A DNA stretch of 64,000 bases from Robinsoniella peoriensis (GTDB lineage Bacteria; Bacillota; Clostridia; Lachnospirales; Lachnospiraceae), in assembly GCF_000797495.1 (NCBI RefSeq), contig NZ_JTGN01000002.1, positions 186,001-250,000 on the forward strand. The letters run 5' to 3'. Under the pieces are notes generated by a model. That model was not told the DNA's origin. It ran no database searches and saw only the letters and a list, made by a program, of their open reading frames with translations. How positions within the stretch are numbered: the stretch's first letter is position 1; each line of letters starts with the position of its first letter. The translations under genes and the position numbers were made by a program. Below, piece by piece: positions 1-64,000 of the stretch.

Positions 1-291
1 TGCCGGCTGTTATTTTTGCAGTTGATTTTTTAAATACTTTATGTTACTATAAATTATCAAATCTAACAGCCGATTCGGCTAATTTCCAATTTATTTAAGA
101 TAATCGCATATGTATTATCAGAATGTTTCTTTTTGTGTGGCATTTTTTAGTTTATATATCGTAAAGCGGAGCATGCAGATGACAGGAATAAATTTTCAAT
201 CATTTTCCGGTCTTGTATTCCAAAGGTATAAATTGTGCTGATATCAGAAAGCTTCTTTTTGCATTTGCGATATGGTGCAAAAGGAGGAAGG
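1..291. other. Gene-free left edge of window
   Basis: AT-rich stretch ahead of the first gene. A 9-bp inverted repeat, CGGCTGTTA at 4-12 and TAACAGCCG at 64-72, is separated by 51 bp and could belong to an element cut by the window edge. The strong AAGGAGGAAGG ribosome binding site at 280-290 belongs to the next gene. No other structure was recognised. Confidence 0.4.
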
Positions 292-1248
292 ATGTCCAGG
301 AAAAGAGATATAACCACCAAAAGTTTTTTATCAGACCCTGTTGTTTTTTGTGATTTGTATAATGGAGCATTATTCGATGGGGAACAAATTTTAAGACCAG
401 GAGAATTAAGGCAGTTAAATGGGGAGTCGGCATTGCTGGTTCCCGACAGCCGGGGAAAGAAAAGGGCAGAAGGCAGATTCCGTGATGTGGTATTCGAAGC
501 CAGAATTTGTGGGAGGACTGCGGTGCTGGCATGTGAAGTTCAGGATAAAATTCATTTTGCTATGCCTGTAAGAGGAATGCTGTATGATGCATTAGACTAT
601 AGTGAACAAGTAAAGAACCATAGGAAAGACCATCAGGGAATGCGGGATTTAAAGTCTGGAAGTGAGTTTTTATCCGGAATAAAGAAGGGGGAAAAGATTT
701 GTCCCGTTTACTCAATGGTATTCTATTATGGAGAGGAAAACTGGGATCAGAACAGAGAACTGCATCAGATGCTTGATATACCGGACAAACTGCAGAAGTT
801 CGGACACTTATTGCAGGATTATCATATCAACCTGGTACATGCCGGAAATGTAAATCCGGAAAACTTCAGGACAGGGCTGAAAGAGGTATTCGAAATACTG
901 AGATTTGCCGGAGATGAAGAAAAACTGAGATCCTTTGTTAATATGAACAGAGATAAATTTACAAATCTGGATGGGGATACTTATGATATGGTGTTTCTCT
1001 TTCTGGGTGAACAGAAAATAACGGGCAGCAATAAAAGAAAATTTAAAACAGAGCAAGGAGGATATAATATGTGTACAGCGTTGAAAGAATTAGAAGCAAG
1101 GGGAGAAGCCCTGGGTGAAAAAAGAGGTATAAACAGATTGAACCAGTTATACCGGATCTTGATCAGAGATGCCGATCTGGAACTGATGAAACTTGCAGCA
1201 GAAAATGATGCTGTCAGAAATGATTTATTCTTAAAATATGGAATCTGA
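292..1248 (+). CDS. Rpn-family recombination-promoting nuclease / putative transposase
   Basis: A 318-residue protein of the Rpn / YhgA-like family, PD-(D/E)XK-fold DNases that in E. coli promote RecA-independent recombination and DNA cleavage. The core is visible near residues 60-105: D65 in FRDVVFEA, then E82-x-Q84 in ACEVQDK, followed by the MPVRGMLYDALDY segment typical of the family. The C-terminal third is a charged helical tail. An upstream in-frame start at 235 is open, but the ATG at 292 is preceded by AAGGAGGAAGG with short spacing and is preferred. It stands alone, with the two-component system beginning 187 bp later. Family assignment is fairly sure; in vivo role is unknown. These genes are often multi-copy and mobile, but no flanking repeats were seen. 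Confidence 0.8.
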   Translation: MSRKRDITTKSFLSDPVVFCDLYNGALFDGEQILRPGELRQLNGESALLVPDSRGKKRAEGRFRDVVFEARICGRTAVLACEVQDKIHFAMPVRGMLYDALDYSEQVKNHRKDHQGMRDLKSGSEFLSGIKKGEKICPVYSMVFYYGEENWDQNRELHQMLDIPDKLQKFGHLLQDYHINLVHAGNVNPENFRTGLKEVFEILRFAGDEEKLRSFVNMNRDKFTNLDGDTYDMVFLFLGEQKITGSNKRKFKTEQGGYNMCTALKELEARGEALGEKRGINRLNQLYRILIRDADLELMKLAAENDAVRNDLFLKYGI

Positions 1249-1434
1249 CGAATTGGCTGACTCATGAAGCTGTCCAGGGTACAGGCTGTGGATTAGCTTC
1301 ATGGGATTAAAGTTAGCCGGGATATAAATTAACTTCAGACTATTTTCAGTCTCTCCTTCTATAATCATTTGCAGGAACTCCAGAAACATTATATAATTAT
1401 TGTAATGTACGTAATGGAAAGTGAGGAACTGAAT

Positions 1435-2112
1435 TTGCGAATACTGATTGTAGAAGATGAAGTCCGCCTGGCAGAAGCGCTGGGACAGATTATGGAAGAA
1501 GCGAAATATATTACTGATGTGGTCTATGATGGAAATGATGGTCTGGCATACGCTCTTTGCGGACAGTATGATGTTATTGTCTTAGATGTTATGCTTCCGG
1601 GAATAAATGGTTTTGAGATTGTAAAGGAGATGCGGGTGAAAAAAATAGCAACTCCGGTTATTATGCTGACTGCCCGGGATGATGTGAGGGATAAGATTAC
1701 GGGACTTGACAGAGGCGCGGATGATTATATGACAAAGCCGTTTGTTCCGGAAGAACTGCTTGCCCGGATTAGGGCGCTGTCAAGACGGCAGGGAGAAGTA
1801 TTGCTGGAGGAAATCTGTTTTTCGGATCTGACGCTGGTGCTCTCTGCCAATGATCTGTGGTGTAATGGGAAATCGATACATCTTGGATATAAAGAGTTTG
1901 AAATTATGAAAATTCTGATTTCAAACCCCAAAATTATTACATCCAAGGAGATTCTCATTACGAAAGTCTGGGGAACGGAATCGGACGTGGAGGATAATAA
2001 TGTGGAGGCATATATCTCTTTCTTACGGAAAAAGATGTGTTTTCTGGGATCAAAAGTGGGCATTGGTACCGTACGTAAGGTGGGATACCGTCTGGAGGAA
2101 CAAAGGGAATGA
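1435..2112 (+). CDS. OmpR/PhoB-family response regulator
   Basis: DNA-binding response regulator of 225 residues when started at the TTG at 1435. That start gives the classic beginning RILIVEDE and has GAGGAA about 7 bases upstream, whereas the upstream ATGs at 1405 and 1414 lack a good ribosome binding site and add residues not typical of the family. Receiver domain: acidic pair E8/D9, phospho-acceptor D51 in VLDVMLP, T/S switch in LTARDD and K in MTKPF. A winged-helix DNA-binding domain fills residues about 130-225. The stop codon overlaps the start of the kinase gene, so the two are translationally coupled and act as a pair. The signal sensed is unknown. Confidence 0.9.
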   Translation: MRILIVEDEVRLAEALGQIMEEAKYITDVVYDGNDGLAYALCGQYDVIVLDVMLPGINGFEIVKEMRVKKIATPVIMLTARDDVRDKITGLDRGADDYMTKPFVPEELLARIRALSRRQGEVLLEEICFSDLTLVLSANDLWCNGKSIHLGYKEFEIMKILISNPKIITSKEILITKVWGTESDVEDNNVEAYISFLRKKMCFLGSKVGIGTVRKVGYRLEEQRE

Positions 2113-3332
2113 TAAAAAAACTGCGGAAGAAGTTTATTTTTATAAATATGTCTTTTGTTACTTTGATATTAGTGGGGGTCCTGGTGGTTATCTGCTTTAC
2201 AAATTACCAGAAATATCAAAAAGACAGCCGTCAGGCTTTAAATCATGCCTTAGAGGATAAAGGAGGAAATCTGAAACCCAGGGTGGATTTCGTACCGGGA
2301 AGAAAAGAAGGACCAATGAATATGGGTCCTGTATTTGTAGTAGAGCTAAATGAGAACGGTGAGATTGCAGATATCAATGACAGCGGTATCCGTATTACAG
2401 AGGATTCCGCCAGGGAAGCTGTAGAAGCGGCCAAAAGAGACGGGCATGAAAGGGGCTTCCTGATTAACCAGGAACTTCGCTATGAGCGGAGGCAGGACGA
2501 TGAGAGCGAGAAAATTGCATTTGTAGACTGCAGCAGGGAAATCAATGGCATGAGGAATTTATTACTGGTGTCGGCGCTGATTTTAGTGGGCGGTCTTGCG
2601 GCATTTTTTCTGATCAGCCTGTTTCTGGCAAAGTGGGCGCTGACCCCGGTAGAAAAAGCCTGGCAGCAGCAGAGACAGTTCATTGCAGATGCATCCCATG
2701 AATTAAAAACTCCGCTCACGGTAATCCTGGCGAATTTGAATATTTTATCGGCTCACCGTGAGGACAGGATTAAGGATCAGGAGCGATGGCTGGAAAATAC
2801 AAAGACGGAAGCGTCCCGGATGAAAGAATTGTTAAACGACCTGCTTTTTCTGGCTCGCTCAGATATGTCACAGACCCCAAAAGTATTTGCTGAATTTGAT
2901 TTAAGCAATACACTCTGGAGCTGCATTCTGCCATTTGAATCGCTGGCATACGAACGAGGGGTGGAGCTGAATGAAGAAATTACACCTGGCATTCATATCG
3001 TAGGTGATGAAGGGCAGATCAAACAGCTGATTGCTATTTTACTGGACAACGCATGTAAATATGCGAAAAAAAATAGCAGAATCAGTGTGATCCTGGAAAA
3101 GAAACAGGAAAAAATTTATCTGAAGGTCAACAATACCGGTGATGTGATTCCAAAGGATGATCTGGATCATATATTTGAACGATTTTACCGTGCAGATAAG
3201 TCAAGAGCCAGAAAACAAGGCGGATACGGACTGGGTCTTTCTATTGCACAGACGATCGTGGAAAACCATCATGGAAAGATTCAGGCGGAGAGCATGGAAA
3301 GTATGGGAACTACTTTTACAATTATAATATAG
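2109..3332 (+). CDS. Two-component sensor histidine kinase
   Basis: Membrane histidine kinase of 407 residues and partner of the preceding regulator, whose stop codon it overlaps (ATGA). One membrane segment lies at about 13-31 and a second at about 150-174, enclosing a roughly 120-residue extracellular region that is short on recognisable motifs. The dimerisation/phosphotransfer domain has H197 in FIADASHELKTPL. The catalytic domain carries the N box (LLDNACKYA), the FERFYRAD segment and the G2 box GGYGLGLSIA. No HAMP domain is obvious. The gene reads as an EnvZ/PhoR-type (HisKA) kinase. A weak hairpin region follows before the lacI-type gene. Confidence 0.9.
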   Translation: MIKKLRKKFIFINMSFVTLILVGVLVVICFTNYQKYQKDSRQALNHALEDKGGNLKPRVDFVPGRKEGPMNMGPVFVVELNENGEIADINDSGIRITEDSAREAVEAAKRDGHERGFLINQELRYERRQDDESEKIAFVDCSREINGMRNLLLVSALILVGGLAAFFLISLFLAKWALTPVEKAWQQQRQFIADASHELKTPLTVILANLNILSAHREDRIKDQERWLENTKTEASRMKELLNDLLFLARSDMSQTPKVFAEFDLSNTLWSCILPFESLAYERGVELNEEITPGIHIVGDEGQIKQLIAILLDNACKYAKKNSRISVILEKKQEKIYLKVNNTGDVIPKDDLDHIFERFYRADKSRARKQGGYGLGLSIAQTIVENHHGKIQAESMESMGTTFTIII

Positions 3333-3427
3333 ACAGATTATTCGATAACAAAAGATGAGCCAGTCTGTCAGATATGTACAAAATCCACATCTAATATTGT
3401 GAATATTAGAGAAAAATAAGAAAAAGA

Positions 3428-3456
3428 TTGACTTTTATATTTATAAAGCGTATTCT
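3428..3456 (+). promoter_or_regulatory. SigA-type promoter of the LacI-family gene
   Basis: TTGACT at 3428-3433 and TATTCT at 3451-3456 are separated by 17 bp. The operator-like palindrome at 3466-3485 starts about where transcription would start. Confidence 0.55.
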
Positions 3457-3465
3457 TAAGTCAGA

Positions 3466-3485
3466 ATTAACAAAAACGTTTTCAG
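3466..3485. promoter_or_regulatory. Probable LacI-family operator (autoregulatory)
   Basis: Contains TTAACAAAAACGTTTT with the palindromic core AAAACGTTTT centred on the CG at 3477-3478, the usual symmetry of LacI-family sites. It lies between the promoter and the start codon of the LacI-type regulator. The same 16 bases recur at 4646-4661 before the transporter operon. Confidence 0.7.
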
Positions 3486-3508
3486 AAAAGAAAGCGGAGG
3501 GTGATATT

Positions 3509-4528
3509 ATGGCAGCATCAATTAAGGATGTGGCAAAAATGGCAGGAGTCTCCGTTGGCACAGTATCAAGAGCTTTAAATGGATATACGGATGTCAGCGA
3601 GAAGACAAGGAAAAAAATTAAAGATATTTCAGCAGATCTGGGTTATACACCAAATGTAAGTGCCAAGAACCTTTCTTCTAAAAATAATAAAAACGTGGCT
3701 ATGATTGCTTCCGGGTTATTGGATGAGAAGCAGACGGATGACTTTACAATGGCGCTGATTAAAGGGGCATATACTTATATGAACCGGCATCAGTTATCCA
3801 TTGCAACATATGCAATCAGCTCAGAGGATCAAAAGGTAAAAGGGTTTGAAGAGTTCTGCAGGGAATTTAGTTTATCTGGAGCGTTATTATTTGGCTTAAA
3901 AGTTACAGATAAGTATGTGGAAAACATTTGCGATTCCAAGATACCTTGTGTCACGGTAGATATCCGGGTGGAGGGAGAACAGATTGGAAGCGTGATCACG
4001 GATGATGAAAGAGCATTCGAGGAAATAACCCAGTATGTGATAGACAGAAATCATAGAAAACTGATTCTGGTTTACGGCAGAAAGCAGGCAATGGTAGCCA
4101 AACTGCGGTATCGCGGATTTTGTAAAGCACTCAAGAAAAATAATATAAACATAAAAGACGTTCCGGTGCTCGATTCAAATTTTATTGAGACCCAGGCATA
4201 TGAAAAAACCAAAGAATTGTTATTAAAGAAGGGGCAAGATGCAGGATCAGTATTTATCTGTATGAGTGATATCACTGCTTTTGGAGTTGCAAGGGCAATT
4301 CGTGATTGCGGATACAGAGTTCCGGAAGATTTTTCGGTTACCGGCTATGATGGGATCAGTTTCGGTAGATATGTGGAACCCAGAATTACCACAATCGATC
4401 AGAATGTAATGCAGAAAGGATATGAAGCAGGGAAATTACTGGATCGAATTTTAAAAGGGAATGCCACAGAAAAAACGGTAATTGTACCCCATTCCCTCTT
4501 GGAGCGTGAAAGTGTCAGAAGGCTTTAA
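3509..4528 (+). CDS. LacI-family transcriptional regulator
   Basis: Sugar-responsive repressor of 339 residues. The N-terminus has the diagnostic helix-turn-helix and hinge (IKDVAKMAGVSVGTVSRALN, then the SEKTRKKI region), followed by a periplasmic-binding-protein-like effector domain of about 275 residues ending in the FSVTGYDG and TTIDQN segments usual in the family. ATG at 3509 has GGAGG upstream; an open stretch back to 3428 runs through the promoter and operator and is not coding. It is adjacent and co-directional to the ABC importer and glycosidase, and identical palindromes precede both, so it most likely represses this sugar operon and itself. Effector is unknown, probably the imported oligosaccharide or its breakdown product. 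Confidence 0.92.
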   Translation: MAASIKDVAKMAGVSVGTVSRALNGYTDVSEKTRKKIKDISADLGYTPNVSAKNLSSKNNKNVAMIASGLLDEKQTDDFTMALIKGAYTYMNRHQLSIATYAISSEDQKVKGFEEFCREFSLSGALLFGLKVTDKYVENICDSKIPCVTVDIRVEGEQIGSVITDDERAFEEITQYVIDRNHRKLILVYGRKQAMVAKLRYRGFCKALKKNNINIKDVPVLDSNFIETQAYEKTKELLLKKGQDAGSVFICMSDITAFGVARAIRDCGYRVPEDFSVTGYDGISFGRYVEPRITTIDQNVMQKGYEAGKLLDRILKGNATEKTVIVPHSLLERESVRRL

Positions 4529-4608
4529 ACAAAGGATTTAAGCAGCATTTTTGACGGATAAGGATTACTATGCTGTCGGTGTGTATGCAAATGATTGATG
4601 GTAGATTT

Positions 4609-4635
4609 TTAAAGTAGGTTAAAGACCTGCTTTTT
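4609..4635 (+). terminator. Intrinsic terminator after the LacI-family gene
   Basis: Stem AAAGTAGGT (4611-4619) pairs with ACCTGCTTT (4625-4633), with one G-T pair and a 5-base loop, followed by T residues. It separates the regulator from the transporter promoter. Confidence 0.65.
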
Positions 4636-4645
4636 AAATAAATAT

Positions 4646-4665
4646 TAACAAAAACGTTTTTGTAA
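4646..4665. promoter_or_regulatory. Probable LacI-family operator of the sugar ABC operon
   Basis: ACAAAAACGTTTTTGT at 4648-4663 is a perfect 16-bp palindrome. TTAACA at 4646-4651 could double as a -35 box (with TGTAAC near 4669 as a weak -10), which would place the repressor directly on the promoter. The sequence shares 16 consecutive bases with the site at 3467-3482. Confidence 0.7.
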
Positions 4666-4716
4666 AAATGTAACTGTAAAGTAATTGCATGAAAGAATCA
4701 ATAAGGAGGAAAAGGT

Positions 4717-6075
4717 ATGAAATTCAAAAAAGTAATCTCGGTAATGACTGCAGCAGTTCTGGTTTTAGGAATGTCCGGATGTGGTGGAAGTACAGGTACA
4801 TCGGGCGATTCAGGGGATTTACAGGAAAGTAAAACTTCTTCGGATGATGTGGTGGAAGTCACCATTCCAACCTATCTGGCAGGTGAAAATGTAGGTGCTA
4901 AGTTTTTTCTGCCGGAAGTGGAACGGTTTAATAAAAAATATGAAGGCAAATATAAGATTAACATAGAAGAAGTGCCGCAGGCATCTTATGCAGAGAAGAT
5001 CAAACAGCTGGCACAGCAAAAGAAACTTCCGGCGCTGGTACATTCAGCGGGATCTGGCGGAATTGATGTGCAGTGGTTCAAAGATGTAGCGGTTGCCAAC
5101 GACATGGCCTATGATTTAAGTGAATTTTTGAACAGTCATCCGGATACTAAAAAGAATCTGGTACCGGAGTCCATTGAATATTGTACTGTGGATGGGAAAG
5201 TAGTCTGCATGCCTATCGCAGTTCTGAAGCCGGTAGGATTATTTTATAACAGCAGCTTATACCAGGGAGAGAAAGATATAAAGGATATGTCTATGGAAGA
5301 ATTTCTGGCATCACTGGGAGATCATAAATTCGCGTTCCAGACTGCAGATAATGGATGGACAACAGGACTGCTGCTTTCTGCCCTGGTAGCCAGCCAGGAA
5401 GGCGGCATAGAATTAATCCAGAAGTATGCAGATGATAAACTGTATGATTATACAGATCCGGCTATTGTAAATTCAGTAACAGAATTGCAGAAACTGTTCC
5501 AGACCAATGCGGCTTCGAATTCTATTGGCGCTGCGTATGCTGATGCGGCAAATGCATTTATGAGTAACAATGCTTCTATAATCTGTAATGGTTCCTGGAT
5601 GTCCTCCGAATTTGAGGAAGCATCCAAAGACAAGTGGAGTAACGGGTTTGACGGTAAAAATGTGAAGGCAACTATTTATCCGGGTGATGTTGGGCTGGTA
5701 AATCCAAGGATCTATGGAGAATTCTGGGTAGCAAATACAGCATCAGAGGAAGAAAAAGAACTGGCATGTGCATTTTTGGAATTCCGGGATTCCCAGGAAG
5801 AGATTGAAGCATTAATGCTGGCAGAAGGAGGAGTGGCACCTTCCATTACATATTCAGAGGATTTCCAGAAAAAACAGGAAGAAACGCCGATCTTATCCCA
5901 GCTTTCTGCAAGTATTACCGACAATACAAAGTATGCAGTATCCCTCTATGATGTTATGCCATCCTCTGTTGCAGATATTGAATTTGGAAAACTACTGCCT
6001 AAATTAGCGGATAATTCCTTAACACCGGAACAGTTTTGTCAGGAATTAACGAAAAAGGCAGAAGAAGCGAAGTAG
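4717..6075 (+). CDS. Extracellular sugar-binding lipoprotein of ABC importer (MalE type)
   Basis: Solute-binding protein of 452 residues, the first gene of an importer operon. A lipoprotein signal peptide is clear: KFKK, a hydrophobic stretch and the lipobox GMSGC with Cys at about residue 22, followed by a Ser/Thr/Gly-rich linker. The mature part has the extracellular family 1 pattern (EVERFNKKYEGKYKI, the NGSWM segment, and the late FLEFRDSQEE region). It delivers an oligosaccharide to the two permeases that follow. No ATPase is encoded in the operon, as is usual in Firmicutes where a shared MsmX-type ATPase energises several importers. A strong AAGGAGG precedes the start. Confidence 0.9.
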   Translation: MKFKKVISVMTAAVLVLGMSGCGGSTGTSGDSGDLQESKTSSDDVVEVTIPTYLAGENVGAKFFLPEVERFNKKYEGKYKINIEEVPQASYAEKIKQLAQQKKLPALVHSAGSGGIDVQWFKDVAVANDMAYDLSEFLNSHPDTKKNLVPESIEYCTVDGKVVCMPIAVLKPVGLFYNSSLYQGEKDIKDMSMEEFLASLGDHKFAFQTADNGWTTGLLLSALVASQEGGIELIQKYADDKLYDYTDPAIVNSVTELQKLFQTNAASNSIGAAYADAANAFMSNNASIICNGSWMSSEFEEASKDKWSNGFDGKNVKATIYPGDVGLVNPRIYGEFWVANTASEEEKELACAFLEFRDSQEEIEALMLAEGGVAPSITYSEDFQKKQEETPILSQLSASITDNTKYAVSLYDVMPSSVADIEFGKLLPKLADNSLTPEQFCQELTKKAEEAK

Positions 6076-6113
6076 GCTGCATTGTGAAACCAGGGAAGAA
6101 GGAGAAGCGTCCA

Positions 6114-7004
6114 ATGAAAAAAGCACAGGTCAGTAAATTGGAAAAAAGAAATTATAAATGGATTTATTTATTTTTATTACCTTCAATTCTTATATTTTTA
6201 TTTTTTTATCTTTCTCCCATAGTAACGGTGTTTGTAACTTCCTTTACGAAGTGGGATGGTTTTAATAGCCCTGTATTTGCAGGACTGGATAATTACAAGC
6301 AGATGATCGGCAGTGATACGTTTCAAATTGCACTAAAAAACCTGTTGTTCTGGTCAATTATAGCAGGAACACTGCACGTGGGATTTGGTGTTCTGGTAGC
6401 ATTTATTCTTTTCCAGAAACCTTTTGGGTGGAAGGTAACAAGAACGGTGTTTATGATTCCAAATGTAATATCGGCAGCAGCATGGGCATTGATCTATAAG
6501 TTTATCTTTAATAACGATATGGGTATATTAAATAATATCATTCGTAAATTTGATCCTGAATTTGGGATTCAGTGGTTTTATCAGTCACCATATGCATTTT
6601 GGGCAGTTACATTAACCTGGCTGTTTTATGCGGTAATCGTAACCCTGGTTGTATTAAATGACCTTATGGCGATTCCGGAGGAATTGAATGAGGCCGCACG
6701 AGTAGACGGTGCTGCGAAATGGCAGATCATTACAAGAATCCACCTGCCGCTTTGCCGCAATGCCATAGGCACAGGAATCATCTGTTCCATCACATCGCGA
6801 ATTGCGATGTATGAACAGATCGCCCTGACAACAGCGGGAGGTCCGGGGGATGATACAATGAATCTTCCTATAATATTAGTAAAATCCATCAGTGATATGA
6901 AATATGGATATGCCAATGCCAACGGTGTAGTCATGTTCATATTGGGACTTTTAATTCTGGCGCTGGTAAACAAGGCATTTCGCATGAACGAAAGCGCATA
7001 TTAA
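6114..7004 (+). CDS. Sugar ABC transporter permease (MalF/UgpA type)
   Basis: Integral membrane subunit of 296 residues with about six membrane segments, beginning at ATG 6114 (GAAGGAGA upstream); the longer open frame back to 6036 overlaps the binding-protein gene and looks non-coding. The cytoplasmic EAA loop, which docks the ATPase, is present as EELNEAARVDGAAKWQ with the following RIHLPL. It is 38 bp downstream of the binding-protein gene and 11 bp before the second permease, so the three are co-transcribed. Confidence 0.92.
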   Translation: MKKAQVSKLEKRNYKWIYLFLLPSILIFLFFYLSPIVTVFVTSFTKWDGFNSPVFAGLDNYKQMIGSDTFQIALKNLLFWSIIAGTLHVGFGVLVAFILFQKPFGWKVTRTVFMIPNVISAAAWALIYKFIFNNDMGILNNIIRKFDPEFGIQWFYQSPYAFWAVTLTWLFYAVIVTLVVLNDLMAIPEELNEAARVDGAAKWQIITRIHLPLCRNAIGTGIICSITSRIAMYEQIALTTAGGPGDDTMNLPIILVKSISDMKYGYANANGVVMFILGLLILALVNKAFRMNESAY

Positions 7005-7015
7005 GGAGGGTCATC

Positions 7016-7849
7016 ATGAAACAGGTAAAAAAAGTTCTCGTTAAGATATTTGAATATGGAATATTGATTTTTACAATTATCGTTTCTGTGTTTCCGATTA
7101 TATGGGTTATCATGTCTGCATTTAAAACAAATGCACAGATCCTGGGGAGTCCCTTTTCACTACCCACCAGTATCAGCTTTGATGCATTTGCCTATTTATT
7201 TGAAAAATATAATTTTTTAAGGTATGCCCTGAATTCACTGTTGATCTGCATTACCTCCACCGGATTATCACTTATTATTTTTGCCATGGGAGGATATGTA
7301 ATCGCGAAATATAAATTCCCCGGGAGAAATTTTATATTTGCATTGTTTACCATCACCTTATTGGTACCGGCGCAGTCGAAGGCACAGCCAATCTTTTCCT
7401 TGATCATGAACTTAAACCTATACGACAACATATGGGGAGTAGCCCTGGTGTACCTATCGGCAGGACTTGCTATGTCCATGTTTATTTTAAAATCTACATT
7501 CATGTCAATACCCAAGTCCCTGGATGAAGCAGCGGCAATTGAGGGAGCCGGATTCTTTAGAATATTCTGGAAAATTAATCTGCCGCTGGCTAAAAGTGGA
7601 CTGGCTACAGCAGGAATATTGATGTTTTTAAATAATTGGAATGAGTATTTTTATGCCTCATTGCTTACTTCTTCGGATTTAAACAGGACATTACCCCTGG
7701 CACTGCAGTTTTTCAATGAAGCATTTTCCTATGATTACACCAAGCTCTTTGCTGCACTCACGGTAGTTGTGCTTCCGGGAATTATACTCTATGCATTTGC
7801 GCAGGAACAGGTGCAGGAAAGTATAGCGGCATCCGGTGTAAAGGGATGA
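7016..7849 (+). CDS. Sugar ABC transporter permease (MalG/UgpE type)
   Basis: Second membrane subunit of the importer, 277 residues and about six membrane segments, with the EAA motif KSLDEAAAIEGAGFFR and INLPL. A good GGAGGG ribosome binding site lies in the 11-bp gap after the first permease. Length and order are standard for carbohydrate uptake transporter-1 importers. Substrate is best guessed from the glycosidase that follows. Confidence 0.92.
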   Translation: MKQVKKVLVKIFEYGILIFTIIVSVFPIIWVIMSAFKTNAQILGSPFSLPTSISFDAFAYLFEKYNFLRYALNSLLICITSTGLSLIIFAMGGYVIAKYKFPGRNFIFALFTITLLVPAQSKAQPIFSLIMNLNLYDNIWGVALVYLSAGLAMSMFILKSTFMSIPKSLDEAAAIEGAGFFRIFWKINLPLAKSGLATAGILMFLNNWNEYFYASLLTSSDLNRTLPLALQFFNEAFSYDYTKLFAALTVVVLPGIILYAFAQEQVQESIAASGVKG

Positions 7850-7901
7850 TCACACCATGGGCAAGAACACGAAAAATAATACAAATCAGGAGAGACAACT
7901 T

Positions 7902-9599
7902 ATGAATTTCGATATCAATACAGTACCATTCAGCTGCTATGGATCTTACCTTGCATTTTCTTATCCAAGAGATGGGGAAGGTGTTTATCAGGATCATCTG
8001 GCTCTGCGCATTCTCTATGGCATGTTTAATGAACAGGAGACATACCCTATTGTGATGCTGAATCAGGAGGGAGTGCCGGTTGCCGGAGACATAGAAGCTA
8101 CACCTGTCCAGTTAAAGGTAAGCGCCGGTGGACAGGGCTATCAAATTTGTTTTCAAAATGAAGATACGGTACATTTAAAGGGCAGCACGGATATTATGAT
8201 CACAAAAACGAAAATGTTCGGTTTGATGTGTGACCGTGTGATGCACCATGAAACAGGAAGCTGGGAAATAGCGGGAAATGATGCATCTGTTATCATAGAA
8301 ATGATCAGGGGAAGTATCAGTGATGATTCCGTGTGGTCCGAAGAGGGAACAAGATGTGAAAATATAAAAGTACTCATTCATCCCGATAAAACGGGTGAAT
8401 TCGAAATGAAATTGACACTGGCGGGGTTAAGTTACCGCAAACCACAGAATCTTACTTATGAACAAAATCTGCTGAATGTAGAAACTGCATTCGAAGATTT
8501 TAAAAAACATTTTAACACCGGCATTGAAAAATACAAAGATTCCATGGAGTTGGCTGCCTACATTAGCTGGCACAGTGTAGTGAGGCCGGAAGGATATGTA
8601 AAATATCCGGTTATGTTAATGACGAAAAATAAAATGAATATGGTTTGGAGCTGGGATTATACATTTAATGCCCTTGCCATGATGGACAAAGATCCGGTCC
8701 TTGCGTATGACCAATTTCTGGCGATTGCTGAAATGCAGGAAAAGGACGGTTCCTACCCCGACGCGTTTCATGCAAGAGCATATGTATGTACCTTTGTAAA
8801 GCCTCCGGTACAGGGATTTATCTTAAAAAGAATGTTCAAAATCCAAAGACCCGGTATGGATATTCTTAGGAAAATATATGATTCGGTTGTCCGTTTTACG
8901 AAGTGGTGGTTTGATTACAGAGGGAATATAGACGGTATTCCTGTCTATCATCATGGAAATGATTCCGGGTGGGACAACAGCACAGCTTTTCGCCTGGGAG
9001 TACCTGTAAAAGCACCAGACCTATCGGCATGGCTGATAATCCAACTGGATTTTCTTGCAGATACTGCACTAGAGCTGGGACTCATTGAGGAAGCAGACGT
9101 CTGGAAGAAAAAAAGTGAGGAACTGCTGCAAAAAATGTTAGCGCTTTTTGTAGAAAATAATCACATGAAGGCAATTAAAGTACCGGATAATAAAACAGTG
9201 GAATGTGATTCCCTTCTTCTGTATGTTCCCCTTATTCTGGGAGAAAAACTCCCCGCTGAGATACGGGAAAGAATGCTGGAAGAACTTCTGAAAGAAAAGA
9301 ACTTTATAACGGACTACGGCATAGCGTCGGAGCCTGTTGACAGTCCTTACTTTGTAGAAGACGGATACTGGAGGGGGGCAATATGGCCGCCAACTGCCTA
9401 TATCATGACCGAAGCATTAATGGCAAACGGGCGAAAAGAAGAGGCAGTATTAAACGCACGGCGGTTTTGCGATATGTGTGCATCTGAAGGATTTTTTGAA
9501 AATTACAGCGCCATTGACGGGCATGGACTAAGGGATTCCGGATTTACGTGGACGGCAAGTGTATTTATGATATTGATTAGAGATTATCTGGAGAAGTAA
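7902..9599 (+). CDS. Cytoplasmic GH63/GH37-like (alpha/alpha)6-barrel glycoside hydrolase
   Basis: Enzyme of 565 residues related to the GH63 / mannosylglycerate hydrolase / trehalase superfamily. Visible hallmarks are WSWDYTFNALA, the GNDSGWDNST block that carries the catalytic acid Asp, the YWRGAIWPP block, and FFENYSAIDG, where the Glu is the likely base. There is no signal peptide, so it acts on the substrate after import by the neighbouring ABC system. ATG 7902 has AGGAGA nine bases upstream; ATG 7857 is an alternative with a weaker site. Exact substrate cannot be read: trehalose-like, glucosylglycerate-like and alpha-glucoside substrates all fit. It ends the operon and is followed by a strong terminator. 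Confidence 0.8.
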   Translation: MNFDINTVPFSCYGSYLAFSYPRDGEGVYQDHLALRILYGMFNEQETYPIVMLNQEGVPVAGDIEATPVQLKVSAGGQGYQICFQNEDTVHLKGSTDIMITKTKMFGLMCDRVMHHETGSWEIAGNDASVIIEMIRGSISDDSVWSEEGTRCENIKVLIHPDKTGEFEMKLTLAGLSYRKPQNLTYEQNLLNVETAFEDFKKHFNTGIEKYKDSMELAAYISWHSVVRPEGYVKYPVMLMTKNKMNMVWSWDYTFNALAMMDKDPVLAYDQFLAIAEMQEKDGSYPDAFHARAYVCTFVKPPVQGFILKRMFKIQRPGMDILRKIYDSVVRFTKWWFDYRGNIDGIPVYHHGNDSGWDNSTAFRLGVPVKAPDLSAWLIIQLDFLADTALELGLIEEADVWKKKSEELLQKMLALFVENNHMKAIKVPDNKTVECDSLLLYVPLILGEKLPAEIRERMLEELLKEKNFITDYGIASEPVDSPYFVEDGYWRGAIWPPTAYIMTEALMANGRKEEAVLNARRFCDMCASEGFFENYSAIDGHGLRDSGFTWTASVFMILIRDYLEK

Positions 9600-9601
9600 A
9601 G

Positions 9602-9637
9602 AAAAGCTTATGCTGTGCAATGCAGCATAAGCTTTTT
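9602..9637. terminator. Strong bidirectional intrinsic terminator
   Basis: A 14-bp perfect stem (AAAAGCTTATGCTG at 9602-9615 with its complement at 9623-9636), 7-base loop and T/A-rich flanks on both sides. It lies between the glycosidase gene and the convergent SPL-type gene and can serve both. Confidence 0.85.
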
Positions 9638-9696
9638 GGATTTTAGGATTTGAGTTTTCAATATATAAAGATATTATTGCAGAGGGCTATCTGGAT

Positions 9697-10692
9697 CTAA
9701 ACCACATACAAAATCGGCATATCTCCCAACGTATCTGCGATCTGTTCCCTTAGGAAACTTTCACCTTCCGTTCGAAGAGATGTCTGATAACAGTACTTTC
9801 CTCTGCCTCTGCCGGTCATGTTTTCTTTACTGTACAAATCAGGTGAGCTTGGAAATGCTTCGGCATTGATTGCACGGTGAACAAAACTGTAAGTCATAAA
9901 AATAATTTCGATAAAAGCTTCTTTTTTCACTTTATCCGAAAGCGTATCGGCAAGCTGTGTAAAAAACTCTGTGTATATTTTTTTCCAGTCGTCAACGAGT
10001 ATAATAGGAGCAAACAATATTCCTACTTTATAACCGGCATCACACATTTTATTTAGTGCCTGGACCCGGCGCTTTAATGAAGAAGTACCAATCTCAATTT
10101 TACTGATAATCTCCTGGGGGTTCAGGCTCATACGGAAGATTACCCTGCCTTTATGGGGCAGGTCAAGAAGAGGATCCACCATATCAAACTTTGTTGGAAA
10201 GGTCAGATACCCTCTTGGCTGAGCGGTAAATGCGGGTATGGTCCACTTCAGGTTATTGGTTATGGTATTTTCAAGGACAAGATCGCTGTTGCTTCCAATC
10301 TCAAAGGTTAATTCCTGTTCAGAGGAAGAAGCGGATTTTATCAGTCGTTCCATCATTTTTTCCCGGTTTACAAAAAGTCTCAGATACGAGCATTTATTAT
10401 AATTACAGACCAGATAACAGTACAGACACATGGCACTGCAGCCGGACGAAGTATAGGGGACCAGGTAATCTGAGACTTTTTGGTTCGGTACATATTTATG
10501 GGTTTTTCTGGTTCCGATAATTAAATGGCGTTTCATATTGGCGAACTGTGAATTTTCATTACTGCGCAGTTCGTCAATTTTATTGTGGCTTTCTATTTCG
10601 ATCCAGGGTACAGCAGCATATTTGTCTTTTAACTCCTGACCCAGAGGATAATTCAGTACATCCGATTCATAATAGATTTTATCAGGATACAT
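9697..10692 (-). CDS. splB: SPL-family radical SAM protein (spore photoproduct lyase-like)
   Basis: Radical SAM enzyme of 331 residues matching SplB along most of its length: LNYPLGQEL near the start, IGTRKT, then the cluster motif C85-x3-C89-x2-C92 in GCSAMCLYCY. SplB repairs the thymine spore photoproduct in germinating spores. Start at 10692 has GGGAGG seven bases upstream; a longer open frame to 10722 lacks one. The place where Bacillus SplB has its catalytic hydrogen-donor Cys (FEASCTSD) reads FEIGSNSD here, so that Cys appears to be Ser134. It may be a clostridial variant using another Cys (for example C96 or C101) or a related SPL-family enzyme of different function. It is a single gene, convergent with the sugar operon. 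Confidence 0.75.
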   Translation of the reverse strand: MYPDKIYYESDVLNYPLGQELKDKYAAVPWIEIESHNKIDELRSNENSQFANMKRHLIIGTRKTHKYVPNQKVSDYLVPYTSSGCSAMCLYCYLVCNYNKCSYLRLFVNREKMMERLIKSASSSEQELTFEIGSNSDLVLENTITNNLKWTIPAFTAQPRGYLTFPTKFDMVDPLLDLPHKGRVIFRMSLNPQEIISKIEIGTSSLKRRVQALNKMCDAGYKVGILFAPIILVDDWKKIYTEFFTQLADTLSDKVKKEAFIEIIFMTYSFVHRAINAEAFPSSPDLYSKENMTGRGRGKYCYQTSLRTEGESFLREQIADTLGDMPILYVV

Positions 10693-10782
10693 TTTAAAAC
10701 CTCCCATATTCGTAGTCTTCAATTTCTCTTTTTAGCATTTACCGTTTTTCAAAAAATACTTCATAAATATTTAAAAAAGTAC

Positions 10783-10810
10783 TTGCAATTTTGAAAATGT
10801 ATGTTATAGT
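10783..10810 (+). promoter_or_regulatory. SigA-type promoter of clpB
   Basis: TTGCAA (10783-10788) and TATAGT (10805-10810) with a 16-bp spacer, about 70 bp before the clpB start. No CIRCE element and no clear CtsR heptad pair were found around it. Confidence 0.5.
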
Positions 10811-10878
10811 AGTTATAGAACAGACAGAAACAAAGAAATCCAGCTGTCTGCAAATGAATGTGATGAGGAGGTTTGATT

Positions 10879-13482
10879 ATGAACATTAATAAATTTACGC
10901 AGAAATCTTTACAGGCAGTTAATGACCTGGAAAAAGTGGCTTATGAATATGGAAATCAGGAAATAGAGCAGGAACACTTACTATATAGTTTATTAAATCA
11001 GGAAGACAGTCTGATTCTCAAATTAATTGAGAAGATGGAAATTAACAAGGAACATTTTGCTGGAAATCTGGAAAATGCTTTGAATAAGCGTCCAAAAGTT
11101 TCCGGCGGGCAGCTTTTTATCGGACAGAAATTGAATAAGGTCCTGATTAGTGCGGAAGATGAAGCAAAAGCCATGGGAGACGAGTATGTATCCGTGGAGC
11201 ATTTGTTCCTTGCATTGCTGAAACATCCCAATGATAGCGTGAAGGCGCTGTTTAAGGAATACGGGATTACAAGAGACCGTTTCCTTCAGGCGTTGTCAAC
11301 GGTAAGGGGTAACCAGAGAGTTGTCAGTGATAACCCGGAAGCAACTTATGATACCTTGAATAAATACGGTCAGGATCTGGTAGAGAAAGCCAGAGACCAG
11401 AAGCTGGACCCGGTAATCGGGCGTGACAGTGAGATCCGGAATGTAGTCCGTATCCTGTCCCGTAAGACAAAAAACAATCCGGTGCTGATCGGAGAACCTG
11501 GTGTTGGTAAAACTGCAGTTGTGGAAGGACTGGCACAGCGTATCGTCCGGGGGGATGTTCCGGAAGGATTAAAGGATAAGAAGATCTTCTCTCTGGATAT
11601 GGGAGCTCTTGTTGCAGGTGCCAAGTACCGCGGGGAGTTTGAAGAGCGTTTAAAAGCCGTACTGGAGGAAGTGAAGAAAAGTGAAGGACAGATCATCCTG
11701 TTTATCGATGAACTTCATCTGATTGTGGGTGCCGGTAAGACTGATGGCGCAATGGATGCCGGAAACATGTTAAAACCAATGCTGGCAAGAGGAGAACTGC
11801 ACTGTATCGGTGCGACCACTTTGGATGAATACCGCAAGTATATTGAAAAGGATGCGGCACTGGAACGCCGTTTCCAGCCGGTAATGGTAGATGAGCCAAC
11901 AGTAGAAGATACCATTTCAATTTTAAGGGGATTAAAAGAGCGCTACGAGGTTTTCCACGGAGTAAAAATTACAGACAGTTCTTTAGTCGCTGCAGCAACA
12001 TTGTCCCACCGGTATATATCTGACCGTTTTTTACCGGATAAAGCCATTGACCTGGTAGATGAAGCCTGTGCTTTGATTAAGACGGAACTGGATTCCATGC
12101 CTGCAGAGCTGGATGAGCTTCAAAGAAAAATTATGCAGATGGAAATTGAAGAAGCTGCATTGAAAAAGGAGACAGATAAATTAAGTCAGGACCGTTTAGA
12201 GAACCTGCAAAAAGAACTGGCGGAACTGCGGGATAATTTCAGCAGCAAAAAAGCCCAGTGGGATAATGAAAAGCATTCGGTGGAAAATTTATCTGGACTG
12301 CGTGAGCAGATTGAAAATCTGAACAAAGAAATTGAAATGGCGAAACGGGATTATAACCTGAATCGTGCGGCTGAACTGCAGTATGGGGAACTGCCAAAAT
12401 TGCAGGAACAGTTAAGTATTGAGGAAGAACGGGTAAAGAGCCAGGAGCTTGCATTGGTTCGTGAAAGCGTTACGGATGAGGAGATCGCCAGAATTATATC
12501 CAGATGGACCGGAATCCCGGTAGCTAAGCTGACAGAAGGTGAGCGAAGCAAGATCCTGAATCTGGATGAAGAACTGCATCACAGAGTGATCGGACAGGAT
12601 GACGGAGTAAACAAAGTAACCGATGCCATTATCCGTTCAAAAGCAGGAATTAAGGATCCCACAAAACCGATTGGTTCCTTTTTATTCCTGGGACCTACCG
12701 GTGTAGGTAAGACAGAACTTGCAAAAGCCCTTGCGGCAAGCCTGTTTGACGATGAGCAGAATATGGTGCGAATCGATATGAGTGAATATATGGAGAAATA
12801 CTCCGTTTCCAGATTAATCGGAGCGCCTCCGGGATATGTAGGATACGAAGAGGGCGGGCAGCTGACAGAAGCAGTGCGCAGGAAACCGTACTCGGTAGTC
12901 TTGTTTGATGAAATTGAAAAGGCACATCCAGATGTGTTCAACGTATTACTCCAGGTACTGGATGATGGACGTATTACCGATTCCCAGGGAAGAACAGTTG
13001 ATTTCAAAAATACCATATTAATAATGACATCAAATATTGGTTCGGCTTATCTTCTGGAAGGGATTAATGAACAGGGCGAAGTTAATGAGCAAAGCGAAGA
13101 GATGGTAATGAATGACCTGCGCAATCACTTCCGTCCGGAATTCTTAAACCGGCTGGATGAGATCATTATGTTTAAGCCCCTGACAAAAGCTGATATTGGA
13201 AGCATTGTAACCCTTATGATGGCGGATCTGAACAAACGTCTGGCAGACCAGGAAATCCGCCTGGAGTTGACAGATGATGCGAAAGAATATATTATAGAAG
13301 GCGGTTATGACCCAATCTACGGGGCAAGGCCATTAAAACGATTCTTACAGAAGAACGTAGAGACACTGGCGGCGAAGTTAATTCTCTCCGGCAGCGTAGG
13401 CGCAGAAGACACTATCGTGCTGGATGTTGAAAATGACCAGCTGGCTGCACATGTAAAAGTGACCGGTGAAGTAATCAAGTAG
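10879..13482 (+). CDS. clpB: ATP-dependent disaggregase ClpB
   Basis: Hsp104/ClpB chaperone of 867 residues, the full family length. Order: N-terminal Clp repeat domain (about 1-145), first AAA+ module with Walker [10 protein letters not shown] and Walker B ILFIDELH, coiled-coil middle domain (about 405-525), second AAA+ module with [12 protein letters not shown] and [13 protein letters not shown], and the C-terminal small domain. The middle domain and lack of a ClpP-binding loop separate it from ClpA/ClpC. It rescues aggregated proteins with DnaK. ATG 10879 has GAGGAGG eight bases upstream; a TTG two codons earlier is less likely. The DUF4250 gene follows nine bases later. Confidence 0.95.
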
Positions 13483-13491
13483 AGGTACGAA

Positions 13492-13665
13492 ATGATTCCA
13501 AATGACCCATTTATACTATTAAGCTACGTGAATACACAACTAAGAGACTTTTATCCGTCTCTGAAAGAAATGTGTAAGAGCCTGAGCTTAAAAGAAGAAG
13601 AACTGATCAAAAAATTAGAAAACATCGATTACTATTACGATGCCGACTTGAATCAGTTTGCTTAA
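13492..13665 (+). CDS. DUF4250 small protein
   Basis: A 57-residue protein that matches the DUF4250 family pattern: begins MIPNDPFILLSYVNTQLRDF, then an acidic Leu-rich helix and a C-terminal DYYYDADLNQF segment. AGAGG lies just before the ATG and overlaps the clpB stop region, so the gene is co-transcribed with clpB. Function of the family is unknown; it is common in Clostridia. It has no membrane segment or signal peptide. A strong terminator follows. Confidence 0.8.
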   Translation: MIPNDPFILLSYVNTQLRDFYPSLKEMCKSLSLKEEELIKKLENIDYYYDADLNQFA

Positions 13666-13671
13666 AAAGTT

Positions 13672-13714
13672 ATCAAAAAGAAATCCGTTTCTTCCTGACG
13701 GATTTCTTTTTGAT
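13672..13714 (+). terminator. Intrinsic terminator of the clpB operon
   Basis: A 17-bp perfect stem (13672-13688 with 13698-13714) and 9-base loop; the 3' arm contains CTTTTTGAT. It closes the clpB-DUF4250 unit. Confidence 0.85.
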
Positions 13715-13817
13715 TTATATATGTTTTTTGTTTCTCAGACTTTTTTGTAAAAGTCCTATATTTTTCTTCCTACATCATGTATAATATTCTCTATATGTTA
13801 TAAAAAGGAGAAGAATC

Positions 13818-14456
13818 ATGCAAAAAGAAGAAAGAAGAAAAATAAGGAAGAAAATTACGATCGCTTCTATCGTCCTGCTGCTTGCGATGGTAGCATTTTT
13901 ACTCTACGTAGGATTTAGCAAGCAAGTATCCCAGATCGTATTTTATGGAGCAATTGCTATTTTTCTGGTTATTTACTGGGTTCTGCTGGATGTGGTAGAG
14001 CCAAGGCTGTTACATGAGCTGGATGGGATTTCGGAAGACCGGAAGAGAGCATATTATAAATATGCAGGAACGGATCTTGTAGGATATGCAGGTATCGCTT
14101 TTTTTATTTTTAATATTGGCAATGCCGGCAGCGTGGGACTGGTTGGGGCAGTAATTTATGTTCTGAGTATCAGTTTGAAGAAGAAATTCCGTGATGAATT
14201 TACCGGTGTAAATCTTCAGAATGAAGTGGAAGCCCAGGAAAATACAGAGGCACCCGAAACCCCAGGGGAGATAGAAGACCTGAGTGAACAGACGGAAGAA
14301 GTGCCGGAAGCAATGGAAGACCCAGACGGATCGACGGAAGAAACACCGGAAGCAATGGAAGACCAGGACGGATCGTCGGAAGAAGCGCCGGAAGCAGTGG
14401 AAGACCCGGACGGACAGATAGAAGACGTGGCAGCAGAGGATTTGGTGCAGAAATAA
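13818..14456 (+). CDS. Membrane protein with acidic tandem-repeat tail
   Basis: A 212-residue protein, family not recognised. A basic N-terminus is followed by three to four membrane segments (about 12-34, 39-60, 80-100 and 103-118). From about residue 135 the protein becomes a highly acidic, Pro-containing tail with three 14-residue repeats (EVPEAMEDPDGSTE and two variants) encoded by perfect-length 42-bp units at 14298-14423. A good AAAAGGAG precedes the ATG. It is followed 21 bp later by the YesN-type regulator and may share its transcript. The tail is predicted disordered and probably cytoplasmic. No function is proposed. Confidence 0.75.
   Translation: MQKEERRKIRKKITIASIVLLLAMVAFLLYVGFSKQVSQIVFYGAIAIFLVIYWVLLDVVEPRLLHELDGISEDRKRAYYKYAGTDLVGYAGIAFFIFNIGNAGSVGLVGAVIYVLSISLKKKFRDEFTGVNLQNEVEAQENTEAPETPGEIEDLSEQTEEVPEAMEDPDGSTEETPEAMEDQDGSSEEAPEAVEDPDGQIEDVAAEDLVQK
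14298..14423 (+). repeat. Three in-frame 42-bp tandem repeats
   Basis: Units 14298-14339, 14340-14381 and 14382-14423 each encode a 14-residue acidic motif of the form ExPEAxEDxDGxxE. The unit length is a multiple of three, so copy-number change would keep the frame. Confidence 0.8.
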
Positions 14457-14477
14457 ACAGAATTTGAGGCGTATAGC

Positions 14478-16073
14478 ATGTATACATTATTAATCGTAGA
14501 TGATGAACCGCTGGTGAGAAATGCAATAAGTACGATTATAGACTGGGATTCTATTGGATTTACAACTATTTACCAGGCGGAGGATGGCCTGGAAGCCCTT
14601 GAAATATGCCGTAAGCATCAGATACATCTGGTGCTTACGGATATTGTCATGCCTTTTATGGACGGATTGGAATTGTCGAAGGCATTAAGTGAAGAATTTC
14701 CCGATATACACGTAGTAGTATTGACCGGGCATGAAGATTTTGAATATGCCAAACAATCGGTAGATCTGGGAGTGAAAAATTATATATTAAAGCCGGTTGG
14801 GGCATCCACGCTTTATTCAAAAATGAAAGAAATCTGTAAAAAGCTGAACATTGAGGCATCCCAAAAGCAGTATATAGCAAAAATGAAATTACAGATTCAT
14901 CAAAGTATGCCTGCTCTTCAGGAAAAATTTTTGTATACCATGGTCTGTACCCAATATGGACAGTCGGATCATTTAGAAGACCGTATCAGATCTCTTGAGA
15001 TTCCGCTTGATTCCCAGCAATATATGGTAGGAATTGTTGAGGCAGATCTGACAAAAGCAGAGAATTCCGATATTGAGTTATTCGTATTTACAGAAAAGAA
15101 TATTACCCAGGACTGTATCGGCAGTCAGCATTGTATTTTTGATGATAATAACAATAAGGTTATCATTGTATTTAACCTGGATTCTTTTGGAGATGACGGA
15201 CATTTTATTGCATACAGTACGCTTCAGGTTATTCAAAAGGCTGTAACTGCTGTTCTGAAGGTGAATACCACTTGTGCGCTGGGGTCAGAGGTAAGGAAAC
15301 TAAAAGATCTGTACCACTCTTACCACGAAGCCAGTACGGCACTGGATTGTAAATATTCACTGGGCGCCAACAAGGTGTATGATATCAGCGATCTTGATTA
15401 CATCGAGAAGGCTTTTTTTTATCCTTTTGAGGGAATTAAGGATTTGATCTACAGCATTAAATTTTTACAAAAGGAAGATATAGAGAAATCTATGGCGGGA
15501 ATTTATGATGACCTGCTTTGTTCAAAAAATCTCTCCAGTTCCAATATAAAAATGGTATTTATAGAGATGATAACATCCCTTTTAAAAGAATTGTCCGGTG
15601 TACGGCAGGTCTCCAAGGATGTGTGGGGAGAAGGCTTTGCTCTTTACAATGGGCTCGAGGATATGTCATCTTCCGAAGAGATTCTAAAAAAACTGCTGTC
15701 TTTTTCCATTAAAGTATCCCGGGAACTGCAGCAGCTCCAGTCCAACAGTGGTCAGATGATTATCCAAAATGCCAAAGATTATATTGGCAGCCATTATGGG
15801 GAAGAGGAATTATCCCTCAGCACTGTTGCGGAACACGTATCTGTCAGTACCGGATATCTAAGCGGGCTGTTCAAAAAAGAAGCAAAGATAAATTTTGTGG
15901 AGTACCTTACCAATATCCGCATGGAAAAAGCAATGGAACTGATTCGCAATACCGATAAAAAGACGTATGAGATTGCTTATGAGACCGGATTTTCCAATCC
16001 ACATTATTTTAGTGTATCTTTTAAAAAGTATTGCGGTATGTCGCCCTCTGATTTTCGGAGTAAACACAGGTAA
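14478..16073 (+). CDS. yesN: YesN-type response regulator with AraC DNA-binding domain
   Basis: Response regulator of 531 residues. Receiver domain at the N-terminus (IVDDE, phospho-acceptor D55 in LTDIVMPFMDG, K in ILKPVG), a central region of about 280 residues with no catalytic motif, and an AraC-type double helix-turn-helix in the last 100 residues (LSLSTVAEHVSVSTGYLSGLFKK and the NPHYFSVSFKKYCGMSPSDFR signature). It pairs with the YesM-like kinase 50-70 bp downstream. Such pairs typically activate the adjacent sugar ABC importer, here the binding-protein/ATPase/permease operon at 19.2-22.9 kb. Confidence 0.92.
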   Translation: MYTLLIVDDEPLVRNAISTIIDWDSIGFTTIYQAEDGLEALEICRKHQIHLVLTDIVMPFMDGLELSKALSEEFPDIHVVVLTGHEDFEYAKQSVDLGVKNYILKPVGASTLYSKMKEICKKLNIEASQKQYIAKMKLQIHQSMPALQEKFLYTMVCTQYGQSDHLEDRIRSLEIPLDSQQYMVGIVEADLTKAENSDIELFVFTEKNITQDCIGSQHCIFDDNNNKVIIVFNLDSFGDDGHFIAYSTLQVIQKAVTAVLKVNTTCALGSEVRKLKDLYHSYHEASTALDCKYSLGANKVYDISDLDYIEKAFFYPFEGIKDLIYSIKFLQKEDIEKSMAGIYDDLLCSKNLSSSNIKMVFIEMITSLLKELSGVRQVSKDVWGEGFALYNGLEDMSSSEEILKKLLSFSIKVSRELQQLQSNSGQMIIQNAKDYIGSHYGEEELSLSTVAEHVSVSTGYLSGLFKKEAKINFVEYLTNIRMEKAMELIRNTDKKTYEIAYETGFSNPHYFSVSFKKYCGMSPSDFRSKHR

Positions 16074-16124
16074 AATCTGATAATTCTAACAGATGAATTG
16101 CAAATATTCCAGGAGGCATGTGTC

Positions 16125-17942
16125 TTGCAGGAGAAAACAACAATGATTAAGAAAATAAAACATCGCTATGATTACATGGGGATAAAGAATAAAACATTAC
16201 TGCAGGTTTTTGTAGTCGTGATCTTCTTTATGCTGATTTTCATAGGGATGTTTTTGTTTATATTTACAAAGAAAATTGAGTCGGATAATGTGACTTATTC
16301 CAGGCAGCTGCTTCAAAATGCCAACAAACGTCTGGAAAATTATTTTGATGAAATAGCATCCATAGCAAATGAGGCTAACTATAACTATTATCTTCAGAAT
16401 TATCTGATTGCAGAAAAAGACAATGCCGAGGGGTACAGCAATCTGACCAATGCCAAGAGTATGCAGGATTACGAAATGAGTTCCAAGGTATTTAACTCTT
16501 CCCTGAACAGCCGAACCGATGTGACGTCTCTTATGATTTTTGGAAAAAAGAGTCTCCTGTTACATAAGAGCATTTATGAATTTTGGTCTGTGGTACAGGA
16601 ATATGATTCTTATCCCTGGTACCAGAAAGCAATAGAGACACCTAATACTTCTGTAATTACTGGGCCTATGCGGCATGAATTTCTGAAAGACAATACGGAA
16701 CAGACGATTTCTTTGAGCAGGAGAATCAGCAGTTACGAAGACGGCAGTTTTTTAGGAGTGATTCTGATCGATTTAAATCTGAATAAAATCGCCGAAATAT
16801 TTGAATCCTTCTATGCAAATGGTGAAGGAGCGCTGTGTATTTTAAATGATCAGGGACAGATTGTATATCCTATGAATTATGACAAGGTTACACCCCAGCT
16901 GCTTGAAAAGCTGAACAGCTCGGCAAAGGACAACTTTATTGCCCGTATTGATCAGGAAGAATATCAGGTGGTTGCAGCCACTTTTGAGAAGGCGGACTGG
17001 AAAGTGCTTTCCATTACGTCAACCGGAAAGCTGAAAGAGTCCATGTACGATACCCTTGGAATCGTTATTGCCGCAATTGTGCTGGTTATGGTGATTCTGG
17101 GCGTTGCACTCAGCAGAATTCTTAAAGGAGTAGTAAATCCAATTCTTCGATTAAAAGGGCATATTGATCTGGCGGATGAAGGGCATTTAAGTGAGCGGGC
17201 TGAGGTTCTGAATCACAACGAAACAGGTGCATTATCCAAAAGCTTTAACAAGATGCTTGACCGTATTGAAAATCTCATGGGTGAGGTTGTAAATGAACAG
17301 GAGGAGAAGCGCAAATACGAACTCCAGGCATTACAGGCGCAGATCAATCCTCATTTTCTTTACAATACACTGGATTCCATTATATGGATGGCAGAGGCAA
17401 AGAATTCGGATGTAGTTCCTATGACGGAAGCGCTGGCGAAGTTATTCCGCATCTCATTAAATAAAGGAAATGAATTCATCCGGATAGAAGATGAAATGGA
17501 ACATGTGCGCAATTATCTGGTTATCCAGAGTATGCGGTATACGGATAAATTTACCTATCATATAGAAATAAAAGATGAGGTCAGGTATTGCAAAACCATT
17601 AAGTTAATTGTGCAGCCTATTGTAGAGAACAGTATATATCATGGAATTAAGAAAAAAAGAGGAAAAGGCAGGATTGATATTCTGGCTTATCGGGAGAAAG
17701 AAAAGCTCTGTATCCGCATACAGGACGATGGAAATGGGATGAACGAAGAAACCTGCCGGGCCATACTGACGAAAGATTCCAAATTTGAAAACAGCAGCGG
17801 ATCCGGTATAGGAGTAAAAAACGTAAATGAGCGTATACAGCTCTATTTTGGGAAAGAGTATGGGCTGCGCTATACCAGCGTCCTTGGAGAAGGAACAACT
17901 GCGGAACTGGTATTGCCTGTTATAGAAGAAACCATTGGCTAA
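16125..17942 (+). CDS. yesM: YesM-type sensor histidine kinase
   Basis: Membrane kinase of about 605 residues. One membrane segment near the N-terminus (around residues 28-47) and another at about 310-335 flank a large extracellular Cache-like sensor region; a HAMP domain (NPILRLKGHIDLADEG...) follows, then the His_kinase domain with INPHFLYNTLDSI, whose His is the phosphorylation site, and an HATPase domain (NSIYHGIKKKRGKG, GIGVKNVNERI). The start is uncertain: TTG 16125 has AGGAGG eight bases upstream, ATG 16143 has GGAG. It forms an operon with the yesN gene before it and the lipoprotein after it. Confidence 0.92.
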   Translation: MQEKTTMIKKIKHRYDYMGIKNKTLLQVFVVVIFFMLIFIGMFLFIFTKKIESDNVTYSRQLLQNANKRLENYFDEIASIANEANYNYYLQNYLIAEKDNAEGYSNLTNAKSMQDYEMSSKVFNSSLNSRTDVTSLMIFGKKSLLLHKSIYEFWSVVQEYDSYPWYQKAIETPNTSVITGPMRHEFLKDNTEQTISLSRRISSYEDGSFLGVILIDLNLNKIAEIFESFYANGEGALCILNDQGQIVYPMNYDKVTPQLLEKLNSSAKDNFIARIDQEEYQVVAATFEKADWKVLSITSTGKLKESMYDTLGIVIAAIVLVMVILGVALSRILKGVVNPILRLKGHIDLADEGHLSERAEVLNHNETGALSKSFNKMLDRIENLMGEVVNEQEEKRKYELQALQAQINPHFLYNTLDSIIWMAEAKNSDVVPMTEALAKLFRISLNKGNEFIRIEDEMEHVRNYLVIQSMRYTDKFTYHIEIKDEVRYCKTIKLIVQPIVENSIYHGIKKKRGKGRIDILAYREKEKLCIRIQDDGNGMNEETCRAILTKDSKFENSSGSGIGVKNVNERIQLYFGKEYGLRYTSVLGEGTTAELVLPVIEETIG

Positions 17943-17957
17943 AAGGAGGCAGAGAAA

Positions 17958-19037
17958 ATGAAAAAACTTATCATATCCCTTGTAATCTGCCTGTTATTCT
18001 TAATTACCGGATGCAGCAGTTTTAATCAGAATGCGGAGATTGAAAGCAGTTCCTCCCAAATGGAAAGCGAAACACGAAAGCTTGGCATAACAGAGGGGGC
18101 AGGTACCGGTACGGATATTGATCCTGATACAGAGAAACAGTTATCTGAGAAGTCAAAAATAGTGATAGGAGCCACTCTTGCATCAGAAGATTCTGCCTAT
18201 TTAAAGACAGTCAGCAAGGCTATGATCCGTGTTGCAGATCAAAAAGGTGCCTCGCTGGATATCCGGTATGCAAAGTGGAATGAACAAATACAGACGGAAC
18301 AAATGGATGAGTTTATCCACCAGAAGGTAGACGTAATTATACTTTGTCCCGTAAATGCAAAATCAATGCTTACTTCACTCAAAAAGGCTAAAGCTGAGGA
18401 AATACCCGTAATTAATCTGAATATGAAAGTGGATGCAATGTCCTCGGAATATATCAGTACTTACATTGGAGCCAGCAGCTCGGAAGAAGCAGCCCTGGCA
18501 GCAGACCTGATGGTTACCGCTCTTGAAGATGGCGGAAAAATAGCAATTATTGAAGGAGCACCGGGAAGCGATCCCCAGGTATACAGAACCCAGACATTTG
18601 TGGAGCAGATGAATTCCCACCCCCAGTTTGAAATCATCGGCATTGGAAACGGCAGCTGGAACCGGGAGAAAGCAATGCTGGTAACTATTGATTTAATGCG
18701 AAAAAATCCTGATATAAAAGGAATCTTCTGCCACGACAGCAATATGGCATTAGGAGCCCGGGCGGCGCTTGAATCCATTGATAAAACTGATGTCGTCCTG
18801 ATTGGAGTAGGGGAAGACCAGGAATATCTGCAGGCGGTGAAAGATGGAAAAATCTATGGTCTAATAACACAGCCTCCGGTATATGAAGGCGCATATAGTA
18901 TTTACTGTGCCATTGATATAGCAAATGGAGAAGAATTAAGGCCGTGGTATAAAGATCCGATCCAGACAATCACAAAAGAAAATATCGGAAGTTATCAGGA
19001 TCCTATGGATGGAGAAGACCTGGAATCATCCAATTAG
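17958..19037 (+). CDS. Type-1 sugar-binding lipoprotein linked to the YesMN sensor
   Basis: Substrate-binding protein of 359 residues with a lipoprotein signal (hydrophobic run and LITGC lipobox near residue 19) and a ribose/galactose-binding-protein fold (KIVIGATLASEDSAYLKTV, IILCPVNAKS, the GAPGSDPQVYRT segment, and FCHDSNMALGA). It is only 15 bp from the kinase gene and is followed by a terminator, so it belongs with the two-component genes rather than the transporter. In related triads such a protein presents the sugar to the kinase sensor. A second, separate binding protein serves the transporter. The division of labour is inferred from gene order. Confidence 0.85.
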   Translation: MKKLIISLVICLLFLITGCSSFNQNAEIESSSSQMESETRKLGITEGAGTGTDIDPDTEKQLSEKSKIVIGATLASEDSAYLKTVSKAMIRVADQKGASLDIRYAKWNEQIQTEQMDEFIHQKVDVIILCPVNAKSMLTSLKKAKAEEIPVINLNMKVDAMSSEYISTYIGASSSEEAALAADLMVTALEDGGKIAIIEGAPGSDPQVYRTQTFVEQMNSHPQFEIIGIGNGSWNREKAMLVTIDLMRKNPDIKGIFCHDSNMALGARAALESIDKTDVVLIGVGEDQEYLQAVKDGKIYGLITQPPVYEGAYSIYCAIDIANGEELRPWYKDPIQTITKENIGSYQDPMDGEDLESSN

Positions 19038-19072
19038 AAATAAAAAAATAAACCATATGTGAAAATTTCGAC

Positions 19073-19117
19073 CAATCCCATGAAAAAATTGAATTAATTT
19101 TTTCGTGGGATTGTTTT
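19073..19117 (+). terminator. Terminator or attenuator before the sugar ABC operon
   Basis: An 18-bp stem with one G-T pair (19073-19090 with 19096-19113) and a 5-base loop, followed by TTTT. It ends the YesMN transcript; since the importer starts only 50 bp later, partial read-through is possible. Confidence 0.75.
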
Positions 19118-19165
19118 ATATTATGAGTGTAGCAAACAGCAAAACAACAAATTGGAGGATATCAA

Positions 19166-20245
19166 ATGAAGAAGAAATTTTTAAGCGGATTAATTTGTGC
19201 AGCAATGGTCGCAGGAATGCTGGCAGGATGTGGAGCATCCGAAAAGAGTACAACAGAGGCAGCAGCTACCGGTTCAAGTCAGGCAGCATCCACAGAAGCG
19301 GCAGGAGATACTGCAGCTGGCACAGAAGGTGCAGGCGAAGCCGGAGGAGAAACAGCTGCAAACGGTGATCTGACCATTGGTTCTGTTATTATGAATACAT
19401 CTGGTGAATGGTTTGCGGAAGTTATCGCAGGTCAGGAAGCAGCAGCAGAAGATCTTGGCGTTAAATTCAGTATCGTAAGTTCCGACAATGAAGTTTCCAA
19501 AGAATCCGATAATGTGGCAACTTATGTGGCACAGCAGGTAGATGCACTGGTGATCTCACCGCTTTCCGTAGATGCATCAGTTGCAGCGGTTGAAAGTGCT
19601 AAGGATGCTTCCATTCCGATAGTAAACTGGAACACTACGGTAAATACAGATACGGAAGGGTTTGTAGGGGTTTCCAATTATGATCTGGGCGGAAAAACAG
19701 GAGAGTATGTAAAGGAATATGTAGAGAAAAATTTCCCGGATGGATGTAAGATGGCAATCATCGGAAACAGCAGTTATGAAGTTGGTGTTGAGCGATGTAA
19801 AGGTTTCAAGGATGCTATCAAAGATGCAGCAGGCCTGGAGGTAGTTGCAGAACAGGATGCAGAACTTCAGGAAGAAGGTCTTGATATTACAGAACAGATC
19901 TTAACCGCAAATCCGGATGTGCAGTTAATCTGGGCATGGAACCAGACTTCACTCCTGGGATGTGTGGCAGCGCTCCAGAACGCAGGAAATGCAGAAGTAG
20001 TTGTAATGGGAACAGACATGAGTGTTGATCTTGCAAAAGATATGCAAAGTGAAGCTGTGAAATTACAGGCAGTCACAACACAGATGCCTTACGATATTGG
20101 ATATAAAGCGGTTGAAAATGCAGTAAAAGCGGCAAAGGGTGAGACTATAGACAAAGAGACACTGGTGCCTTTGAAAACGTATACCAAAGACAATGCAGAT
20201 GAAATCCAGACGTATATTGATGAACATAAGGATTTAGTAAAATAA
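19166..20245 (+). CDS. Type-1 sugar ABC transporter substrate-binding lipoprotein (RbsB/XylF type)
   Basis: Binding protein of 359 residues, first gene of a carbohydrate uptake transporter-2 operon. Lipobox GMLAGCG around residue 23, then a long Ala/Thr/Glu-rich linker (about 25-67) typical of surface lipoproteins, then the pentose/hexose-binding fold (GSVIMNTSGEWFAEVIAG, VDALVISPLSVD, MAIIGNSSYEVGVERCKGF). TTGGAGG precedes the ATG. The ligand is unknown; the downstream mutarotase points to a deoxyhexose such as rhamnose or a similar sugar. Confidence 0.9.
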   Translation: MKKKFLSGLICAAMVAGMLAGCGASEKSTTEAAATGSSQAASTEAAGDTAAGTEGAGEAGGETAANGDLTIGSVIMNTSGEWFAEVIAGQEAAAEDLGVKFSIVSSDNEVSKESDNVATYVAQQVDALVISPLSVDASVAAVESAKDASIPIVNWNTTVNTDTEGFVGVSNYDLGGKTGEYVKEYVEKNFPDGCKMAIIGNSSYEVGVERCKGFKDAIKDAAGLEVVAEQDAELQEEGLDITEQILTANPDVQLIWAWNQTSLLGCVAALQNAGNAEVVVMGTDMSVDLAKDMQSEAVKLQAVTTQMPYDIGYKAVENAVKAAKGETIDKETLVPLKTYTKDNADEIQTYIDEHKDLVK

Positions 20246-20260
20246 GAATAGACTGTCATG

Positions 20261-20367
20261 AGCCTGTTTGAAAATTAATTTCATCAATCAGCAATGCCTG
20301 GCTTTGTGGAATGGATGTATCGCAAAGAGGAATCACACCTTGATGAAAGCAATTTTCAAACTCGCTT
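20261..20367. repeat. Long imperfect intergenic hairpin of the palindromic repeat family
   Basis: Arm 20261-20287 (AGCCTGTTTGAAAATTAATT...) is complementary to 20340-20367 with about 80 percent matches. It lies between the binding-protein and ATPase genes, a common place for a processing hairpin that keeps the binding protein in excess. The arm sequence TTTGAAAATTGCTTTC is shared with the copy at 63017-63053. Confidence 0.65.
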
Positions 20368-20426
20368 CAGAGATAACATGAGGAGCAGGTTAACAAGCAG
20401 AATAAAAGAAGGCGAAGGTGAAGGAA

Positions 20427-21929
20427 GTGTCTGACATTATATTAAAGGCAGAAGGCGTTACGAAAAAGTTCGGCGGAATCACCGCTTTAGAGAATGCCGG
20501 TCTGGAACTCAGAAAGGGAGAGGTGCATGCTCTGGTAGGTGCAAACGGGGCAGGGAAAAGCACATTGATTAAAATTATTACAGGCGCTTATTCAAAGGAT
20601 GAAGGGAAAATTTATCTGGATGGCAGTGAAATCAATGTAAAATCCACATTTGAAGCGCGTGCATTAGGCATCAGTGCTGTTTATCAGGAATTTAGCTTGA
20701 TAAATACCGTATCCGTGGCGGAAAATATTTACATGGGTAAATTAATAAAAAAGAAAATCGGTCCTGTGAATCAAATTGATTGGAAAAAAATAAATGATGA
20801 GGCTCAGAAAATTTTAGATTTATTAGAGTGTAATATCAAGCCGGATGCTGTAGTAGGGACATTGAGTGTGGCACAAAAGCAGATGGTTGAGATTGCGAAG
20901 GCACTCTCCAACGAGATAAAGGTGCTGATTATGGATGAACCCACAGCCTCCTTGTCGGATAATGATATTGAAAATATGTTTAAGGTTGTAAAAGGGCTGC
21001 GGGAAAAAGGCATCAGTATTATCTACGTCTCCCACAGACTGGAAGAACTGCCGGTTATCTGTGACAGGATATCGGTATACAGGGATGGAAAATATATTAA
21101 AACTTTAGATATAGAGGATGCTCCGAAAAATGTGATTATTGAAAACATGGTTGGCAAGAACATGACTGTTACGGAACAGGCTAATTGTGCAACCAAAGAA
21201 GTCTTGCTGGAAGTCAGGAATTTTTCTTCCGGAAAGAAATTCAGCAATGTAAACATGAAACTTCACAGAGGGGAGATTCTGGGCATTGCCGGACTTGCAG
21301 GGGCGGGGAGAACAGAGTTTGTCAGAGCATTATTCGGTGCAGAGCCCAATGATTCCGGTGAAATTTTCATGGAAGGTAAAGAAATACATATTAAATCTCC
21401 AGGAGACGCTAAAAAAGCCGGTATTGGATTTGTTACAGAAGACAGAAAAGAAGAAGGACTGATTCTGAACATGGATCTGCATACCAATGTAGGTATGACC
21501 ATACTGGATAAATTAAAAAAGAGAATTGGGCTGGATTTACACAAAGAGGTAGACTTGATGAATGGATATATCAAATCCCTGAGTATCAAGTGCCGTGACG
21601 GAAATCAAAGAGCCATGGATTTGAGCGGTGGAAACCAGCAGAAGGTTGTTATTGCAAAATGGCTGGCTACCGAGCCTAAGATTCTGATTATGGACGAACC
21701 CACACGAGGAATAGACATTGGCAGCAAAAACCAGATTTATGCGCTGATCAATGAACTGGCGGAACAGGGAATCGGAATCATCATGATTTCCTCTGATCTC
21801 CCGGAGGTACTGCAGGTATCCAATCGCATTATGGTACTAGCGGCTGGGAAAGTTACAGGAGAGTTAGTAAATAAAGATTTGACACAAGAGGTTCTGCTTG
21901 ATTATGCCACCAGCCAGAAAGCAGTCTAA
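20427..21929 (+). CDS. Sugar ABC transporter ATP-binding protein (RbsA/MglA type)
   Basis: Dual-cassette ATPase of about 500 residues. First module: Walker A GANGAGKSTLIK, a family-typical degenerate signature LSVAQKQMVEIAKAL, Walker B VLIMDEPTASL. Second module: degenerate Walker A GLAGAGRTEF, signature LSGGNQQKVVIAKWL and ILIMDEPTRGIDIGS. This asymmetry is normal for CUT2 importers. Start chosen at GTG 20427 (AAGG eight bases upstream; product begins SDIILKAEGVTKKFGG); GTG 20418 is also open. It powers uptake through the permease that follows 24 bp downstream. Confidence 0.93.
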   Translation: MSDIILKAEGVTKKFGGITALENAGLELRKGEVHALVGANGAGKSTLIKIITGAYSKDEGKIYLDGSEINVKSTFEARALGISAVYQEFSLINTVSVAENIYMGKLIKKKIGPVNQIDWKKINDEAQKILDLLECNIKPDAVVGTLSVAQKQMVEIAKALSNEIKVLIMDEPTASLSDNDIENMFKVVKGLREKGISIIYVSHRLEELPVICDRISVYRDGKYIKTLDIEDAPKNVIIENMVGKNMTVTEQANCATKEVLLEVRNFSSGKKFSNVNMKLHRGEILGIAGLAGAGRTEFVRALFGAEPNDSGEIFMEGKEIHIKSPGDAKKAGIGFVTEDRKEEGLILNMDLHTNVGMTILDKLKKRIGLDLHKEVDLMNGYIKSLSIKCRDGNQRAMDLSGGNQQKVVIAKWLATEPKILIMDEPTRGIDIGSKNQIYALINELAEQGIGIIMISSDLPEVLQVSNRIMVLAAGKVTGELVNKDLTQEVLLDYATSQKAV

Positions 21930-21953
21930 CGGAGAATTCAGGAGGATAGGAAG

Positions 21954-22910
21954 ATGAATGCGAAAGCAAAAAGTTTTGATATAAAAGCATTTTTAATGAA
22001 ATATATTATGTATTTTGTTTTGATATTGATGTGTATTATTATGGCGGTTGCCAGCGACAAGTTTTTAACCACGGCAAATTTAATGACAATAGTAAAACAG
22101 ATATCCATACAGTCTATAGTAGCAATCGGTATGACCATGATTATTATAACCGGTAATATAGATTTAAGTGTTGGCTCCATCGTAGCATTTGCTTCCGTAT
22201 GTGCAGCAATGATGATGAATGCCGGATTACCTATTCCCATTGCGATTATTCTTACCGTTTTGGTGGCAGGGGTATTAGGATTTATTTCCGGTGGGGTGAC
22301 CGCAAAGCTAAAACTGCATTCATTCCTGGTAACACTGGCACTGATGCAGGCATTCAGAGGTCTTGCACAAACTATTACCGGAGGCTATCCGGTAGCCGGA
22401 CTTCCGGATTCCTTTGGAAAAATTGCATCCGGTTCCATTGGTCCGGTTCCTTATCTGGTTATTTACATGATTATCTTTTATGCAGTGTTTATATACATTA
22501 TGAAATATACTGCATTTGGAAGATCTATTTATGCCATTGGCGGAAACCAGGAGTCAGCAAGACTTTCCGGTATTAACGTTGAAAAAGTAAAAACAATGGT
22601 TTTCGTTATTTCATCCATGCTTTGCGGTGTTGCAGGCGTGCTGTTAACATCGAAAGTCCGTTCCGGAGATCCGACTTGTGCAAACGGTTGGGAAATGGAT
22701 ACCATCGCAGGAGCGATCATTGGCGGAACAAATATGATGGGCGGCGAAGGAAAGCTTGGAGGAACCATTATAGGTTTGCTATTTGTTGGTATCTTAAGCA
22801 ATGGTATGGTATTATTAGGTGTAAATGCATATATGCAGAGTGTTATTAAAGGGCTTGTAATCTTTGGTGCAGTTATTATCAACAGCATCCAGAAAAGAAG
22901 CCAGGCATAA
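21954..22910 (+). CDS. Sugar ABC transporter permease (RbsC type)
   Basis: Integral membrane protein of 318 residues with about nine to ten membrane segments and the BPD_transp_2 hallmark sequences (TGNIDLSVGSIVAF, the SFLVTLALMQAFRG stretch, YAIGGNQESARLSGI, AIIGGTNMMGGEGKLGGT). A single permease gene implies a homodimer. GGAGGATAGG stands before the ATG. It ends the transporter proper; the URO-D-like gene follows after a small palindromic repeat. Confidence 0.93.
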   Translation: MNAKAKSFDIKAFLMKYIMYFVLILMCIIMAVASDKFLTTANLMTIVKQISIQSIVAIGMTMIIITGNIDLSVGSIVAFASVCAAMMMNAGLPIPIAIILTVLVAGVLGFISGGVTAKLKLHSFLVTLALMQAFRGLAQTITGGYPVAGLPDSFGKIASGSIGPVPYLVIYMIIFYAVFIYIMKYTAFGRSIYAIGGNQESARLSGINVEKVKTMVFVISSMLCGVAGVLLTSKVRSGDPTCANGWEMDTIAGAIIGGTNMMGGEGKLGGTIIGLLFVGILSNGMVLLGVNAYMQSVIKGLVIFGAVIINSIQKRSQA

Positions 22911-22912
22911 TA

Positions 22913-22946
22913 AGGGCTGTCAGAAAGCAATCAAACACGCTCTAAA
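22913..22946. repeat. Short palindromic repeat copy
   Basis: TGTCAGAAAGCAATCAAACACGC region between the permease and the URO-D-like gene. It shares TGTCAGAAAGCAAT and CACGCTCTA with the copy at 63017-63053. Confidence 0.6.
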
Positions 22947-22996
22947 GCAGAATTACGATTTATGACGCAGAGAGTATAATTCAGGAGGAATGAAGG

Positions 22997-24037
22997 ATGA
23001 ACAGTTTAGAACGTTTTTATGCAACGGTAGACAGAAAGCCGGTAGACAGACCGGCGGCATGGCTTGGAATGCCGGATATTTTTGCACAGCCGGCATTATT
23101 CGAATATTATGGTGTAAAAGATATGCATGAATTAAAACTGGCGGTGGGAGATGACTTCTATGCAGTGGAGGTTCCTTATCAATCCCCTACGGCAAGTGCA
23201 ATCTACGCAGCGTTTGACTGGTATATGGATGGAAATGTAGATTCCGAAGACCGTACCTTAACAGCAGACGGATGTTTTAAAGATGCAGAAGACCTGGAAG
23301 ACCTGGATTTCTTTGAGTGGCCGGATCCGGCAAAATATATTGATGTGGAAGAGTGCAGACGCAGAGTAGAACTTGCACCGGAGGGAAAAGTAGTACTGGG
23401 CATGATGTGGTCAGCTCATTTTCAGGATGCATGTGCGTCCTTTGGAATGGAAACAGCACTTATGAATATGATTGCCAATCCGGAAGTTTACGAAGCGGTA
23501 AATGATAAGATCGTGGATTTTTACCTGAAAGCAAATGAAATTTTCTATGAAGCGACAAAGGGAAAACTAAATGCAGTACTGATCGGAAATGATATGGGAA
23601 GCCAGCGCGGACTGATGCTTTCACCGGCAATGGTCAAAGAATTTATCATACCCGGATGTAAAAAACTGGTAGAGCAGGCACATAGCTATGGATTAAAAGT
23701 CATTTACCATTCCTGCGGTTCTATCGCTGATGTAATTCCTGATTTAATTGAAGCAGGTGTAGATATTGTACATCCCATTCAGGCACTTGCAGCCGGAATG
23801 CAGCCGGAAAACCTGAAAGAAAAATTTGACGGAAAAGTCTCTTTCTGCGGTGGTGTAGATACTCAGGATCTGTTGGTAAACGGAACACCGGAAGAAGTAC
23901 GCAGTAAAGTGAAAGAATTACGGACCATCTTTCCAACGGGTTTGATTATTTCCCCCAGCCACGAAGCAATCATGCCTGATGTGCCTCCGGCAAACATAAA
24001 AGCTTTGTTTGATGAAGCACAGAAAATATACGGGTAA
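22997..24037 (+). CDS. Uroporphyrinogen decarboxylase-like protein (MtaA/CmuA-type)
   Basis: A 346-residue member of the URO-D superfamily. It lacks the N-terminal RQAGR motif of true HemE and instead has the zinc-type H238-S-C240-G motif and C284 in FCGGVDTQ, the pattern of corrinoid-dependent methyltransferases such as MtaA and CmuA. It ends with GLIISPSHEAIMPDVPPANI, also typical. AGGAGG lies eight bases before the ATG. The setting, between a sugar importer and a mutarotase gene, is not one where methyl-corrinoid chemistry is documented, and no corrinoid protein is encoded nearby. A role in processing a methylated or otherwise modified sugar is a guess only. Confidence 0.82.
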   Translation: MNSLERFYATVDRKPVDRPAAWLGMPDIFAQPALFEYYGVKDMHELKLAVGDDFYAVEVPYQSPTASAIYAAFDWYMDGNVDSEDRTLTADGCFKDAEDLEDLDFFEWPDPAKYIDVEECRRRVELAPEGKVVLGMMWSAHFQDACASFGMETALMNMIANPEVYEAVNDKIVDFYLKANEIFYEATKGKLNAVLIGNDMGSQRGLMLSPAMVKEFIIPGCKKLVEQAHSYGLKVIYHSCGSIADVIPDLIEAGVDIVHPIQALAAGMQPENLKEKFDGKVSFCGGVDTQDLLVNGTPEEVRSKVKELRTIFPTGLIISPSHEAIMPDVPPANIKALFDEAQKIYG

Positions 24038-24078
24038 AGTGTAATCTTGTTTAACCGTTATGGAAAGGGACAGCAAAT

Positions 24079-24402
24079 ATGAAAAGAATTGGTGAAATGA
24101 TAAAAATAAAACCGGAGGGTCTGGAACAATACAAAGCATATCATGCAAATCCGCTTCCGGGAGTAAATGAAATTTTGAAGGCATGCAACATTCAGAACTA
24201 TTCTATTTATCAAAGAGGGGACTACATGTTTGCATATTATGAATATGTGGGAGAAAACTTTGATGCTGATATGGAAAAAGTTGCAGCCGATCCGGCAACG
24301 CAAAAGTGGTGGGATCTGGTGAAGCCGTTGATGCAGCCTCTTGAGGATAGGAAAGAAGAGGAATTCTGGTCGGGAATGGAAGAAGTTTATCATTTGGAGT
24401 AA
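24079..24402 (+). CDS. rhaM: L-rhamnose mutarotase family protein
   Basis: A 107-residue protein, the usual RhaM/RhaU length. It aligns by eye with E. coli RhaM: the active-site pair Y21-H22 in YKAYHANPLPGV, NYSIYQRGDYMFAYYEY, and the tandem Trp in TQKWWDLV, ending EEVYHL. These enzymes interconvert alpha and beta anomers of L-rhamnose and related 6-deoxysugars. It closes the YesMN-controlled operon and is the best clue to the sugar class imported. Rhamnose isomerase and kinase genes are not in the window. Confidence 0.85.
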   Translation: MKRIGEMIKIKPEGLEQYKAYHANPLPGVNEILKACNIQNYSIYQRGDYMFAYYEYVGENFDADMEKVAADPATQKWWDLVKPLMQPLEDRKEEEFWSGMEEVYHLE

Positions 24403-24427
24403 TAGTAGTACAGCGAACAGTTTCTTA

Positions 24428-24520
24428 AATTGAGGTTTTGCTGAGTAATGACGCTTTGTAGATGCAGGTAGTGTACGGAAAGAGAAGGGGACGGAGCCCA
24501 TGCCAGTTCCCCACATTCTG
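24428..24520 (+). repeat. Partial copy of the mosaic inverted-repeat element
   Basis: GAGTAATGACGCTTTGTAGA and the following bases to GAGAAGGGG match the outer arms of the element at 39108-39820. They are joined directly to GACGGAGCCCATGCCAGT, which in the large element lies next to the right arm in the opposite relative orientation. It therefore looks like an end-to-end deletion derivative. Confidence 0.65.
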
Positions 24521-24686
24521 GGTAAATACCAGCTCCAATACAATGGTAAAAAAGCTATGTCTTCTGCGGATAATGCGTTTTTAAGGACTTAAAAAGCAGC
24601 TATCACATGATGATGCTGGGAATGAGTGTATACTTAAGTGATTTCTATGAAATAAAAAGTGAATATCGTATTATATCACATTAACG

Positions 24687-24718
24687 TTTAGCAGGGTGCA
24701 AATCAGCACCCTGCTAAA
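24687..24718. terminator. Stem-loop, probable terminator
   Basis: A 13-bp perfect stem (TTTAGCAGGGTGC and its complement) with a 6-base loop. It lacks a clear U-tract on either strand, so the terminator call is moderate. Confidence 0.45.
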
Positions 24719-24817
24719 AAAATGGATAATTTTTGAATAACGACAAATAATAGCAAAAGAATATATATTACGTACATTATTTCATAAAAGCATTGGTACT
24801 AGAAAGAGGGATATTAT

Positions 24818-25975
24818 TTGTTAATCATAAAAGGAAAAGTCCATACGATGGATGGGCAGACATATGAAAATGGTTACGTCCGTACAAAGGACAGTAAAAT
24901 TGCGGAAGTTGGAAGTATGGAGGATTTATTTCCATTCTGCGGAGAGGATGAGATTATAGATGCAGGCGGCGGCTGGGTACTGCCCGGCATTATTGAATCG
25001 CATTGTCATATTGGAATAACGGAAGAAAAGCATGGGATGATTGGAGATGACAGCAACGAGATGACGGACCCCATCACCCCTACTCTTCGTGCGATTGATG
25101 CAATTGATCCATTAGATCCGGCATTTCATGAGGCAATTATGGCAGGAATTACGTCTGTTATGGCAGGACCGGGCAGCTCCAATGTAGTAGGTGGTCAGTT
25201 TGCATTTATCAAGACACATGGGCGTTGTATCGATGATATGATAATCCGGGAACCAGCGGCAATGAAGATTGCGTTTGGTGAGAATCCCAAGACAAACTAT
25301 GGGGACAAGGATGTATGTCCTGCTACCAGGATGGGGATTGCTTCTCTTTTGAGAGAAACTCTATTTAAGGCAAGGCAGTATTTTCTGAAAAAAGAGTCAG
25401 GAGAATTAGAGGAGGAAGATTTCCAAATGGAAGCCTGGGTGCCTGTTTTTCGAAAAGAAATTCCGTTAAAAGCACATGTGCACAGGGCGGATGATATCCT
25501 GACGGCAATTCGTATTGCAAAAGAATATGAATTGGATTTAACCCTGGATCATTGTACAGAAGGACATCTGATAACTGAAAAAATAGTTGAATCCGGATAT
25601 CCCTGTATCGTAGGTCCCGATCTGACGTCCAAATCAAAAATAGAAATAGAAAATTTAAGCTTTAAAACAGATAAAATCCTGCAGGAGAGAGGCGTTCAGA
25701 TTGCAATTACAACAGATCATCCGGTTTCTATGATCCGTTACCTCCCCTTATGTGCAGGGCTTTCGGTCAAGCAGGGACTGCCGATGGAAGAAGGACTAAA
25801 GGCGATTACGATTAATCCGGCAAGAATCTGTGGAGCAGGAGACCGGGTAGGCAGTCTGAAGCCGGGGAAGGATGCAGATATTGTTATTTTTTCGGGGAAT
25901 CCGCTGGAAATATTTACGCAGACGCTGTACACGATTATTGATGGAAAGATTGTTTATAAAAACGGGGATATATAG
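24818..25975 (+). CDS. Amidohydrolase-family protein (imidazolonepropionase-like)
   Basis: Metal-dependent hydrolase of 385 residues with the TIM-barrel amidohydrolase layout: a small N-terminal beta domain, H62-x-H64 in ESHCHIGI, later metal/catalytic positions in KAHVHRADDIL, LDHCTEGH and ITTDHPVSM, and the C-terminal sequence NPARICGAGDRVGSLKPGKDADIVIF that is typical of the family. The start is TTG at 24818 with AGAGGGA upstream; no in-frame ATG gives the full N-terminus. It has no signal peptide and stands alone, ending in a terminator shared with the convergent gene. The substrate (cyclic amide, lactam or dipeptide-like) cannot be read. Confidence 0.85.
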   Translation: MLIIKGKVHTMDGQTYENGYVRTKDSKIAEVGSMEDLFPFCGEDEIIDAGGGWVLPGIIESHCHIGITEEKHGMIGDDSNEMTDPITPTLRAIDAIDPLDPAFHEAIMAGITSVMAGPGSSNVVGGQFAFIKTHGRCIDDMIIREPAAMKIAFGENPKTNYGDKDVCPATRMGIASLLRETLFKARQYFLKKESGELEEEDFQMEAWVPVFRKEIPLKAHVHRADDILTAIRIAKEYELDLTLDHCTEGHLITEKIVESGYPCIVGPDLTSKSKIEIENLSFKTDKILQERGVQIAITTDHPVSMIRYLPLCAGLSVKQGLPMEEGLKAITINPARICGAGDRVGSLKPGKDADIVIFSGNPLEIFTQTLYTIIDGKIVYKNGDI

Positions 25976-25989
25976 AATGTTCTTCAGAA

Positions 25990-26039
25990 GAGAGAAGGGA
26001 CTGCCGGTTAAATAGATTATTAACCGACAGCCTCTTTTT
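25990..26039. terminator. Terminator between convergent genes
   Basis: Imperfect stem around ACTGCCGGTTAA / TTAACCGACAGCC followed by TCTTTTT, placed between the amidohydrolase gene and the cyclic-di-GMP gene. Confidence 0.65.
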
Positions 26040-26076
26040 AGTTAATCCCATAACAGGTCTGAGCTTATGGAAATAT

Positions 26077-28530
26077 TTATGTTTCATTATAAAAAGTATA
26101 ACAATTCTTTCCATTTCGTTTGGAACGATACAGTGCTTTATCCGCCGTTGTGAATAACTCTGAATATTTGCACCCGTCTTGTGGATAAAGTGATATTCCA
26201 ATGCTGATAGAAATTGGAAAGGTGTTTTTAGCGGAAAAGGAAAAATTCTGCAGGGCATTTTGAAGCAATTCCGCCTTTTCATAGATTAAGGAGGCAGAAT
26301 GCACATTTTTTAAGAATACTACAAACTCATCGCCGCCTGCACGTCCTATAATATCTTCCGTCCGGAAATTTGTTCTGAGGCATGAACTGATCATTTGAAG
26401 AACAGTATCTCCCACGGTATGTCCGAAAGTATCATTGACAGTTTTAAAATTGTCGATATCTATAATAAACAAAGCATGATATGAACCCTTTCCGTCTGAG
26501 GCCAGATAATCCTGTATTAATTTTTCTGTGGTAAGTTTATTGTAGATGCCCGTCAGCAAATCTTTTTGCGCCATATTTTCCAATAGTGCATTTTCCTTTT
26601 TATAATCATCTACGTCAGATATGGTTGCAATGGTTCGAATGGGATGGTGGTTCTGGTCGTAAATAACGTTAGCTTTGATCCTGCACCAGATATATTCACC
26701 TGAATTTATCTTTATCCGGATTTCCAGTTCAGCATGAGCCTGTCCGCTTGCCAGTATTTCTCTAAAATCCTGAAATGGTTTTTTATCGTCTTCATATACA
26801 ATATCCGTTGTACATATGGTATTCCAGAAATTGTGGATTGGAAGGTCGTATTTGAATTTTTTCTCAAATGCCGGTGAGTGATACATGGAACTGTTCACCA
26901 TATCCCATTCAAAAATAATATCCTGTGCCTGTTCTACGATGATACGATATCGCTCTTCGTTCATTAAAAGCATATTTTCCGTTTTTTTCGAAAGAGTCTG
27001 ATCTATAAAAACAGCCTGCACGATAGCATAACCGTCTTCTATTTCAACTGCAGAGCCATGGACATCAATCCAGGCAATGCCTCCATCTTTTTTTCGAATC
27101 CGGTATTGAACAGAAATGGGGGAGCCCTCATTCATTTGCTGTTTAATGGAGAATGTAAGATCCGGGATATCTTCCTCCAGAATCAGGCGGATTCCTTTTC
27201 CTTCAATCGGTGCAGAGTGGTATTCGTTTCTGGTATAACCGGTCAACTTATAAAATCCTTCGGAAGCAAGCAGAATGCGAAAATCATCATCTACAGCGAC
27301 TTTCGCCACACCTCCGGGGATAGCATTAATTAAGGCGTCCCGTTCCAGGGTTTCTTTTTGCAATGCAGTAGAAGCTTCCTGTAATTCTTTGGCAATCATA
27401 GTAGGATCTTTTATATCGGTACCGGGAAGGTCAGCCATGTCAGGAAGAAAAGATACCGAAATATTATCCTGTATGGTGCCGTCCTTGTAAGTGGTGCTAA
27501 TTTCTTTGAAAATGACGGATACCTGTTCAAAACAATTAATCAGCTGAGCGGAAAAGATGCCGCATTCACCGTGTAATATCATTTGAACAGCCTCCTCATG
27601 GGAAAAAGCAGGCTTGTATACGCGGTCACTAGTCAGTGCATCGTATACATCTGCTATGGATACAATCTGGGCGCAGACTGGGATTTCATCACCTTTGAGT
27701 CCATCGGGGTAGCCTTTTCCGTCCCAGCGTTCATGGTGGTAGCGGCAGATATCATAGCAGTAATGCAAATAAACTTTATCATCCATTCGCTGAAAGGTCT
27801 GAAGAATTTCACAGCCTTTCGTAGTGTGGGTTTTCATGATTTCAAATTCTTCCGGAGTCAGCCTGCCCGGCTTTAAAAGAATAGAATCAGGAATAGCAAT
27901 TTTACCGATGTCATGCATGGCGGAAGCGCTGGCTATGGTATCAATCAGCCTGGGAGTCAGCATATATTCCGGGAACATACGCTGTACACAGGCAGCCAGA
28001 GTTTTGGTTAACACCCGGATACGCCGGATATGATGGCCGGATTCCATGCTGCGGTATTCGATTACAGTACTCAGGGCATCGATTATAAAATCATTGGTTT
28101 CCGTTAGTTTTTTTGTTTGATGCTCCACAAGATCTTCCAGATGATTTTTGTGCCGGTATAGTTCAATACTGTTTTCAACGCGCTTTTTAACAATATGTGC
28201 ATTAAACGGTTTTAATATTATATCAGAAGCACCAAGGTCCAGTGCCTTTATTTCATTTTCCTGGTAAGTATCAGCAGTGATCAGGATAACCGGGATTTTC
28301 TTCATAATTCCTTCAGACTGCAGATGTTCCATTACCTGAAATCCATCCATGACAGGCATGATGATGTCAAGCAGAATGATAGCAATACTGTCCTGATGCT
28401 GATGGAGCAGATTCAGCGCAGTCAGTCCGTTTTCTGCCTCCATTACGTCATAATCTTTGTGGAAGAGCTCACACAAAATGGCGCGGTTTATTTCCATATC
28501 ATCAACTATTAGTATTTTATTTCTTTTCAT
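26077..28530 (-). CDS. REC-HD-GYP-PAS-PAS-GGDEF cyclic-di-GMP turnover protein
   Basis: An 817-residue soluble signalling protein with five modules: receiver domain (D55 in LLDIIMPVMDG, K in LKPF), HD-GYP phosphodiesterase (about 140-335; MHDIGKIAIPD, HHERWDGKGYPDGLKGDEIP), two PAS/PAC domains (about 400-650) and a diguanylate cyclase (about 655-817). The cyclase has an intact GGDEF at about 732-736 and an RTED product-inhibition site five residues upstream. Both synthesis and breakdown of cyclic-di-GMP therefore look possible in one chain, with HD-GYP replacing the more usual EAL. ATG 28530 is chosen because it gives the KRNKILIVDD start and has AGGCAGGT upstream; the frame is open to 28614. 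No cognate kinase lies beside it. Confidence 0.9.
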   Translation of the reverse strand: MKRNKILIVDDMEINRAILCELFHKDYDVMEAENGLTALNLLHQHQDSIAIILLDIIMPVMDGFQVMEHLQSEGIMKKIPVILITADTYQENEIKALDLGASDIILKPFNAHIVKKRVENSIELYRHKNHLEDLVEHQTKKLTETNDFIIDALSTVIEYRSMESGHHIRRIRVLTKTLAACVQRMFPEYMLTPRLIDTIASASAMHDIGKIAIPDSILLKPGRLTPEEFEIMKTHTTKGCEILQTFQRMDDKVYLHYCYDICRYHHERWDGKGYPDGLKGDEIPVCAQIVSIADVYDALTSDRVYKPAFSHEEAVQMILHGECGIFSAQLINCFEQVSVIFKEISTTYKDGTIQDNISVSFLPDMADLPGTDIKDPTMIAKELQEASTALQKETLERDALINAIPGGVAKVAVDDDFRILLASEGFYKLTGYTRNEYHSAPIEGKGIRLILEEDIPDLTFSIKQQMNEGSPISVQYRIRKKDGGIAWIDVHGSAVEIEDGYAIVQAVFIDQTLSKKTENMLLMNEERYRIIVEQAQDIIFEWDMVNSSMYHSPAFEKKFKYDLPIHNFWNTICTTDIVYEDDKKPFQDFREILASGQAHAELEIRIKINSGEYIWCRIKANVIYDQNHHPIRTIATISDVDDYKKENALLENMAQKDLLTGIYNKLTTEKLIQDYLASDGKGSYHALFIIDIDNFKTVNDTFGHTVGDTVLQMISSCLRTNFRTEDIIGRAGGDEFVVFLKNVHSASLIYEKAELLQNALQNFSFSAKNTFPISISIGISLYPQDGCKYSELFTTADKALYRSKRNGKNCYTFYNET

Positions 28531-28942
28531 GACTTTTACCTGCCTTGTATATAGAATGCTTAATTGTAAAATTTTAACAAAAATGTTATTTCTTATTTTA
28601 TCATAAAAGAACATATTAAAAAAGTATATTCAGAAGAAAGATGGCGAAATATCTCAATTTTCCCCTTATCTGGTGTATGTAGATTATGGGCAAATCTGCA
28701 GATATGCATATGCGCACAGGCAGATGGAACGGGCAGCCTATCATTCGAATGTGGAGCATACAATACCACAGCCGGTTAGATCGATTCATGATATTAGCTT
28801 GGAAGATATAAATAAATTTCTCAAGTCCAGAATTTGCTAGAAAGAATAGATGAAATCTCTGGACATTTTAAAAAAAATATATTATATTAAATATATCGAT
28901 AATAGTTATTGATATTAATAAGTTAATGAAGGAGATATTCTC
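28531..28942. other. Intergenic stretch with possible gene remnant
   Basis: Divergent promoter region for the cyclic-di-GMP gene and the ferredoxin-like gene. Apart from the open stretch at 28607-28840 described separately, it is AT-rich with no repeat recognised. Confidence 0.4.
28607..28840 (+). pseudogene. Possible remnant of an unidentified gene (3' end only)
   Basis: A 77-codon open stretch between stops, lacking ATG, GTG or TTG at a sensible place and any ribosome binding site. The translation has a normal protein-like mix (for example SPYLVYVDYGQICRYAYAH and SIHDISLEDINKFLKS near the end) and is richer in GC than its flanks. It may be the decayed C-terminus of a lost gene. The family was not recognised. 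Confidence 0.3.
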
Positions 28943-29128
28943 ATGAAAAAAGATAAAGTAGTATGTAATTGTTATAACGTAACCGTAGGGGAGATGGAGG
29001 AAGCAGTTGCTAAAAACGCAACGAGTTTTGAAGAAATTCAGGATGAAACGAATGTTTCCCTATGCTGCGGCGCATGTGAAGATTATGCCAGAAATGTTGC
29101 GGATGAATTATTAGAGCAATCCAATTAA
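28943..29128 (+). CDS. BFD-like [2Fe-2S]-binding small protein
   Basis: A 61-residue protein with the bacterioferritin-associated ferredoxin pattern: C8-x-C10 and C42-x2-C45 (with an extra C41), within VVCNCYNVTVGEME and SLCCGACEDYA. Such domains carry a [2Fe-2S] cluster and act in iron release or as electron-transfer modules. AAGGAGATATTCTC precedes the ATG. It is monocistronic with a strong terminator at 29138-29175. The redox partner is not visible nearby. Confidence 0.85.
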   Translation: MKKDKVVCNCYNVTVGEMEEAVAKNATSFEEIQDETNVSLCCGACEDYARNVADELLEQSN

Positions 29129-29137
29129 AAACTAGAT

Positions 29138-29175
29138 AACCGGGTGGGCAGGTAACTGCAGCACCCGGTTTTTTT
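29138..29175 (+). terminator. Intrinsic terminator of the BFD-like gene
   Basis: AACCGGGTG at 29138-29146 pairs with CACCCGGTT at 29162-29170, followed by TTTTT. Confidence 0.85.
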
Positions 29176-29288
29176 GTGGTAGTTATTAAAAAACTATAAA
29201 CATAGGAAATTTTGTTGAAGCAAATGCTAATTCATGCTATCATTTGACCAAATTTAAGTAACTAAGAGGGATAGGAAAAGGAGGGCGC

Positions 29289-30002
29289 ATGGAACTTCAG
29301 TTAGAGCAGATCAGGAAATCGTTTGGAGAAAAAGAGGTTCTGAAAGGATGTACTTTTCGGTTTGAAAAAGGGAAAATTTATGGATTGCTTGGAAGAAATG
29401 GAGCGGGAAAAACAACGTTGTTTAACTGTTTGAGCGATGAAATTTCACCGGATAGCGGCACAGCAAATATATACAGGGAGGACGGACAGCTGGAATCATT
29501 AGCCGAAGATCATATCGGTTATGTATTTTCCACACCGGTTTTGCCGGATTTTCTCACCGGATATGAATTTCTGAAATTTTATATTGAGATTAACCAGGAC
29601 AGAGCAGATCCCGAAATGACGATTGATACATATTTTGATATGGTGAAAATAGATCCGGAAGACAGAAACAGGCTGATTAAAGGATATTCTCATGGGATGA
29701 AGAATAAATTACAAATGCTGTGTTTTATTATCGCAAGGCCGCCTGTAATTCTTCTGGATGAGCCGCTGACCTCTTTTGATGTAGTGGTCGCACTTGAGAT
29801 TAAGAAATTGCTGCGTGAGATTAAGAAGGATCACATCATTATTTTTTCTACTCATATACTGCAGCTGGCAACTGATCTTTGCGATGAACTTGTAGTCCTG
29901 AGCGAAGGAAAATTGCAGCAGCTGGATCATGAGATGCTGAAAAGTAAAGATTTTGAAACCCGGATCATAGAGTTATTAAAGGATGAGGAGGATCATGATT
30001 AA
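29289..30002 (+). CDS. ABC transporter ATP-binding protein (exporter type)
   Basis: ATPase of 237 residues. Walker A GRNGAGKTTLFN, signature YSHGMKNKLQ (a degenerate LSGGQ often seen in small exporter ATPases), Walker B VILLDEPLTSFD and H-loop FSTHIL are all present. AAAGGAGGG precedes the ATG. It overlaps the membrane-subunit gene by eight bases, so the two are translationally coupled. It probably forms an exporter of unknown substrate. Confidence 0.9.
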   Translation: MELQLEQIRKSFGEKEVLKGCTFRFEKGKIYGLLGRNGAGKTTLFNCLSDEISPDSGTANIYREDGQLESLAEDHIGYVFSTPVLPDFLTGYEFLKFYIEINQDRADPEMTIDTYFDMVKIDPEDRNRLIKGYSHGMKNKLQMLCFIIARPPVILLDEPLTSFDVVVALEIKKLLREIKKDHIIIFSTHILQLATDLCDELVVLSEGKLQQLDHEMLKSKDFETRIIELLKDEEDHD

Positions 30003-31617
30003 GACATTCAAGACCATTTTTCATTTGAAAACGGTGATGCAGGTAAATGTTTTTCTATATTATTTGAAGCGGCTCTGGGTAATCGGAAAGCTGATACCAG
30101 ACAATGCCTATGGTATGGATTCTGCTAAAAAAGTGCTGACAGTAATCATTGCAGTCCTGATGCAGGTTGTGGAATTTGTTGGTAAGGGTCTTTATTTAGC
30201 GGTAATGATTGGATTACCATTCCTTTTTATGGGGAAGAATCAGATATTGACTCCGGCAGAGCGGTTCCTGTGGATGGTGCATATTTTGTTCTTTACAAAT
30301 TGTATTCTGGGATCGTTACAGGACAGCCAGGTTTTTTCGGTTACAAGACAGAAAATCACTTGTATAAAATACATGCAGATGGATGCAGGAAGGTATGTAC
30401 AGGCTACATTACTTTCAAAATATGTTCCCTTTTTCGTTTATTACCTTCCATTTCTGATTTTAGCAGCCCGCATGGCAGGTGGCAGTATACTTCAGGGGGT
30501 GGGGCTGTGGCTGCTGCTTGTATCTTTCCGCATGATGGGGGAAGCTTTACAGGTATATCTCTACGATAAAAAAGGTTTTGTACTATCCAGAAATATGGGA
30601 TTTGCCTGGGGAGTTATTATTTTATCCCTGACGGCAGCGTATCTTCCGTTTTTCCTGAACATGCCTCATACAGTGGCTCCGGTTATCATCCATCCGGTCA
30701 GCGTGCTGATCGCTGTTATCCTTGGCGCAGTCAGTTTTTATTATATTATGTGGGGGTATAAAGCCTACGCAGAGAAGCTGAAACGATCGATAGAACTGAA
30801 GTATTTGTTTTCGAATGCCATGAAGCAGGCAAAGCAGTCTTCATTTGCCGAAGTAGAAATGAAAGAAAAAGATCTGAAAACCAGCCGGGAAGAGGTAGCT
30901 AAATTCCAGAGGCTTAAAGGATATGCATATATGAATGCAATTTTCTTTGCAAGACATCGCAGGCAGTTAGTGAAACCAATATATTTCAGGCTTGCTATAA
31001 CAGCCATTATACTTGTCGGGGGAATCTTCCTATATATAAGTGATAAAAACACTGCTGTCAAATTAAGTGAGAATCTGGGTGTTTTACTCCCCAGCTTTGT
31101 TTTTATCATGTATTGTATGTCAGTTGGGGATAAATCCTGCAGAGCAATGTTTTATAATTGTGATATCAGTCTGCTCCGTTATGGATATTACCGTAAGCCG
31201 GGAACGATTCTACAGAATTTTAAGATACGTCTGATTCGGATATCGCTGTATAATCTCATTGTAGGCGTGGCATTAAGTGCAGTGGCAGTTATTTTTTGTA
31301 TTTTGTGTGGAACCAGTATATTTTCGCTAGATCTGCTGGCCTTTTCCGTATCGATCATGCTTCTGGCAGTTTTATTTACAGTACATCATTTATTCCTGTA
31401 CTATGTATTTCAGCCTTATTCTACGGGGCTGGATATTAAAAATCCATTTTTTACGGTAATTAACAATGTAATGTATTTTATATGTTTTATGTGCCTTAAA
31501 ATAGAGGCGGGCGGAACAGGTTTCACAATGGCAGTATTGGCATTTACCATATGCTATATAGCTGTGGCTCTTGTTTTGGTTTACCGGCTGGCTCCCAGGT
31601 ATTTTCGGATAAAATAA
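29995..31617 (+). CDS. ABC exporter membrane subunit, multi-span
   Basis: A hydrophobic protein of about 540 residues with roughly 10-12 membrane segments and a central cytoplasmic stretch (about 260-320) rich in Lys and Glu (AEVEMKEKDLKTSREEVAKF). Start chosen at ATG 29995, which overlaps the ATPase stop and has AGGAGG just before it; ATG 29983 is also in frame. No named family was recognised with confidence, but size and pairing resemble the large membrane subunits of Firmicute ABC exporters of peptides or lipids. The substrate is unknown. Confidence 0.75.
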   Translation: MIKTFKTIFHLKTVMQVNVFLYYLKRLWVIGKLIPDNAYGMDSAKKVLTVIIAVLMQVVEFVGKGLYLAVMIGLPFLFMGKNQILTPAERFLWMVHILFFTNCILGSLQDSQVFSVTRQKITCIKYMQMDAGRYVQATLLSKYVPFFVYYLPFLILAARMAGGSILQGVGLWLLLVSFRMMGEALQVYLYDKKGFVLSRNMGFAWGVIILSLTAAYLPFFLNMPHTVAPVIIHPVSVLIAVILGAVSFYYIMWGYKAYAEKLKRSIELKYLFSNAMKQAKQSSFAEVEMKEKDLKTSREEVAKFQRLKGYAYMNAIFFARHRRQLVKPIYFRLAITAIILVGGIFLYISDKNTAVKLSENLGVLLPSFVFIMYCMSVGDKSCRAMFYNCDISLLRYGYYRKPGTILQNFKIRLIRISLYNLIVGVALSAVAVIFCILCGTSIFSLDLLAFSVSIMLLAVLFTVHHLFLYYVFQPYSTGLDIKNPFFTVINNVMYFICFMCLKIEAGGTGFTMAVLAFTICYIAVALVLVYRLAPRYFRIK

Positions 31618-31642
31618 GCAGCTGAGGAAGGATCTATAATCT

Positions 31643-32716
31643 ATGGATATAGAAAAAAGAAAAAGATTTATTGTTAATTTTATATATTGTTTCATCATCG
31701 GGGCAATTGTAGTTGTTGCGCTTAAGTATGGTTTGTCTTATATAGCCCCCTTTCTAATGGCATTCGTATTTGCATTTATACTTAAAAAACCAATAAATTT
31801 CCTTAACCGGAAGTGCAGGGTTAATAAAACATTAGCGGCAATTCTGCTTGTTATATTGTTTTATGCAGTAATTGGTGTTCTGTTTACGCTTCTGGGAGTA
31901 CGGCTGTTTACATCGATCCAGCAGTTATTTTTTTACATTCCACAGATTTATGCCAGGGACATTGAACCTTCTTTAATGGATCTGATTGATTCCCTGGAGA
32001 AATCCCTTTCCAGGCTGGATCCAACCATGATTTCCACACTGGAAGAAGTTACCGGGAATCTGGTGAAGTCACTTGGAGAGAGTATTTCAAGTCTGTCTAT
32101 GAAAGTAATCGGAGCAATTTCCAACTATGCATCGACGCTTCCGGGTTTTTTAATACGTGTATTATTTACTGTAATTTCCACCTTCTTTCTAACCATTGAC
32201 TATGATAAGGTTATGGGATTTCTGTTAAGACAATTAAAAGAGAAACCAAGAAAACTGGCATTAGAGGTAAAGGATTATGTTATAAATACTCTGTTTAAAT
32301 GCATTCGTTCTTATGCGCTGATTATGTGTATTACTTTTATTGAACTTTCCATTGGACTTACAATACTGCGGATAGACAATGCGATTCTCATTGCGTTTTT
32401 AATATCGATCTTTGATATTCTTCCGGTACTGGGGACCGGCGGAATTATGATTCCCTGGACAGTACTGACGGCAATACAGGGAGATTACACAATGGCCATT
32501 GGGCTGCTGTGCGTGTATCTGGTAGTTACAGTAATCCGTAACATTCTGGAACCGAAGATTGTAGGAAGCCAGGTAGGGCTCCATCCACTGGTGACTTTGA
32601 TGTCTATGTTTGTCGGGGCACAGATCTTAGGAGTATTTGGGTTATTTGGATTGCCAATAACGCTTTCCCTCTTAAAGAATCTGAATGATAAAGGAACGAT
32701 TCATATTTTTAAATAA
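31643..32716 (+). CDS. AI-2E family transporter
   Basis: Membrane protein of 357 residues with the AI-2E / TqsA / PerM layout: three N-terminal membrane segments, a long amphipathic region (about 85-175, LEKSLSRLDPTMISTLEEV...), then four to five more segments including FISIFDILPVLGTGGIMIPW and the NILEPKIVGSQVGLHPLVTLMSMFVGAQ block that is highly diagnostic. Members have been linked to autoinducer export or to sodium/proton antiport, so the function is not certain. It lies 25 bp downstream of the exporter and may share its transcript. Confidence 0.88.
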   Translation: MDIEKRKRFIVNFIYCFIIGAIVVVALKYGLSYIAPFLMAFVFAFILKKPINFLNRKCRVNKTLAAILLVILFYAVIGVLFTLLGVRLFTSIQQLFFYIPQIYARDIEPSLMDLIDSLEKSLSRLDPTMISTLEEVTGNLVKSLGESISSLSMKVIGAISNYASTLPGFLIRVLFTVISTFFLTIDYDKVMGFLLRQLKEKPRKLALEVKDYVINTLFKCIRSYALIMCITFIELSIGLTILRIDNAILIAFLISIFDILPVLGTGGIMIPWTVLTAIQGDYTMAIGLLCVYLVVTVIRNILEPKIVGSQVGLHPLVTLMSMFVGAQILGVFGLFGLPITLSLLKNLNDKGTIHIFK

Positions 32717-32893
32717 CGATATCTAAAGAGCACAGTTTCTAAGCGGGTACTGAACTGGGAAATGCATCAGGCTTTCACAGTGAATACCCGCCGCTCCAGA
32801 GCGTATTTTAACAATAGAGCTGTCGGGCATATGTATATATTCACGTTTTTCGAATAAATTATAAGTAAAAAGAAAGATGTGTAGGAGTAAGCT

Positions 32894-33706
32894 ATGTCAA
32901 AGATAATGTTAACGACAGCCCTGAAAGGTCTCTGTGTAGGAGGCACCATGCTTGTACCGGGAGTGAGCGGTGGTTCTATGGCCATGATCCTGGGGATTTA
33001 TGATAAATTAATTGAATCTGTCAGTTCATTTTTTAAAGATATAAAAAACAGTCTGATTTTTCTTGTAACCTTTTCTCTTGGTGCGGGAGTGGGAATGATC
33101 CTGCTTGCCAAGCCATTACTTCATCTGATCGAATCTTATCCCATGCTGTTATTGTATTTTTTTATCGGAGTAGTTGCAGGCGGTGTGCCTATGATATACC
33201 AAAAAGCAGAGGTACGCAGTATATCCTGGAAGGTATTTTTATATCCCGCAGCTGGTCTGGCTGCAGTGCTGTTGTTTGAACTTCTTCCAGCCGATTTCTT
33301 TCAAATGGGAACCGGAGAGGGGATGCCGGGGTTTCTGCTGCTGGCAGCAGCGGGTATTGTGGCAGCGGTGGCATTAGTCCTCCCTGGAATCAGCGTATCC
33401 TATCTGCTTCTGCTGATGGGAATCTATGATAAAACAATGATGGCTATTGGAGATTTTAATCTTGCTTTTTTAATTCCTCTTGGAAGCGGTATTATTCTGG
33501 GAATTATACTTACTACGAAATTGCTGGAAAATGCCATGAAAAACCATACTCAGGCAACTTATCTGATTATTCTGGGCTTTGTGGCAGGATCTGTGGCAGA
33601 AGTATTTCCGGGAGTGCCCCAGGGAATAGAATTTATTTTTTGTATTGCGGCATTTATTGCCGGATTTGGTATGATACAGCTTTTGTACAGTATAGAGCGG
33701 TCCTGA
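32894..33706 (+). CDS. DUF368 polyprenyl-phosphate transporter
   Basis: Membrane protein of 270 residues of the DUF368 family. The family hallmarks are the paired, related segments GTMLVPGVSGGSMAMILGIYD (N-terminal half) and AAVALVLPGISVSYLLLLMGIYDKT (C-terminal half), reflecting an internal duplication. Members have been shown to recycle undecaprenyl phosphate across the membrane for cell-wall synthesis. About eight membrane segments. TAGGAG precedes the ATG. Expressed singly. Confidence 0.85.
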   Translation: MSKIMLTTALKGLCVGGTMLVPGVSGGSMAMILGIYDKLIESVSSFFKDIKNSLIFLVTFSLGAGVGMILLAKPLLHLIESYPMLLLYFFIGVVAGGVPMIYQKAEVRSISWKVFLYPAAGLAAVLLFELLPADFFQMGTGEGMPGFLLLAAAGIVAAVALVLPGISVSYLLLLMGIYDKTMMAIGDFNLAFLIPLGSGIILGIILTTKLLENAMKNHTQATYLIILGFVAGSVAEVFPGVPQGIEFIFCIAAFIAGFGMIQLLYSIERS

Positions 33707-33820
33707 AGGTTCCCGTAGAAATGTATTATAAAATCATATACTTTTCATCAGATATCGTTATTTTACTATTATGGTAAATTACGTTATAGTAACAATGATG
33801 AAAAGGAGGATATTTTACAA

Positions 33821-34387
33821 ATGGGGAAAAAGAAAATTTTGTTAAAATTGTTTTTGTCTATGCTTTATCTGAGTGCATTTACATTTGGAGGGGGATATGT
33901 AATTGTCACATTAATGAAAAAGAAATTTGTGGACGGTTATCATTGGATTAATGAGCAGGAGATGCTGGATTTAACTGCAATAGCCCAGTCGGCGCCGGGA
34001 GCAATTGCAGTAAATGGAGCTATTATTGTAGGATACCGGGTAGCGGGAGCAGCGGGAGCAGCCGTATCGATCATTGGTACTGTGCTCCCGCCCTTTGCGA
34101 TATTATCTGTGATTTCCATATTCTATGAAGCCTTTCGGGATAATTTAATTGTGAACCTGGTTCTGACCGGAATGCAGGCAGGTGTTGCTGCGGTAATTGC
34201 TGATGTGGTAATTGAAATGGGTGGAAACCTTGTAAAAGAAAAAAATGTACTCTCTATATTCATCATGGTAGCTGCCTTTGCCGCATCCTATCTGTTAAAT
34301 ATCAATGTGATTCTGATTATTCTGATCTGTGGAGTAATTGGTGTAATCAGAGCGGTGTATAACATAAAGAAGGGAGCGGTCAAATGA
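33821..34387 (+). CDS. chrA: Chromate transporter family protein, N-terminal-type half
   Basis: A 188-residue CHR-family protein with four to five membrane segments and the motif SAFTFGGGYVIVTLMKKKF plus AQSAPGAIAVNGA (the PGP-like motif reads PGA here). CHR proteins export chromate or related oxyanions. In many Firmicutes, ChrA is split into two short genes that form a heterodimer, as here: the next gene overlaps by four bases (ATGA). AAAAGGAGG precedes the ATG. Confidence 0.88.
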   Translation: MGKKKILLKLFLSMLYLSAFTFGGGYVIVTLMKKKFVDGYHWINEQEMLDLTAIAQSAPGAIAVNGAIIVGYRVAGAAGAAVSIIGTVLPPFAILSVISIFYEAFRDNLIVNLVLTGMQAGVAAVIADVVIEMGGNLVKEKNVLSIFIMVAAFAASYLLNINVILIILICGVIGVIRAVYNIKKGAVK

Positions 34388-34950
34388 TCTACTTACAGCT
34401 ATTTCTAAGCTTTGTGCAAATTGGAATGTTCAGTATAGGGGGCGGTTATGCGGCGATGCCCTTAATTCAAAATCAGGTTGTAGATATTCACAATTGGCTT
34501 ACGGTAAAAGAATTTACAGATTTAATTACCATATCCCAGATGACGCCCGGACCGATTGCAATCAATTCTGCGACTTTCGTGGGCTTGCAGATTGGAGGTA
34601 TCCAGGGGGCAGTGGTAGCTACAATCGGTTGTATTCTGCCATCTTGTATTATTGTATCCCTCTTGGCATATGTTTATTTTAAATATCGTGAAATGGCAGT
34701 TCTTCAGGGCATTTTAGGAAGTTTAAGACCGGCTGTTGTTGCCATGATTGCATCGGCAGGGTTTGCTATACTGGTTTTGTCTTTCTGGGGAGATGCCGGT
34801 TTCTCTGTTCATTTCTCCGATCTAAAAGTACAGGCGGTAGTGATTTTCACCGCTGCAGTAATCCTTTTGCGGAAGTTTAAGATGAATCCCGTCAGTGTAA
34901 TGCTTTTGGCTGGGGCTGCGCAGGTTGTGATGTATTATATATGGGGCTAG
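34384..34950 (+). CDS. chrA: Chromate transporter family protein, second half
   Basis: Partner of the preceding gene, also 188 residues, with FSIGGGYAAMPLIQNQV and SQMTPGPIAINSATFVG (intact PGP motif). Its start overlaps the upstream stop codon. The pair would form the full two-domain CHR permease. The natural substrate in a gut-type anaerobe may be an oxyanion other than chromate. Confidence 0.88.
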   Translation: MIYLQLFLSFVQIGMFSIGGGYAAMPLIQNQVVDIHNWLTVKEFTDLITISQMTPGPIAINSATFVGLQIGGIQGAVVATIGCILPSCIIVSLLAYVYFKYREMAVLQGILGSLRPAVVAMIASAGFAILVLSFWGDAGFSVHFSDLKVQAVVIFTAAVILLRKFKMNPVSVMLLAGAAQVVMYYIWG

Positions 34951-35107
34951 GTGAGCAAGAGGATGGTTCCGTTCACATGCTTTATCTGCAAAAGGTCATC
35001 CTCAGCACCCCCAATTTTATAAAATCAGGATTTCTATTTTCAACCAGATATGCTATACTATACAAAATACAGATAATACGACTATATTAGAGATAGGAGA
35101 GCCTGGA

Positions 35108-36391
35108 ATGAACAGCGATTATAGAATTGAGACTAAATGCATCCAGTCTGGATGGAAACCAAAAAAAGGGGAGCCGAGGGTGCTTCCTATTGTTCAGAGT
35201 ACTACTTTTAAGTATGATTCAACAGAAGAAATGGGCAGATTATTTGCACTGGAAGAAGAGGGATATTTTTATACCAGATTACAAAATCCTACCAATGATA
35301 CCGTGGCTTCTAAGATTTGTGATCTGGAAGGCGGCGCAGCCGCTATGCTGACATCTTCCGGACAAGCAGCAAATTTTTATGCAGTTTTTAATATTTGTGA
35401 AGCGGGAGATCATATTGTTGCATCCTCCACAATTTACGGCGGAACTTATAATCTCTTTGGCGTAACAATGAAAAAGCTGGGGATTGAGTGCACCTTTGTA
35501 GATCCGGATTCCTCTTATGAAGAACTTTGTAAGGCATTTCAGCCGAATACAAAAGTTGTATTTGCTGAAACGATTGCTAATCCTGCACTTGTTGTACTGG
35601 ATATTGAGAAATTTGCAAAACTTGCACACGAACATCAGGTTCCTTTGATTGTAGATAATACATTTGCTACACCGGTTAACTGCCGTCCTTTTGAATGGGG
35701 AGCAGATATCGTTACCCATTCTACAACAAAGTATATGGATGGTCATGCAATGCAGGTAGGCGGAGCCATTGTTGACAGCGGTAATTTTGACTGGAATGCA
35801 TATGGCGACAAATATCATGGTCTCACAACACCGGATGAATCTTATCACGGCGTGATCTATGCACAGAAATTTGGAAAAGGTGCATACATAATGAAGGCAA
35901 CATCACAGGTAATGCGGGATCTGGGATCCATTCCGGCACCAATGAACAGTTTCCTGTTAAACGTTGGTTTAGAGACCCTGCCTCTTCGTGTGGAGAGACA
36001 TTGTTATAATGCACAGAAAGTTGCAGAGTATCTGAATGCCCATGAGAAAGTATCTCATGTAAATTATGCAGGACTACCCGGCGACAAGTATTATGATGTT
36101 GCAAAAAAATATATGCCAAATGGAACCTGTGGCGTTATCTCTTTTGAACTGGAAGGCGGCAGAGAGGCAGCGGTAAGATTTATGGATGGCTTAAAGCTGG
36201 CTGCAATCGTAACCCACGTGGCAGATGCCAGAACCAGTGTTCTTCATCCTGCAAGTCATACCCACAGACAGATGAATGACCAGCAGTTAAAAGATGCCGG
36301 TGTATCACCGGGAATGATCCGTTTCTCAGTGGGCATCGAGAATGTTCAGGACATCATTGCTGATTTGGAACAGGCACTTGCACTGGCTTAG
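35108..36391 (+). CDS. metY: O-acetylhomoserine sulfhydrylase (MetY type)
   Basis: PLP-dependent Cys/Met metabolism enzyme of 427 residues, the usual MetY length and longer than MetB/MetC (about 380). It begins with ETKCIQSGWKPKKGEPRVLP; the PLP Lys is in HSTTKYMDGHAM, and the late HPASHTHRQMND and GMIRFSVGIENVQDI segments are diagnostic. It makes homocysteine from O-acetylhomoserine and sulfide. It has its own promoter region, in which no S-box or T-box fold was recognised, and a terminator at 36441-36476. Confidence 0.93.
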   Translation: MNSDYRIETKCIQSGWKPKKGEPRVLPIVQSTTFKYDSTEEMGRLFALEEEGYFYTRLQNPTNDTVASKICDLEGGAAAMLTSSGQAANFYAVFNICEAGDHIVASSTIYGGTYNLFGVTMKKLGIECTFVDPDSSYEELCKAFQPNTKVVFAETIANPALVVLDIEKFAKLAHEHQVPLIVDNTFATPVNCRPFEWGADIVTHSTTKYMDGHAMQVGGAIVDSGNFDWNAYGDKYHGLTTPDESYHGVIYAQKFGKGAYIMKATSQVMRDLGSIPAPMNSFLLNVGLETLPLRVERHCYNAQKVAEYLNAHEKVSHVNYAGLPGDKYYDVAKKYMPNGTCGVISFELEGGREAAVRFMDGLKLAAIVTHVADARTSVLHPASHTHRQMNDQQLKDAGVSPGMIRFSVGIENVQDIIADLEQALALA

Positions 36392-36424
36392 AGCGTGTAA
36401 GAAAAACGCTATCTGACAGGCTCT
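36389..36424. repeat. Short palindromic repeat at the 3' end of metY
   Basis: TAGAGCGTGTAAGAAAAACG begins on the metY stop codon and is partly complementary to CTGACAGGCTCT at 36413-36424. It resembles the other AGAGCGTGT copies. Confidence 0.5.
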
Positions 36425-36440
36425 GGTACGGCAATAAATT

Positions 36441-36476
36441 GGAAAAGACCCTGTATGGAGCAACAGGGTCTTTTCC
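36441..36476 (+). terminator. Intrinsic terminator of metY
   Basis: A 14-bp perfect stem (36441-36454 with 36463-36476) and 8-base loop; the 3' arm ends GTCTTTTCC. It excludes the upstream in-frame start at 36439 for the next gene. Confidence 0.8.
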
Positions 36477-36498
36477 ATATAGGAAAGGAGGAATTTGG

Positions 36499-37551
36499 AT
36501 GAAATTTATCCATATCGCAGATGTGCATCTGGGTGCTGTTCCGGATGTGGGATATCCATGGAGTGAAGAACGTAAGACTGAGATCTGGGACAGCTTCCGT
36601 AATATTATCAGAATAGCAAAAGCAGAGCAGGCGGACCTGCTTCTGATTGCAGGAGACCTTTTTCACAGACAGCCTTTATTAAAAGAATTAAAGGAGGTTA
36701 ACTATCTTTTCTCCACCCTTACCGAGACAAGAGTTGTATTTATTATTGGAAATCATGACTATTTGAAGCCTGATTCGTTTTACCATGGTTTTAAGTGGAA
36801 TGAAAACGTCATTTGTCTGGAAAACCAGGATTGTCAGAGGATTCATTTTCCAGATCTGAATACCACTGTCTATGGCCTGAGTTATCATACCAGAGAAATT
36901 ACAAATGCTTTATATGATGAACTGGTACCGGAGGATGACGGAGTGTGTACGATTCTGCTGGCACATGGCGGGGATGAAAAGCATATCCCAATTAATAAAA
37001 GGCAGTTGTGCCAGGCCGGATTTGATTACGTAGCCCTGGGACATATACATAAGCCGCAGATACTGGAAGCAAATAGAATGGCATACTCAGGAGCTTTGGA
37101 ACCTCTGGATAAAAATGATACGGGACCCCACGGGTATATGATAGGCGAATACAGGAAACGTACACTTACAGCCAGATTTATACCAAGTGCGGTCAGGGAA
37201 TATATTCATTTAAAGGTAGAGACAGATGAAACGCAGACGGATTATTCCCTGCAGGAAAAAATTCAAGCATATATGAAAAAATTGGGCGGGCACAATATTT
37301 ATAAAATAATCATTACCGGATATCGGGATCCGGACATTCAGTATGAGCTGAAAAGTTATGAAAAACTGGGAAATATAGTGGAAGTCGCCGATATGTCAAA
37401 ACCGGCATACGACTTTGCGAAATTAGGGAAGAAATACGCTGACAGTGTAGTAGGACGATATATTCAGCGCCTGAATACAGATTCTATGGATGAAGTACAA
37501 AGCAAGGCTCTTTACTATGGAATACAGGCGATGTTAGAGACAACGAGGTGA
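36499..37551 (+). CDS. SbcD-like DNA repair exonuclease (metallophosphoesterase)
   Basis: Calcineurin-type nuclease of 350 residues. All metal motifs are visible: D-x-H in IADVHLGA, LIAGDLFHR, IIGNHDY, LAHGGD and GHIHKP. ATG 36499 has AAAGGAGG upstream and follows the metY terminator. It is coupled to the downstream SbcC-like ATPase with only a base or two between them. Such pairs process DNA ends like SbcCD/Mre11-Rad50, but this subfamily (YhaO/YhaN-like) is smaller and its exact role is less studied. Confidence 0.88.
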   Translation: MKFIHIADVHLGAVPDVGYPWSEERKTEIWDSFRNIIRIAKAEQADLLLIAGDLFHRQPLLKELKEVNYLFSTLTETRVVFIIGNHDYLKPDSFYHGFKWNENVICLENQDCQRIHFPDLNTTVYGLSYHTREITNALYDELVPEDDGVCTILLAHGGDEKHIPINKRQLCQAGFDYVALGHIHKPQILEANRMAYSGALEPLDKNDTGPHGYMIGEYRKRTLTARFIPSAVREYIHLKVETDETQTDYSLQEKIQAYMKKLGGHNIYKIIITGYRDPDIQYELKSYEKLGNIVEVADMSKPAYDFAKLGKKYADSVVGRYIQRLNTDSMDEVQSKALYYGIQAMLETTR

Positions 37552-37555
37552 GATG

Positions 37556-39106
37556 ATGCGGATTCTGGAATTGCAGATCAGAAATTTTGGAAAGTTCAGG
37601 GATCAGATAATTACTTTCCATGAGGGGATTAATATCATCTACGGGGAAAATGAAATGGGAAAAAGCACGATCCATGCATTTATCAGGGGAATGCTGTTTG
37701 GCATTGATAAAATGCGTGGGAGAGCTGCCAGGAATGATGAATACACCATACGCCAGCCGTGGGATAATCCGGGGTATTTTGCCGGTGCAATGCGGTTTGA
37801 AAGCGGTGGAAAGATCTTCCGTATAGAAAGAAATTTTAATAAATTAGAAAAAAAGGCTCTGCTGATCTGTGAGTCCGACGGGGAAGAGCTGGATATTATA
37901 CATGGAGACCTTCAAATGCTGATGGAAGGGCTGAATGAAACTGCATTTCGAAATACCATATTTATTCGTCAGAATTCCAGTAAAACGGATGAGGGGCTGG
38001 CGGCAGAGCTTCGAAATTATATGGCTAATTTTGAAAGCGCAGGAGATGATGAAATTAATGTTGTCAAAGCAATTGAAACATTAAAAGATAAGCAGCGGGA
38101 ATGCGCTGTAAAAAAGAAGCAGCAGGATGAAGTCCGCAGTGAACGTCTGGAACAGGTGCAGATTAAACTGGATTATGTAGAACAGGAGATCCGTGGGCTG
38201 CAAAAACAGCAGGAAGATGGTACTATAAAACTTCAGGAATTACGAAGCATGGAGGCAAGAGAAGGGCTCGCGGAACAGGAAAAAAGAGCCCGCATGGAGG
38301 CCAGAAACAGGGAAGAAATCAAAATGCTGAAAATCCGGCAGATCTGCTTGTTCACTGCGGCAGGTATTGCAGTGCTGATGGGGATTCTGCTTAAACCGTT
38401 ATGGCTGAAAATGGCATTGGGAATCGCCGCTGTATTGTTATTTGCTTATTGCTGGTATACAAATCGTTATTCCAGAAACAGGGAGCAGGAAAGCCGCCAG
38501 TCCGGCAGCGGAGCGTCCAAAGCCTCTCAGAAAATGGTTTGGAATCTGGAAAGGATACAGGAAGAATTGCATGAAAAGAGGGTCTTGCTTGAAAATCTCA
38601 AAGAAAACCAGGCGGACATTCTGGCAGAGAAAGCAGACAGCAATCGGATCCAAAACGATATAGAGGCTCTGGAGATTGCCATATCAACCATACAGGACAT
38701 TTCCAGAGAGATATATAAGGAATCGGCAAGAAAGCTGAACCATACGGCTTCAGATATCTTAAAAGAGGTAACCGGAGGAAATTATACCAGCATCTATCTG
38801 GATGCTAATATGCAGGTAAGAATTAATACGCCTCAAAAACTATTGTATCTGGAACAGGTCAGCAGGGGAACGATGGATCAGATTTACTTTGCTCTTAGAA
38901 TGGCTGCAGCTCAGCTTTTTCTAAGCGGCGAGAAAATGCCGCTGATATTTGATGATGCATTTGTAATGTACGATGAACAGCGGCTGAAAAGAACCCTTAA
39001 ATGGCTTTATAAGAGTGATAGCCAGGTATTGTTATTTACCTGCCATAAAAGAGAGGGAGCAATTCTGGAAGAGATAAGAAGAGAAGAATGCTTTGTTCAA
39101 ATATAA
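37556..39106 (+). CDS. SbcC/YhaN-like AAA ATPase with internal membrane hairpin
   Basis: ABC/SMC-type ATPase of 516 residues. N-terminal half: Walker A GENEMGKSTIHAF and the IFIRQN Q-loop region. C-terminal half: VSRGTMDQIYFALRMA signature and Walker B MPLIFDDAFVMYD. The coiled-coil insert (about 170-270 and 310-390) is short for SbcC (usually about 1000 residues). Two adjacent hydrophobic segments at about 262-300 (LFTAAGIAVLMGILL and ALGIAAVLLFAYCWY) sit at the coil tip, so the complex may be tethered to the membrane, as known for YhaN relatives. ATG 37556 has better spacing to GAGG than ATG 37553. Confidence 0.85.
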   Translation: MRILELQIRNFGKFRDQIITFHEGINIIYGENEMGKSTIHAFIRGMLFGIDKMRGRAARNDEYTIRQPWDNPGYFAGAMRFESGGKIFRIERNFNKLEKKALLICESDGEELDIIHGDLQMLMEGLNETAFRNTIFIRQNSSKTDEGLAAELRNYMANFESAGDDEINVVKAIETLKDKQRECAVKKKQQDEVRSERLEQVQIKLDYVEQEIRGLQKQQEDGTIKLQELRSMEAREGLAEQEKRARMEARNREEIKMLKIRQICLFTAAGIAVLMGILLKPLWLKMALGIAAVLLFAYCWYTNRYSRNREQESRQSGSGASKASQKMVWNLERIQEELHEKRVLLENLKENQADILAEKADSNRIQNDIEALEIAISTIQDISREIYKESARKLNHTASDILKEVTGGNYTSIYLDANMQVRINTPQKLLYLEQVSRGTMDQIYFALRMAAAQLFLSGEKMPLIFDDAFVMYDEQRLKRTLKWLYKSDSQVLLFTCHKREGAILEEIRREECFVQI

Positions 39107-39107
39107 A

Positions 39108-39820
39108 TTTGGGTTTCGCTGATTAAGAGACGCTTTGTAGATGTAGGCAGTGTACGGAAAGAGAAGGGGGCGGACCAGGACATTGGTTTGGAAGACTTAC
39201 CGCAGAACTGGCATTTTCTAACCTTCCCGGAGCACTTTTTGGCGGCACGCGGGCATTCGCTCCGAAATCCTGATGCATTTCGCAGCTCACTGCCCGCTTA
39301 CAATCCGATGGGAGCCAGTCGAATTGTATCCGCCAAAAAGCACACCGGGAAGATAAGTAAATGCTCAGCTCTGCTATACGCCTTCCAAACCAATGTCCTG
39401 GTCCGCCCCCTTCTCTTTCCGAGATAGCATTCGTTGATTCAAAGCTGGTTTTCTCAGCATGGTGGGCCCCCGGGGTTGTGGCATGCTGGACGCTATTGGC
39501 TGAAAGCAGCTTGATCTTATCACTGTAGTGGGATTCTTCATTCTAATACAGTATATTTATGGTTATAGTACTTACATCCAGTTACTTCTGTGATAGGAAA
39601 GCAAGTAAAATTAAACTTTCTCCCAATTCATACTAAACTGTCCAAACACACTCTGCTGAATCCAAAAACGAACAGCTGGTCACAGCCCCGGGGTCTCCAC
39701 TCGGCTGAGAAAACCAGTTCTGCGGCCAGCTGACGGAGCCCATGCCAGTTTCCCACACCCATCTTTCCATACACTACCTACATCTACAAAGCGTCATTAC
39801 TCAACAAAACCCAAATATAT
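39108..39820. mobile_element. Mosaic inverted-repeat element without transposase (MITE-like)
   Basis: About 710 bp bounded by imperfect inverted arms of about 60 bp (39108-39168 and 39755-39820) sharing GACGCTTTGTAGATGTAGG. Inside, a first foldback has 40-bp perfect arms (39155-39194 and 39382-39421) that continue imperfectly for another 50 bp each. A second foldback has arms starting CTGGTTTTCTCAGC (39445-39458) and ending GCTGAGAAAACCAG (39704-39717). No transposase is encoded, and a target-site duplication was not certain. A partial copy lies at 24428-24520 and a weak one near 45545. It could be a non-autonomous mobile element or a large structured RNA. Confidence 0.6.
39155..39421. repeat. 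Long hairpin with 40-bp perfect arms
   Basis: Left arm 39155-39194 (CGGAAAGAGAAGG...GGTTTGGAAG) is the exact reverse complement of 39382-39421. Complementarity goes on with about 70 percent identity to around 39245 and 39331 (for example TTCCCGG...CTTTTTGGCGG against CCGCCAAAAAG...CCGGGAA). Confidence 0.85.
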
Positions 39821-39978
39821 TTAACTTGCATGGAGTCTCTGGATAGCAAAAAAATAGGACTATTGGATTCTGCCCAATATTAGTCCCATTTTTTGACTGT
39901 ATATTTACTCACATTCTCGTTTTTCAAAAACAAAGTATCCGCTATATACAAGCTTAACAGACACTTTGCAAATTCACA

Positions 39979-40383
39979 TTAGTTATTTCTGGCATACTCC
40001 GCAACTGCTTTATCAAATCCTTTGATATGTTTAAACAGCCATTCGGTAACATTCTTATCCACAGCTGCAACAAATGCAGGTGTAGGTCCTTCTTCTTCCT
40101 GAAGCATTTCGTACAGTTCTTTAATTGCCTGGATGAATGCTTTATGCTGTTCTTTATGTTCGCTGATCTGTGGATATCCGATTTCTTCCTGAAGTTTTTC
40201 TTCTGCACTGAAATGGAAATCTGTATAATCTGAGAGATAATCCAGCATTTTAACCGCTGTGGTTTTTTCTTTCCCTGTTTCGCAGCTCTTAACAAGATCG
40301 TTGATTTTACCAATCAGTTCTTTGTGCTGTTCATCAATTAATTCATTGCCTGTTACTAAACTTTCATCAAATATTGCCTGCAT
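39979..40383 (-). CDS. Bacteriohemerythrin
   Basis: A 134-residue single-domain hemerythrin. All di-iron ligands can be placed: H20 in DEQHKEL, H57 and E61 in DFHFSAEE, H76 and H80 in SEHKEQHKAF, and H119 and D124 in FKHIKGFD. Bacterial hemerythrins bind O2 (or NO) and may deliver, scavenge or sense it; in an anaerobe a protective or sensing role is likely. AAGGAGG precedes the ATG. It is 47 bp downstream of the PRPP synthetase gene on the same strand. Confidence 0.93.
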   Translation of the reverse strand: MQAIFDESLVTGNELIDEQHKELIGKINDLVKSCETGKEKTTAVKMLDYLSDYTDFHFSAEEKLQEEIGYPQISEHKEQHKAFIQAIKELYEMLQEEEGPTPAFVAAVDKNVTEWLFKHIKGFDKAVAEYARNN

Positions 40384-40430
40384 AATACTACCTCCTTGTG
40401 TGAATATGTTATATTTATTTTTGTAATTTG

Positions 40431-41603
40431 TTACTTGTTATGTTTTTCCAGAAAGTTCTGGATTCGTCCAATCGGATTTAACAGACTGCTGATCGATGCA
40501 TCGTGATTCAGTGTGTCTATAATATACGCAAGGTATTTACTCAGATCACAGTTTACATAGTATTTTTTCTGTAAAAGTTCCGGAGTCTGATATACAAGGT
40601 TTGTTGTAAGAAGATGATCGAAAAGACCATTTTCATATGCCTTATCAAATTTGGACAGTCCATTTGTAAACAGACCAAAGGTAGAGCACAGGAAAATTCG
40701 GTTGGCTTTTCTCCTTTTTAATTCTGCAGCTACTTCTAATATACTGTCACCGGAGGAAATCATGTCATCAATGATTACCATATCTTTTCCCTCAACGTTC
40801 GCGCCAAGGAATTCATGCTCAACAATCGGATTCGTTCCGTTTACGATCTTGGTATAATCTCTTCGCTTATAGAACATACCCATATCTAATCCCAGAACAT
40901 TTGCCATATAGACAGCACGTCCCATACCGCCTTCATCCGGGCTTATAATCATCATAGAGTCCTTATTAATCTTAAGTCCCGGCTGGGCACGGAAGAGGCC
41001 CTTAATAAACTGATAAACGGGTTGTACGGTTTCGAAACCTTTCAGCGGGATCGCATTCTGGACCCGGGGATCATGAGCGTCAAAAGTAATGATATTATCC
41101 ACACCCATACGGACCAGTTCCTTTAAAGCAAGAGCGCAGTCCAGTGATTCACGTCCGTTACGCTTATGCTGGCGGCTTTCATACAGGAAAGGCATAATAA
41201 CGCAGATACGCCTGGATTTTCCAGCCACGGCTGCAATAATGCGCTTTAAGTCCTGAAAATGATCATCCGGGGACATGTGGTTGGTATGGCCGCACAGAGA
41301 ATAGGTCAGACTGTAGTTGCATACATCTACTAAAATATATAAATCATCACCACGAACGGACTCTTTGATGATTCCCTTAGCTTCGCCGGATCCAAAACGT
41401 GGAATTTTGGTGTCAATAATGTAGTTCTCCCTCTGATAACCTTCAAAAGCAATAGTCTTCTTATGTTCGTGATCGCGTTCCCTTCTCCATTCTACCAGAT
41501 AAGCATTAATTTTTTCTCCCAGTGTCTTACAGCTTTCTAATGGAATAATGCCAAGTGAGCCGACAGGAATGGTTTCAAGATTGCGTTCTTCTGTTGATTG
41601 CAT
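40431..41603 (-). CDS. prs: Ribose-phosphate pyrophosphokinase
   Basis: PRPP synthetase of 390 residues, larger than the classic 315-residue enzyme but a form common in Clostridia. The PRPP-binding loop reads MVIIDDMISSGDSI; other family segments are ITFDAHDPRVQNAIP and MMIISPDEGGMGRA. It makes phosphoribosyl pyrophosphate for nucleotide, His and Trp synthesis. Start at 41603 has GGAGGAAATATC upstream; an open extension to 41627 lacks a site. The extra length is mostly N-terminal. Confidence 0.9.
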   Translation of the reverse strand: MQSTEERNLETIPVGSLGIIPLESCKTLGEKINAYLVEWRRERDHEHKKTIAFEGYQRENYIIDTKIPRFGSGEAKGIIKESVRGDDLYILVDVCNYSLTYSLCGHTNHMSPDDHFQDLKRIIAAVAGKSRRICVIMPFLYESRQHKRNGRESLDCALALKELVRMGVDNIITFDAHDPRVQNAIPLKGFETVQPVYQFIKGLFRAQPGLKINKDSMMIISPDEGGMGRAVYMANVLGLDMGMFYKRRDYTKIVNGTNPIVEHEFLGANVEGKDMVIIDDMISSGDSILEVAAELKRRKANRIFLCSTFGLFTNGLSKFDKAYENGLFDHLLTTNLVYQTPELLQKKYYVNCDLSKYLAYIIDTLNHDASISSLLNPIGRIQNFLEKHNK

Positions 41604-41678
41604 GATATTTCCTCCGTTATTTATCACATTTCAGTGAAATTGTCTTACGCATATAGTGTATCACAAAGTTTTCATAGG

Positions 41679-42671
41679 TCAAGGCTTTCCCCGGAATAAT
41701 TTTTTTTGTATACGGATATCGTCCCCGAAGAGTTTCATCATCATATAATTACTGGTAATCCTGGAAAATACACGTTCCGAATAAGTATCTGCAAATGTAT
41801 TAATGGGCAGGTTTGTAGAAATAATCGTTGACTTTTTGCGGTTAAGCCGTTCGTTAATACAAAGAAACAGCTGGGATGAGACAAAAGTATTGGTCAGCTC
41901 CGTACCCAGGTCGTCTATGATCAGCAGATCACAGTCAAAGATATAGGGATGGATATTCTGTGCTTCTTCTTCCTTTTCAAACGTACTTTTTGCAAATACA
42001 TCAAAAAGCTCAAATGCTGAAAAATAGATTACAGAATGTGCTGTGTCGATCAGTTCCTTTGCAATACAGTGTGAGAGGAAGGTTTTTCCCACACCGGTAT
42101 CCCCGTAGAAGAATAAATTTTTAAAATCTACATCAAAAGATCGGATAAATTCCTGGCATTCAGCCATATTTTGACGCATGGTTGCCAGAGAAGACAGTCC
42201 GGTGGAAGGATTGACCAGTTTATCCGAATAATAAGCATAGGAAAAATTAGAGAAGTTCTCTCTGCTTAATACTTCTTTTAAATTAGACTGGGTGTACAGC
42301 ATATCAATGACTGCCTGCTTAAAACAGTGACATTTATGATTATCTGCAAATCCCGTATCCTGACAGTCGGGGCAGGTATACCGGGGGAGAAGGTAATCCT
42401 TTGGAAACCCGTTCTCCACAAGCAGCATGATACGCTTGTCTGATAAACGGCGGATGTCTTCCTTTAAGCCGTTAAGTGCATCACTGTCTCCGGATAACAG
42501 CTGACGCCCGCGGGCGACACTGATAGAACTTATCTGATGATCAATTTCACGAAGAGCAGGAACCTTCTCATAAGCCTCCTGGATACGCGCATCCTGATCG
42601 TGTTTGGTCTGTAACTGTTTTTTCTGGTATTGGCGGATGATCATATCATATTGCGAGTTTTTCAATGACAC
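41679..42671 (-). CDS. DnaI/DnaC-like helicase-loader ATPase
   Basis: AAA+ protein of 330 residues. A Cys cluster (CPDCQDTG...CHC, about 105-120) recalls the zinc-binding N-domain of DnaI, followed by Walker A GDTGVGKTFLS, Walker B LLIIDDLGTEL and the sensor-1 region IISTNLP. It probably loads the replicative helicase. The start is GTG 42671 with GGGAGA upstream. It follows the DnaD-like gene by 33 bp on the same strand, the pairing expected for a primosome operon. Confidence 0.88.
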   Translation of the reverse strand: MSLKNSQYDMIIRQYQKKQLQTKHDQDARIQEAYEKVPALREIDHQISSISVARGRQLLSGDSDALNGLKEDIRRLSDKRIMLLVENGFPKDYLLPRYTCPDCQDTGFADNHKCHCFKQAVIDMLYTQSNLKEVLSRENFSNFSYAYYSDKLVNPSTGLSSLATMRQNMAECQEFIRSFDVDFKNLFFYGDTGVGKTFLSHCIAKELIDTAHSVIYFSAFELFDVFAKSTFEKEEEAQNIHPYIFDCDLLIIDDLGTELTNTFVSSQLFLCINERLNRKKSTIISTNLPINTFADTYSERVFSRITSNYMMMKLFGDDIRIQKKLFRGKP

Positions 42672-42704
42672 AGGCTGGTTCTCCCTTCTTTAGAAAATGA
42701 AAAT

Positions 42705-43745
42705 TTATCTGTTCAGCAACTGTTTCTCTAACTGGTCATAATCATATTCCCTTTGATGGAAATTATTGAATTTATTGTTAGAAGCAACGGTTTTTTTCTG
42801 AACAGGAGCAGTTTTTTTGGAATTCTGGTGTTTTTCATCTAATAATGCAACTTCAGAGAGATGTTTGATTCCCGACTTATTCCATTCTTCCAGAATCTTA
42901 TTGGCATATTGGAAATTGGGCTGATGTGTCTGCTTAATAGTCCGGTTACATGCCTCAATGATAATATCCAGGGTAAAGTGGAACTCGTCCAGCCATTTAG
43001 CCATTAATGTAATCTCCGGTTCTGCCGGGGCACGTCCTTTAATGCCAAAGGTATTTAAAATTGTGAAATAATTTTTATTATACAGATTCGTATTGCATTT
43101 TGCCTGGTCAACGGTAGTGATACCGTCTTCTGCCCAGGAAAGTGCAACCTTTTCAATATAGCGGGCACTTTTGCTGCCTTTGGAGACACAATATTCAATC
43201 AGGTACTCAATCAGGTCGGTGGAAAAATGCAGACCGTCATAGAAGTAAAGAATATTGGATACTTCTGTGGAACTTAAAGTCTTTCCAAGATACTGTTCTG
43301 CAATAAATAAAAGCTGACGGATATCTTCCTGCTCTTTTAACGATTTTACCTTATCGGCGGTGGGAAGTACCTTTTTCACGGGCTTAGGCTGCTCAGTGCT
43401 GGCCGCAGTTTCAAGTGAAGCAGATGTATTCGCCGCACCTGAAGTGAGATCAGCCGAGCTGAGAAAATAGATTCCGGTTAATGCACCGTTTTCATCGTGT
43501 TCCAATTTCAGTAAGTGAAGCTTTTCCCAGTAAGAGAGGGCCCGGTTCACATCTTTTTCTGTATGTTCGAAAGTATCTGCGATAGACGAAATAGACACAC
43601 CAATATTAGAAGAGGTGCATCTTAAGAGATATAAGTATATTTTGACGAATTCACCACTGGCAGAAGGCATGTAATTGTCGATAAATGTATTTTGGACAAT
43701 GGTAACACTGCTGCCGGAATTTATGTGTAAGGATATTTCATTCAT
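42705..43745 (-). CDS. DnaD-domain primosome protein
   Basis: A 346-residue protein with a DnaD-type winged-helix N-terminal domain (about 1-100; FVKIYLYLLRC, SISSIADTFEHTEKDVNRALSYWE), a Ser/Ala-rich linker (about 115-150) and a C-terminal DnaB_2/DnaD domain repeated about 150-310 (YFTILNTFGIKGR and LDIIIEACNRTI, WNKSGI). DnaD-family proteins remodel origin DNA and recruit the helicase loader. ATG 43745 has AGGTG six bases upstream; a GTG three codons earlier is less likely. The upstream region is packed with DnaA boxes. Confidence 0.88.
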   Translation of the reverse strand: MNEISLHINSGSSVTIVQNTFIDNYMPSASGEFVKIYLYLLRCTSSNIGVSISSIADTFEHTEKDVNRALSYWEKLHLLKLEHDENGALTGIYFLSSADLTSGAANTSASLETAASTEQPKPVKKVLPTADKVKSLKEQEDIRQLLFIAEQYLGKTLSSTEVSNILYFYDGLHFSTDLIEYLIEYCVSKGSKSARYIEKVALSWAEDGITTVDQAKCNTNLYNKNYFTILNTFGIKGRAPAEPEITLMAKWLDEFHFTLDIIIEACNRTIKQTHQPNFQYANKILEEWNKSGIKHLSEVALLDEKHQNSKKTAPVQKKTVASNNKFNNFHQREYDYDQLEKQLLNR

Positions 43746-43854
43746 TGCTTTCACCTGCTATTTTCTTGATATGCAACCAGTATAGCATACCTTTTAAAAA
43801 AAGAGAACAGCTAGTTTTTACAAGGGTTCCAGGGATAAGGGGGAAGTTCTCCAT

Positions 43855-44048
43855 TGTGGACATTGTGGATAATGTGGATAACTTGGGGACAAAAAAAATA
43901 GGTGCAACAGAAGAAAATGTGCAATTGTCGGGGATTGTCGAATTTTTTAAAATTACAGCAGCGAAATTATGTAAACCAAGCTATCCACAAAAAAATCCAC
44001 ATGTAAAATACACGTTAATGTGCATAATCATGTGGATAATGTGGATAA
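43855..44048. promoter_or_regulatory. Cluster of DnaA boxes upstream of the dnaD-dnaI operon
   Basis: Four perfect consensus boxes on the minus strand (TTATCCACA, read TGTGGATAA on plus) lie at 43864-43872, 43873-43881, 44031-44039 and 44040-44048, arranged as two head-to-tail tandem pairs with no gap. A degenerate unit (TGTGGACAT, 43855-43863) extends the first pair into a triplet, and CTATCCACA at 43981-43989 (8/9) is on the opposite strand. The last box touches the murC stop codon. The dnaD gene starts 110 bp away, with an extended -10 (TGCTATACT on minus) in between. Confidence 0.8.
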
Positions 44049-45428
44049 CTATTCTCCAAGCAGGCTTTCCCCTATTTTTACAACGTCTCCGGCGCCCATA
44101 GTTATCAACAAGTCACCGTGTATACAATTTTCTAACAAAAAGTTTTCAATCTCGTCAAAACATGGAAAATAATATGCTTCTTTGCCAAGTTCCTCTATTT
44201 TTTTCTGAAGGGTTTTGGAACTGATTCCCAGGTTATCCGTTTCACGGGCGGCATAGATATCAGCAAGCACAACTTTATCAGCCAGTGCCAGCGCTTTTGC
44301 AAAATCGTCCATCAATGCTTTGGTACGTGTATAAGTATGAGGCTGGAATACACACCAGATAGTTTTGTGGGGGTATTGATGTGCCGCGTTCAGTGTAGCA
44401 GTAATTTCCGTGGGGTGGTGTGCGTAATCATCTATAATCGTTACACCGCCGATTTCCCCCTTTTTCTGGAAACGTCTGTCGGTACCGCCAAAGTCAGTCA
44501 GTCCCTGCTGAATTCTATCCAGAGGAATTCCAAGTAATTCACCAAGTGCAAGTGAAGCCAGAGCATTGGAAACATTGTGCTTTCCCGGAACACTCAGAGT
44601 AATATGCCCAATCACTTTGCCATCTCTTACCGCATCAAAAGAACCATGGGCAAAAGCGTCATAGCTGATATTTACCGCACTGTAATGGCTGGACTTTGAA
44701 AATCCGTAGGTTACCACTTTGCAAGGCAGGTCTTTTGTAATTTCTTCATAATCGGGAATGTCCCCGTTGATGATCAGTGTGCCATCTTCCGGCAGTCTTT
44801 TGGCAAATAAGCGAAAAGAATTACGGATGTCATCCAGGTCCTTAAAGAAATCCAGATGGTCTGCATCAATATTCAGAATCAGGCTGATCTTTGGATTAAA
44901 ATGCAAAAAACTGTTTGTATATTCACAGGCTTCCGTCAGAAATGTTTCAGAATTGCCGACGCGGATATTCCCTTCAATCGCTTTTAAGATTCCGCCTACG
45001 GATATGGTAGGATCGGTATCTGCAGCCAGAAGAATGTGGGAAATCATAGACGTTGTGGTTGTTTTGCCATGTGTTCCGGAAACGGCAATGGGTGTTTCGT
45101 AATTCTGCATAATCTGCCCCAGGAGTTCTGCACGGGTCAGCATTGGAATGTTCTTTTGGGCTGCGGCTGCATACTCCGGATTATCCGGATGAATTGCGGC
45201 TGTATATACGACCAGATCTGTTCCATCCTCTATATTAGATGCGCGCTGGCCATAGTATACGTTAACCCCTCTATCCTCCATCCATTTAGTCAGAGGCGAT
45301 TCTTTTGCATCAGAACCGGAGATTTTAAAGTCACGGTCTATTAATATAGAAGCAAGACCGCTCATGCTGATTCCTCCGATACCAATAAAGTGTACATGGA
45401 TAGGCTGCTTAAAATTTATTTCATACAT
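44049..45428 (-). CDS. murC: UDP-N-acetylmuramate--L-alanine ligase
   Basis: Mur ligase of 459 residues. It starts with the MurC-type Rossmann motif FIGIGGISMSGLASIL, has the ATP loop SGTHGKTTTTSM, EACEY, the DDYAHHPTEI block and the C-terminal ITMGAGDV. It adds L-Ala to UDP-MurNAc in the cytoplasm, the first peptide step of peptidoglycan synthesis. AAGGAG precedes the ATG; upstream is a TATAAT (minus, 45490-45495) and a small 8-bp hairpin in the leader. Monocistronic in view. Confidence 0.95.
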   Translation of the reverse strand: MYEINFKQPIHVHFIGIGGISMSGLASILIDRDFKISGSDAKESPLTKWMEDRGVNVYYGQRASNIEDGTDLVVYTAAIHPDNPEYAAAAQKNIPMLTRAELLGQIMQNYETPIAVSGTHGKTTTTSMISHILLAADTDPTISVGGILKAIEGNIRVGNSETFLTEACEYTNSFLHFNPKISLILNIDADHLDFFKDLDDIRNSFRLFAKRLPEDGTLIINGDIPDYEEITKDLPCKVVTYGFSKSSHYSAVNISYDAFAHGSFDAVRDGKVIGHITLSVPGKHNVSNALASLALGELLGIPLDRIQQGLTDFGGTDRRFQKKGEIGGVTIIDDYAHHPTEITATLNAAHQYPHKTIWCVFQPHTYTRTKALMDDFAKALALADKVVLADIYAARETDNLGISSKTLQKKIEELGKEAYYFPCFDEIENFLLENCIHGDLLITMGAGDVVKIGESLLGE

Positions 45429-45984
45429 ATTGATACTCTCCTTATGAAAATCACTCTTTCACAGGCTGTGTGAAAGGCATTCTGTCATCATTATAACCTC
45501 ATATGGATAAAAATTAAAGCATTTCTTGACATTATGGGGGATTAAATTTGAGGTTTTCTGATTAAAGGACGATTTCCCGGGTTCCGGTTGCCGTTACAAA
45601 GCTGGGTTTCGAAGCATGGAGTGGACTCTATGGGAGATCTGAAACACATTCTAAAAAAACACAATATTCGACGGTATTTTTATGCATTTTTAAAACAAAA
45701 CAAAGAATCATGTAAAAATATGACAAAAGATCAAAGGAAAAACAAAGGGAAAATAGCATAAATGTGAAAGAAATGTCGAATAAAAAAAGTGGCTAGACAA
45801 TATTTTGAGCTATTTCTTCTAAAATGAGAGAAAAAAATTTCAAAAAATTGTAAAATATGTTCACTATTTTGGAAAGATGTGGTATAATAAAAAATAACAA
45901 TTTTATTTATGAGAAAATATGATTGTTAACGGGCTATAGATGCATCTGACATCATAGTACTATACTACAGCGAGAGGTGATAGC
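45429..45984. other. Divergent intergenic region murC/glgC
   Basis: 556 bp without a gene. It contains the murC promoter side (TATAAT on minus at 45490-45495), a short decayed match to the mosaic repeat (TTGAGGTTTTCTGATTAAAG near 45548), an A-rich stretch and the glgC promoter at 45860-45888. Confidence 0.5.
45860..45888 (+). promoter_or_regulatory. Promoter of the glgCD operon
   Basis: TTCACT (45860-45865) and an extended -10 TGGTATAAT (TATAAT at 45883-45888) with a 17-bp spacer. The leader to glgC is about 90 bases. Confidence 0.6.
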
Positions 45985-47256
45985 GTGATTAAAAAAGAGA
46001 TGATTGCAATGTTACTTGCAGGAGGACAAGGAAGCCGTCTGGGCGTTCTGACAGCCAAAGTGGCAAAGCCGGCCGTGGCTTTCGGCGGAAAGTACCGTAT
46101 AATTGATTTCCCGCTTAGCAACTGTATTAATTCTGGGGTAGATACAGTTGGTGTCCTGACACAATATCAGCCATTGCGGTTAAATACGCATATTGGAATT
46201 GGTATTCCCTGGGATTTGGATAGGAATATCGGAGGTGTAACAGTACTTCCTCCATATGAAAAAAGTGGCAACAGTGAATGGTATACGGGAACAGCAAATG
46301 CAATTTACCAGAACCTGGGCTATATGGAGAATTATAATCCTGACTATGTTTTAATTCTGTCAGGTGACCATATCTATAAGATGGATTATGAAGTAATGTT
46401 AGATTTCCACAAAGCCAGCAATGCCGACATCAGCATCGCAGTTATGCCCGTACCGATGGAAGAAGCAAGCCGATTTGGCGTAGTAGTGACAGATGATAAT
46501 AACAGAATAACGGAGTTTCAGGAGAAACCGCCAGAACCAAAGAGCAATCTTGCGTCAATGGGTATTTATATTTTCTCATGGAAGGTATTAAAGGAAGCTT
46601 TAATCGCAATGTCTGATCAGAGTAATTGTGATTTTGGTAAACATATTATTCCGTATTGCCATGAAAAGGGAGATAAGCTTGTAGCTTATGAGTATAACGG
46701 CTATTGGAAAGACGTCGGAACATTAGGTTCTTACTGGGAAGCAAATATGGAACTGATCGATATCATTCCGGAGTTTAACTTATATGAAGAGTTCTGGAAG
46801 ATATACACAAGCAGTGAAATTATTCCTCCGCAGTATATATCTTCTGAGTCGGTAATTGAAAGGTGTATCATCGGCGATGGTACAGAGGTTTATGGTGAGG
46901 TACATAATTCTGTCATTGGAGCCGGGGTAACGATCGGAAAGGGAGCTGTCATTCGTGACTCGATTATCATGAGGGGAACCAAGATCGGCGATGGTGCTGT
47001 TCTGGACCGCTCTATCGTAGCTGAGAACACGGAAATCGGACAAGGCGCAGTGCTTGGCATAGGCGAAGAAGTTCCAAACAAATTAAAACCAAATGTTTAT
47101 TCTTTTGGTTTAGTAACGGTAGGTGAAAATTCTTACATTCCGCCAAATGTGAAAATCGGAAAGAACACAGCAGTGGATGGAATTACAAGAGCGGAGGATT
47201 ATCCGGATGGCGTACTGGAGAGTGGAGAAACTTTAGTTAAGGCAGGTGAAGCGTGA
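45985..47256 (+). CDS. glgC: Glucose-1-phosphate adenylyltransferase
   Basis: ADP-glucose pyrophosphorylase of 423 residues. N-terminal nucleotidyltransferase domain with [15 protein letters not shown] and [19 protein letters not shown], catalytic [11 protein letters not shown], and a C-terminal left-handed beta-helix domain (repeats such as [17 protein letters not shown]). It makes ADP-glucose for glycogen. Start is GTG 45985 with AGAGGTGAT upstream. glgD overlaps its stop codon. Confidence 0.95.
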
Positions 47257-48374
47257 TGAGAGCGATAGGAATGATTTTAGCAGGTGGCAACAGTCACAGA
47301 ATGGGAGATTTATCAAATAAGAGAGCCATTGCAGCAATGCCCATTGCAGGCAGCTATCGAAGCATCGACTTCGCGTTAAGTAACATGTCTAATTCTTCTA
47401 TACAAAAAGTGGCGGTATTGACACAGTACAATGCGAGATCTTTAAATGAACATTTAAGTTCTTCGAAATGGTGGGATTTTGGAAGAAAGCAGGGTGGTTT
47501 GTTTGTATTTACACCAACCATCACTTCTGATAATAGTTTCTGGTATCGGGGGACAGCAGATGCGATCTATCAGAATCTGGATTTTCTGAAGAAAAGCCAT
47601 GAACCATATGTGATCATTGCATCCGGTGACGGTGTGTACAAGCTGGATTATAATAAAGTGCTGGAATATCATATTGAGAAGAAAGCGGATATTACAGTTG
47701 TATGCAAAGATATGGCTCCAAGCGAAGATATAACAAGATTCGGTGTCCTGAAAATGAATGAGGACAGCAGAATCGAAGAGTTTGAAGAAAAACCAATGGT
47801 TTCATCCTGGAATACTGTTTCTACCGGTGTATATATTATCCGCAGAAGACAGCTGATCGAATTGATCGAAAGATGTGCACAGGAAGACAGGCATGATTTT
47901 GTAAAGGATATTCTGATTCGCTATAAGAACCTGAAGAGAATCTATGGTTATAAAATGAAAGAATACTGGAGCAACATTGCTACGGTAGAGTCTTATTATA
48001 AAACAAATATGGATTTTCTGAAACCGGAAGTGAGAGATTATTTCTTCCGTCAGTATCCGGATGTATATTCCAAGGTTGATGATCTTCCGCCTGCTAAGTA
48101 TAATCCGGGCAGTGAAGTGAAAAACAGCCTGATATCCAGTGGATGTATCATTAACGGGCATGTAGAAAATTCGGTGTTGTTTAAGAAGACTTTTGTGGGT
48201 GAGAATTGTGTGATTAAGAATTCCATTATCCTGAATGATGTATATCTGGGTGATAATACATATATTGAAAATTGTATTGTTGAATCCCGCGATACCATAC
48301 GGGCGAATTCTTATCATGTTGGCGAGGACAAAATAAAAATTGTTATAGAAAAAAACGAACGCTACGTACTATAA
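47256..48374 (+). CDS. glgD: Glucose-1-phosphate adenylyltransferase regulatory subunit GlgD
   Basis: GlgC homologue of 372 residues in which the catalytic and activator sites are altered (ILAGGNSHRMGDLSN in place of GGxGxRL, and ASGDGVYKLDY in place of [10 protein letters not shown]). In Firmicutes GlgD forms a heterotetramer with GlgC and raises its activity. ATG 47256 overlaps the glgC stop; GTG 47253 is also open. The beta-helix domain is shorter than in GlgC. No glgA follows. Confidence 0.92.
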   Translation: MRAIGMILAGGNSHRMGDLSNKRAIAAMPIAGSYRSIDFALSNMSNSSIQKVAVLTQYNARSLNEHLSSSKWWDFGRKQGGLFVFTPTITSDNSFWYRGTADAIYQNLDFLKKSHEPYVIIASGDGVYKLDYNKVLEYHIEKKADITVVCKDMAPSEDITRFGVLKMNEDSRIEEFEEKPMVSSWNTVSTGVYIIRRRQLIELIERCAQEDRHDFVKDILIRYKNLKRIYGYKMKEYWSNIATVESYYKTNMDFLKPEVRDYFFRQYPDVYSKVDDLPPAKYNPGSEVKNSLISSGCIINGHVENSVLFKKTFVGENCVIKNSIILNDVYLGDNTYIENCIVESRDTIRANSYHVGEDKIKIVIEKNERYVL

Positions 48375-48415
48375 CATTTTAAATTACGACTATATATGGA
48401 AAGGGGCTAAAAGAC

Positions 48416-48703
48416 ATGAATATTACAGATGTCAGGGTACGTAAAGTTGCAAAGGAAGGTAAGATGAAGGCGGTAGTTTCAATTACAATTGATGATGAGT
48501 TTGTTGTTCATGATATTAAAGTAATTGAAGGAGAAAAGGGGTTATTTATAGCCATGCCAAGCAGAAAGGCATCCGACGGAGAATATAGAGATATCGCACA
48601 TCCTATTAATTCCCAGACAAGAGACCGTATTCAGGGTATCATCCTGGATCAGTACGAGGCTGTTGTAGCAGCGGAACCTGAATCGGAAGAGGCAGCTTAT
48701 TAA
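48416..48703 (+). CDS. spoVG: Septation/sporulation regulator SpoVG
   Basis: A 95-residue protein with the near-invariant SpoVG sequence ([30 protein letters not shown]). SpoVG is a small nucleic-acid-binding regulator affecting sporulation, division and envelope genes. It follows glgD by 41 bp and may be read from the same transcript. It is followed by a terminator at 48821-48855. Confidence 0.95.
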
Positions 48704-48820
48704 TTTAGCAACGAAGATTTTATAGAAGTAAACCAGTATAGCACAAGGTAAAAAACGAAACATTGGTTATTTGCCGCATAGTTATGCAGGCAGTACAGGA
48801 AAAGAGAAAAGGTTATGTTT

Positions 48821-48855
48821 ATACGCTCTGCTGTGGGAGGCAGGGCGTATTTTTT
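48821..48855 (+). terminator. Intrinsic terminator after spoVG
   Basis: ATACGCTCTGC (48821-48831) pairs with GCAGGGCGTAT (48840-48850) with one G-T pair and is followed by TTTTT. Confidence 0.8.
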
Positions 48856-48907
48856 GTGTAAAAATACACACTGGATTCCCGGGGGCGGCTTTCAATAAAA
48901 TAAATGA

Positions 48908-49012
48908 TCATATAATTAAGAAATATTCATATAAAATCATTGAAATGAACTTAAAAATGTAGTAATATAAACATATCAACTGAAACGAACATAATAATAA
49001 TGAATTATATGA
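48908..49012. promoter_or_regulatory. Control region of ulaG with repeated TCATATAA sites
   Basis: TCATATAAT at 48908-48916, TCATATAAA at 48927-48935 and the inverted form ATTATATGA at 49004-49012 match the half-site of the DeoR-gene palindrome at 55406-55426. A possible promoter, TTGAAA (48940-48945) with TAATAT (48963-48968) and a 17-bp spacer, lies between them. Confidence 0.6.
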
Positions 49013-49033
49013 TTATTTAAGGAGGAACTGTGT

Positions 49034-50092
49034 ATGAGTAAAGTGGATGAGATCACAAGAGAGAATTGGATTTTGGGAGCATTTCCGGAATGGGGAACAT
49101 GGCTGAATGAAGAAATTGATGCAGAGAAAGTGGAAAAAGGCACCGTAGCCATGTGGTGGCTTGGCTGCACCGGGATTTGGGTTAAGTCAGAGGGCAATGC
49201 AAATATTGCGATAGATCTTTGGTTTGGCAATGGAAAAAGAACAAAGAAAAAACCATATATGGATGAATACCACCAAATGAGAAATATGACTGGCGGCAGG
49301 CTGATGCAGCCAAATCTGCGTGCGATGCCGATTGTTTATGATCCGTTTGCAGTAACAACAGTGGATGCAGTATTATCTACACATTATCACAATGATCATA
49401 TCGATCCTTTTTTTGCAGCGGCAGTTCTGAAAAACTGTAAAGATGACGTACCATTTATCGGGCCTTTAGAAAGTGTGAACAAATGGCTCAGCTACGGTGT
49501 TCCAAAGGAGCGCTGTAAAATTGTGAAGCCCGGAGATGTAGTGAAAGTCAAAGATGTGGAAATCGTTGTTCTTGATTCTTTTGACAGAACCTGTATCGTT
49601 ACGGCTGAAAAACCGCTTGCAGGGATCTGCCCGACGGATATGGATGATAAAGCGGTTAACTATCTGATCAAAACCCCGGGTGGAAATATCTACCACAGCG
49701 GAGATTCGCATTATTCTGTTTATTATGCGAAACATGGAAAAGATCATAAGATAGATGTAGCATTTGGCTCTTATGGAGAAAATCCGGCGGGAAATCAGGA
49801 TAAGATGACTTCGGTAGATATTCTGAGAATGGCTGAAGCGCTGCAGACGGAAGTAGTTATTCCATTTCATTATGATGTATGGACGAATTTTAAAGCAGAT
49901 CCGGCTGAAATTATGATGTTGTACAATTTCAAAAAACATGTGCTGGATTATAAGTTTAAACCATTCATCTGGGATGTTGGCGGCAAATTTATCTATCCGA
50001 ACGATAAAGATAAACTGCAGTACCATTACCGCAGGGGATTTGAAGATTGCTTTGCGGATGAACCGAATGTTCCGTTTAGAAGTGTACTGTAA
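49034..50092 (+). CDS. ulaG: L-ascorbate-6-phosphate lactonase
   Basis: Metallo-beta-lactamase-fold lactonase of 352 residues, the normal UlaG length. It shows [21 protein letters not shown] at the start, WWLGCTGIW, the metal motif H-x-H-x-D-H in [11 protein letters not shown], and [10 protein letters not shown]. It hydrolyses the lactone ring of L-ascorbate 6-phosphate, the product of the ascorbate PTS. AAGGAGG precedes the ATG. It opens the Ula island and carries candidate DeoR-regulator sites upstream. Confidence 0.95.
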
Positions 50093-50142
50093 ATATAGTC
50101 TGTAAAATTACAGGATAAGTGGATATGGTAAACGATTGTATT

Positions 50143-50172
50143 TTGTTGTAAAGTACTATATGTGTGTATAAT
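50143..50172 (+). promoter_or_regulatory. Possible promoter before the EIIA gene
   Basis: TTGTTG (50143-50148) and TATAAT (50167-50172) with an 18-bp spacer; no half-site of the DeoR-type operator was seen here. Confidence 0.4.
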
Positions 50173-50248
50173 AGCTGCAACTAATATTTTATAAGAAACA
50201 TTAGCGTAGTAAGAATATTGCGGGAAAGAAGAGAGGTAGGTAAGTATT

Positions 50249-50710
50249 ATGTTATTAAAGGAATTAGCAGATCAGAACAGAGTATGTTTTCATCAGAAAT
50301 TTGATACCTGGGAAGAGGCGGTGGCAGCGTCCTGTCAGCCGCTGCTGGCGGATGGTTCTATCGAACAGGCATATGTGGATTCGGTAATTGCATGTGTAAA
50401 GAAATACGGTCCTTATATTGTATTTGCTCCCAATATTGCAATGCCTCATTCACAGGAGGGAGCAGTAGGAGTAAATGACACGGCGGTATCCTTTATGAAA
50501 GTCGAAGAGCCGGTACATTTTGAAGAAGGAAACCCGGAAAAGGATGCCAGATTATTCTTCGTGCTGGCATCCAAAGATCATACCATGCATATGCAGAATA
50601 TGGAGAAGCTTGCAAATATGCTTTTGACAGCTGATATCATGGATGCGCTTTTGGAAGTGAAAAGTGTAGAAGACCTGCTGGCATTGGATGAAAAATACTC
50701 CGGATTATAA
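50249..50710 (+). CDS. ulaC: PTS EIIA component, ascorbate/mannitol-fructose type
   Basis: Phosphocarrier of 153 residues in the fructose/mannitol EIIA fold. The phospho-acceptor is H67 in PNIAMPHSQEG, followed by the typical VHFEEGNPEKDARLFFVLASKDHTMH strand region (shown here as its parts EEGNPEKD and FFVLASKD). It accepts phosphate from HPr and passes it to EIIB (53958-54257). Separated from EIIB and EIIC by the creatininase and HAD genes. Confidence 0.9.
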   Translation: MLLKELADQNRVCFHQKFDTWEEAVAASCQPLLADGSIEQAYVDSVIACVKKYGPYIVFAPNIAMPHSQEGAVGVNDTAVSFMKVEEPVHFEEGNPEKDARLFFVLASKDHTMHMQNMEKLANMLLTADIMDALLEVKSVEDLLALDEKYSGL

Positions 50711-50714
50711 AATT

Positions 50715-51455
50715 ATGACGAGAAATTTGTTTTATTCAAACTGGGAAGATGCAAAGAATAAAATCCAAAACAGCGCAGGTGTGATCCTGACTCTGGGATC
50801 AGTGGAAGAACATGGATTTCACCTTCCGATGGGAACGGATACAATCATTGCGGAAGCACTGGCGGAAGAAATCTGCAGGCGCCAGAATCTGTATTTTTAT
50901 CCTTGTGTTACTTATGGGCAGGTATGGTCTGCACGGGATTTTGAAGGGACTGTATCCATTTCTTCGGACTGTCTGAAAGAATATTGTGTACAGGCTGCAA
51001 AAAGTATACAAAGAGCCGGGGCGAAGCGGTTATTTATATTTTCCTTTCATAACGGCAATCATAAAGTAATTACAGAGGTACTGCGCATCTTAAAGGATGA
51101 GGACAGCAGGCCGGAGGCATACCATATATCACTGTCGGGAATCGAAAAAAACGTAGAGGATATTTTAACTACACCCCTTTGGAATGGCAAGGTGTGGCAT
51201 GCAGGTGAATTAGAAACGTCTCTCATGCTGCATCTAAGACCTGAGTTAGTCCATATGGAGAAAGCCACCTGCGAATTTCCGGAAGTACCAAAGGCATATG
51301 CCCTGTCGGCGGTCCCCTGGAAAAGCTTTTTGAAATCCGGAGCATTTGGAGATGCATCCAGTGCCACGGCTGAAAAAGGCGGTCGTTTATATGAACGAAT
51401 GTGCAATGAACTCAGCAGTCAAATAGAAGAAGTTATAAAAGCTATGGGAAACTGA
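50715..51455 (+). CDS. Creatininase-family metal-dependent amidohydrolase
   Basis: A 246-residue creatininase-fold enzyme. The binuclear metal site can be placed: E and H in GSVEEHGFHLPMGTDT with D of TD, H in FSFHNGNHK and E in WHAGELETSLML. Known members act on creatinine, formamidopyrimidines or peptides (MftE). Starts are weak: ATG 50715 lies just past the EIIA stop, ATG 50688 overlaps EIIA. It sits between EIIA and the HAD phosphatase in the Ula island, where no such enzyme is needed for the classic pathway. A lactone, lactam or amide hydrolysis step on the imported substrate is a possibility. Confidence 0.85.
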   Translation: MTRNLFYSNWEDAKNKIQNSAGVILTLGSVEEHGFHLPMGTDTIIAEALAEEICRRQNLYFYPCVTYGQVWSARDFEGTVSISSDCLKEYCVQAAKSIQRAGAKRLFIFSFHNGNHKVITEVLRILKDEDSRPEAYHISLSGIEKNVEDILTTPLWNGKVWHAGELETSLMLHLRPELVHMEKATCEFPEVPKAYALSAVPWKSFLKSGAFGDASSATAEKGGRLYERMCNELSSQIEEVIKAMGN

Positions 51456-51476
51456 GTAATAAAGGAGGTGGATTAG

Positions 51477-52307
51477 GTGGGGGATATTAAATTAATTGTC
51501 TGCGATCTGGATGGAACGCTTTTGAACAGCAAGAAGAAGATAAGCAGCTATACCAGAAAGGTACTGATGAAAACAAAGGAGCTTGGAATCCATATTTGTT
51601 TTGCGTCCGGCAGAGATGAGCAGATGATGGCAGTATATAGTAAATGCATTGGTGGATGCAGCTATATGCTTTCGAATAACGGGGCTCTGGTACGTGACAC
51701 CACAGGAAACATCTTATATGAAGCAGCATTGGAGAAGCCGGATATACAACAGATCCTGGCTTTTCTTACGCAGCGGCAGATGGTTTTCATGATGTATACA
51801 GCTCAGACGATGTATTTTTCAAATGACAGTGAGAAGCTGAAAAAACGCATTACTAATTATGAAAAACTGTCTGAAGAATTGGGATATCCAATGAAACTGG
51901 CAGCAGAATCTATTACGGCAGATGATATAAACCGGAATTTTGATGATGTTGCCAAGATCGTTGTTTATGAAGACGAAGAGATGCAGATGAATGGATTTTT
52001 GGATTTTGCCAAGAATCTGGAGAATGTTCATTGTGAGTCTACCGGATATGGCCTCCAGGGAGCTTTTCATAAGTCAGTTTCAAAAAGAACGGCACTCTTT
52101 AAAATTATGGGGCATCTGGGAGTTGATAAGAGCCAGGTATGTGTGTTCGGCGATTATGACAATGACCTCAGTATGTTTGAATGCGCAGACCGCAGAATTG
52201 CTATGGGCAACAGTATTGGGTGTCTGAAAGAAGCAGCAAGTGATATAACCCTTAGTAATGATGAGGATGGTGTGGCAGTTTATCTTGAAAAAGAACTGGA
52301 TTTATGA
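51477..52307 (+). CDS. Cof-type HAD-IIB family phosphatase
   Basis: Haloacid dehalogenase-type hydrolase of 276 residues. Motif I VCDLDGTLLNS carries the nucleophile Asp, motif II FASGR, motif III Lys in KRTALFK and motif IV GDYDNDLSMFE; the large C2B cap fills the middle. Start is GTG 51477 with AAAGGAGGTG ideally spaced. Enzymes of this type dephosphorylate sugar phosphates or cofactors. Placed after the creatininase gene, it may remove dead-end sugar phosphates. Confidence 0.9.
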   Translation: MGDIKLIVCDLDGTLLNSKKKISSYTRKVLMKTKELGIHICFASGRDEQMMAVYSKCIGGCSYMLSNNGALVRDTTGNILYEAALEKPDIQQILAFLTQRQMVFMMYTAQTMYFSNDSEKLKKRITNYEKLSEELGYPMKLAAESITADDINRNFDDVAKIVVYEDEEMQMNGFLDFAKNLENVHCESTGYGLQGAFHKSVSKRTALFKIMGHLGVDKSQVCVFGDYDNDLSMFECADRRIAMGNSIGCLKEAASDITLSNDEDGVAVYLEKELDL

Positions 52308-52386
52308 AAGTAATAATTATAAATGAACGAAATGACAAAATATATGAATGTTTAGAGGGTAAAAATATCATTAAAGTATAAAATAA

Positions 52387-52447
52387 TCATATAATAATGA
52401 AATAATCATAAAAATCAATTGACATATTTCATAAAAATAATTATAAT
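52387..52447. promoter_or_regulatory. Consensus SigA promoter and operator half-sites before ulaA
   Basis: TTGACA (52419-52424) and TATAAT (52442-52447) with exactly 17 bp between them, a perfect consensus promoter. TCATATAAT at 52387-52395 and TTTCATAAAAAT in the spacer resemble the DeoR-type half-site. A promoter this strong probably needs repression. Confidence 0.75.
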
Positions 52448-52538
52448 AAGCATATAAGTTAAAGCATATTACACACGATAACGATTGTCCAGGGTGGGGC
52501 GGATAAGAGGGACGTGGAAATACGAAAGGAGAGGGATT

Positions 52539-53891
52539 ATGCTAAACTATATTTTGGATTTACTTTTGAAACAAATTTTCGGCCAGCCATTTTTACTTAT
52601 GGCAATCATCGTTTTCATTGGTTACGTTGCAATGAAGCAAAAGTTCTCTAAGGCAATTACGGGGGCTGCGAAAGCTTCAATCGGTGTTATTGTAATGGGG
52701 ATGGGATCGGGCGCCCTGATTGCAAATTTTGGTAAGTTACTTACAGCATTACAGAATGCAACCGGAATTCAGGGTGCGGGCCTGAATACTTATCCTACGA
52801 TGACAGCAGCTTACGAAAAGATGGACAAGATTTTAGGGGATGGAACAGGAGCTTCCTGGGGGATTTATACGTTACTGGTTGCTTTTATCCTGAACCTGGT
52901 ATTGGTTGCACTTCGTAAATTTACTAAGATCCGTGCCGTTTATTTAACCGGTAATGCAATGATTGTACAGGCTGGTATCAGTACTTACATTGTTTGGAGG
53001 TTCTTAGGACTTGGCATGATCCCTACCGTATTAATTGCAGCAGCAGTAACAGCATTGTACTGGGGTGTCTGTTCTACACTGCTGATTAAACCTACTCATG
53101 AAATAACAGGAGCAGACTTTACAATTGCCCATCAGCAGATGGTTGTCAGCTATATTGCATATAAAGTTGCTCCAAAACTGGGACATCCGGATAAAGACGA
53201 TATTGAGAAGAAGAAAATGCCGGAATCTCTGAATTTCTTACAGGATAACGTTATTGCAACGGCGCTCGTAATGTTTATTTCCACAGCGATTATTTTCCTG
53301 GTTATCGGCGGCGACCAGATCGACTGGCTCAGAAGTGCAGACGGATTGAACCAGGGCGGACTGAAGAACAACATTGTATTCCTGGTATGGATTGGTATCA
53401 CACTGACTGCAAACATCGTTGTTCTCTTATATGGTGTTCGAATGTTTGTAGGTGAATTAATGATCTCCTTTAAGGGTATTTCTGAAAAACTGCTTCCTGG
53501 TGCGGTTGCAGGTGTTGACTGTGCTGCGATATTCGCATTTGCACCGAAGTCAGTAGTGCTGGGACTCCTCTTTGGAGCATTGGGACAGTTAATCGGACTT
53601 GGCGGATTATTAATTTTTAAATCCCCGATATTCCTGGTACCCGGATTTATACCGTTATTCTTTGATAATGCTACGATCGCAATCTTTGCAAATAAGTTTG
53701 GAGGCTGGAAAGCAGCAGGCGTCATTTGTACCGTAAATGGTATTATCCAGATTTTGGGTTCGGCACTGGCGGTTCAGATGCTGCAGCTTACATGGTGGCA
53801 GGGAAGTGCCGATTATGCAACACTTTGGGTGGCAATTATTGCCATATTCAAAGGTATCGGCCAATTATTCGGAATACCGATTGCAGGTTAG
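52539..53891 (+). CDS. ulaA: PTS ascorbate-specific EIIC
   Basis: Membrane channel of the ascorbate PTS, 450 residues with about 11 membrane segments. Family landmarks: an N-terminal YILDLLLKQIFGQPFLL, GAAKASIGVIVMGMGSGAL, LNTYPTMTAAYEKM and the C-terminal LFFDNATIAIFANKFGGWK. ATG 52539 has GAAAGGAGAGGG upstream; the open extension to 52485 is not supported. It takes up and phosphorylates L-ascorbate or a close sugar acid with EIIB and EIIA. Confidence 0.94.
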   Translation: MLNYILDLLLKQIFGQPFLLMAIIVFIGYVAMKQKFSKAITGAAKASIGVIVMGMGSGALIANFGKLLTALQNATGIQGAGLNTYPTMTAAYEKMDKILGDGTGASWGIYTLLVAFILNLVLVALRKFTKIRAVYLTGNAMIVQAGISTYIVWRFLGLGMIPTVLIAAAVTALYWGVCSTLLIKPTHEITGADFTIAHQQMVVSYIAYKVAPKLGHPDKDDIEKKKMPESLNFLQDNVIATALVMFISTAIIFLVIGGDQIDWLRSADGLNQGGLKNNIVFLVWIGITLTANIVVLLYGVRMFVGELMISFKGISEKLLPGAVAGVDCAAIFAFAPKSVVLGLLFGALGQLIGLGGLLIFKSPIFLVPGFIPLFFDNATIAIFANKFGGWKAAGVICTVNGIIQILGSALAVQMLQLTWWQGSADYATLWVAIIAIFKGIGQLFGIPIAG

Positions 53892-53957
53892 TTTAAACAG
53901 GGTTAGAATAAAAAGTGACAATTATAAATAAGCAAATTGCTGAAAGGAGCAAAAGAG

Positions 53958-54257
53958 ATGTTAAATATTTTATGTGTATGCGGAAATGGAATGGGAACAA
54001 GTACAATTTTGAAAATCAGTGTGAAGAAAATCTGTGATCAGAACAATATTGATGCAACAGTAGAGTCATGTTCATTCGGAGAGGCACTCTCATATATTAC
54101 AACCACAGATATCGTATTAACAAGTCCGGAGTGGGCAGGAATGCTGCCGCCAAGCAATGCGGTAATTGCAGAAACAAAGAATCTGATTGATACAAAGGCA
54201 GTAACAGAAACTTTATTAAACGCAGTAAAAGAACATTTTCCAAATGAAATAAAGTAA
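53958..54257 (+). CDS. ulaB: PTS ascorbate-specific EIIB
   Basis: A 99-residue EIIB with the phosphocysteine loop C8-GNGMGTS. It receives phosphate from EIIA and hands it to the substrate bound in EIIC. ATG 53958 has AAAGGAGC upstream. It follows ulaA by 66 bp and precedes the URO-D-like gene by 19 bp, so all three should be co-transcribed. Confidence 0.93.
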   Translation: MLNILCVCGNGMGTSTILKISVKKICDQNNIDATVESCSFGEALSYITTTDIVLTSPEWAGMLPPSNAVIAETKNLIDTKAVTETLLNAVKEHFPNEIK

Positions 54258-54276
54258 GGAAGGTAAGGAGACAGAT

Positions 54277-55302
54277 ATGACAGGATATGAAATTATAAAA
54301 GGAAACATTAATTTTACAGGACCGGACCGAATCGGACTTCGTTTTGACCGCATTGCCGGGAAGGGTGATGTATGTCGTATCTTTGTCCTTCCACCGAAAG
54401 ATAAAAGGCCAAAAGGCAGGTATTCGGTTTCTAAGAAAGTACGTCCCGCCAATGGGGAATATGATGAATGGGGATGCCTGTGGGAAAGTGATGATGCAAC
54501 CGGTTCCGATATGGGACAGGTAACTAATATTCCCATTGAAGAATGGGAGGACATGGAAGACTATGTAATTCCTGACCCTAAGGCAGAAGGACGGTTTGAC
54601 GGACTGGAAGAGGCTCTGGATAAGGCGGAGGAAGCCGGACTGTATGTACAGCTTAACAGCCCGCAATGTATTTTTGAAAGAATGCATTTCTTAAGAGGTT
54701 TTGAAAATACGCTGATGGACTGCCTGATTGAGCCGGAAGAAATCGAAGCTATGGCTGTAAAACTGGCTGATTATCAAATAGGAATTATAGAAGAAGCTTA
54801 CCGCCTTGGAAAAGGCAGAATCCACTGCTATGATACCACAGATGACTGGGGAACACAGAATAACCTGATGATATCTCCCAATGTTTTCCGTGATATTTTT
54901 AAGCCGCAGTACAAAAGAATCTTTGACAAAGCCCATGAGTGCGGTATGGATATCCGATTCCACACCGATGGTAAAATCAATGATATTCTGGAAGACCTGA
55001 TCGAACTGGGAGTTGATATTATTAATATTCATCAGCCAAGGCTGGTGGGTATCGATGAGGTATCAGAAATTGCAAAGGGAAGAATCTGCTTTGAAGCGGC
55101 AATTGACATCCAGGCCACGCTGCCTACCGGTGACAAAGCGCTGATTGAACAGGAAGCAAAAGAACTGATAGAAAAATGGGCAACACCTAAGGGCGGACTG
55201 ATTGGTGTAGAATACGGATATCTGGATGCCATTGGAACAACCAGGGAATCTATGCTGTATGCCCTGGAATGTTTTGAAAAATACGGGGATTTTAAGCAGT
55301 AA
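54277..55302 (+). CDS. Uroporphyrinogen decarboxylase-like protein lacking the zinc motif
   Basis: A 341-residue URO-D superfamily protein in the ascorbate PTS operon. It lacks the HemE RQAGR motif. At the place of the methyltransferase zinc motif HxCG it reads H229-T-D231-G, and the later Cys (FCGGVD in the other copy) is E273 in CFEAAID, so zinc or corrinoid chemistry of the MtaA kind is unlikely. It keeps the barrel core (LISPNVFRDIFKPQYKRIF, VDIINIHQP). AGGAG lies upstream, 19 bp after ulaB. Its role is unknown; as a carbon-acid chemistry fold, it could act as a decarboxylase or isomerase on a keto-acid intermediate. Confidence 0.82.
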   Translation: MTGYEIIKGNINFTGPDRIGLRFDRIAGKGDVCRIFVLPPKDKRPKGRYSVSKKVRPANGEYDEWGCLWESDDATGSDMGQVTNIPIEEWEDMEDYVIPDPKAEGRFDGLEEALDKAEEAGLYVQLNSPQCIFERMHFLRGFENTLMDCLIEPEEIEAMAVKLADYQIGIIEEAYRLGKGRIHCYDTTDDWGTQNNLMISPNVFRDIFKPQYKRIFDKAHECGMDIRFHTDGKINDILEDLIELGVDIINIHQPRLVGIDEVSEIAKGRICFEAAIDIQATLPTGDKALIEQEAKELIEKWATPKGGLIGVEYGYLDAIGTTRESMLYALECFEKYGDFKQ

Positions 55303-55313
55303 ATGAATATGGA

Positions 55314-55344
55314 ACAGGGCGGCGTTTTTTAAATGCCGCCCTGT
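55314..55344 (+). terminator. Terminator of the ulaAB-URO-D operon
   Basis: Ten-base-pair GC-rich stem (ACAGGGCGGC with GCCGCCCTGT), loop of 11 bases, followed by AATTATTT. Confidence 0.75.
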
Positions 55345-55398
55345 AATTATTTAGCAGGAGTATATTTGACGGTAATTATTCTATATGAAAAGAAGTGC

Positions 55399-55427
55399 TT
55401 GACGCTTATATGAAATGTTCATATAAT
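55399..55427 (+). promoter_or_regulatory. Promoter with embedded palindromic operator of the DeoR-family gene
   Basis: TTGACG (55399-55404) and TATAAT (55422-55427) with a 17-bp spacer. A perfect inverted repeat, TTATATGAA (55406-55414), 3 bp, TTCATATAA (55418-55426), fills the spacer and overlaps the -10. A partial site (CTATATGAAA) lies at 55381-55390. This is a textbook layout for autorepression. Confidence 0.82.
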
Positions 55428-55482
55428 TGGAGATATATCATGGGTTATTAAACAGGTATAGAAAACTAAAGGAGAGCGTGTT

Positions 55483-56265
55483 ATGAAACGAAGCCGGGCA
55501 TTAGTAGATAATCGAAGAAAGAAATTATTAGAAGCCCTGAAAAGTAACGGGTCAGTGAAAGTGGGGGATCTGGCCGAGGAATTTCAGGTTTCACCGCTTA
55601 CAATCCGCAGGGATCTCCAGTATCTGGAGGATCACAAGAAATTAGAGCGTTTTTATGGAGGAGCTACGGTAAGTGGCGAAGACGATGAGATCGTCACTCA
55701 GGAAGACGAGATAAAAATGTACCGCAAGAAAATTGCACAGTATGCAGCATCACTGGTCGAGGATGGAGATACTATTTTTATCAATACCAGCTCTACGGCA
55801 TTACAGATGATTAAATATATCAGAGATAAACGTGTTACCGTAATCACTAATAACGGTAAAGCAATCTTTATGGAGCACTCTTCTAAAGTGTCTGTCATTT
55901 TAAGCGGCGGAGAGCTTCGGGAAATTAAGGAAGCTATGGTAGGAGAGTTTGCCACGAATAATATCAGCAAGGTGACTGCTAAGAAAAGTTTCCTGGGCTG
56001 CAGCGGGTTATCAGTGGAGAGTGGTATGACTACGGAGATCTTAAGTGAAGTAAACATCAATGAACTGATGTTAAACCGTGTAACCGGTACATCCTACATA
56101 TTGGCTGATTACAGCAAGCTTGGGCGTAACAGCAGTTTCGTTAGCTGCCCCACAGAACGGATCATCAATATTATTACAGATGAAAAGGCGCCTCAGAATA
56201 TACTGGATGGATTTCAGGAAAATAATATTAATATTTTTCAGGTGAGAAGGGATATGGAATTGTAG
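55483..56265 (+). CDS. DeoR-family transcriptional regulator (UlaR-like)
   Basis: Sugar-phosphate-responsive repressor of 260 residues. N-terminal winged helix with the DeoR signature (RRKKLLEALKSNGSVKVGDL, VSPLTIRRDLQYLE), then the DeoRC sensor domain (DTIFINTSSTALQMI, TVITNNGKA, ILSGGELRE, LGCSGLS). AAAGGAGAGCG precedes the ATG. By position it should be the local repressor of the Ula genes, and the palindrome in its own promoter plus half-sites before ulaG, ulaA and the gene at 56524 fit that. The effector is probably L-ascorbate 6-phosphate or a downstream phosphate. Confidence 0.9.
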   Translation: MKRSRALVDNRRKKLLEALKSNGSVKVGDLAEEFQVSPLTIRRDLQYLEDHKKLERFYGGATVSGEDDEIVTQEDEIKMYRKKIAQYAASLVEDGDTIFINTSSTALQMIKYIRDKRVTVITNNGKAIFMEHSSKVSVILSGGELREIKEAMVGEFATNNISKVTAKKSFLGCSGLSVESGMTTEILSEVNINELMLNRVTGTSYILADYSKLGRNSSFVSCPTERIINIITDEKAPQNILDGFQENNINIFQVRRDMEL

Positions 56266-56307
56266 AAGGTAAAGAAAATGGATATGTCACACTCGTTTGA
56301 AAAGAAG

Positions 56308-56390
56308 GAGTGCGTAAACAGAAGGTTCTATATGGGTTAGACCGTTTTTGGTCTGAATATAGGAAACAGGCTGTTTATGCACTCTTTTTT
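56308..56390 (+). terminator. Long nested hairpin terminator after the DeoR gene
   Basis: Outer stem GAGTGCGTAAACAG (56308-56321) with CTGTTTATGCACTC (56371-56384), one G-T pair, followed by TTTTTT. Inside, TTCTATAT and AGACC pair with ATATAGGAA and GGTCT, giving an almost continuous hairpin of about 77 nt. Confidence 0.75.
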
Positions 56391-56442
56391 GAAAGAAGAG
56401 AACAAATATAAATTAAAATGTTCGTAAAAATATTGAAATATA

Positions 56443-56494
56443 TCATATAATTAAGAACATAATGATTGATTTGTGGATAATTATATGATATAAT
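56443..56494. promoter_or_regulatory. Promoter and operator half-sites before the membrane protein gene
   Basis: TTGATT (56466-56471) and extended -10 TGATATAAT (TATAAT at 56489-56494), 17-bp spacer. TCATATAAT (56443-56451) and the inverted ATTATATGA (56480-56488, abutting the -10) match the DeoR-type half-site. Confidence 0.6.
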
Positions 56495-56523
56495 GAACGT
56501 ATAAAAAGAAAGGGGCGGGTTTT

Positions 56524-57018
56524 ATGATTATTTTGAACTATGCGGTATGTGTATTATTGATAGGGTGTCTTATTGGGGAAGCTTACTTTATTATCCGGAG
56601 AAATAAAACAATTGTAAAAAAGGGAAAAGATGACTTCTTCACCTATGCGCTGGTTATGTTCTTTGCTCTTTTGATTTTCCCGATTACTACAGCTAACAGC
56701 ATGATTGAGGATTTTCGTAATATCCTGGTGCTGGTTACGCTTTTTGCATCAGCGGGAATAAAAAGAGGACTATCTGAAAATGGTGTGGAAAAGATATGTT
56801 ATACCGTTCCATGGAATCAGATAAAGGAGATCCGGATTGATTCTTTTCAGTACTCCAAGATGCAGATTATCTGTGTGACACAAAAGAGAAAGTATAAGCT
56901 TTTATTTAGCAAATACCAGTTAAAAGATATTCTTAGAGAGCTGGAAAAACATGTTTCTAACATCTATATCCAGAGTTCGCTGGATGATGTTTTGAAAATG
57001 AAAAAAGCAAAGGCGTAA
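56524..57018 (+). CDS. Small membrane protein of unknown function (possible PH-like domain)
   Basis: A 164-residue protein with three membrane segments (about 2-24, 38-58 and 63-80) and a cytoplasmic C-terminal half of about 80 residues with the alternating pattern CYTVPWNQIKEIRID and MQIICVTQKRKYKLLFS, reminiscent of bacterial PH-like domains. No family name could be assigned. Its promoter carries the same half-sites as the Ula genes, so it may belong to the regulon. It precedes HPr by 125 bp. Confidence 0.7.
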   Translation: MIILNYAVCVLLIGCLIGEAYFIIRRNKTIVKKGKDDFFTYALVMFFALLIFPITTANSMIEDFRNILVLVTLFASAGIKRGLSENGVEKICYTVPWNQIKEIRIDSFQYSKMQIICVTQKRKYKLLFSKYQLKDILRELEKHVSNIYIQSSLDDVLKMKKAKA

Positions 57019-57047
57019 AGGTGTCTCAAACAGAATATAAGTGGAAA

Positions 57048-57095
57048 TTAAAATGAAAATTAGAATGAAACTTAAAATGAAATTTTAAATGAAAC
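57048..57095 (+). repeat. Four 12-bp tandem repeats upstream of ptsH
   Basis: ATGAAA recurs with an exact 12-bp period at 57053, 57065, 57077 and 57089 within units of the form TTAAAATGAAAN. The repeats encode a possible 11-residue Lys/Met-rich peptide (57053-57088, ending TAA) in the same frame as HPr. Confidence 0.65.
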
Positions 57096-57142
57096 TTTTA
57101 AATAATGAATATAAAATAATGAAAACAAAGGAGAAGATACAA

Positions 57143-57406
57143 ATGGTTAGCGAAAAAATTACAGTTATTAACAAGTCAGGATTACATTTAAGACCGGCAG
57201 GAGAACTTTCTAAAATTGCAGCAAAATGTCCATCAAACATCACACTGGTAAAAGGCGAAAAGCGTGTAAATCCCAAAAGTGTCTTGATTCTGATGAGTGC
57301 CGGAATCATGTGTGGGGATGAAATTACGGTAGAGTGTGACGGAGAAACGGAAGAACAGGATTTAAAAACAATTTTAGCTGCAATTGCAAGTGGTTTAGGA
57401 GAATAG
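57143..57406 (+). CDS. ptsH: HPr family phosphocarrier protein
   Basis: An 87-residue HPr. Active-site H15 in SGLHLRPAG (most HPr have HARPA) and the regulatory S46 in NPKSVLILMSAG are present, so both PTS transfer and HPr-kinase control are possible. ATG 57143 has AAAGGAGAAG upstream; the open stretch from 57089 is the repeat leader. It is coupled to Enzyme I nine bases downstream. Position after the ascorbate PTS suggests a partly dedicated carrier, although it might be the cell's general HPr. Confidence 0.92.
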   Translation: MVSEKITVINKSGLHLRPAGELSKIAAKCPSNITLVKGEKRVNPKSVLILMSAGIMCGDEITVECDGETEEQDLKTILAAIASGLGE

Positions 57407-57415
57407 GGGATAGGA

Positions 57416-59089
57416 ATGAAAACGATACAGGTTGAAAAGACTTCTTCCAAAGGAATTGTTATGGGGCAGGTATTTCGAAAAGAAGACCAGGATTTGTCAC
57501 CGGAATGCTATGCTGCAATAGATTATGAGGAAGAAACAAAAAAATATGAAACTGCTGTAAATGAGGTAATTAAAGAGTTAGAGCCTCTGGCAGAAGAATC
57601 GGATATTTTTTCTGCGCACCTGGAATTGGCAAAAGATATAGCCCTTATGGAAGGTGTTCTGGATAAAATCAATAATGGTAAAGAAAATGCTCAGATGGCA
57701 TTAGCACATACGGCAGAAGAATATTGTGCCATATTCGAATGTATGGAAGATGAATACATGAGAGAAAGGGCAGCGGATATTAAAGATATCAGAAACAGGC
57801 TGATGCGTAAATTAAAGGGACTTCCGGACAGTGATTTTGATGCAATCCAGGAAAAAGTAATTTTAGTTGCATCAGATCTGGCTCCTTCCGACACTGCAAA
57901 ACTAAATCTGGACTATATTCTGGGATTTATAACGGAACTGGGCGGAGTTACCAGCCATGTTTCCATTATGGCAAGAAGCCTGGGGCTGCCTGCGCTGGTG
58001 GGCGTAAAGGGGATTCTGGAACATGCGTCTTCCGGTGACTTTTTGATCATGGATGCATCAGAAGGGAAGATCATTGTAGAGCCTGACAGGGAACAGATAG
58101 AAGAATATCAGGTGAAGGCAGAAGAATTTGCAAAGCATCAGAAAGAACTGGAGGCCCTGAGCCACCTTCCGGCTATAACGTCTGATGGCAGAAGTGTCAA
58201 GGTATGTGCCAATGTAGGAAGCATTGAAGATGTAAAAAATGCCGTAAAAAACCATATTGATGGTATCGGATTATTTAGAAGTGAATTTTTATATATGGAA
58301 AATTCTCATTTTCCAACAGAAGAAGAACAGTTTGCGGTATATAAAGAAGCTGCGGAACTGGTGAAGAGTGAACTGATTATCCGGACGCTGGACATTGGCG
58401 GGGATAAAGAACTTCCTTATTATGTATTTGAAAAAGAAGAAAATCCATTCCTTGGCTGGCGTGCGATTCGTATTTCATTAGAAATGGAGGATATGTTCAA
58501 AGATCAGCTGAGAGCACTTCTAAGGGCAAGTGCATTTGGAGATATCCGGATTATGTATCCTATGATTATTTCTATGGAAGAGCTGAATAAAGCAAATGAA
58601 CTGTTAGAGGTCTGTAAGACGGAATTAAAGGCGGAGGGACTGGCTTATAAAGAAGATATCAAAGTGGGAATGATGATTGAAACGCCTGCATCTGTGATGT
58701 GTGTGGAAGAATTTGCAGCCCATGTGGACTTCTTCAGTATAGGGACAAACGACCTTACCCAGTATTTATTGGCAGTAGATCGTGGAAATAAAAAGATTGC
58801 GTCCCGGTATAATTCGTTTCATCCGGCAGTAGTGAAAGCGATCCAGCGGATTATTCAGGCCGGTCATGCACACCAGATTCCAGTTGGTATGTGCGGGGAA
58901 TTTGCAAGTGATGATAAAGCAACGGAGATGCTTCTTGGAATGGGACTGGATGAATTCAGTATCTCAGCCGGTGAAGTGGCAAATATTAAAAATGTAATCC
59001 GAAACAGCAGCTATGAAGAGGCAAAACAGACTGCATTTAAGGCTGTATCGGCATATACGATCCGTGATGTAATGGATGCACTACAGTAA
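57416..59089 (+). CDS. ptsI: PTS Enzyme I (phosphoenolpyruvate-protein phosphotransferase)
   Basis: Enzyme I of 557 residues, slightly shorter than the usual 570-575. The phospho-His is H181 in GGVTSHVSIMARSL (canonical GGRTSHSAIMARSL), then the PEP-binding barrel with GIGLFRSEFLYM, REEDPLGxRG-like EENPFLGWRAIR, FFSIGTNDLTQY and the catalytic Cys in VGMCGEFASDD. It moves phosphate from PEP to HPr. Followed by a terminator shared with the convergent SorC gene. Confidence 0.94.
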   Translation: MKTIQVEKTSSKGIVMGQVFRKEDQDLSPECYAAIDYEEETKKYETAVNEVIKELEPLAEESDIFSAHLELAKDIALMEGVLDKINNGKENAQMALAHTAEEYCAIFECMEDEYMRERAADIKDIRNRLMRKLKGLPDSDFDAIQEKVILVASDLAPSDTAKLNLDYILGFITELGGVTSHVSIMARSLGLPALVGVKGILEHASSGDFLIMDASEGKIIVEPDREQIEEYQVKAEEFAKHQKELEALSHLPAITSDGRSVKVCANVGSIEDVKNAVKNHIDGIGLFRSEFLYMENSHFPTEEEQFAVYKEAAELVKSELIIRTLDIGGDKELPYYVFEKEENPFLGWRAIRISLEMEDMFKDQLRALLRASAFGDIRIMYPMIISMEELNKANELLEVCKTELKAEGLAYKEDIKVGMMIETPASVMCVEEFAAHVDFFSIGTNDLTQYLLAVDRGNKKIASRYNSFHPAVVKAIQRIIQAGHAHQIPVGMCGEFASDDKATEMLLGMGLDEFSISAGEVANIKNVIRNSSYEEAKQTAFKAVSAYTIRDVMDALQ

Positions 59090-59128
59090 AGAAACCGCTT
59101 ATTCGTCAGAGGATAAGCGGTTTCTTTT
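59089..59128. terminator. Bidirectional terminator between ptsI and the SorC-family gene
   Basis: A 14-bp perfect stem (AAGAAACCGCTTAT at 59089-59102 with 59113-59126), 10-base loop, T-run after the 3' arm and A-run before the 5' arm. Confidence 0.85.
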
Positions 59129-59160
59129 GCAGCTATACGCACGATTAAGAATTGTGCTCT

Positions 59161-60129
59161 TTAACGGAGAGAATTGTTTAATTCCAGAATCTTCCTGGCA
59201 GCATAATGGTCGATAATCAGTGTGTTGATATATCCGCCCCGGACAGCTCCCAGAACGGCTTCTGCCTTTTCCTCCATGCCAGCCACACAGATTACTTCGT
59301 TTACATTTTTAATATCCGCCAGATCAATACCGATCATTTTCTGGGAAAGGCTCGTCAGAATTTCCTGTCCCCGGATATCATAGAAGTGTCCTCCGATATG
59401 TCCGATGGCGCCTTTTGCGGAAAGCTTTTCAAGTGATCCGGGCTGGATGAAATCCTTCCAGGACTTAGAGGCGATGGAACCGACGCTGGTCAGAATAACA
59501 TTCGCACGCCGGGCCAGATTCAGAGTTTCCTTAATATTTGGCTCCTGAATCAGACTTTCCCGAAGGCTTCGTGACTTTACGAAAAGCGGAGCATAGATAT
59601 AATGGTAGGTGCCTCCATAGGAAGCCGCTAGTTCTTTAGAGAGATCCAGGGAATCACGCTCCGGTTTGTGGGTGATTGCAGCGCCCATTATGGGAACAAC
59701 AGTAAGGGGGATATTTTTACTGGTTTTAATGGCCTGAACCGTATGGTATACCGTATTTCCCCAGGACATTCCCAAAATAGTATTTTTATTAATAATAGAG
59801 TCCAGATAATAGGCGGCAGCTTCTCCCAGCTTTTGCAGTACTAAGGAAGAATTCTGCTCCTTTACAGAGATAATCCGGACATGCGTCAGAGAAAATGTAT
59901 TCATAAATTCCTGTTCCAAAGAACTGTTCCTTTCCCAGGGTTCATGTATGGTAATCTCCACCACGCCAATCCTGCGGGCTTCTTTTAACATCCTGGAAAT
60001 CTTAGAACGGGAAGTATAGAACCGGTCTGCTATTTCATTCTGGGTCATTTCAGAATTGTAATAAAGATTTGCTACGGCAGAAAGAAAATTCCATTTCTCC
60101 GTATCATTCATCATTTCATAATTTTTCAC
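59161..60129 (-). CDS. SorC-family sugar-binding transcriptional regulator
   Basis: A regulator of about 322 residues. N-terminal helix-turn-helix MTQNEIADRFYTSRSKISRM, then the SorC/CggR sugar-binding domain (ILGMSWGNTVYHTVQAI, VVPIMGA, ICVAGMEEKAEAVLGAVRGG). GTG 60129 has GAGGTG six bases upstream; TTG 60147 has its GGAG too close. It lies downstream of the ulaE-orf-araD genes on the same strand, beyond a terminator, and probably controls them. SorC proteins respond to phosphorylated sugars. Confidence 0.9.
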   Translation of the reverse strand: MKNYEMMNDTEKWNFLSAVANLYYNSEMTQNEIADRFYTSRSKISRMLKEARRIGVVEITIHEPWERNSSLEQEFMNTFSLTHVRIISVKEQNSSLVLQKLGEAAAYYLDSIINKNTILGMSWGNTVYHTVQAIKTSKNIPLTVVPIMGAAITHKPERDSLDLSKELAASYGGTYHYIYAPLFVKSRSLRESLIQEPNIKETLNLARRANVILTSVGSIASKSWKDFIQPGSLEKLSAKGAIGHIGGHFYDIRGQEILTSLSQKMIGIDLADIKNVNEVICVAGMEEKAEAVLGAVRGGYINTLIIDHYAARKILELNNSLR

Positions 60130-60256
60130 ATCATCCACCTCATGCAACTCCTTTCCAATCTGTTCTCGTGGTTAATTTCTAATGATTATATTAGCAATTA
60201 TGAGGGGGTTTGTAAAGGAGATCTGATCTGTATAATCATCAAAAACCAATCATATG

Positions 60257-60284
60257 TAAAAAGGGAGAGCCACAAGCTCTCCCT
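60257..60284 (-). terminator. Terminator of the ulaE-orf-araD operon
   Basis: AAGGGAGAGC (60261-60270) pairs with GCTCTCCCTT (60275-60284). Read on the minus strand, the hairpin is followed by TTTTTAC. Confidence 0.8.
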
Positions 60285-60294
60285 TCAATGTCCC

Positions 60295-60984
60295 TTATTT
60301 TTGTCCGTAATATGCACCCGCCCCATGTTTCCGCAGATAATGTTTATCCTGAAGTACCTGAGGTGCCGGTTTTATGGCTGGGTTTAAAGTTTCGGTACGG
60401 TAAGACATTTTCGCTATTTCTTCCAATACCACTGCATTGTGCACCGCATTAGCTGCGTCTGTTCCCCAGGTGAAGGGCCCGTGGTTGTTACAGAGAATAC
60501 CTGGAACGGACATTACGTTTTTGGCAGAAACGGTTTCTATGATAACTAATCCGGTGTTCTTTTCATAAGCAGAATTAATTTCTTCCGGTGTCAGACTTCT
60601 GGCACAGGGGATTTCTCCGTAGAAATAATCCGCGTGGGTGGTTCCGTAGCAGGGAATGCCTCTTCCGGCCTGAGCCCAGGAGGTTGCCCAAGGAGAATGG
60701 GTATGTACAATACCGCCGATTTCGGGATAAGCTTTGTACAATTCCATATGTGTAGGCGTATCTGAGGAAGGATTATAGCCACCCTCTATTTTATTTCCGT
60801 TCAGATCCATAACCACCATGTCCGAAGGAACCAGTTTATCATAATCCACACCGCTGGGTTTAATTACAAACAACCCTTTTTCCCGGTCGATGGCGCTTAC
60901 ATTGCCCCAGGTGAAGGTAACAAGATTGTATTTTGGCAGAGCCATATTTGCTTCGTATACTTTTTGCTTTAATTCTTCTAACAT
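60295..60984 (-). CDS. ulaF: L-ribulose-5-phosphate 4-epimerase
   Basis: Class II aldolase-fold epimerase of 229 residues, the length of AraD/UlaF/SgbE. Visible: [26 protein letters not shown] (shown by its core TWGNVSAID), metal His pair in [23 protein letters not shown], and NHGPFTWG. It converts L-ribulose 5-phosphate to D-xylulose 5-phosphate, the last step into the pentose phosphate pathway. AAAGGAG precedes the ATG; it follows the unknown gene by 28 bp. Confidence 0.93.
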
Positions 60985-61012
60985 TTTTGTCTCCTTTATA
61001 ACCAGGCTGGTA

Positions 61013-62089
61013 TTATAAATTACACTCTGGAGCCTGTATATTCGTGATGGTATAACGTGCTACTTCATCGATTTCCCGGTTAGTGGATATGAGAATATCC
61101 TGATTGTTATGTGTAAAGTGCATAACATTTGCAGGGCCGCAGTCCCTGTCCAGAATATCAGCATGATAACAGCCGTCTTCTTTATGATAAGTAAATGCAA
61201 TTAAATTACGTTCACCCTGGCGATGGCCAATGATTGCAGCAGGACCGCATGCCAGCATGCCTCCCCAGATTGCATGTGTAAATGGGGATTTGACCGGATA
61301 TTCGTACACCGGTGTAAAGACATCATCTATCTTTTTATAGATCCTTATGGTGTCACCGTGAAATGGTGAGAGTACCACTAATTCTTTGCTGCCGTCAGAA
61401 TCCAGATCAATTAATACCGCATCACTTGCAGGCGTGTCCAGAAGACTTAATATCCTCCAATCTTCTCCCGGATTTGCAGGGGGGTAAAATTGAAATACAC
61501 CCTGTTCGCATGAGATAACACAGGTCTGGATATCGTCCATAGGCACTTTATAATAGCCATGATTTTTCAGCATTCCATCTTTCAGTACGGTCATGGGCAG
61601 CTGGCGTTCCTCGTTATACAGGCTTAAATCACGGGGGAGTTCTGCAGCATAAACTTTACCCGGCATGGACCAGTCATCTTTGTATTCGTGGCCGGATTTT
61701 AAGGTACATGCAATCAGATAAAAGGTGCCATGGCTTTCTATAATATCAAAACGATGAACATGGGGAAGACAGACCAAGGTGCGGATGTCCCATGTCCCGT
61801 TTTCTGTGGGAGTGGCAACTACGATTTTGGCTTCTTTTGAGTCATTTGGTGAGTAGAACTTATGGGTAGCAAGAAACTGGCCGTTTGTGCCGGGAACCTG
61901 CACCATGGACATTACACCGCCCGGCTCGTTCCACACGGTTGCTTCTTCATTACCTTCCGGATCAAATAAAATGCAGCGGTCCGTTTTTTCAGCAGCCACT
62001 AAAAAATGCTGGCTGCCATTATAAGTCAAAGGGGCAATCGAATAACATTTAGTAAGATTTGAAATTACTTTTTTTTCTGCTTTTAACAT
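61013..62089 (-). CDS. Cytoplasmic FG-GAP-like repeat protein of unknown function in the ula operon
   Basis: A 358-residue protein between the two epimerase genes, family not recognised. It is rich in beta-strand patterns and Trp/Gly/Asp turns. One FG-GAP/EF-loop-like Ca-binding motif is clear: [16 protein letters not shown], with related blades at [31 protein letters not shown] and [13 protein letters not shown], suggesting a beta-propeller. There is no signal peptide, so it is cytoplasmic, unusual for this type. GGAGG precedes the ATG; the gap to ulaE is 29 bp. A sugar-lactone or epimerase-like enzyme, or a scaffold, are guesses. Confidence 0.75.
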
Positions 62090-62118
62090 ACGTTGCTGTC
62101 CTCCATGGTTTTTATATT

Positions 62119-62135
62119 CTAGAGCGTGTTTGTAA
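62119..62135. repeat. Short palindromic repeat half at the ulaE 3' end
   Basis: TAGAGCGTGTTTG matches one arm of the family. Here it supplies the ulaE stop codon and last residues. Confidence 0.45.
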
Positions 62136-62994
62136 GTAACCCTGCCTGTTTCATTTTGTCTTCTACAAAAATTCTGGCATCCTTGATATTTTTTACAGCA
62201 TCTTCAAAACTGTTGTTTATGGAATTATCTGCCCACATTTCGATTAAGAACATTCCGGAATAACCTAATTCCTTTAACTTCCGGAATATATCTGTAAAAC
62301 GGACGCAGCCTTCTCCGAAGTTCACACATTTAAAGATGCCCGGTTTGGTTTCTTTTACATGTATGGCTACAATGTCGGCAAATCCAAGTTCTAATTCGCC
62401 TTCCACATCGCTGCTGAAATTGCTGAGATTCCCCATGTCAGGATAAATCTTGAAATAAGGGGAAGGGATTTCTTTTAAATAATGCATCGCACGAACAATG
62501 GTGCCTACGAATTTCGTATCCATGATCTCCATAGCCAATATAACGCCGGCTCTTGCCGCCATGGCTACGGATTGCTTCATGCCGTCCAGAAAAAGAGCTT
62601 TTGTTTCTTCGTCTGACTCTTCGTAGTACACATCATAGGTTGCCAGCTGGATACAGCGGATGCCTAATTTTACGGATAAAAGAATAGCTTTTTCCATAAT
62701 TTCAAATGCTTTTGCGCGGATATGAGGGTCTTTGCTGCCAAAAGGATATTTCCGGTGGCCGCTTAAACACATGGTGGGAAATGAAATCCCGGTCTGCTCC
62801 ATGGTAGATTTCAGAGCTTCTATTTCTTCTTCACTCCAGTCGAGGCGGCTTAAGCGTTCTTCGGATTCATCAACGGAAAGTTCCATATAATCAAAGCCGG
62901 CAGCTTTTGCAGCCTTCATTTTCTCATCCCAGGAAAAGTCCCCGGGGAGTGCTTTTTCATATATGCCAATGGGTATCTTATGGATATTATACAT
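62119..62994 (-). CDS. ulaE: L-ribulose/L-xylulose-5-phosphate 3-epimerase
   Basis: TIM-barrel epimerase of 291 residues, typical UlaE/SgbU. Metal ligands are in AMEIMDTKF (Glu), IYPDMGN (Asp), IVAIHVKET (His) and FLIEMWAD (Glu); IPIGIYEKALP at the start is characteristic. It converts L-xylulose 5-phosphate to L-ribulose 5-phosphate. AAGGAGTGTGGAG precedes the ATG. The last codons (AACACGCTCTAG) lie within a copy of the short palindromic repeat. First gene of the minus-strand operon. Confidence 0.94.
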   Translation of the reverse strand: MYNIHKIPIGIYEKALPGDFSWDEKMKAAKAAGFDYMELSVDESEERLSRLDWSEEEIEALKSTMEQTGISFPTMCLSGHRKYPFGSKDPHIRAKAFEIMEKAILLSVKLGIRCIQLATYDVYYEESDEETKALFLDGMKQSVAMAARAGVILAMEIMDTKFVGTIVRAMHYLKEIPSPYFKIYPDMGNLSNFSSDVEGELELGFADIVAIHVKETKPGIFKCVNFGEGCVRFTDIFRKLKELGYSGMFLIEMWADNSINNSFEDAVKNIKDARIFVEDKMKQAGLLTNTL

Positions 62995-63016
62995 TCACTC
63001 CACACTCCTTCTCTAC

Positions 63017-63053
63017 TAGAGTGTGTCAGAAAGCAATTTTCAGACACGCTCTA
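63017..63053. repeat. Short palindromic repeat, best copy
   Basis: TAGAGTGTGTCAGAAAG pairs with TTTTCAGACACGCTCTA to give a hairpin of about 16 bp with two mismatches and a short loop. It lies in the 5' region of ulaE. Confidence 0.7.
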
Positions 63054-63069
63054 TGTTCTTATTAAAATC

Positions 63070-63098
63070 AGCATATCATAAGGTGAGAATATGTTCAA
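63070..63098 (-). promoter_or_regulatory. Probable promoter of the ulaE operon
   Basis: On the minus strand, TTGAAC (63093-63098) and TATGCT (63070-63075) with a 17-bp spacer. The palindrome at 63113-63128 lies 14 bp upstream of the -35. Confidence 0.5.
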
Positions 63099-63112
63099 CA
63101 AATTCTCGGTTA

Positions 63113-63128
63113 TTGCACATATGTGCAA
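63113..63128. promoter_or_regulatory. Perfect 16-bp palindrome, candidate SorC-type operator
   Basis: TTGCACATATGTGCAA, exactly symmetrical, just upstream of the ulaE promoter and about 140 bp before pth. It is not related to the TTATATGAA sites, so it more likely belongs to the SorC-family regulator at the end of this gene group. Confidence 0.6.
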
Positions 63129-63270
63129 ATAGACTTATACAGAATTACAGAAATACACTTTGAAGATAGACATTTTGCAATTCTTCCTGTAAAATAAGGA
63201 AGAGAAATGTGAAAGAAGGACACTTTTAGTGCACCTTTAAGCCGTAGTTAATTCGGCAGAGGAGGAAGAT

Positions 63271-63840
63271 ATGTTTGTAATTGCAGGACTGGGAAATCCG
63301 GGACGACAATATGCGCATACGCGGCATAATGTAGGTTTTGATACAATAGATAAATTAGCAGACAAGTACCGTATCAATGTAGATACGAAGAAATTTAAAG
63401 CATTGTGCGGCAGCGGAGTGATAGACGGACAGAAAGTAATTCTGGTAAAACCGCAGACTTTTATGAATCTGAGTGGTGAAAGTGTCCGTGAGGTCATAGA
63501 CTTTTACAAAGTAGATTTTGAAACGAATCTGATCGTGATTTACGATGATATCAGTCTGGAGCCGGGTCAGCTGAGGCTTCGTGCAAAGGGAAGTGCCGGA
63601 GGGCACAATGGTATTAAAAATATCATTGCCCATCTGGGAAGCCAGGATTTTCCCAGAATCAAAATTGGTGTGGGAGAAAAACCGGAAGGATATGATCTGG
63701 CGGATTATGTGTTGGGACATTTTCCGCGGGAAGAGCGTAAGCTGATCGACGAGCTGCTGGAAAGAGCAGGAGATGCAGCGGTCAAAATAATGACAGGAGA
63801 TATGGCTTCGGCCATGAATGAATATAATAAGAAGGTGTGA
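63271..63840 (+). CDS. pth: Peptidyl-tRNA hydrolase
   Basis: A 189-residue Pth with AGLGNPGRQYAHTRHNVGFDTID (catalytic H at about residue 20), KPQTFMNLSGESV, VIYDDISLEPGQLRLR and GSAGGHNGIKNI. It recycles tRNA from prematurely released peptidyl-tRNA. AGGAGGAAG precedes the ATG. It sits next to mfd, a widespread Firmicute gene order. Confidence 0.96.
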   Translation: MFVIAGLGNPGRQYAHTRHNVGFDTIDKLADKYRINVDTKKFKALCGSGVIDGQKVILVKPQTFMNLSGESVREVIDFYKVDFETNLIVIYDDISLEPGQLRLRAKGSAGGHNGIKNIIAHLGSQDFPRIKIGVGEKPEGYDLADYVLGHFPREERKLIDELLERAGDAAVKIMTGDMASAMNEYNKKV

Positions 63841-63841
63841 G

Positions 63842-64000
63842 ATGAAGACTTTTACAAGTCCACTAAAAAATTTAAGCGAGTTTGAGGATATCAGGCGGGA
63901 GCTAATGTATCATCAGGGAGTACTTCAGGTATCTGGTTGTATTGATTCGCAAAAATCACATTTTATGTATAGTGCAGGGGATGGTTTCCAAAGGAAAATC
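63842..64000 (+). CDS. mfd: Transcription-repair coupling factor Mfd (N-terminus, cut by window end)
   Basis: The first 53 codons of an open frame that starts one base after the pth stop codon. The translation KTFTSPLKNLSEFEDIRREL and SHFMYSAGD are what the N-terminus of clostridial Mfd looks like, and pth-mfd is a conserved pair. Mfd removes stalled RNA polymerase at DNA lesions and recruits UvrA. The call rests largely on gene order because the helicase motifs lie outside the window. Confidence 0.75.
   Translation, partial: MKTFTSPLKNLSEFEDIRRELMYHQGVLQVSGCIDSQKSHFMYSAGDGFQRKI

Follow-up and report, generated by a model that had tools for sequence, protein, structure and literature searches.

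A large palindromic repeat with IS701-type ends in the genome of Robinsoniella peoriensis

A gene-less palindromic repeat was found at positions 39103-39827 of the window, the whole 64,000-nucleotide stretch of Robinsoniella peoriensis DNA that was analysed. We consider it probable (roughly 78%) that this copy is a degenerate non-autonomous transposable element of the type II MITE kind, mobilised in trans by a DDE transposase of the IS701 family. The element is real, repeated, mobile in origin and unusually large and structured. Judged from the sequences, its link with IS701 consists of the ends (and target site) only.

Structure of the window copy and of complete copies

The window copy is built of nested hairpins, comprising 56-bp arms and both an outer and a central stem, and an inverted-repeat search of it returned six inverted pairs. 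The pair 39155-39210/39366-39421 (56 nt, 91%) is perfect over its outer 40 nt. The outer pair 39129-39162/39762-39795 (34 nt, 94%) is extended by the pair 39103-39126/39797-39820, which together make outer arms of ~60 bp, and further pairs lie at 39211-39245/39330-39364 and 39440-39475/39687-39722. Folding of the copy as single-stranded DNA gave an energy of -188.6 kcal/mol, compared with a mean of -88.2 kcal/mol for shuffled sequences (z -19.7), and none of the 20 shuffles folded as well. No ORF of at least 80 aa was found within the copy. The first-pass annotation had described a gene-free region bounded by inverted arms of roughly 60 bp and holding two further foldbacks, one with 40-bp perfect arms; the outer stem was recovered in two blocks, together with the left-arm hairpin, a further hairpin nested in it, and the central stem. 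The nested repeats within its borders were confirmed, but these borders do not enclose a whole element, the window piece being a truncated relative of a 0.9-1.15-kb element. The features are as follows.

39103-39827, no strand: decayed, end-truncated palindromic element, inserted at the upstream gene's stop codon
39103-39162, + strand: left half of the outer stem (inverted pairs), starting TAAATTTGGGTTTCGCTGA; the same shoulder occurs in ~130 ends
39762-39820, - strand: right half of the outer stem (inverted pairs)
39155-39421, + strand: left-arm hairpin, its arms perfect over 40 bp, with further hairpins nested at the apex (39211-39364)
39440-39475, + strand: left strand of the central stem (CAAAGCTGGTTTTCTCAGC), in other copies the insertion site of an IS1182-like IS
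39476-39686, no strand: variable non-coding centre, type 1, common to the window copy and loci L050 and L071
39687-39722, - strand: right strand of the central stem (inverted pair)
39707-39820, - strand: right-arm remnant, its hairpin having lost the apical part (~265 bp) relative to full copies
39813-39839, - strand: partial type-B outer linker (AAATATATTTAACTTGCATGGAGTCTC), with the IS701-type end beyond it missing
24403-24515, + strand: second fragment within the window, representing one end of the element and retaining an IS701-type terminus (reverse complement TTCGCTGTACTA) beside CTAT
32739-32791, no strand: internal element fragment in the window (53 bp, 91%)

The upstream gene (37553-39106), on whose stop codon the copy begins, is presumably AAA/SbcC-like, and the convergent gene that follows the copy (40383-39979) is one that we take to be hemerythrin-like, both names coming from a reading of the translations.

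Complete copies are 0.9-1.15 kb long and contain two inverted arms of ~380 bp (left arm ~360-390 bp), each of which is itself a hairpin. Their order is outer linker, shoulder TAAATTTGGGTTTAGCTGA, left arm, variable centre and right arm, and the centre is closed by the stem CAAAGCTGGTTTTCTCAGC/GCTGAGAAAACCAGCTTTG. The right arm is an inverted version of the left arm, to which it is ~78% similar; the apical hairpins are common to both arms, and the basal stems are unrelated, each being self-complementary. The window copy showed a 90-94% match to L050 and L071, relative to which ~265 bp of the right-arm hairpin and both true ends are gone.

Two variants of this architecture were observed. In some left arms (L118, L122, L128, L199 and L201) an apical loop holds an additional 25-bp hairpin (AAGTACTGCATTTTGCAATGCAGTACT), at columns 215-239 of left-arm alignment A1, which looks as if palindromes had been added stepwise. 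Short derivatives of 150-360 bp, barely more than two shoulders, occur at L260 (1674-1831), L267 (3608-3802) and L256 (~360 bp), and constitute small hairpin versions of the element.

Copy number and host range

A sequence search of the host genome (7.39 Mb, 32 contigs) returned 182 matches to the window copy, so that the earlier description of the repeat as dispersed holds, also for the two fragments within the window. At least 57 loci kept at least one long arm, besides many fragments, and both long arms were kept in 27. The arm-shoulder pattern occurred 140 times in the genome and the reversed control not once. Pneumococcal BOX/RUP and REP/BIME are likewise dispersed, palindromic, modular, gene-less repeats, but the element is much larger and has the ends and duplications of an IS.

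A search of 396 other genomes of the host family (>330 genera) gave no match to the element. Scanning 84,980 species genomes, from which the host's own and possibly records near it were excluded, and a viral collection for element patterns detected nothing related, the two hits being chance-like, and plasmid and phage collections searched with the element or with an IS701-family IS from another genus of the family (L218) gave no match. As far as can be seen, the repeat is confined to the R. peoriensis genome among the genomes searched.

A stretch of ~48 bp in the centre (window positions 39534-39581) is shared, at 80-84%, with a motif in at least four other genera, where it lies upstream of unrelated genes and often at contig ends (L021, L023-L025, L027, L028, L030). 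On the reverse strand this motif encodes the peptide MDNSLLAVRDINHKYIVVE, the window version of which reads KYYNHKYTVLE*. It is possibly a decayed coding remnant or coding end, or a shared mobile end. The 50-bp matches of relatives to the element centre were rejected as copies of the element, as they represent a motif upstream of unrelated genes.

Ends, target sites and candidate movers

Intact copies have the termini TACTACAGCGAAC...GTTCGCTGTAGTA beside CTAG or CTAA. The outer linkers beyond the shoulder are of three types (A, B and C), each of which ends in GTTCGCTGTAGTA followed by YTAR, and YTAR was present directly outside 25 of 43 long-form ends, compared with a background of 1.07%. Matching 4-bp flanks on both sides were found in L051 (CTAA), L052 (CTAG) and L073 (CTAG), and also in L126 if the short end form is allowed. 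Several copies mismatch, and the identity of the flanks in only 4 of ~10 copies with both ends readable counts against an IS701-driven origin. Each of the genome's nine type-B linkers lies next to a core, which argues that the linkers belong to the element.

The L218 IS belongs to the IS701 family (PF13546, E 1.4e-43) and is bordered as CTAG-TACTACAGCGAAC...GTTCGCTGTAGTA-CTAG, its ends being identical at 13/13 positions to the 13-bp terminal repeat of the element. The sole PF13546 (DDE_5, IS701-type) locus in the host genome is a broken gene on contig 11 (L123/L208), and the right end of this relic (...GTTCGCTGTAGTA-CTAG) is the same as that of the element. The L218 gene is interrupted, and this and the broken state of the host's only IS701 gene count against the preferred explanation. 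Members of the IS701 family generate a duplication of exactly four bp and have the end consensus ---YACT-Y--YR (De Palmenaer et al. 2008, PMC2266710), which the element end TACTACAGCG fits. The element thus resembles the family in its terminal repeat and 4-bp YTAR duplication, but it has no transposase and its interior is unrelated. The first-pass annotation had recognised no described family, which remains true of the repeat itself but not of its terminal repeats, which belong to IS701. Its suggestion of a non-autonomous mobile element gains support from the number of loci, the sharp ends, the IS701 terminal repeat and the CTAG/CTAA flanks.

Prokaryotic type II MITEs (QMITE1/2, Chunjie, Nezha) are 50-500 bp long (review PMC10969869). 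Like them, the element is gene-less, present in many copies, intergenic and structured, resembles an autonomous IS only at its ends, and has decayed copies without ends. Since the likeness to IS701 is confined to the ends, which are present in full-length copies and both missing from the window copy, the type II definition of that review fits. Unlike these MITEs, it reaches 1.15 kb and has two self-folding inverted arms; full copies therefore exceed the usual size range, but size was not counted as defining, and descent was judged by the ends. IS701 is not named as a MITE partner in the review, and no report of IS701-driven MITEs turned up among the papers searched. Eukaryotic foldback elements such as Tm1 (PMC3169594) are also gene-less and have long inverted arms with internal structure, but the element differs from them in being bacterial, in its IS701-type ends and in having nested hairpins rather than tandem subrepeats.

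Two other origins were weighed. About 30% of 132 ends, in a classification that is rough because linker match scores overlap the random range, stop at TAAATTT or TATATTT, beyond which lies unrelated sequence lacking a linker or IS701 terminus. IS701 alone leaves these short TA ends unexplained, which counts against the preferred explanation; they are either old deletions, or the core is also able to move at TA sites. The core might even be an independent element that inserts at TA (ends TA-AATTTGGGTTTAGCTGA) by means of an unseen transposase and that acquired IS701-type ends by inserting into several small IS701 MITEs. This would account for the sharp stop of about one-third of the ends, which is seen on both sides in L058, L059, L046 and L066, but it is made unlikely by type-B linkers never occurring without a core and by the A/A and C/C linkers, which would require insertion at the exact centre of perfect palindromes. 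Moreover, no gene flanked by ends of this kind was detected, and an autonomous element with short TA ends was absent from 20 further regions. It is hardly credible that the gene-less copies derive from an element of the IS1182 type whose terminal repeats are very long, as which L117 could be read. L117 does contain a 526-aa IS1182-like transposase in the element centre, within an IS of ~1.7 kb, and 6 of 10 examined loci of this IS lie in the central stem of such elements; however, the IS is bounded by ends of its own (GGCCACTGAAAAAG.../...TTTTTCAGTG), lies in unrelated DNA at the other four loci, and left no trace in type 1 and type 2 centres. Its ends were not found at the borders of the repeat. 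Since the IS also inserts elsewhere, the element is its target and is not defined by it, and IS1182 was rejected as the driver because of the IS copies outside the element.

The mover of the element would thus be an IS701 transposase. Under this IS701-driven reading, a complete element with 13-bp terminal repeats (TACTACAGCGAAC) would insert at YTAR, mostly CTAG or CTAA, creating the 4-bp target duplication, and the mobile unit would consist of the two inverted nested-hairpin arms flanking a short non-coding centre.

Other mobile sequences were observed around the element. Copies of the IS1182-like IS, which favors the central stem of the palindromic elements (L117:1520-3180 and the contig ends of C7, C10, C14, C15, C23, C25 and C30), break the assembly. 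A second gene-less repeat or MITE of ~134 bp is present at 64 places in the genome (e.g. C2:205825-205958, L215), and its ends, GAGCGTGTTTTAAAATT, are shared with an IS5/IS427-like IS (C11, C9, C19, C10, C13). This repeat and the IS5-like IS often lie directly beside an end of the palindromic element, with which they have the CTAG in common.

Maintenance of the stems

The left-arm hairpin is conserved across 41 left arms, in which 98.5% of the cells of 112 pairs were paired and both sides had changed in 20 pairs. Co-varying cells numbered 142, compared with 52 in shuffled and 0-14 in slid controls, although the copies are related and these are not independent events. The changes occurred partly in blocks (e.g. 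CCAGGACATTGG/CCAATGTCCTGG versus CCATGGCAGGCG/CGCCTGCCATGG), and some double changes were private to a single copy (columns 81/320 and 72/329). Hybrids that break the blocks, such as L043 and L057, show exchange between copies. The first-pass annotation took the perfect arms as a sign of recent origin or active maintenance, and this was borne out in part, in that the stems co-vary across copies.

The first-pass annotation had also raised a large structured RNA. Strong folding and compensatory changes would be expected, too, if the copies were a family of genes for such a non-coding RNA, spread by transposition and with its fold under selection, and private substitutions in paired columns were about half those in unpaired columns. 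Several results make such a family highly improbable. Nothing in the whole window reached the gathering score of an Rfam 15 family, the repeat is missing from all relatives searched, and the gene context of the copies (17 tandem, 10 convergent, 6 divergent) is about random; a promoter or terminator role was likewise rejected, gene orientation around the copies being without bias. Among one-sided changes, A-C outnumbered G-U in each of the two arm sets (25 versus 10 and 18 versus 8, counted by columns), and these sets read opposite strands of the element. A selected RNA would favor G-U over A-C on one strand; the absence of this preference favors upkeep at the DNA level. Template switching is a known route to the homogenization of inverted arms (PMC7202029, PMC8604942), which makes DNA-level upkeep the simpler reading. 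We infer that stem complementarity is kept at the DNA level rather than through an RNA function. Upkeep might involve template switching or arm-to-arm correction, or the hairpin may be needed in transposition. More tentatively, and at somewhat less than even odds, the repeat could be a bacterial foldback element, its arms kept complementary by frequent DNA-level arm-to-arm copying (template switching) with changes in blocks, possibly with a second, TA-directed movement of the core.

These results suggest that an IS701 transposase can have gene-less passengers as large as this multi-hairpin DNA element, which occupies at least 57 loci in one genome. The dozens of copies with matched stem changes provide a natural data set on how bacteria correct or maintain long inverted repeats, and the element serves as a warning that covariation by itself is no proof of a structured RNA.
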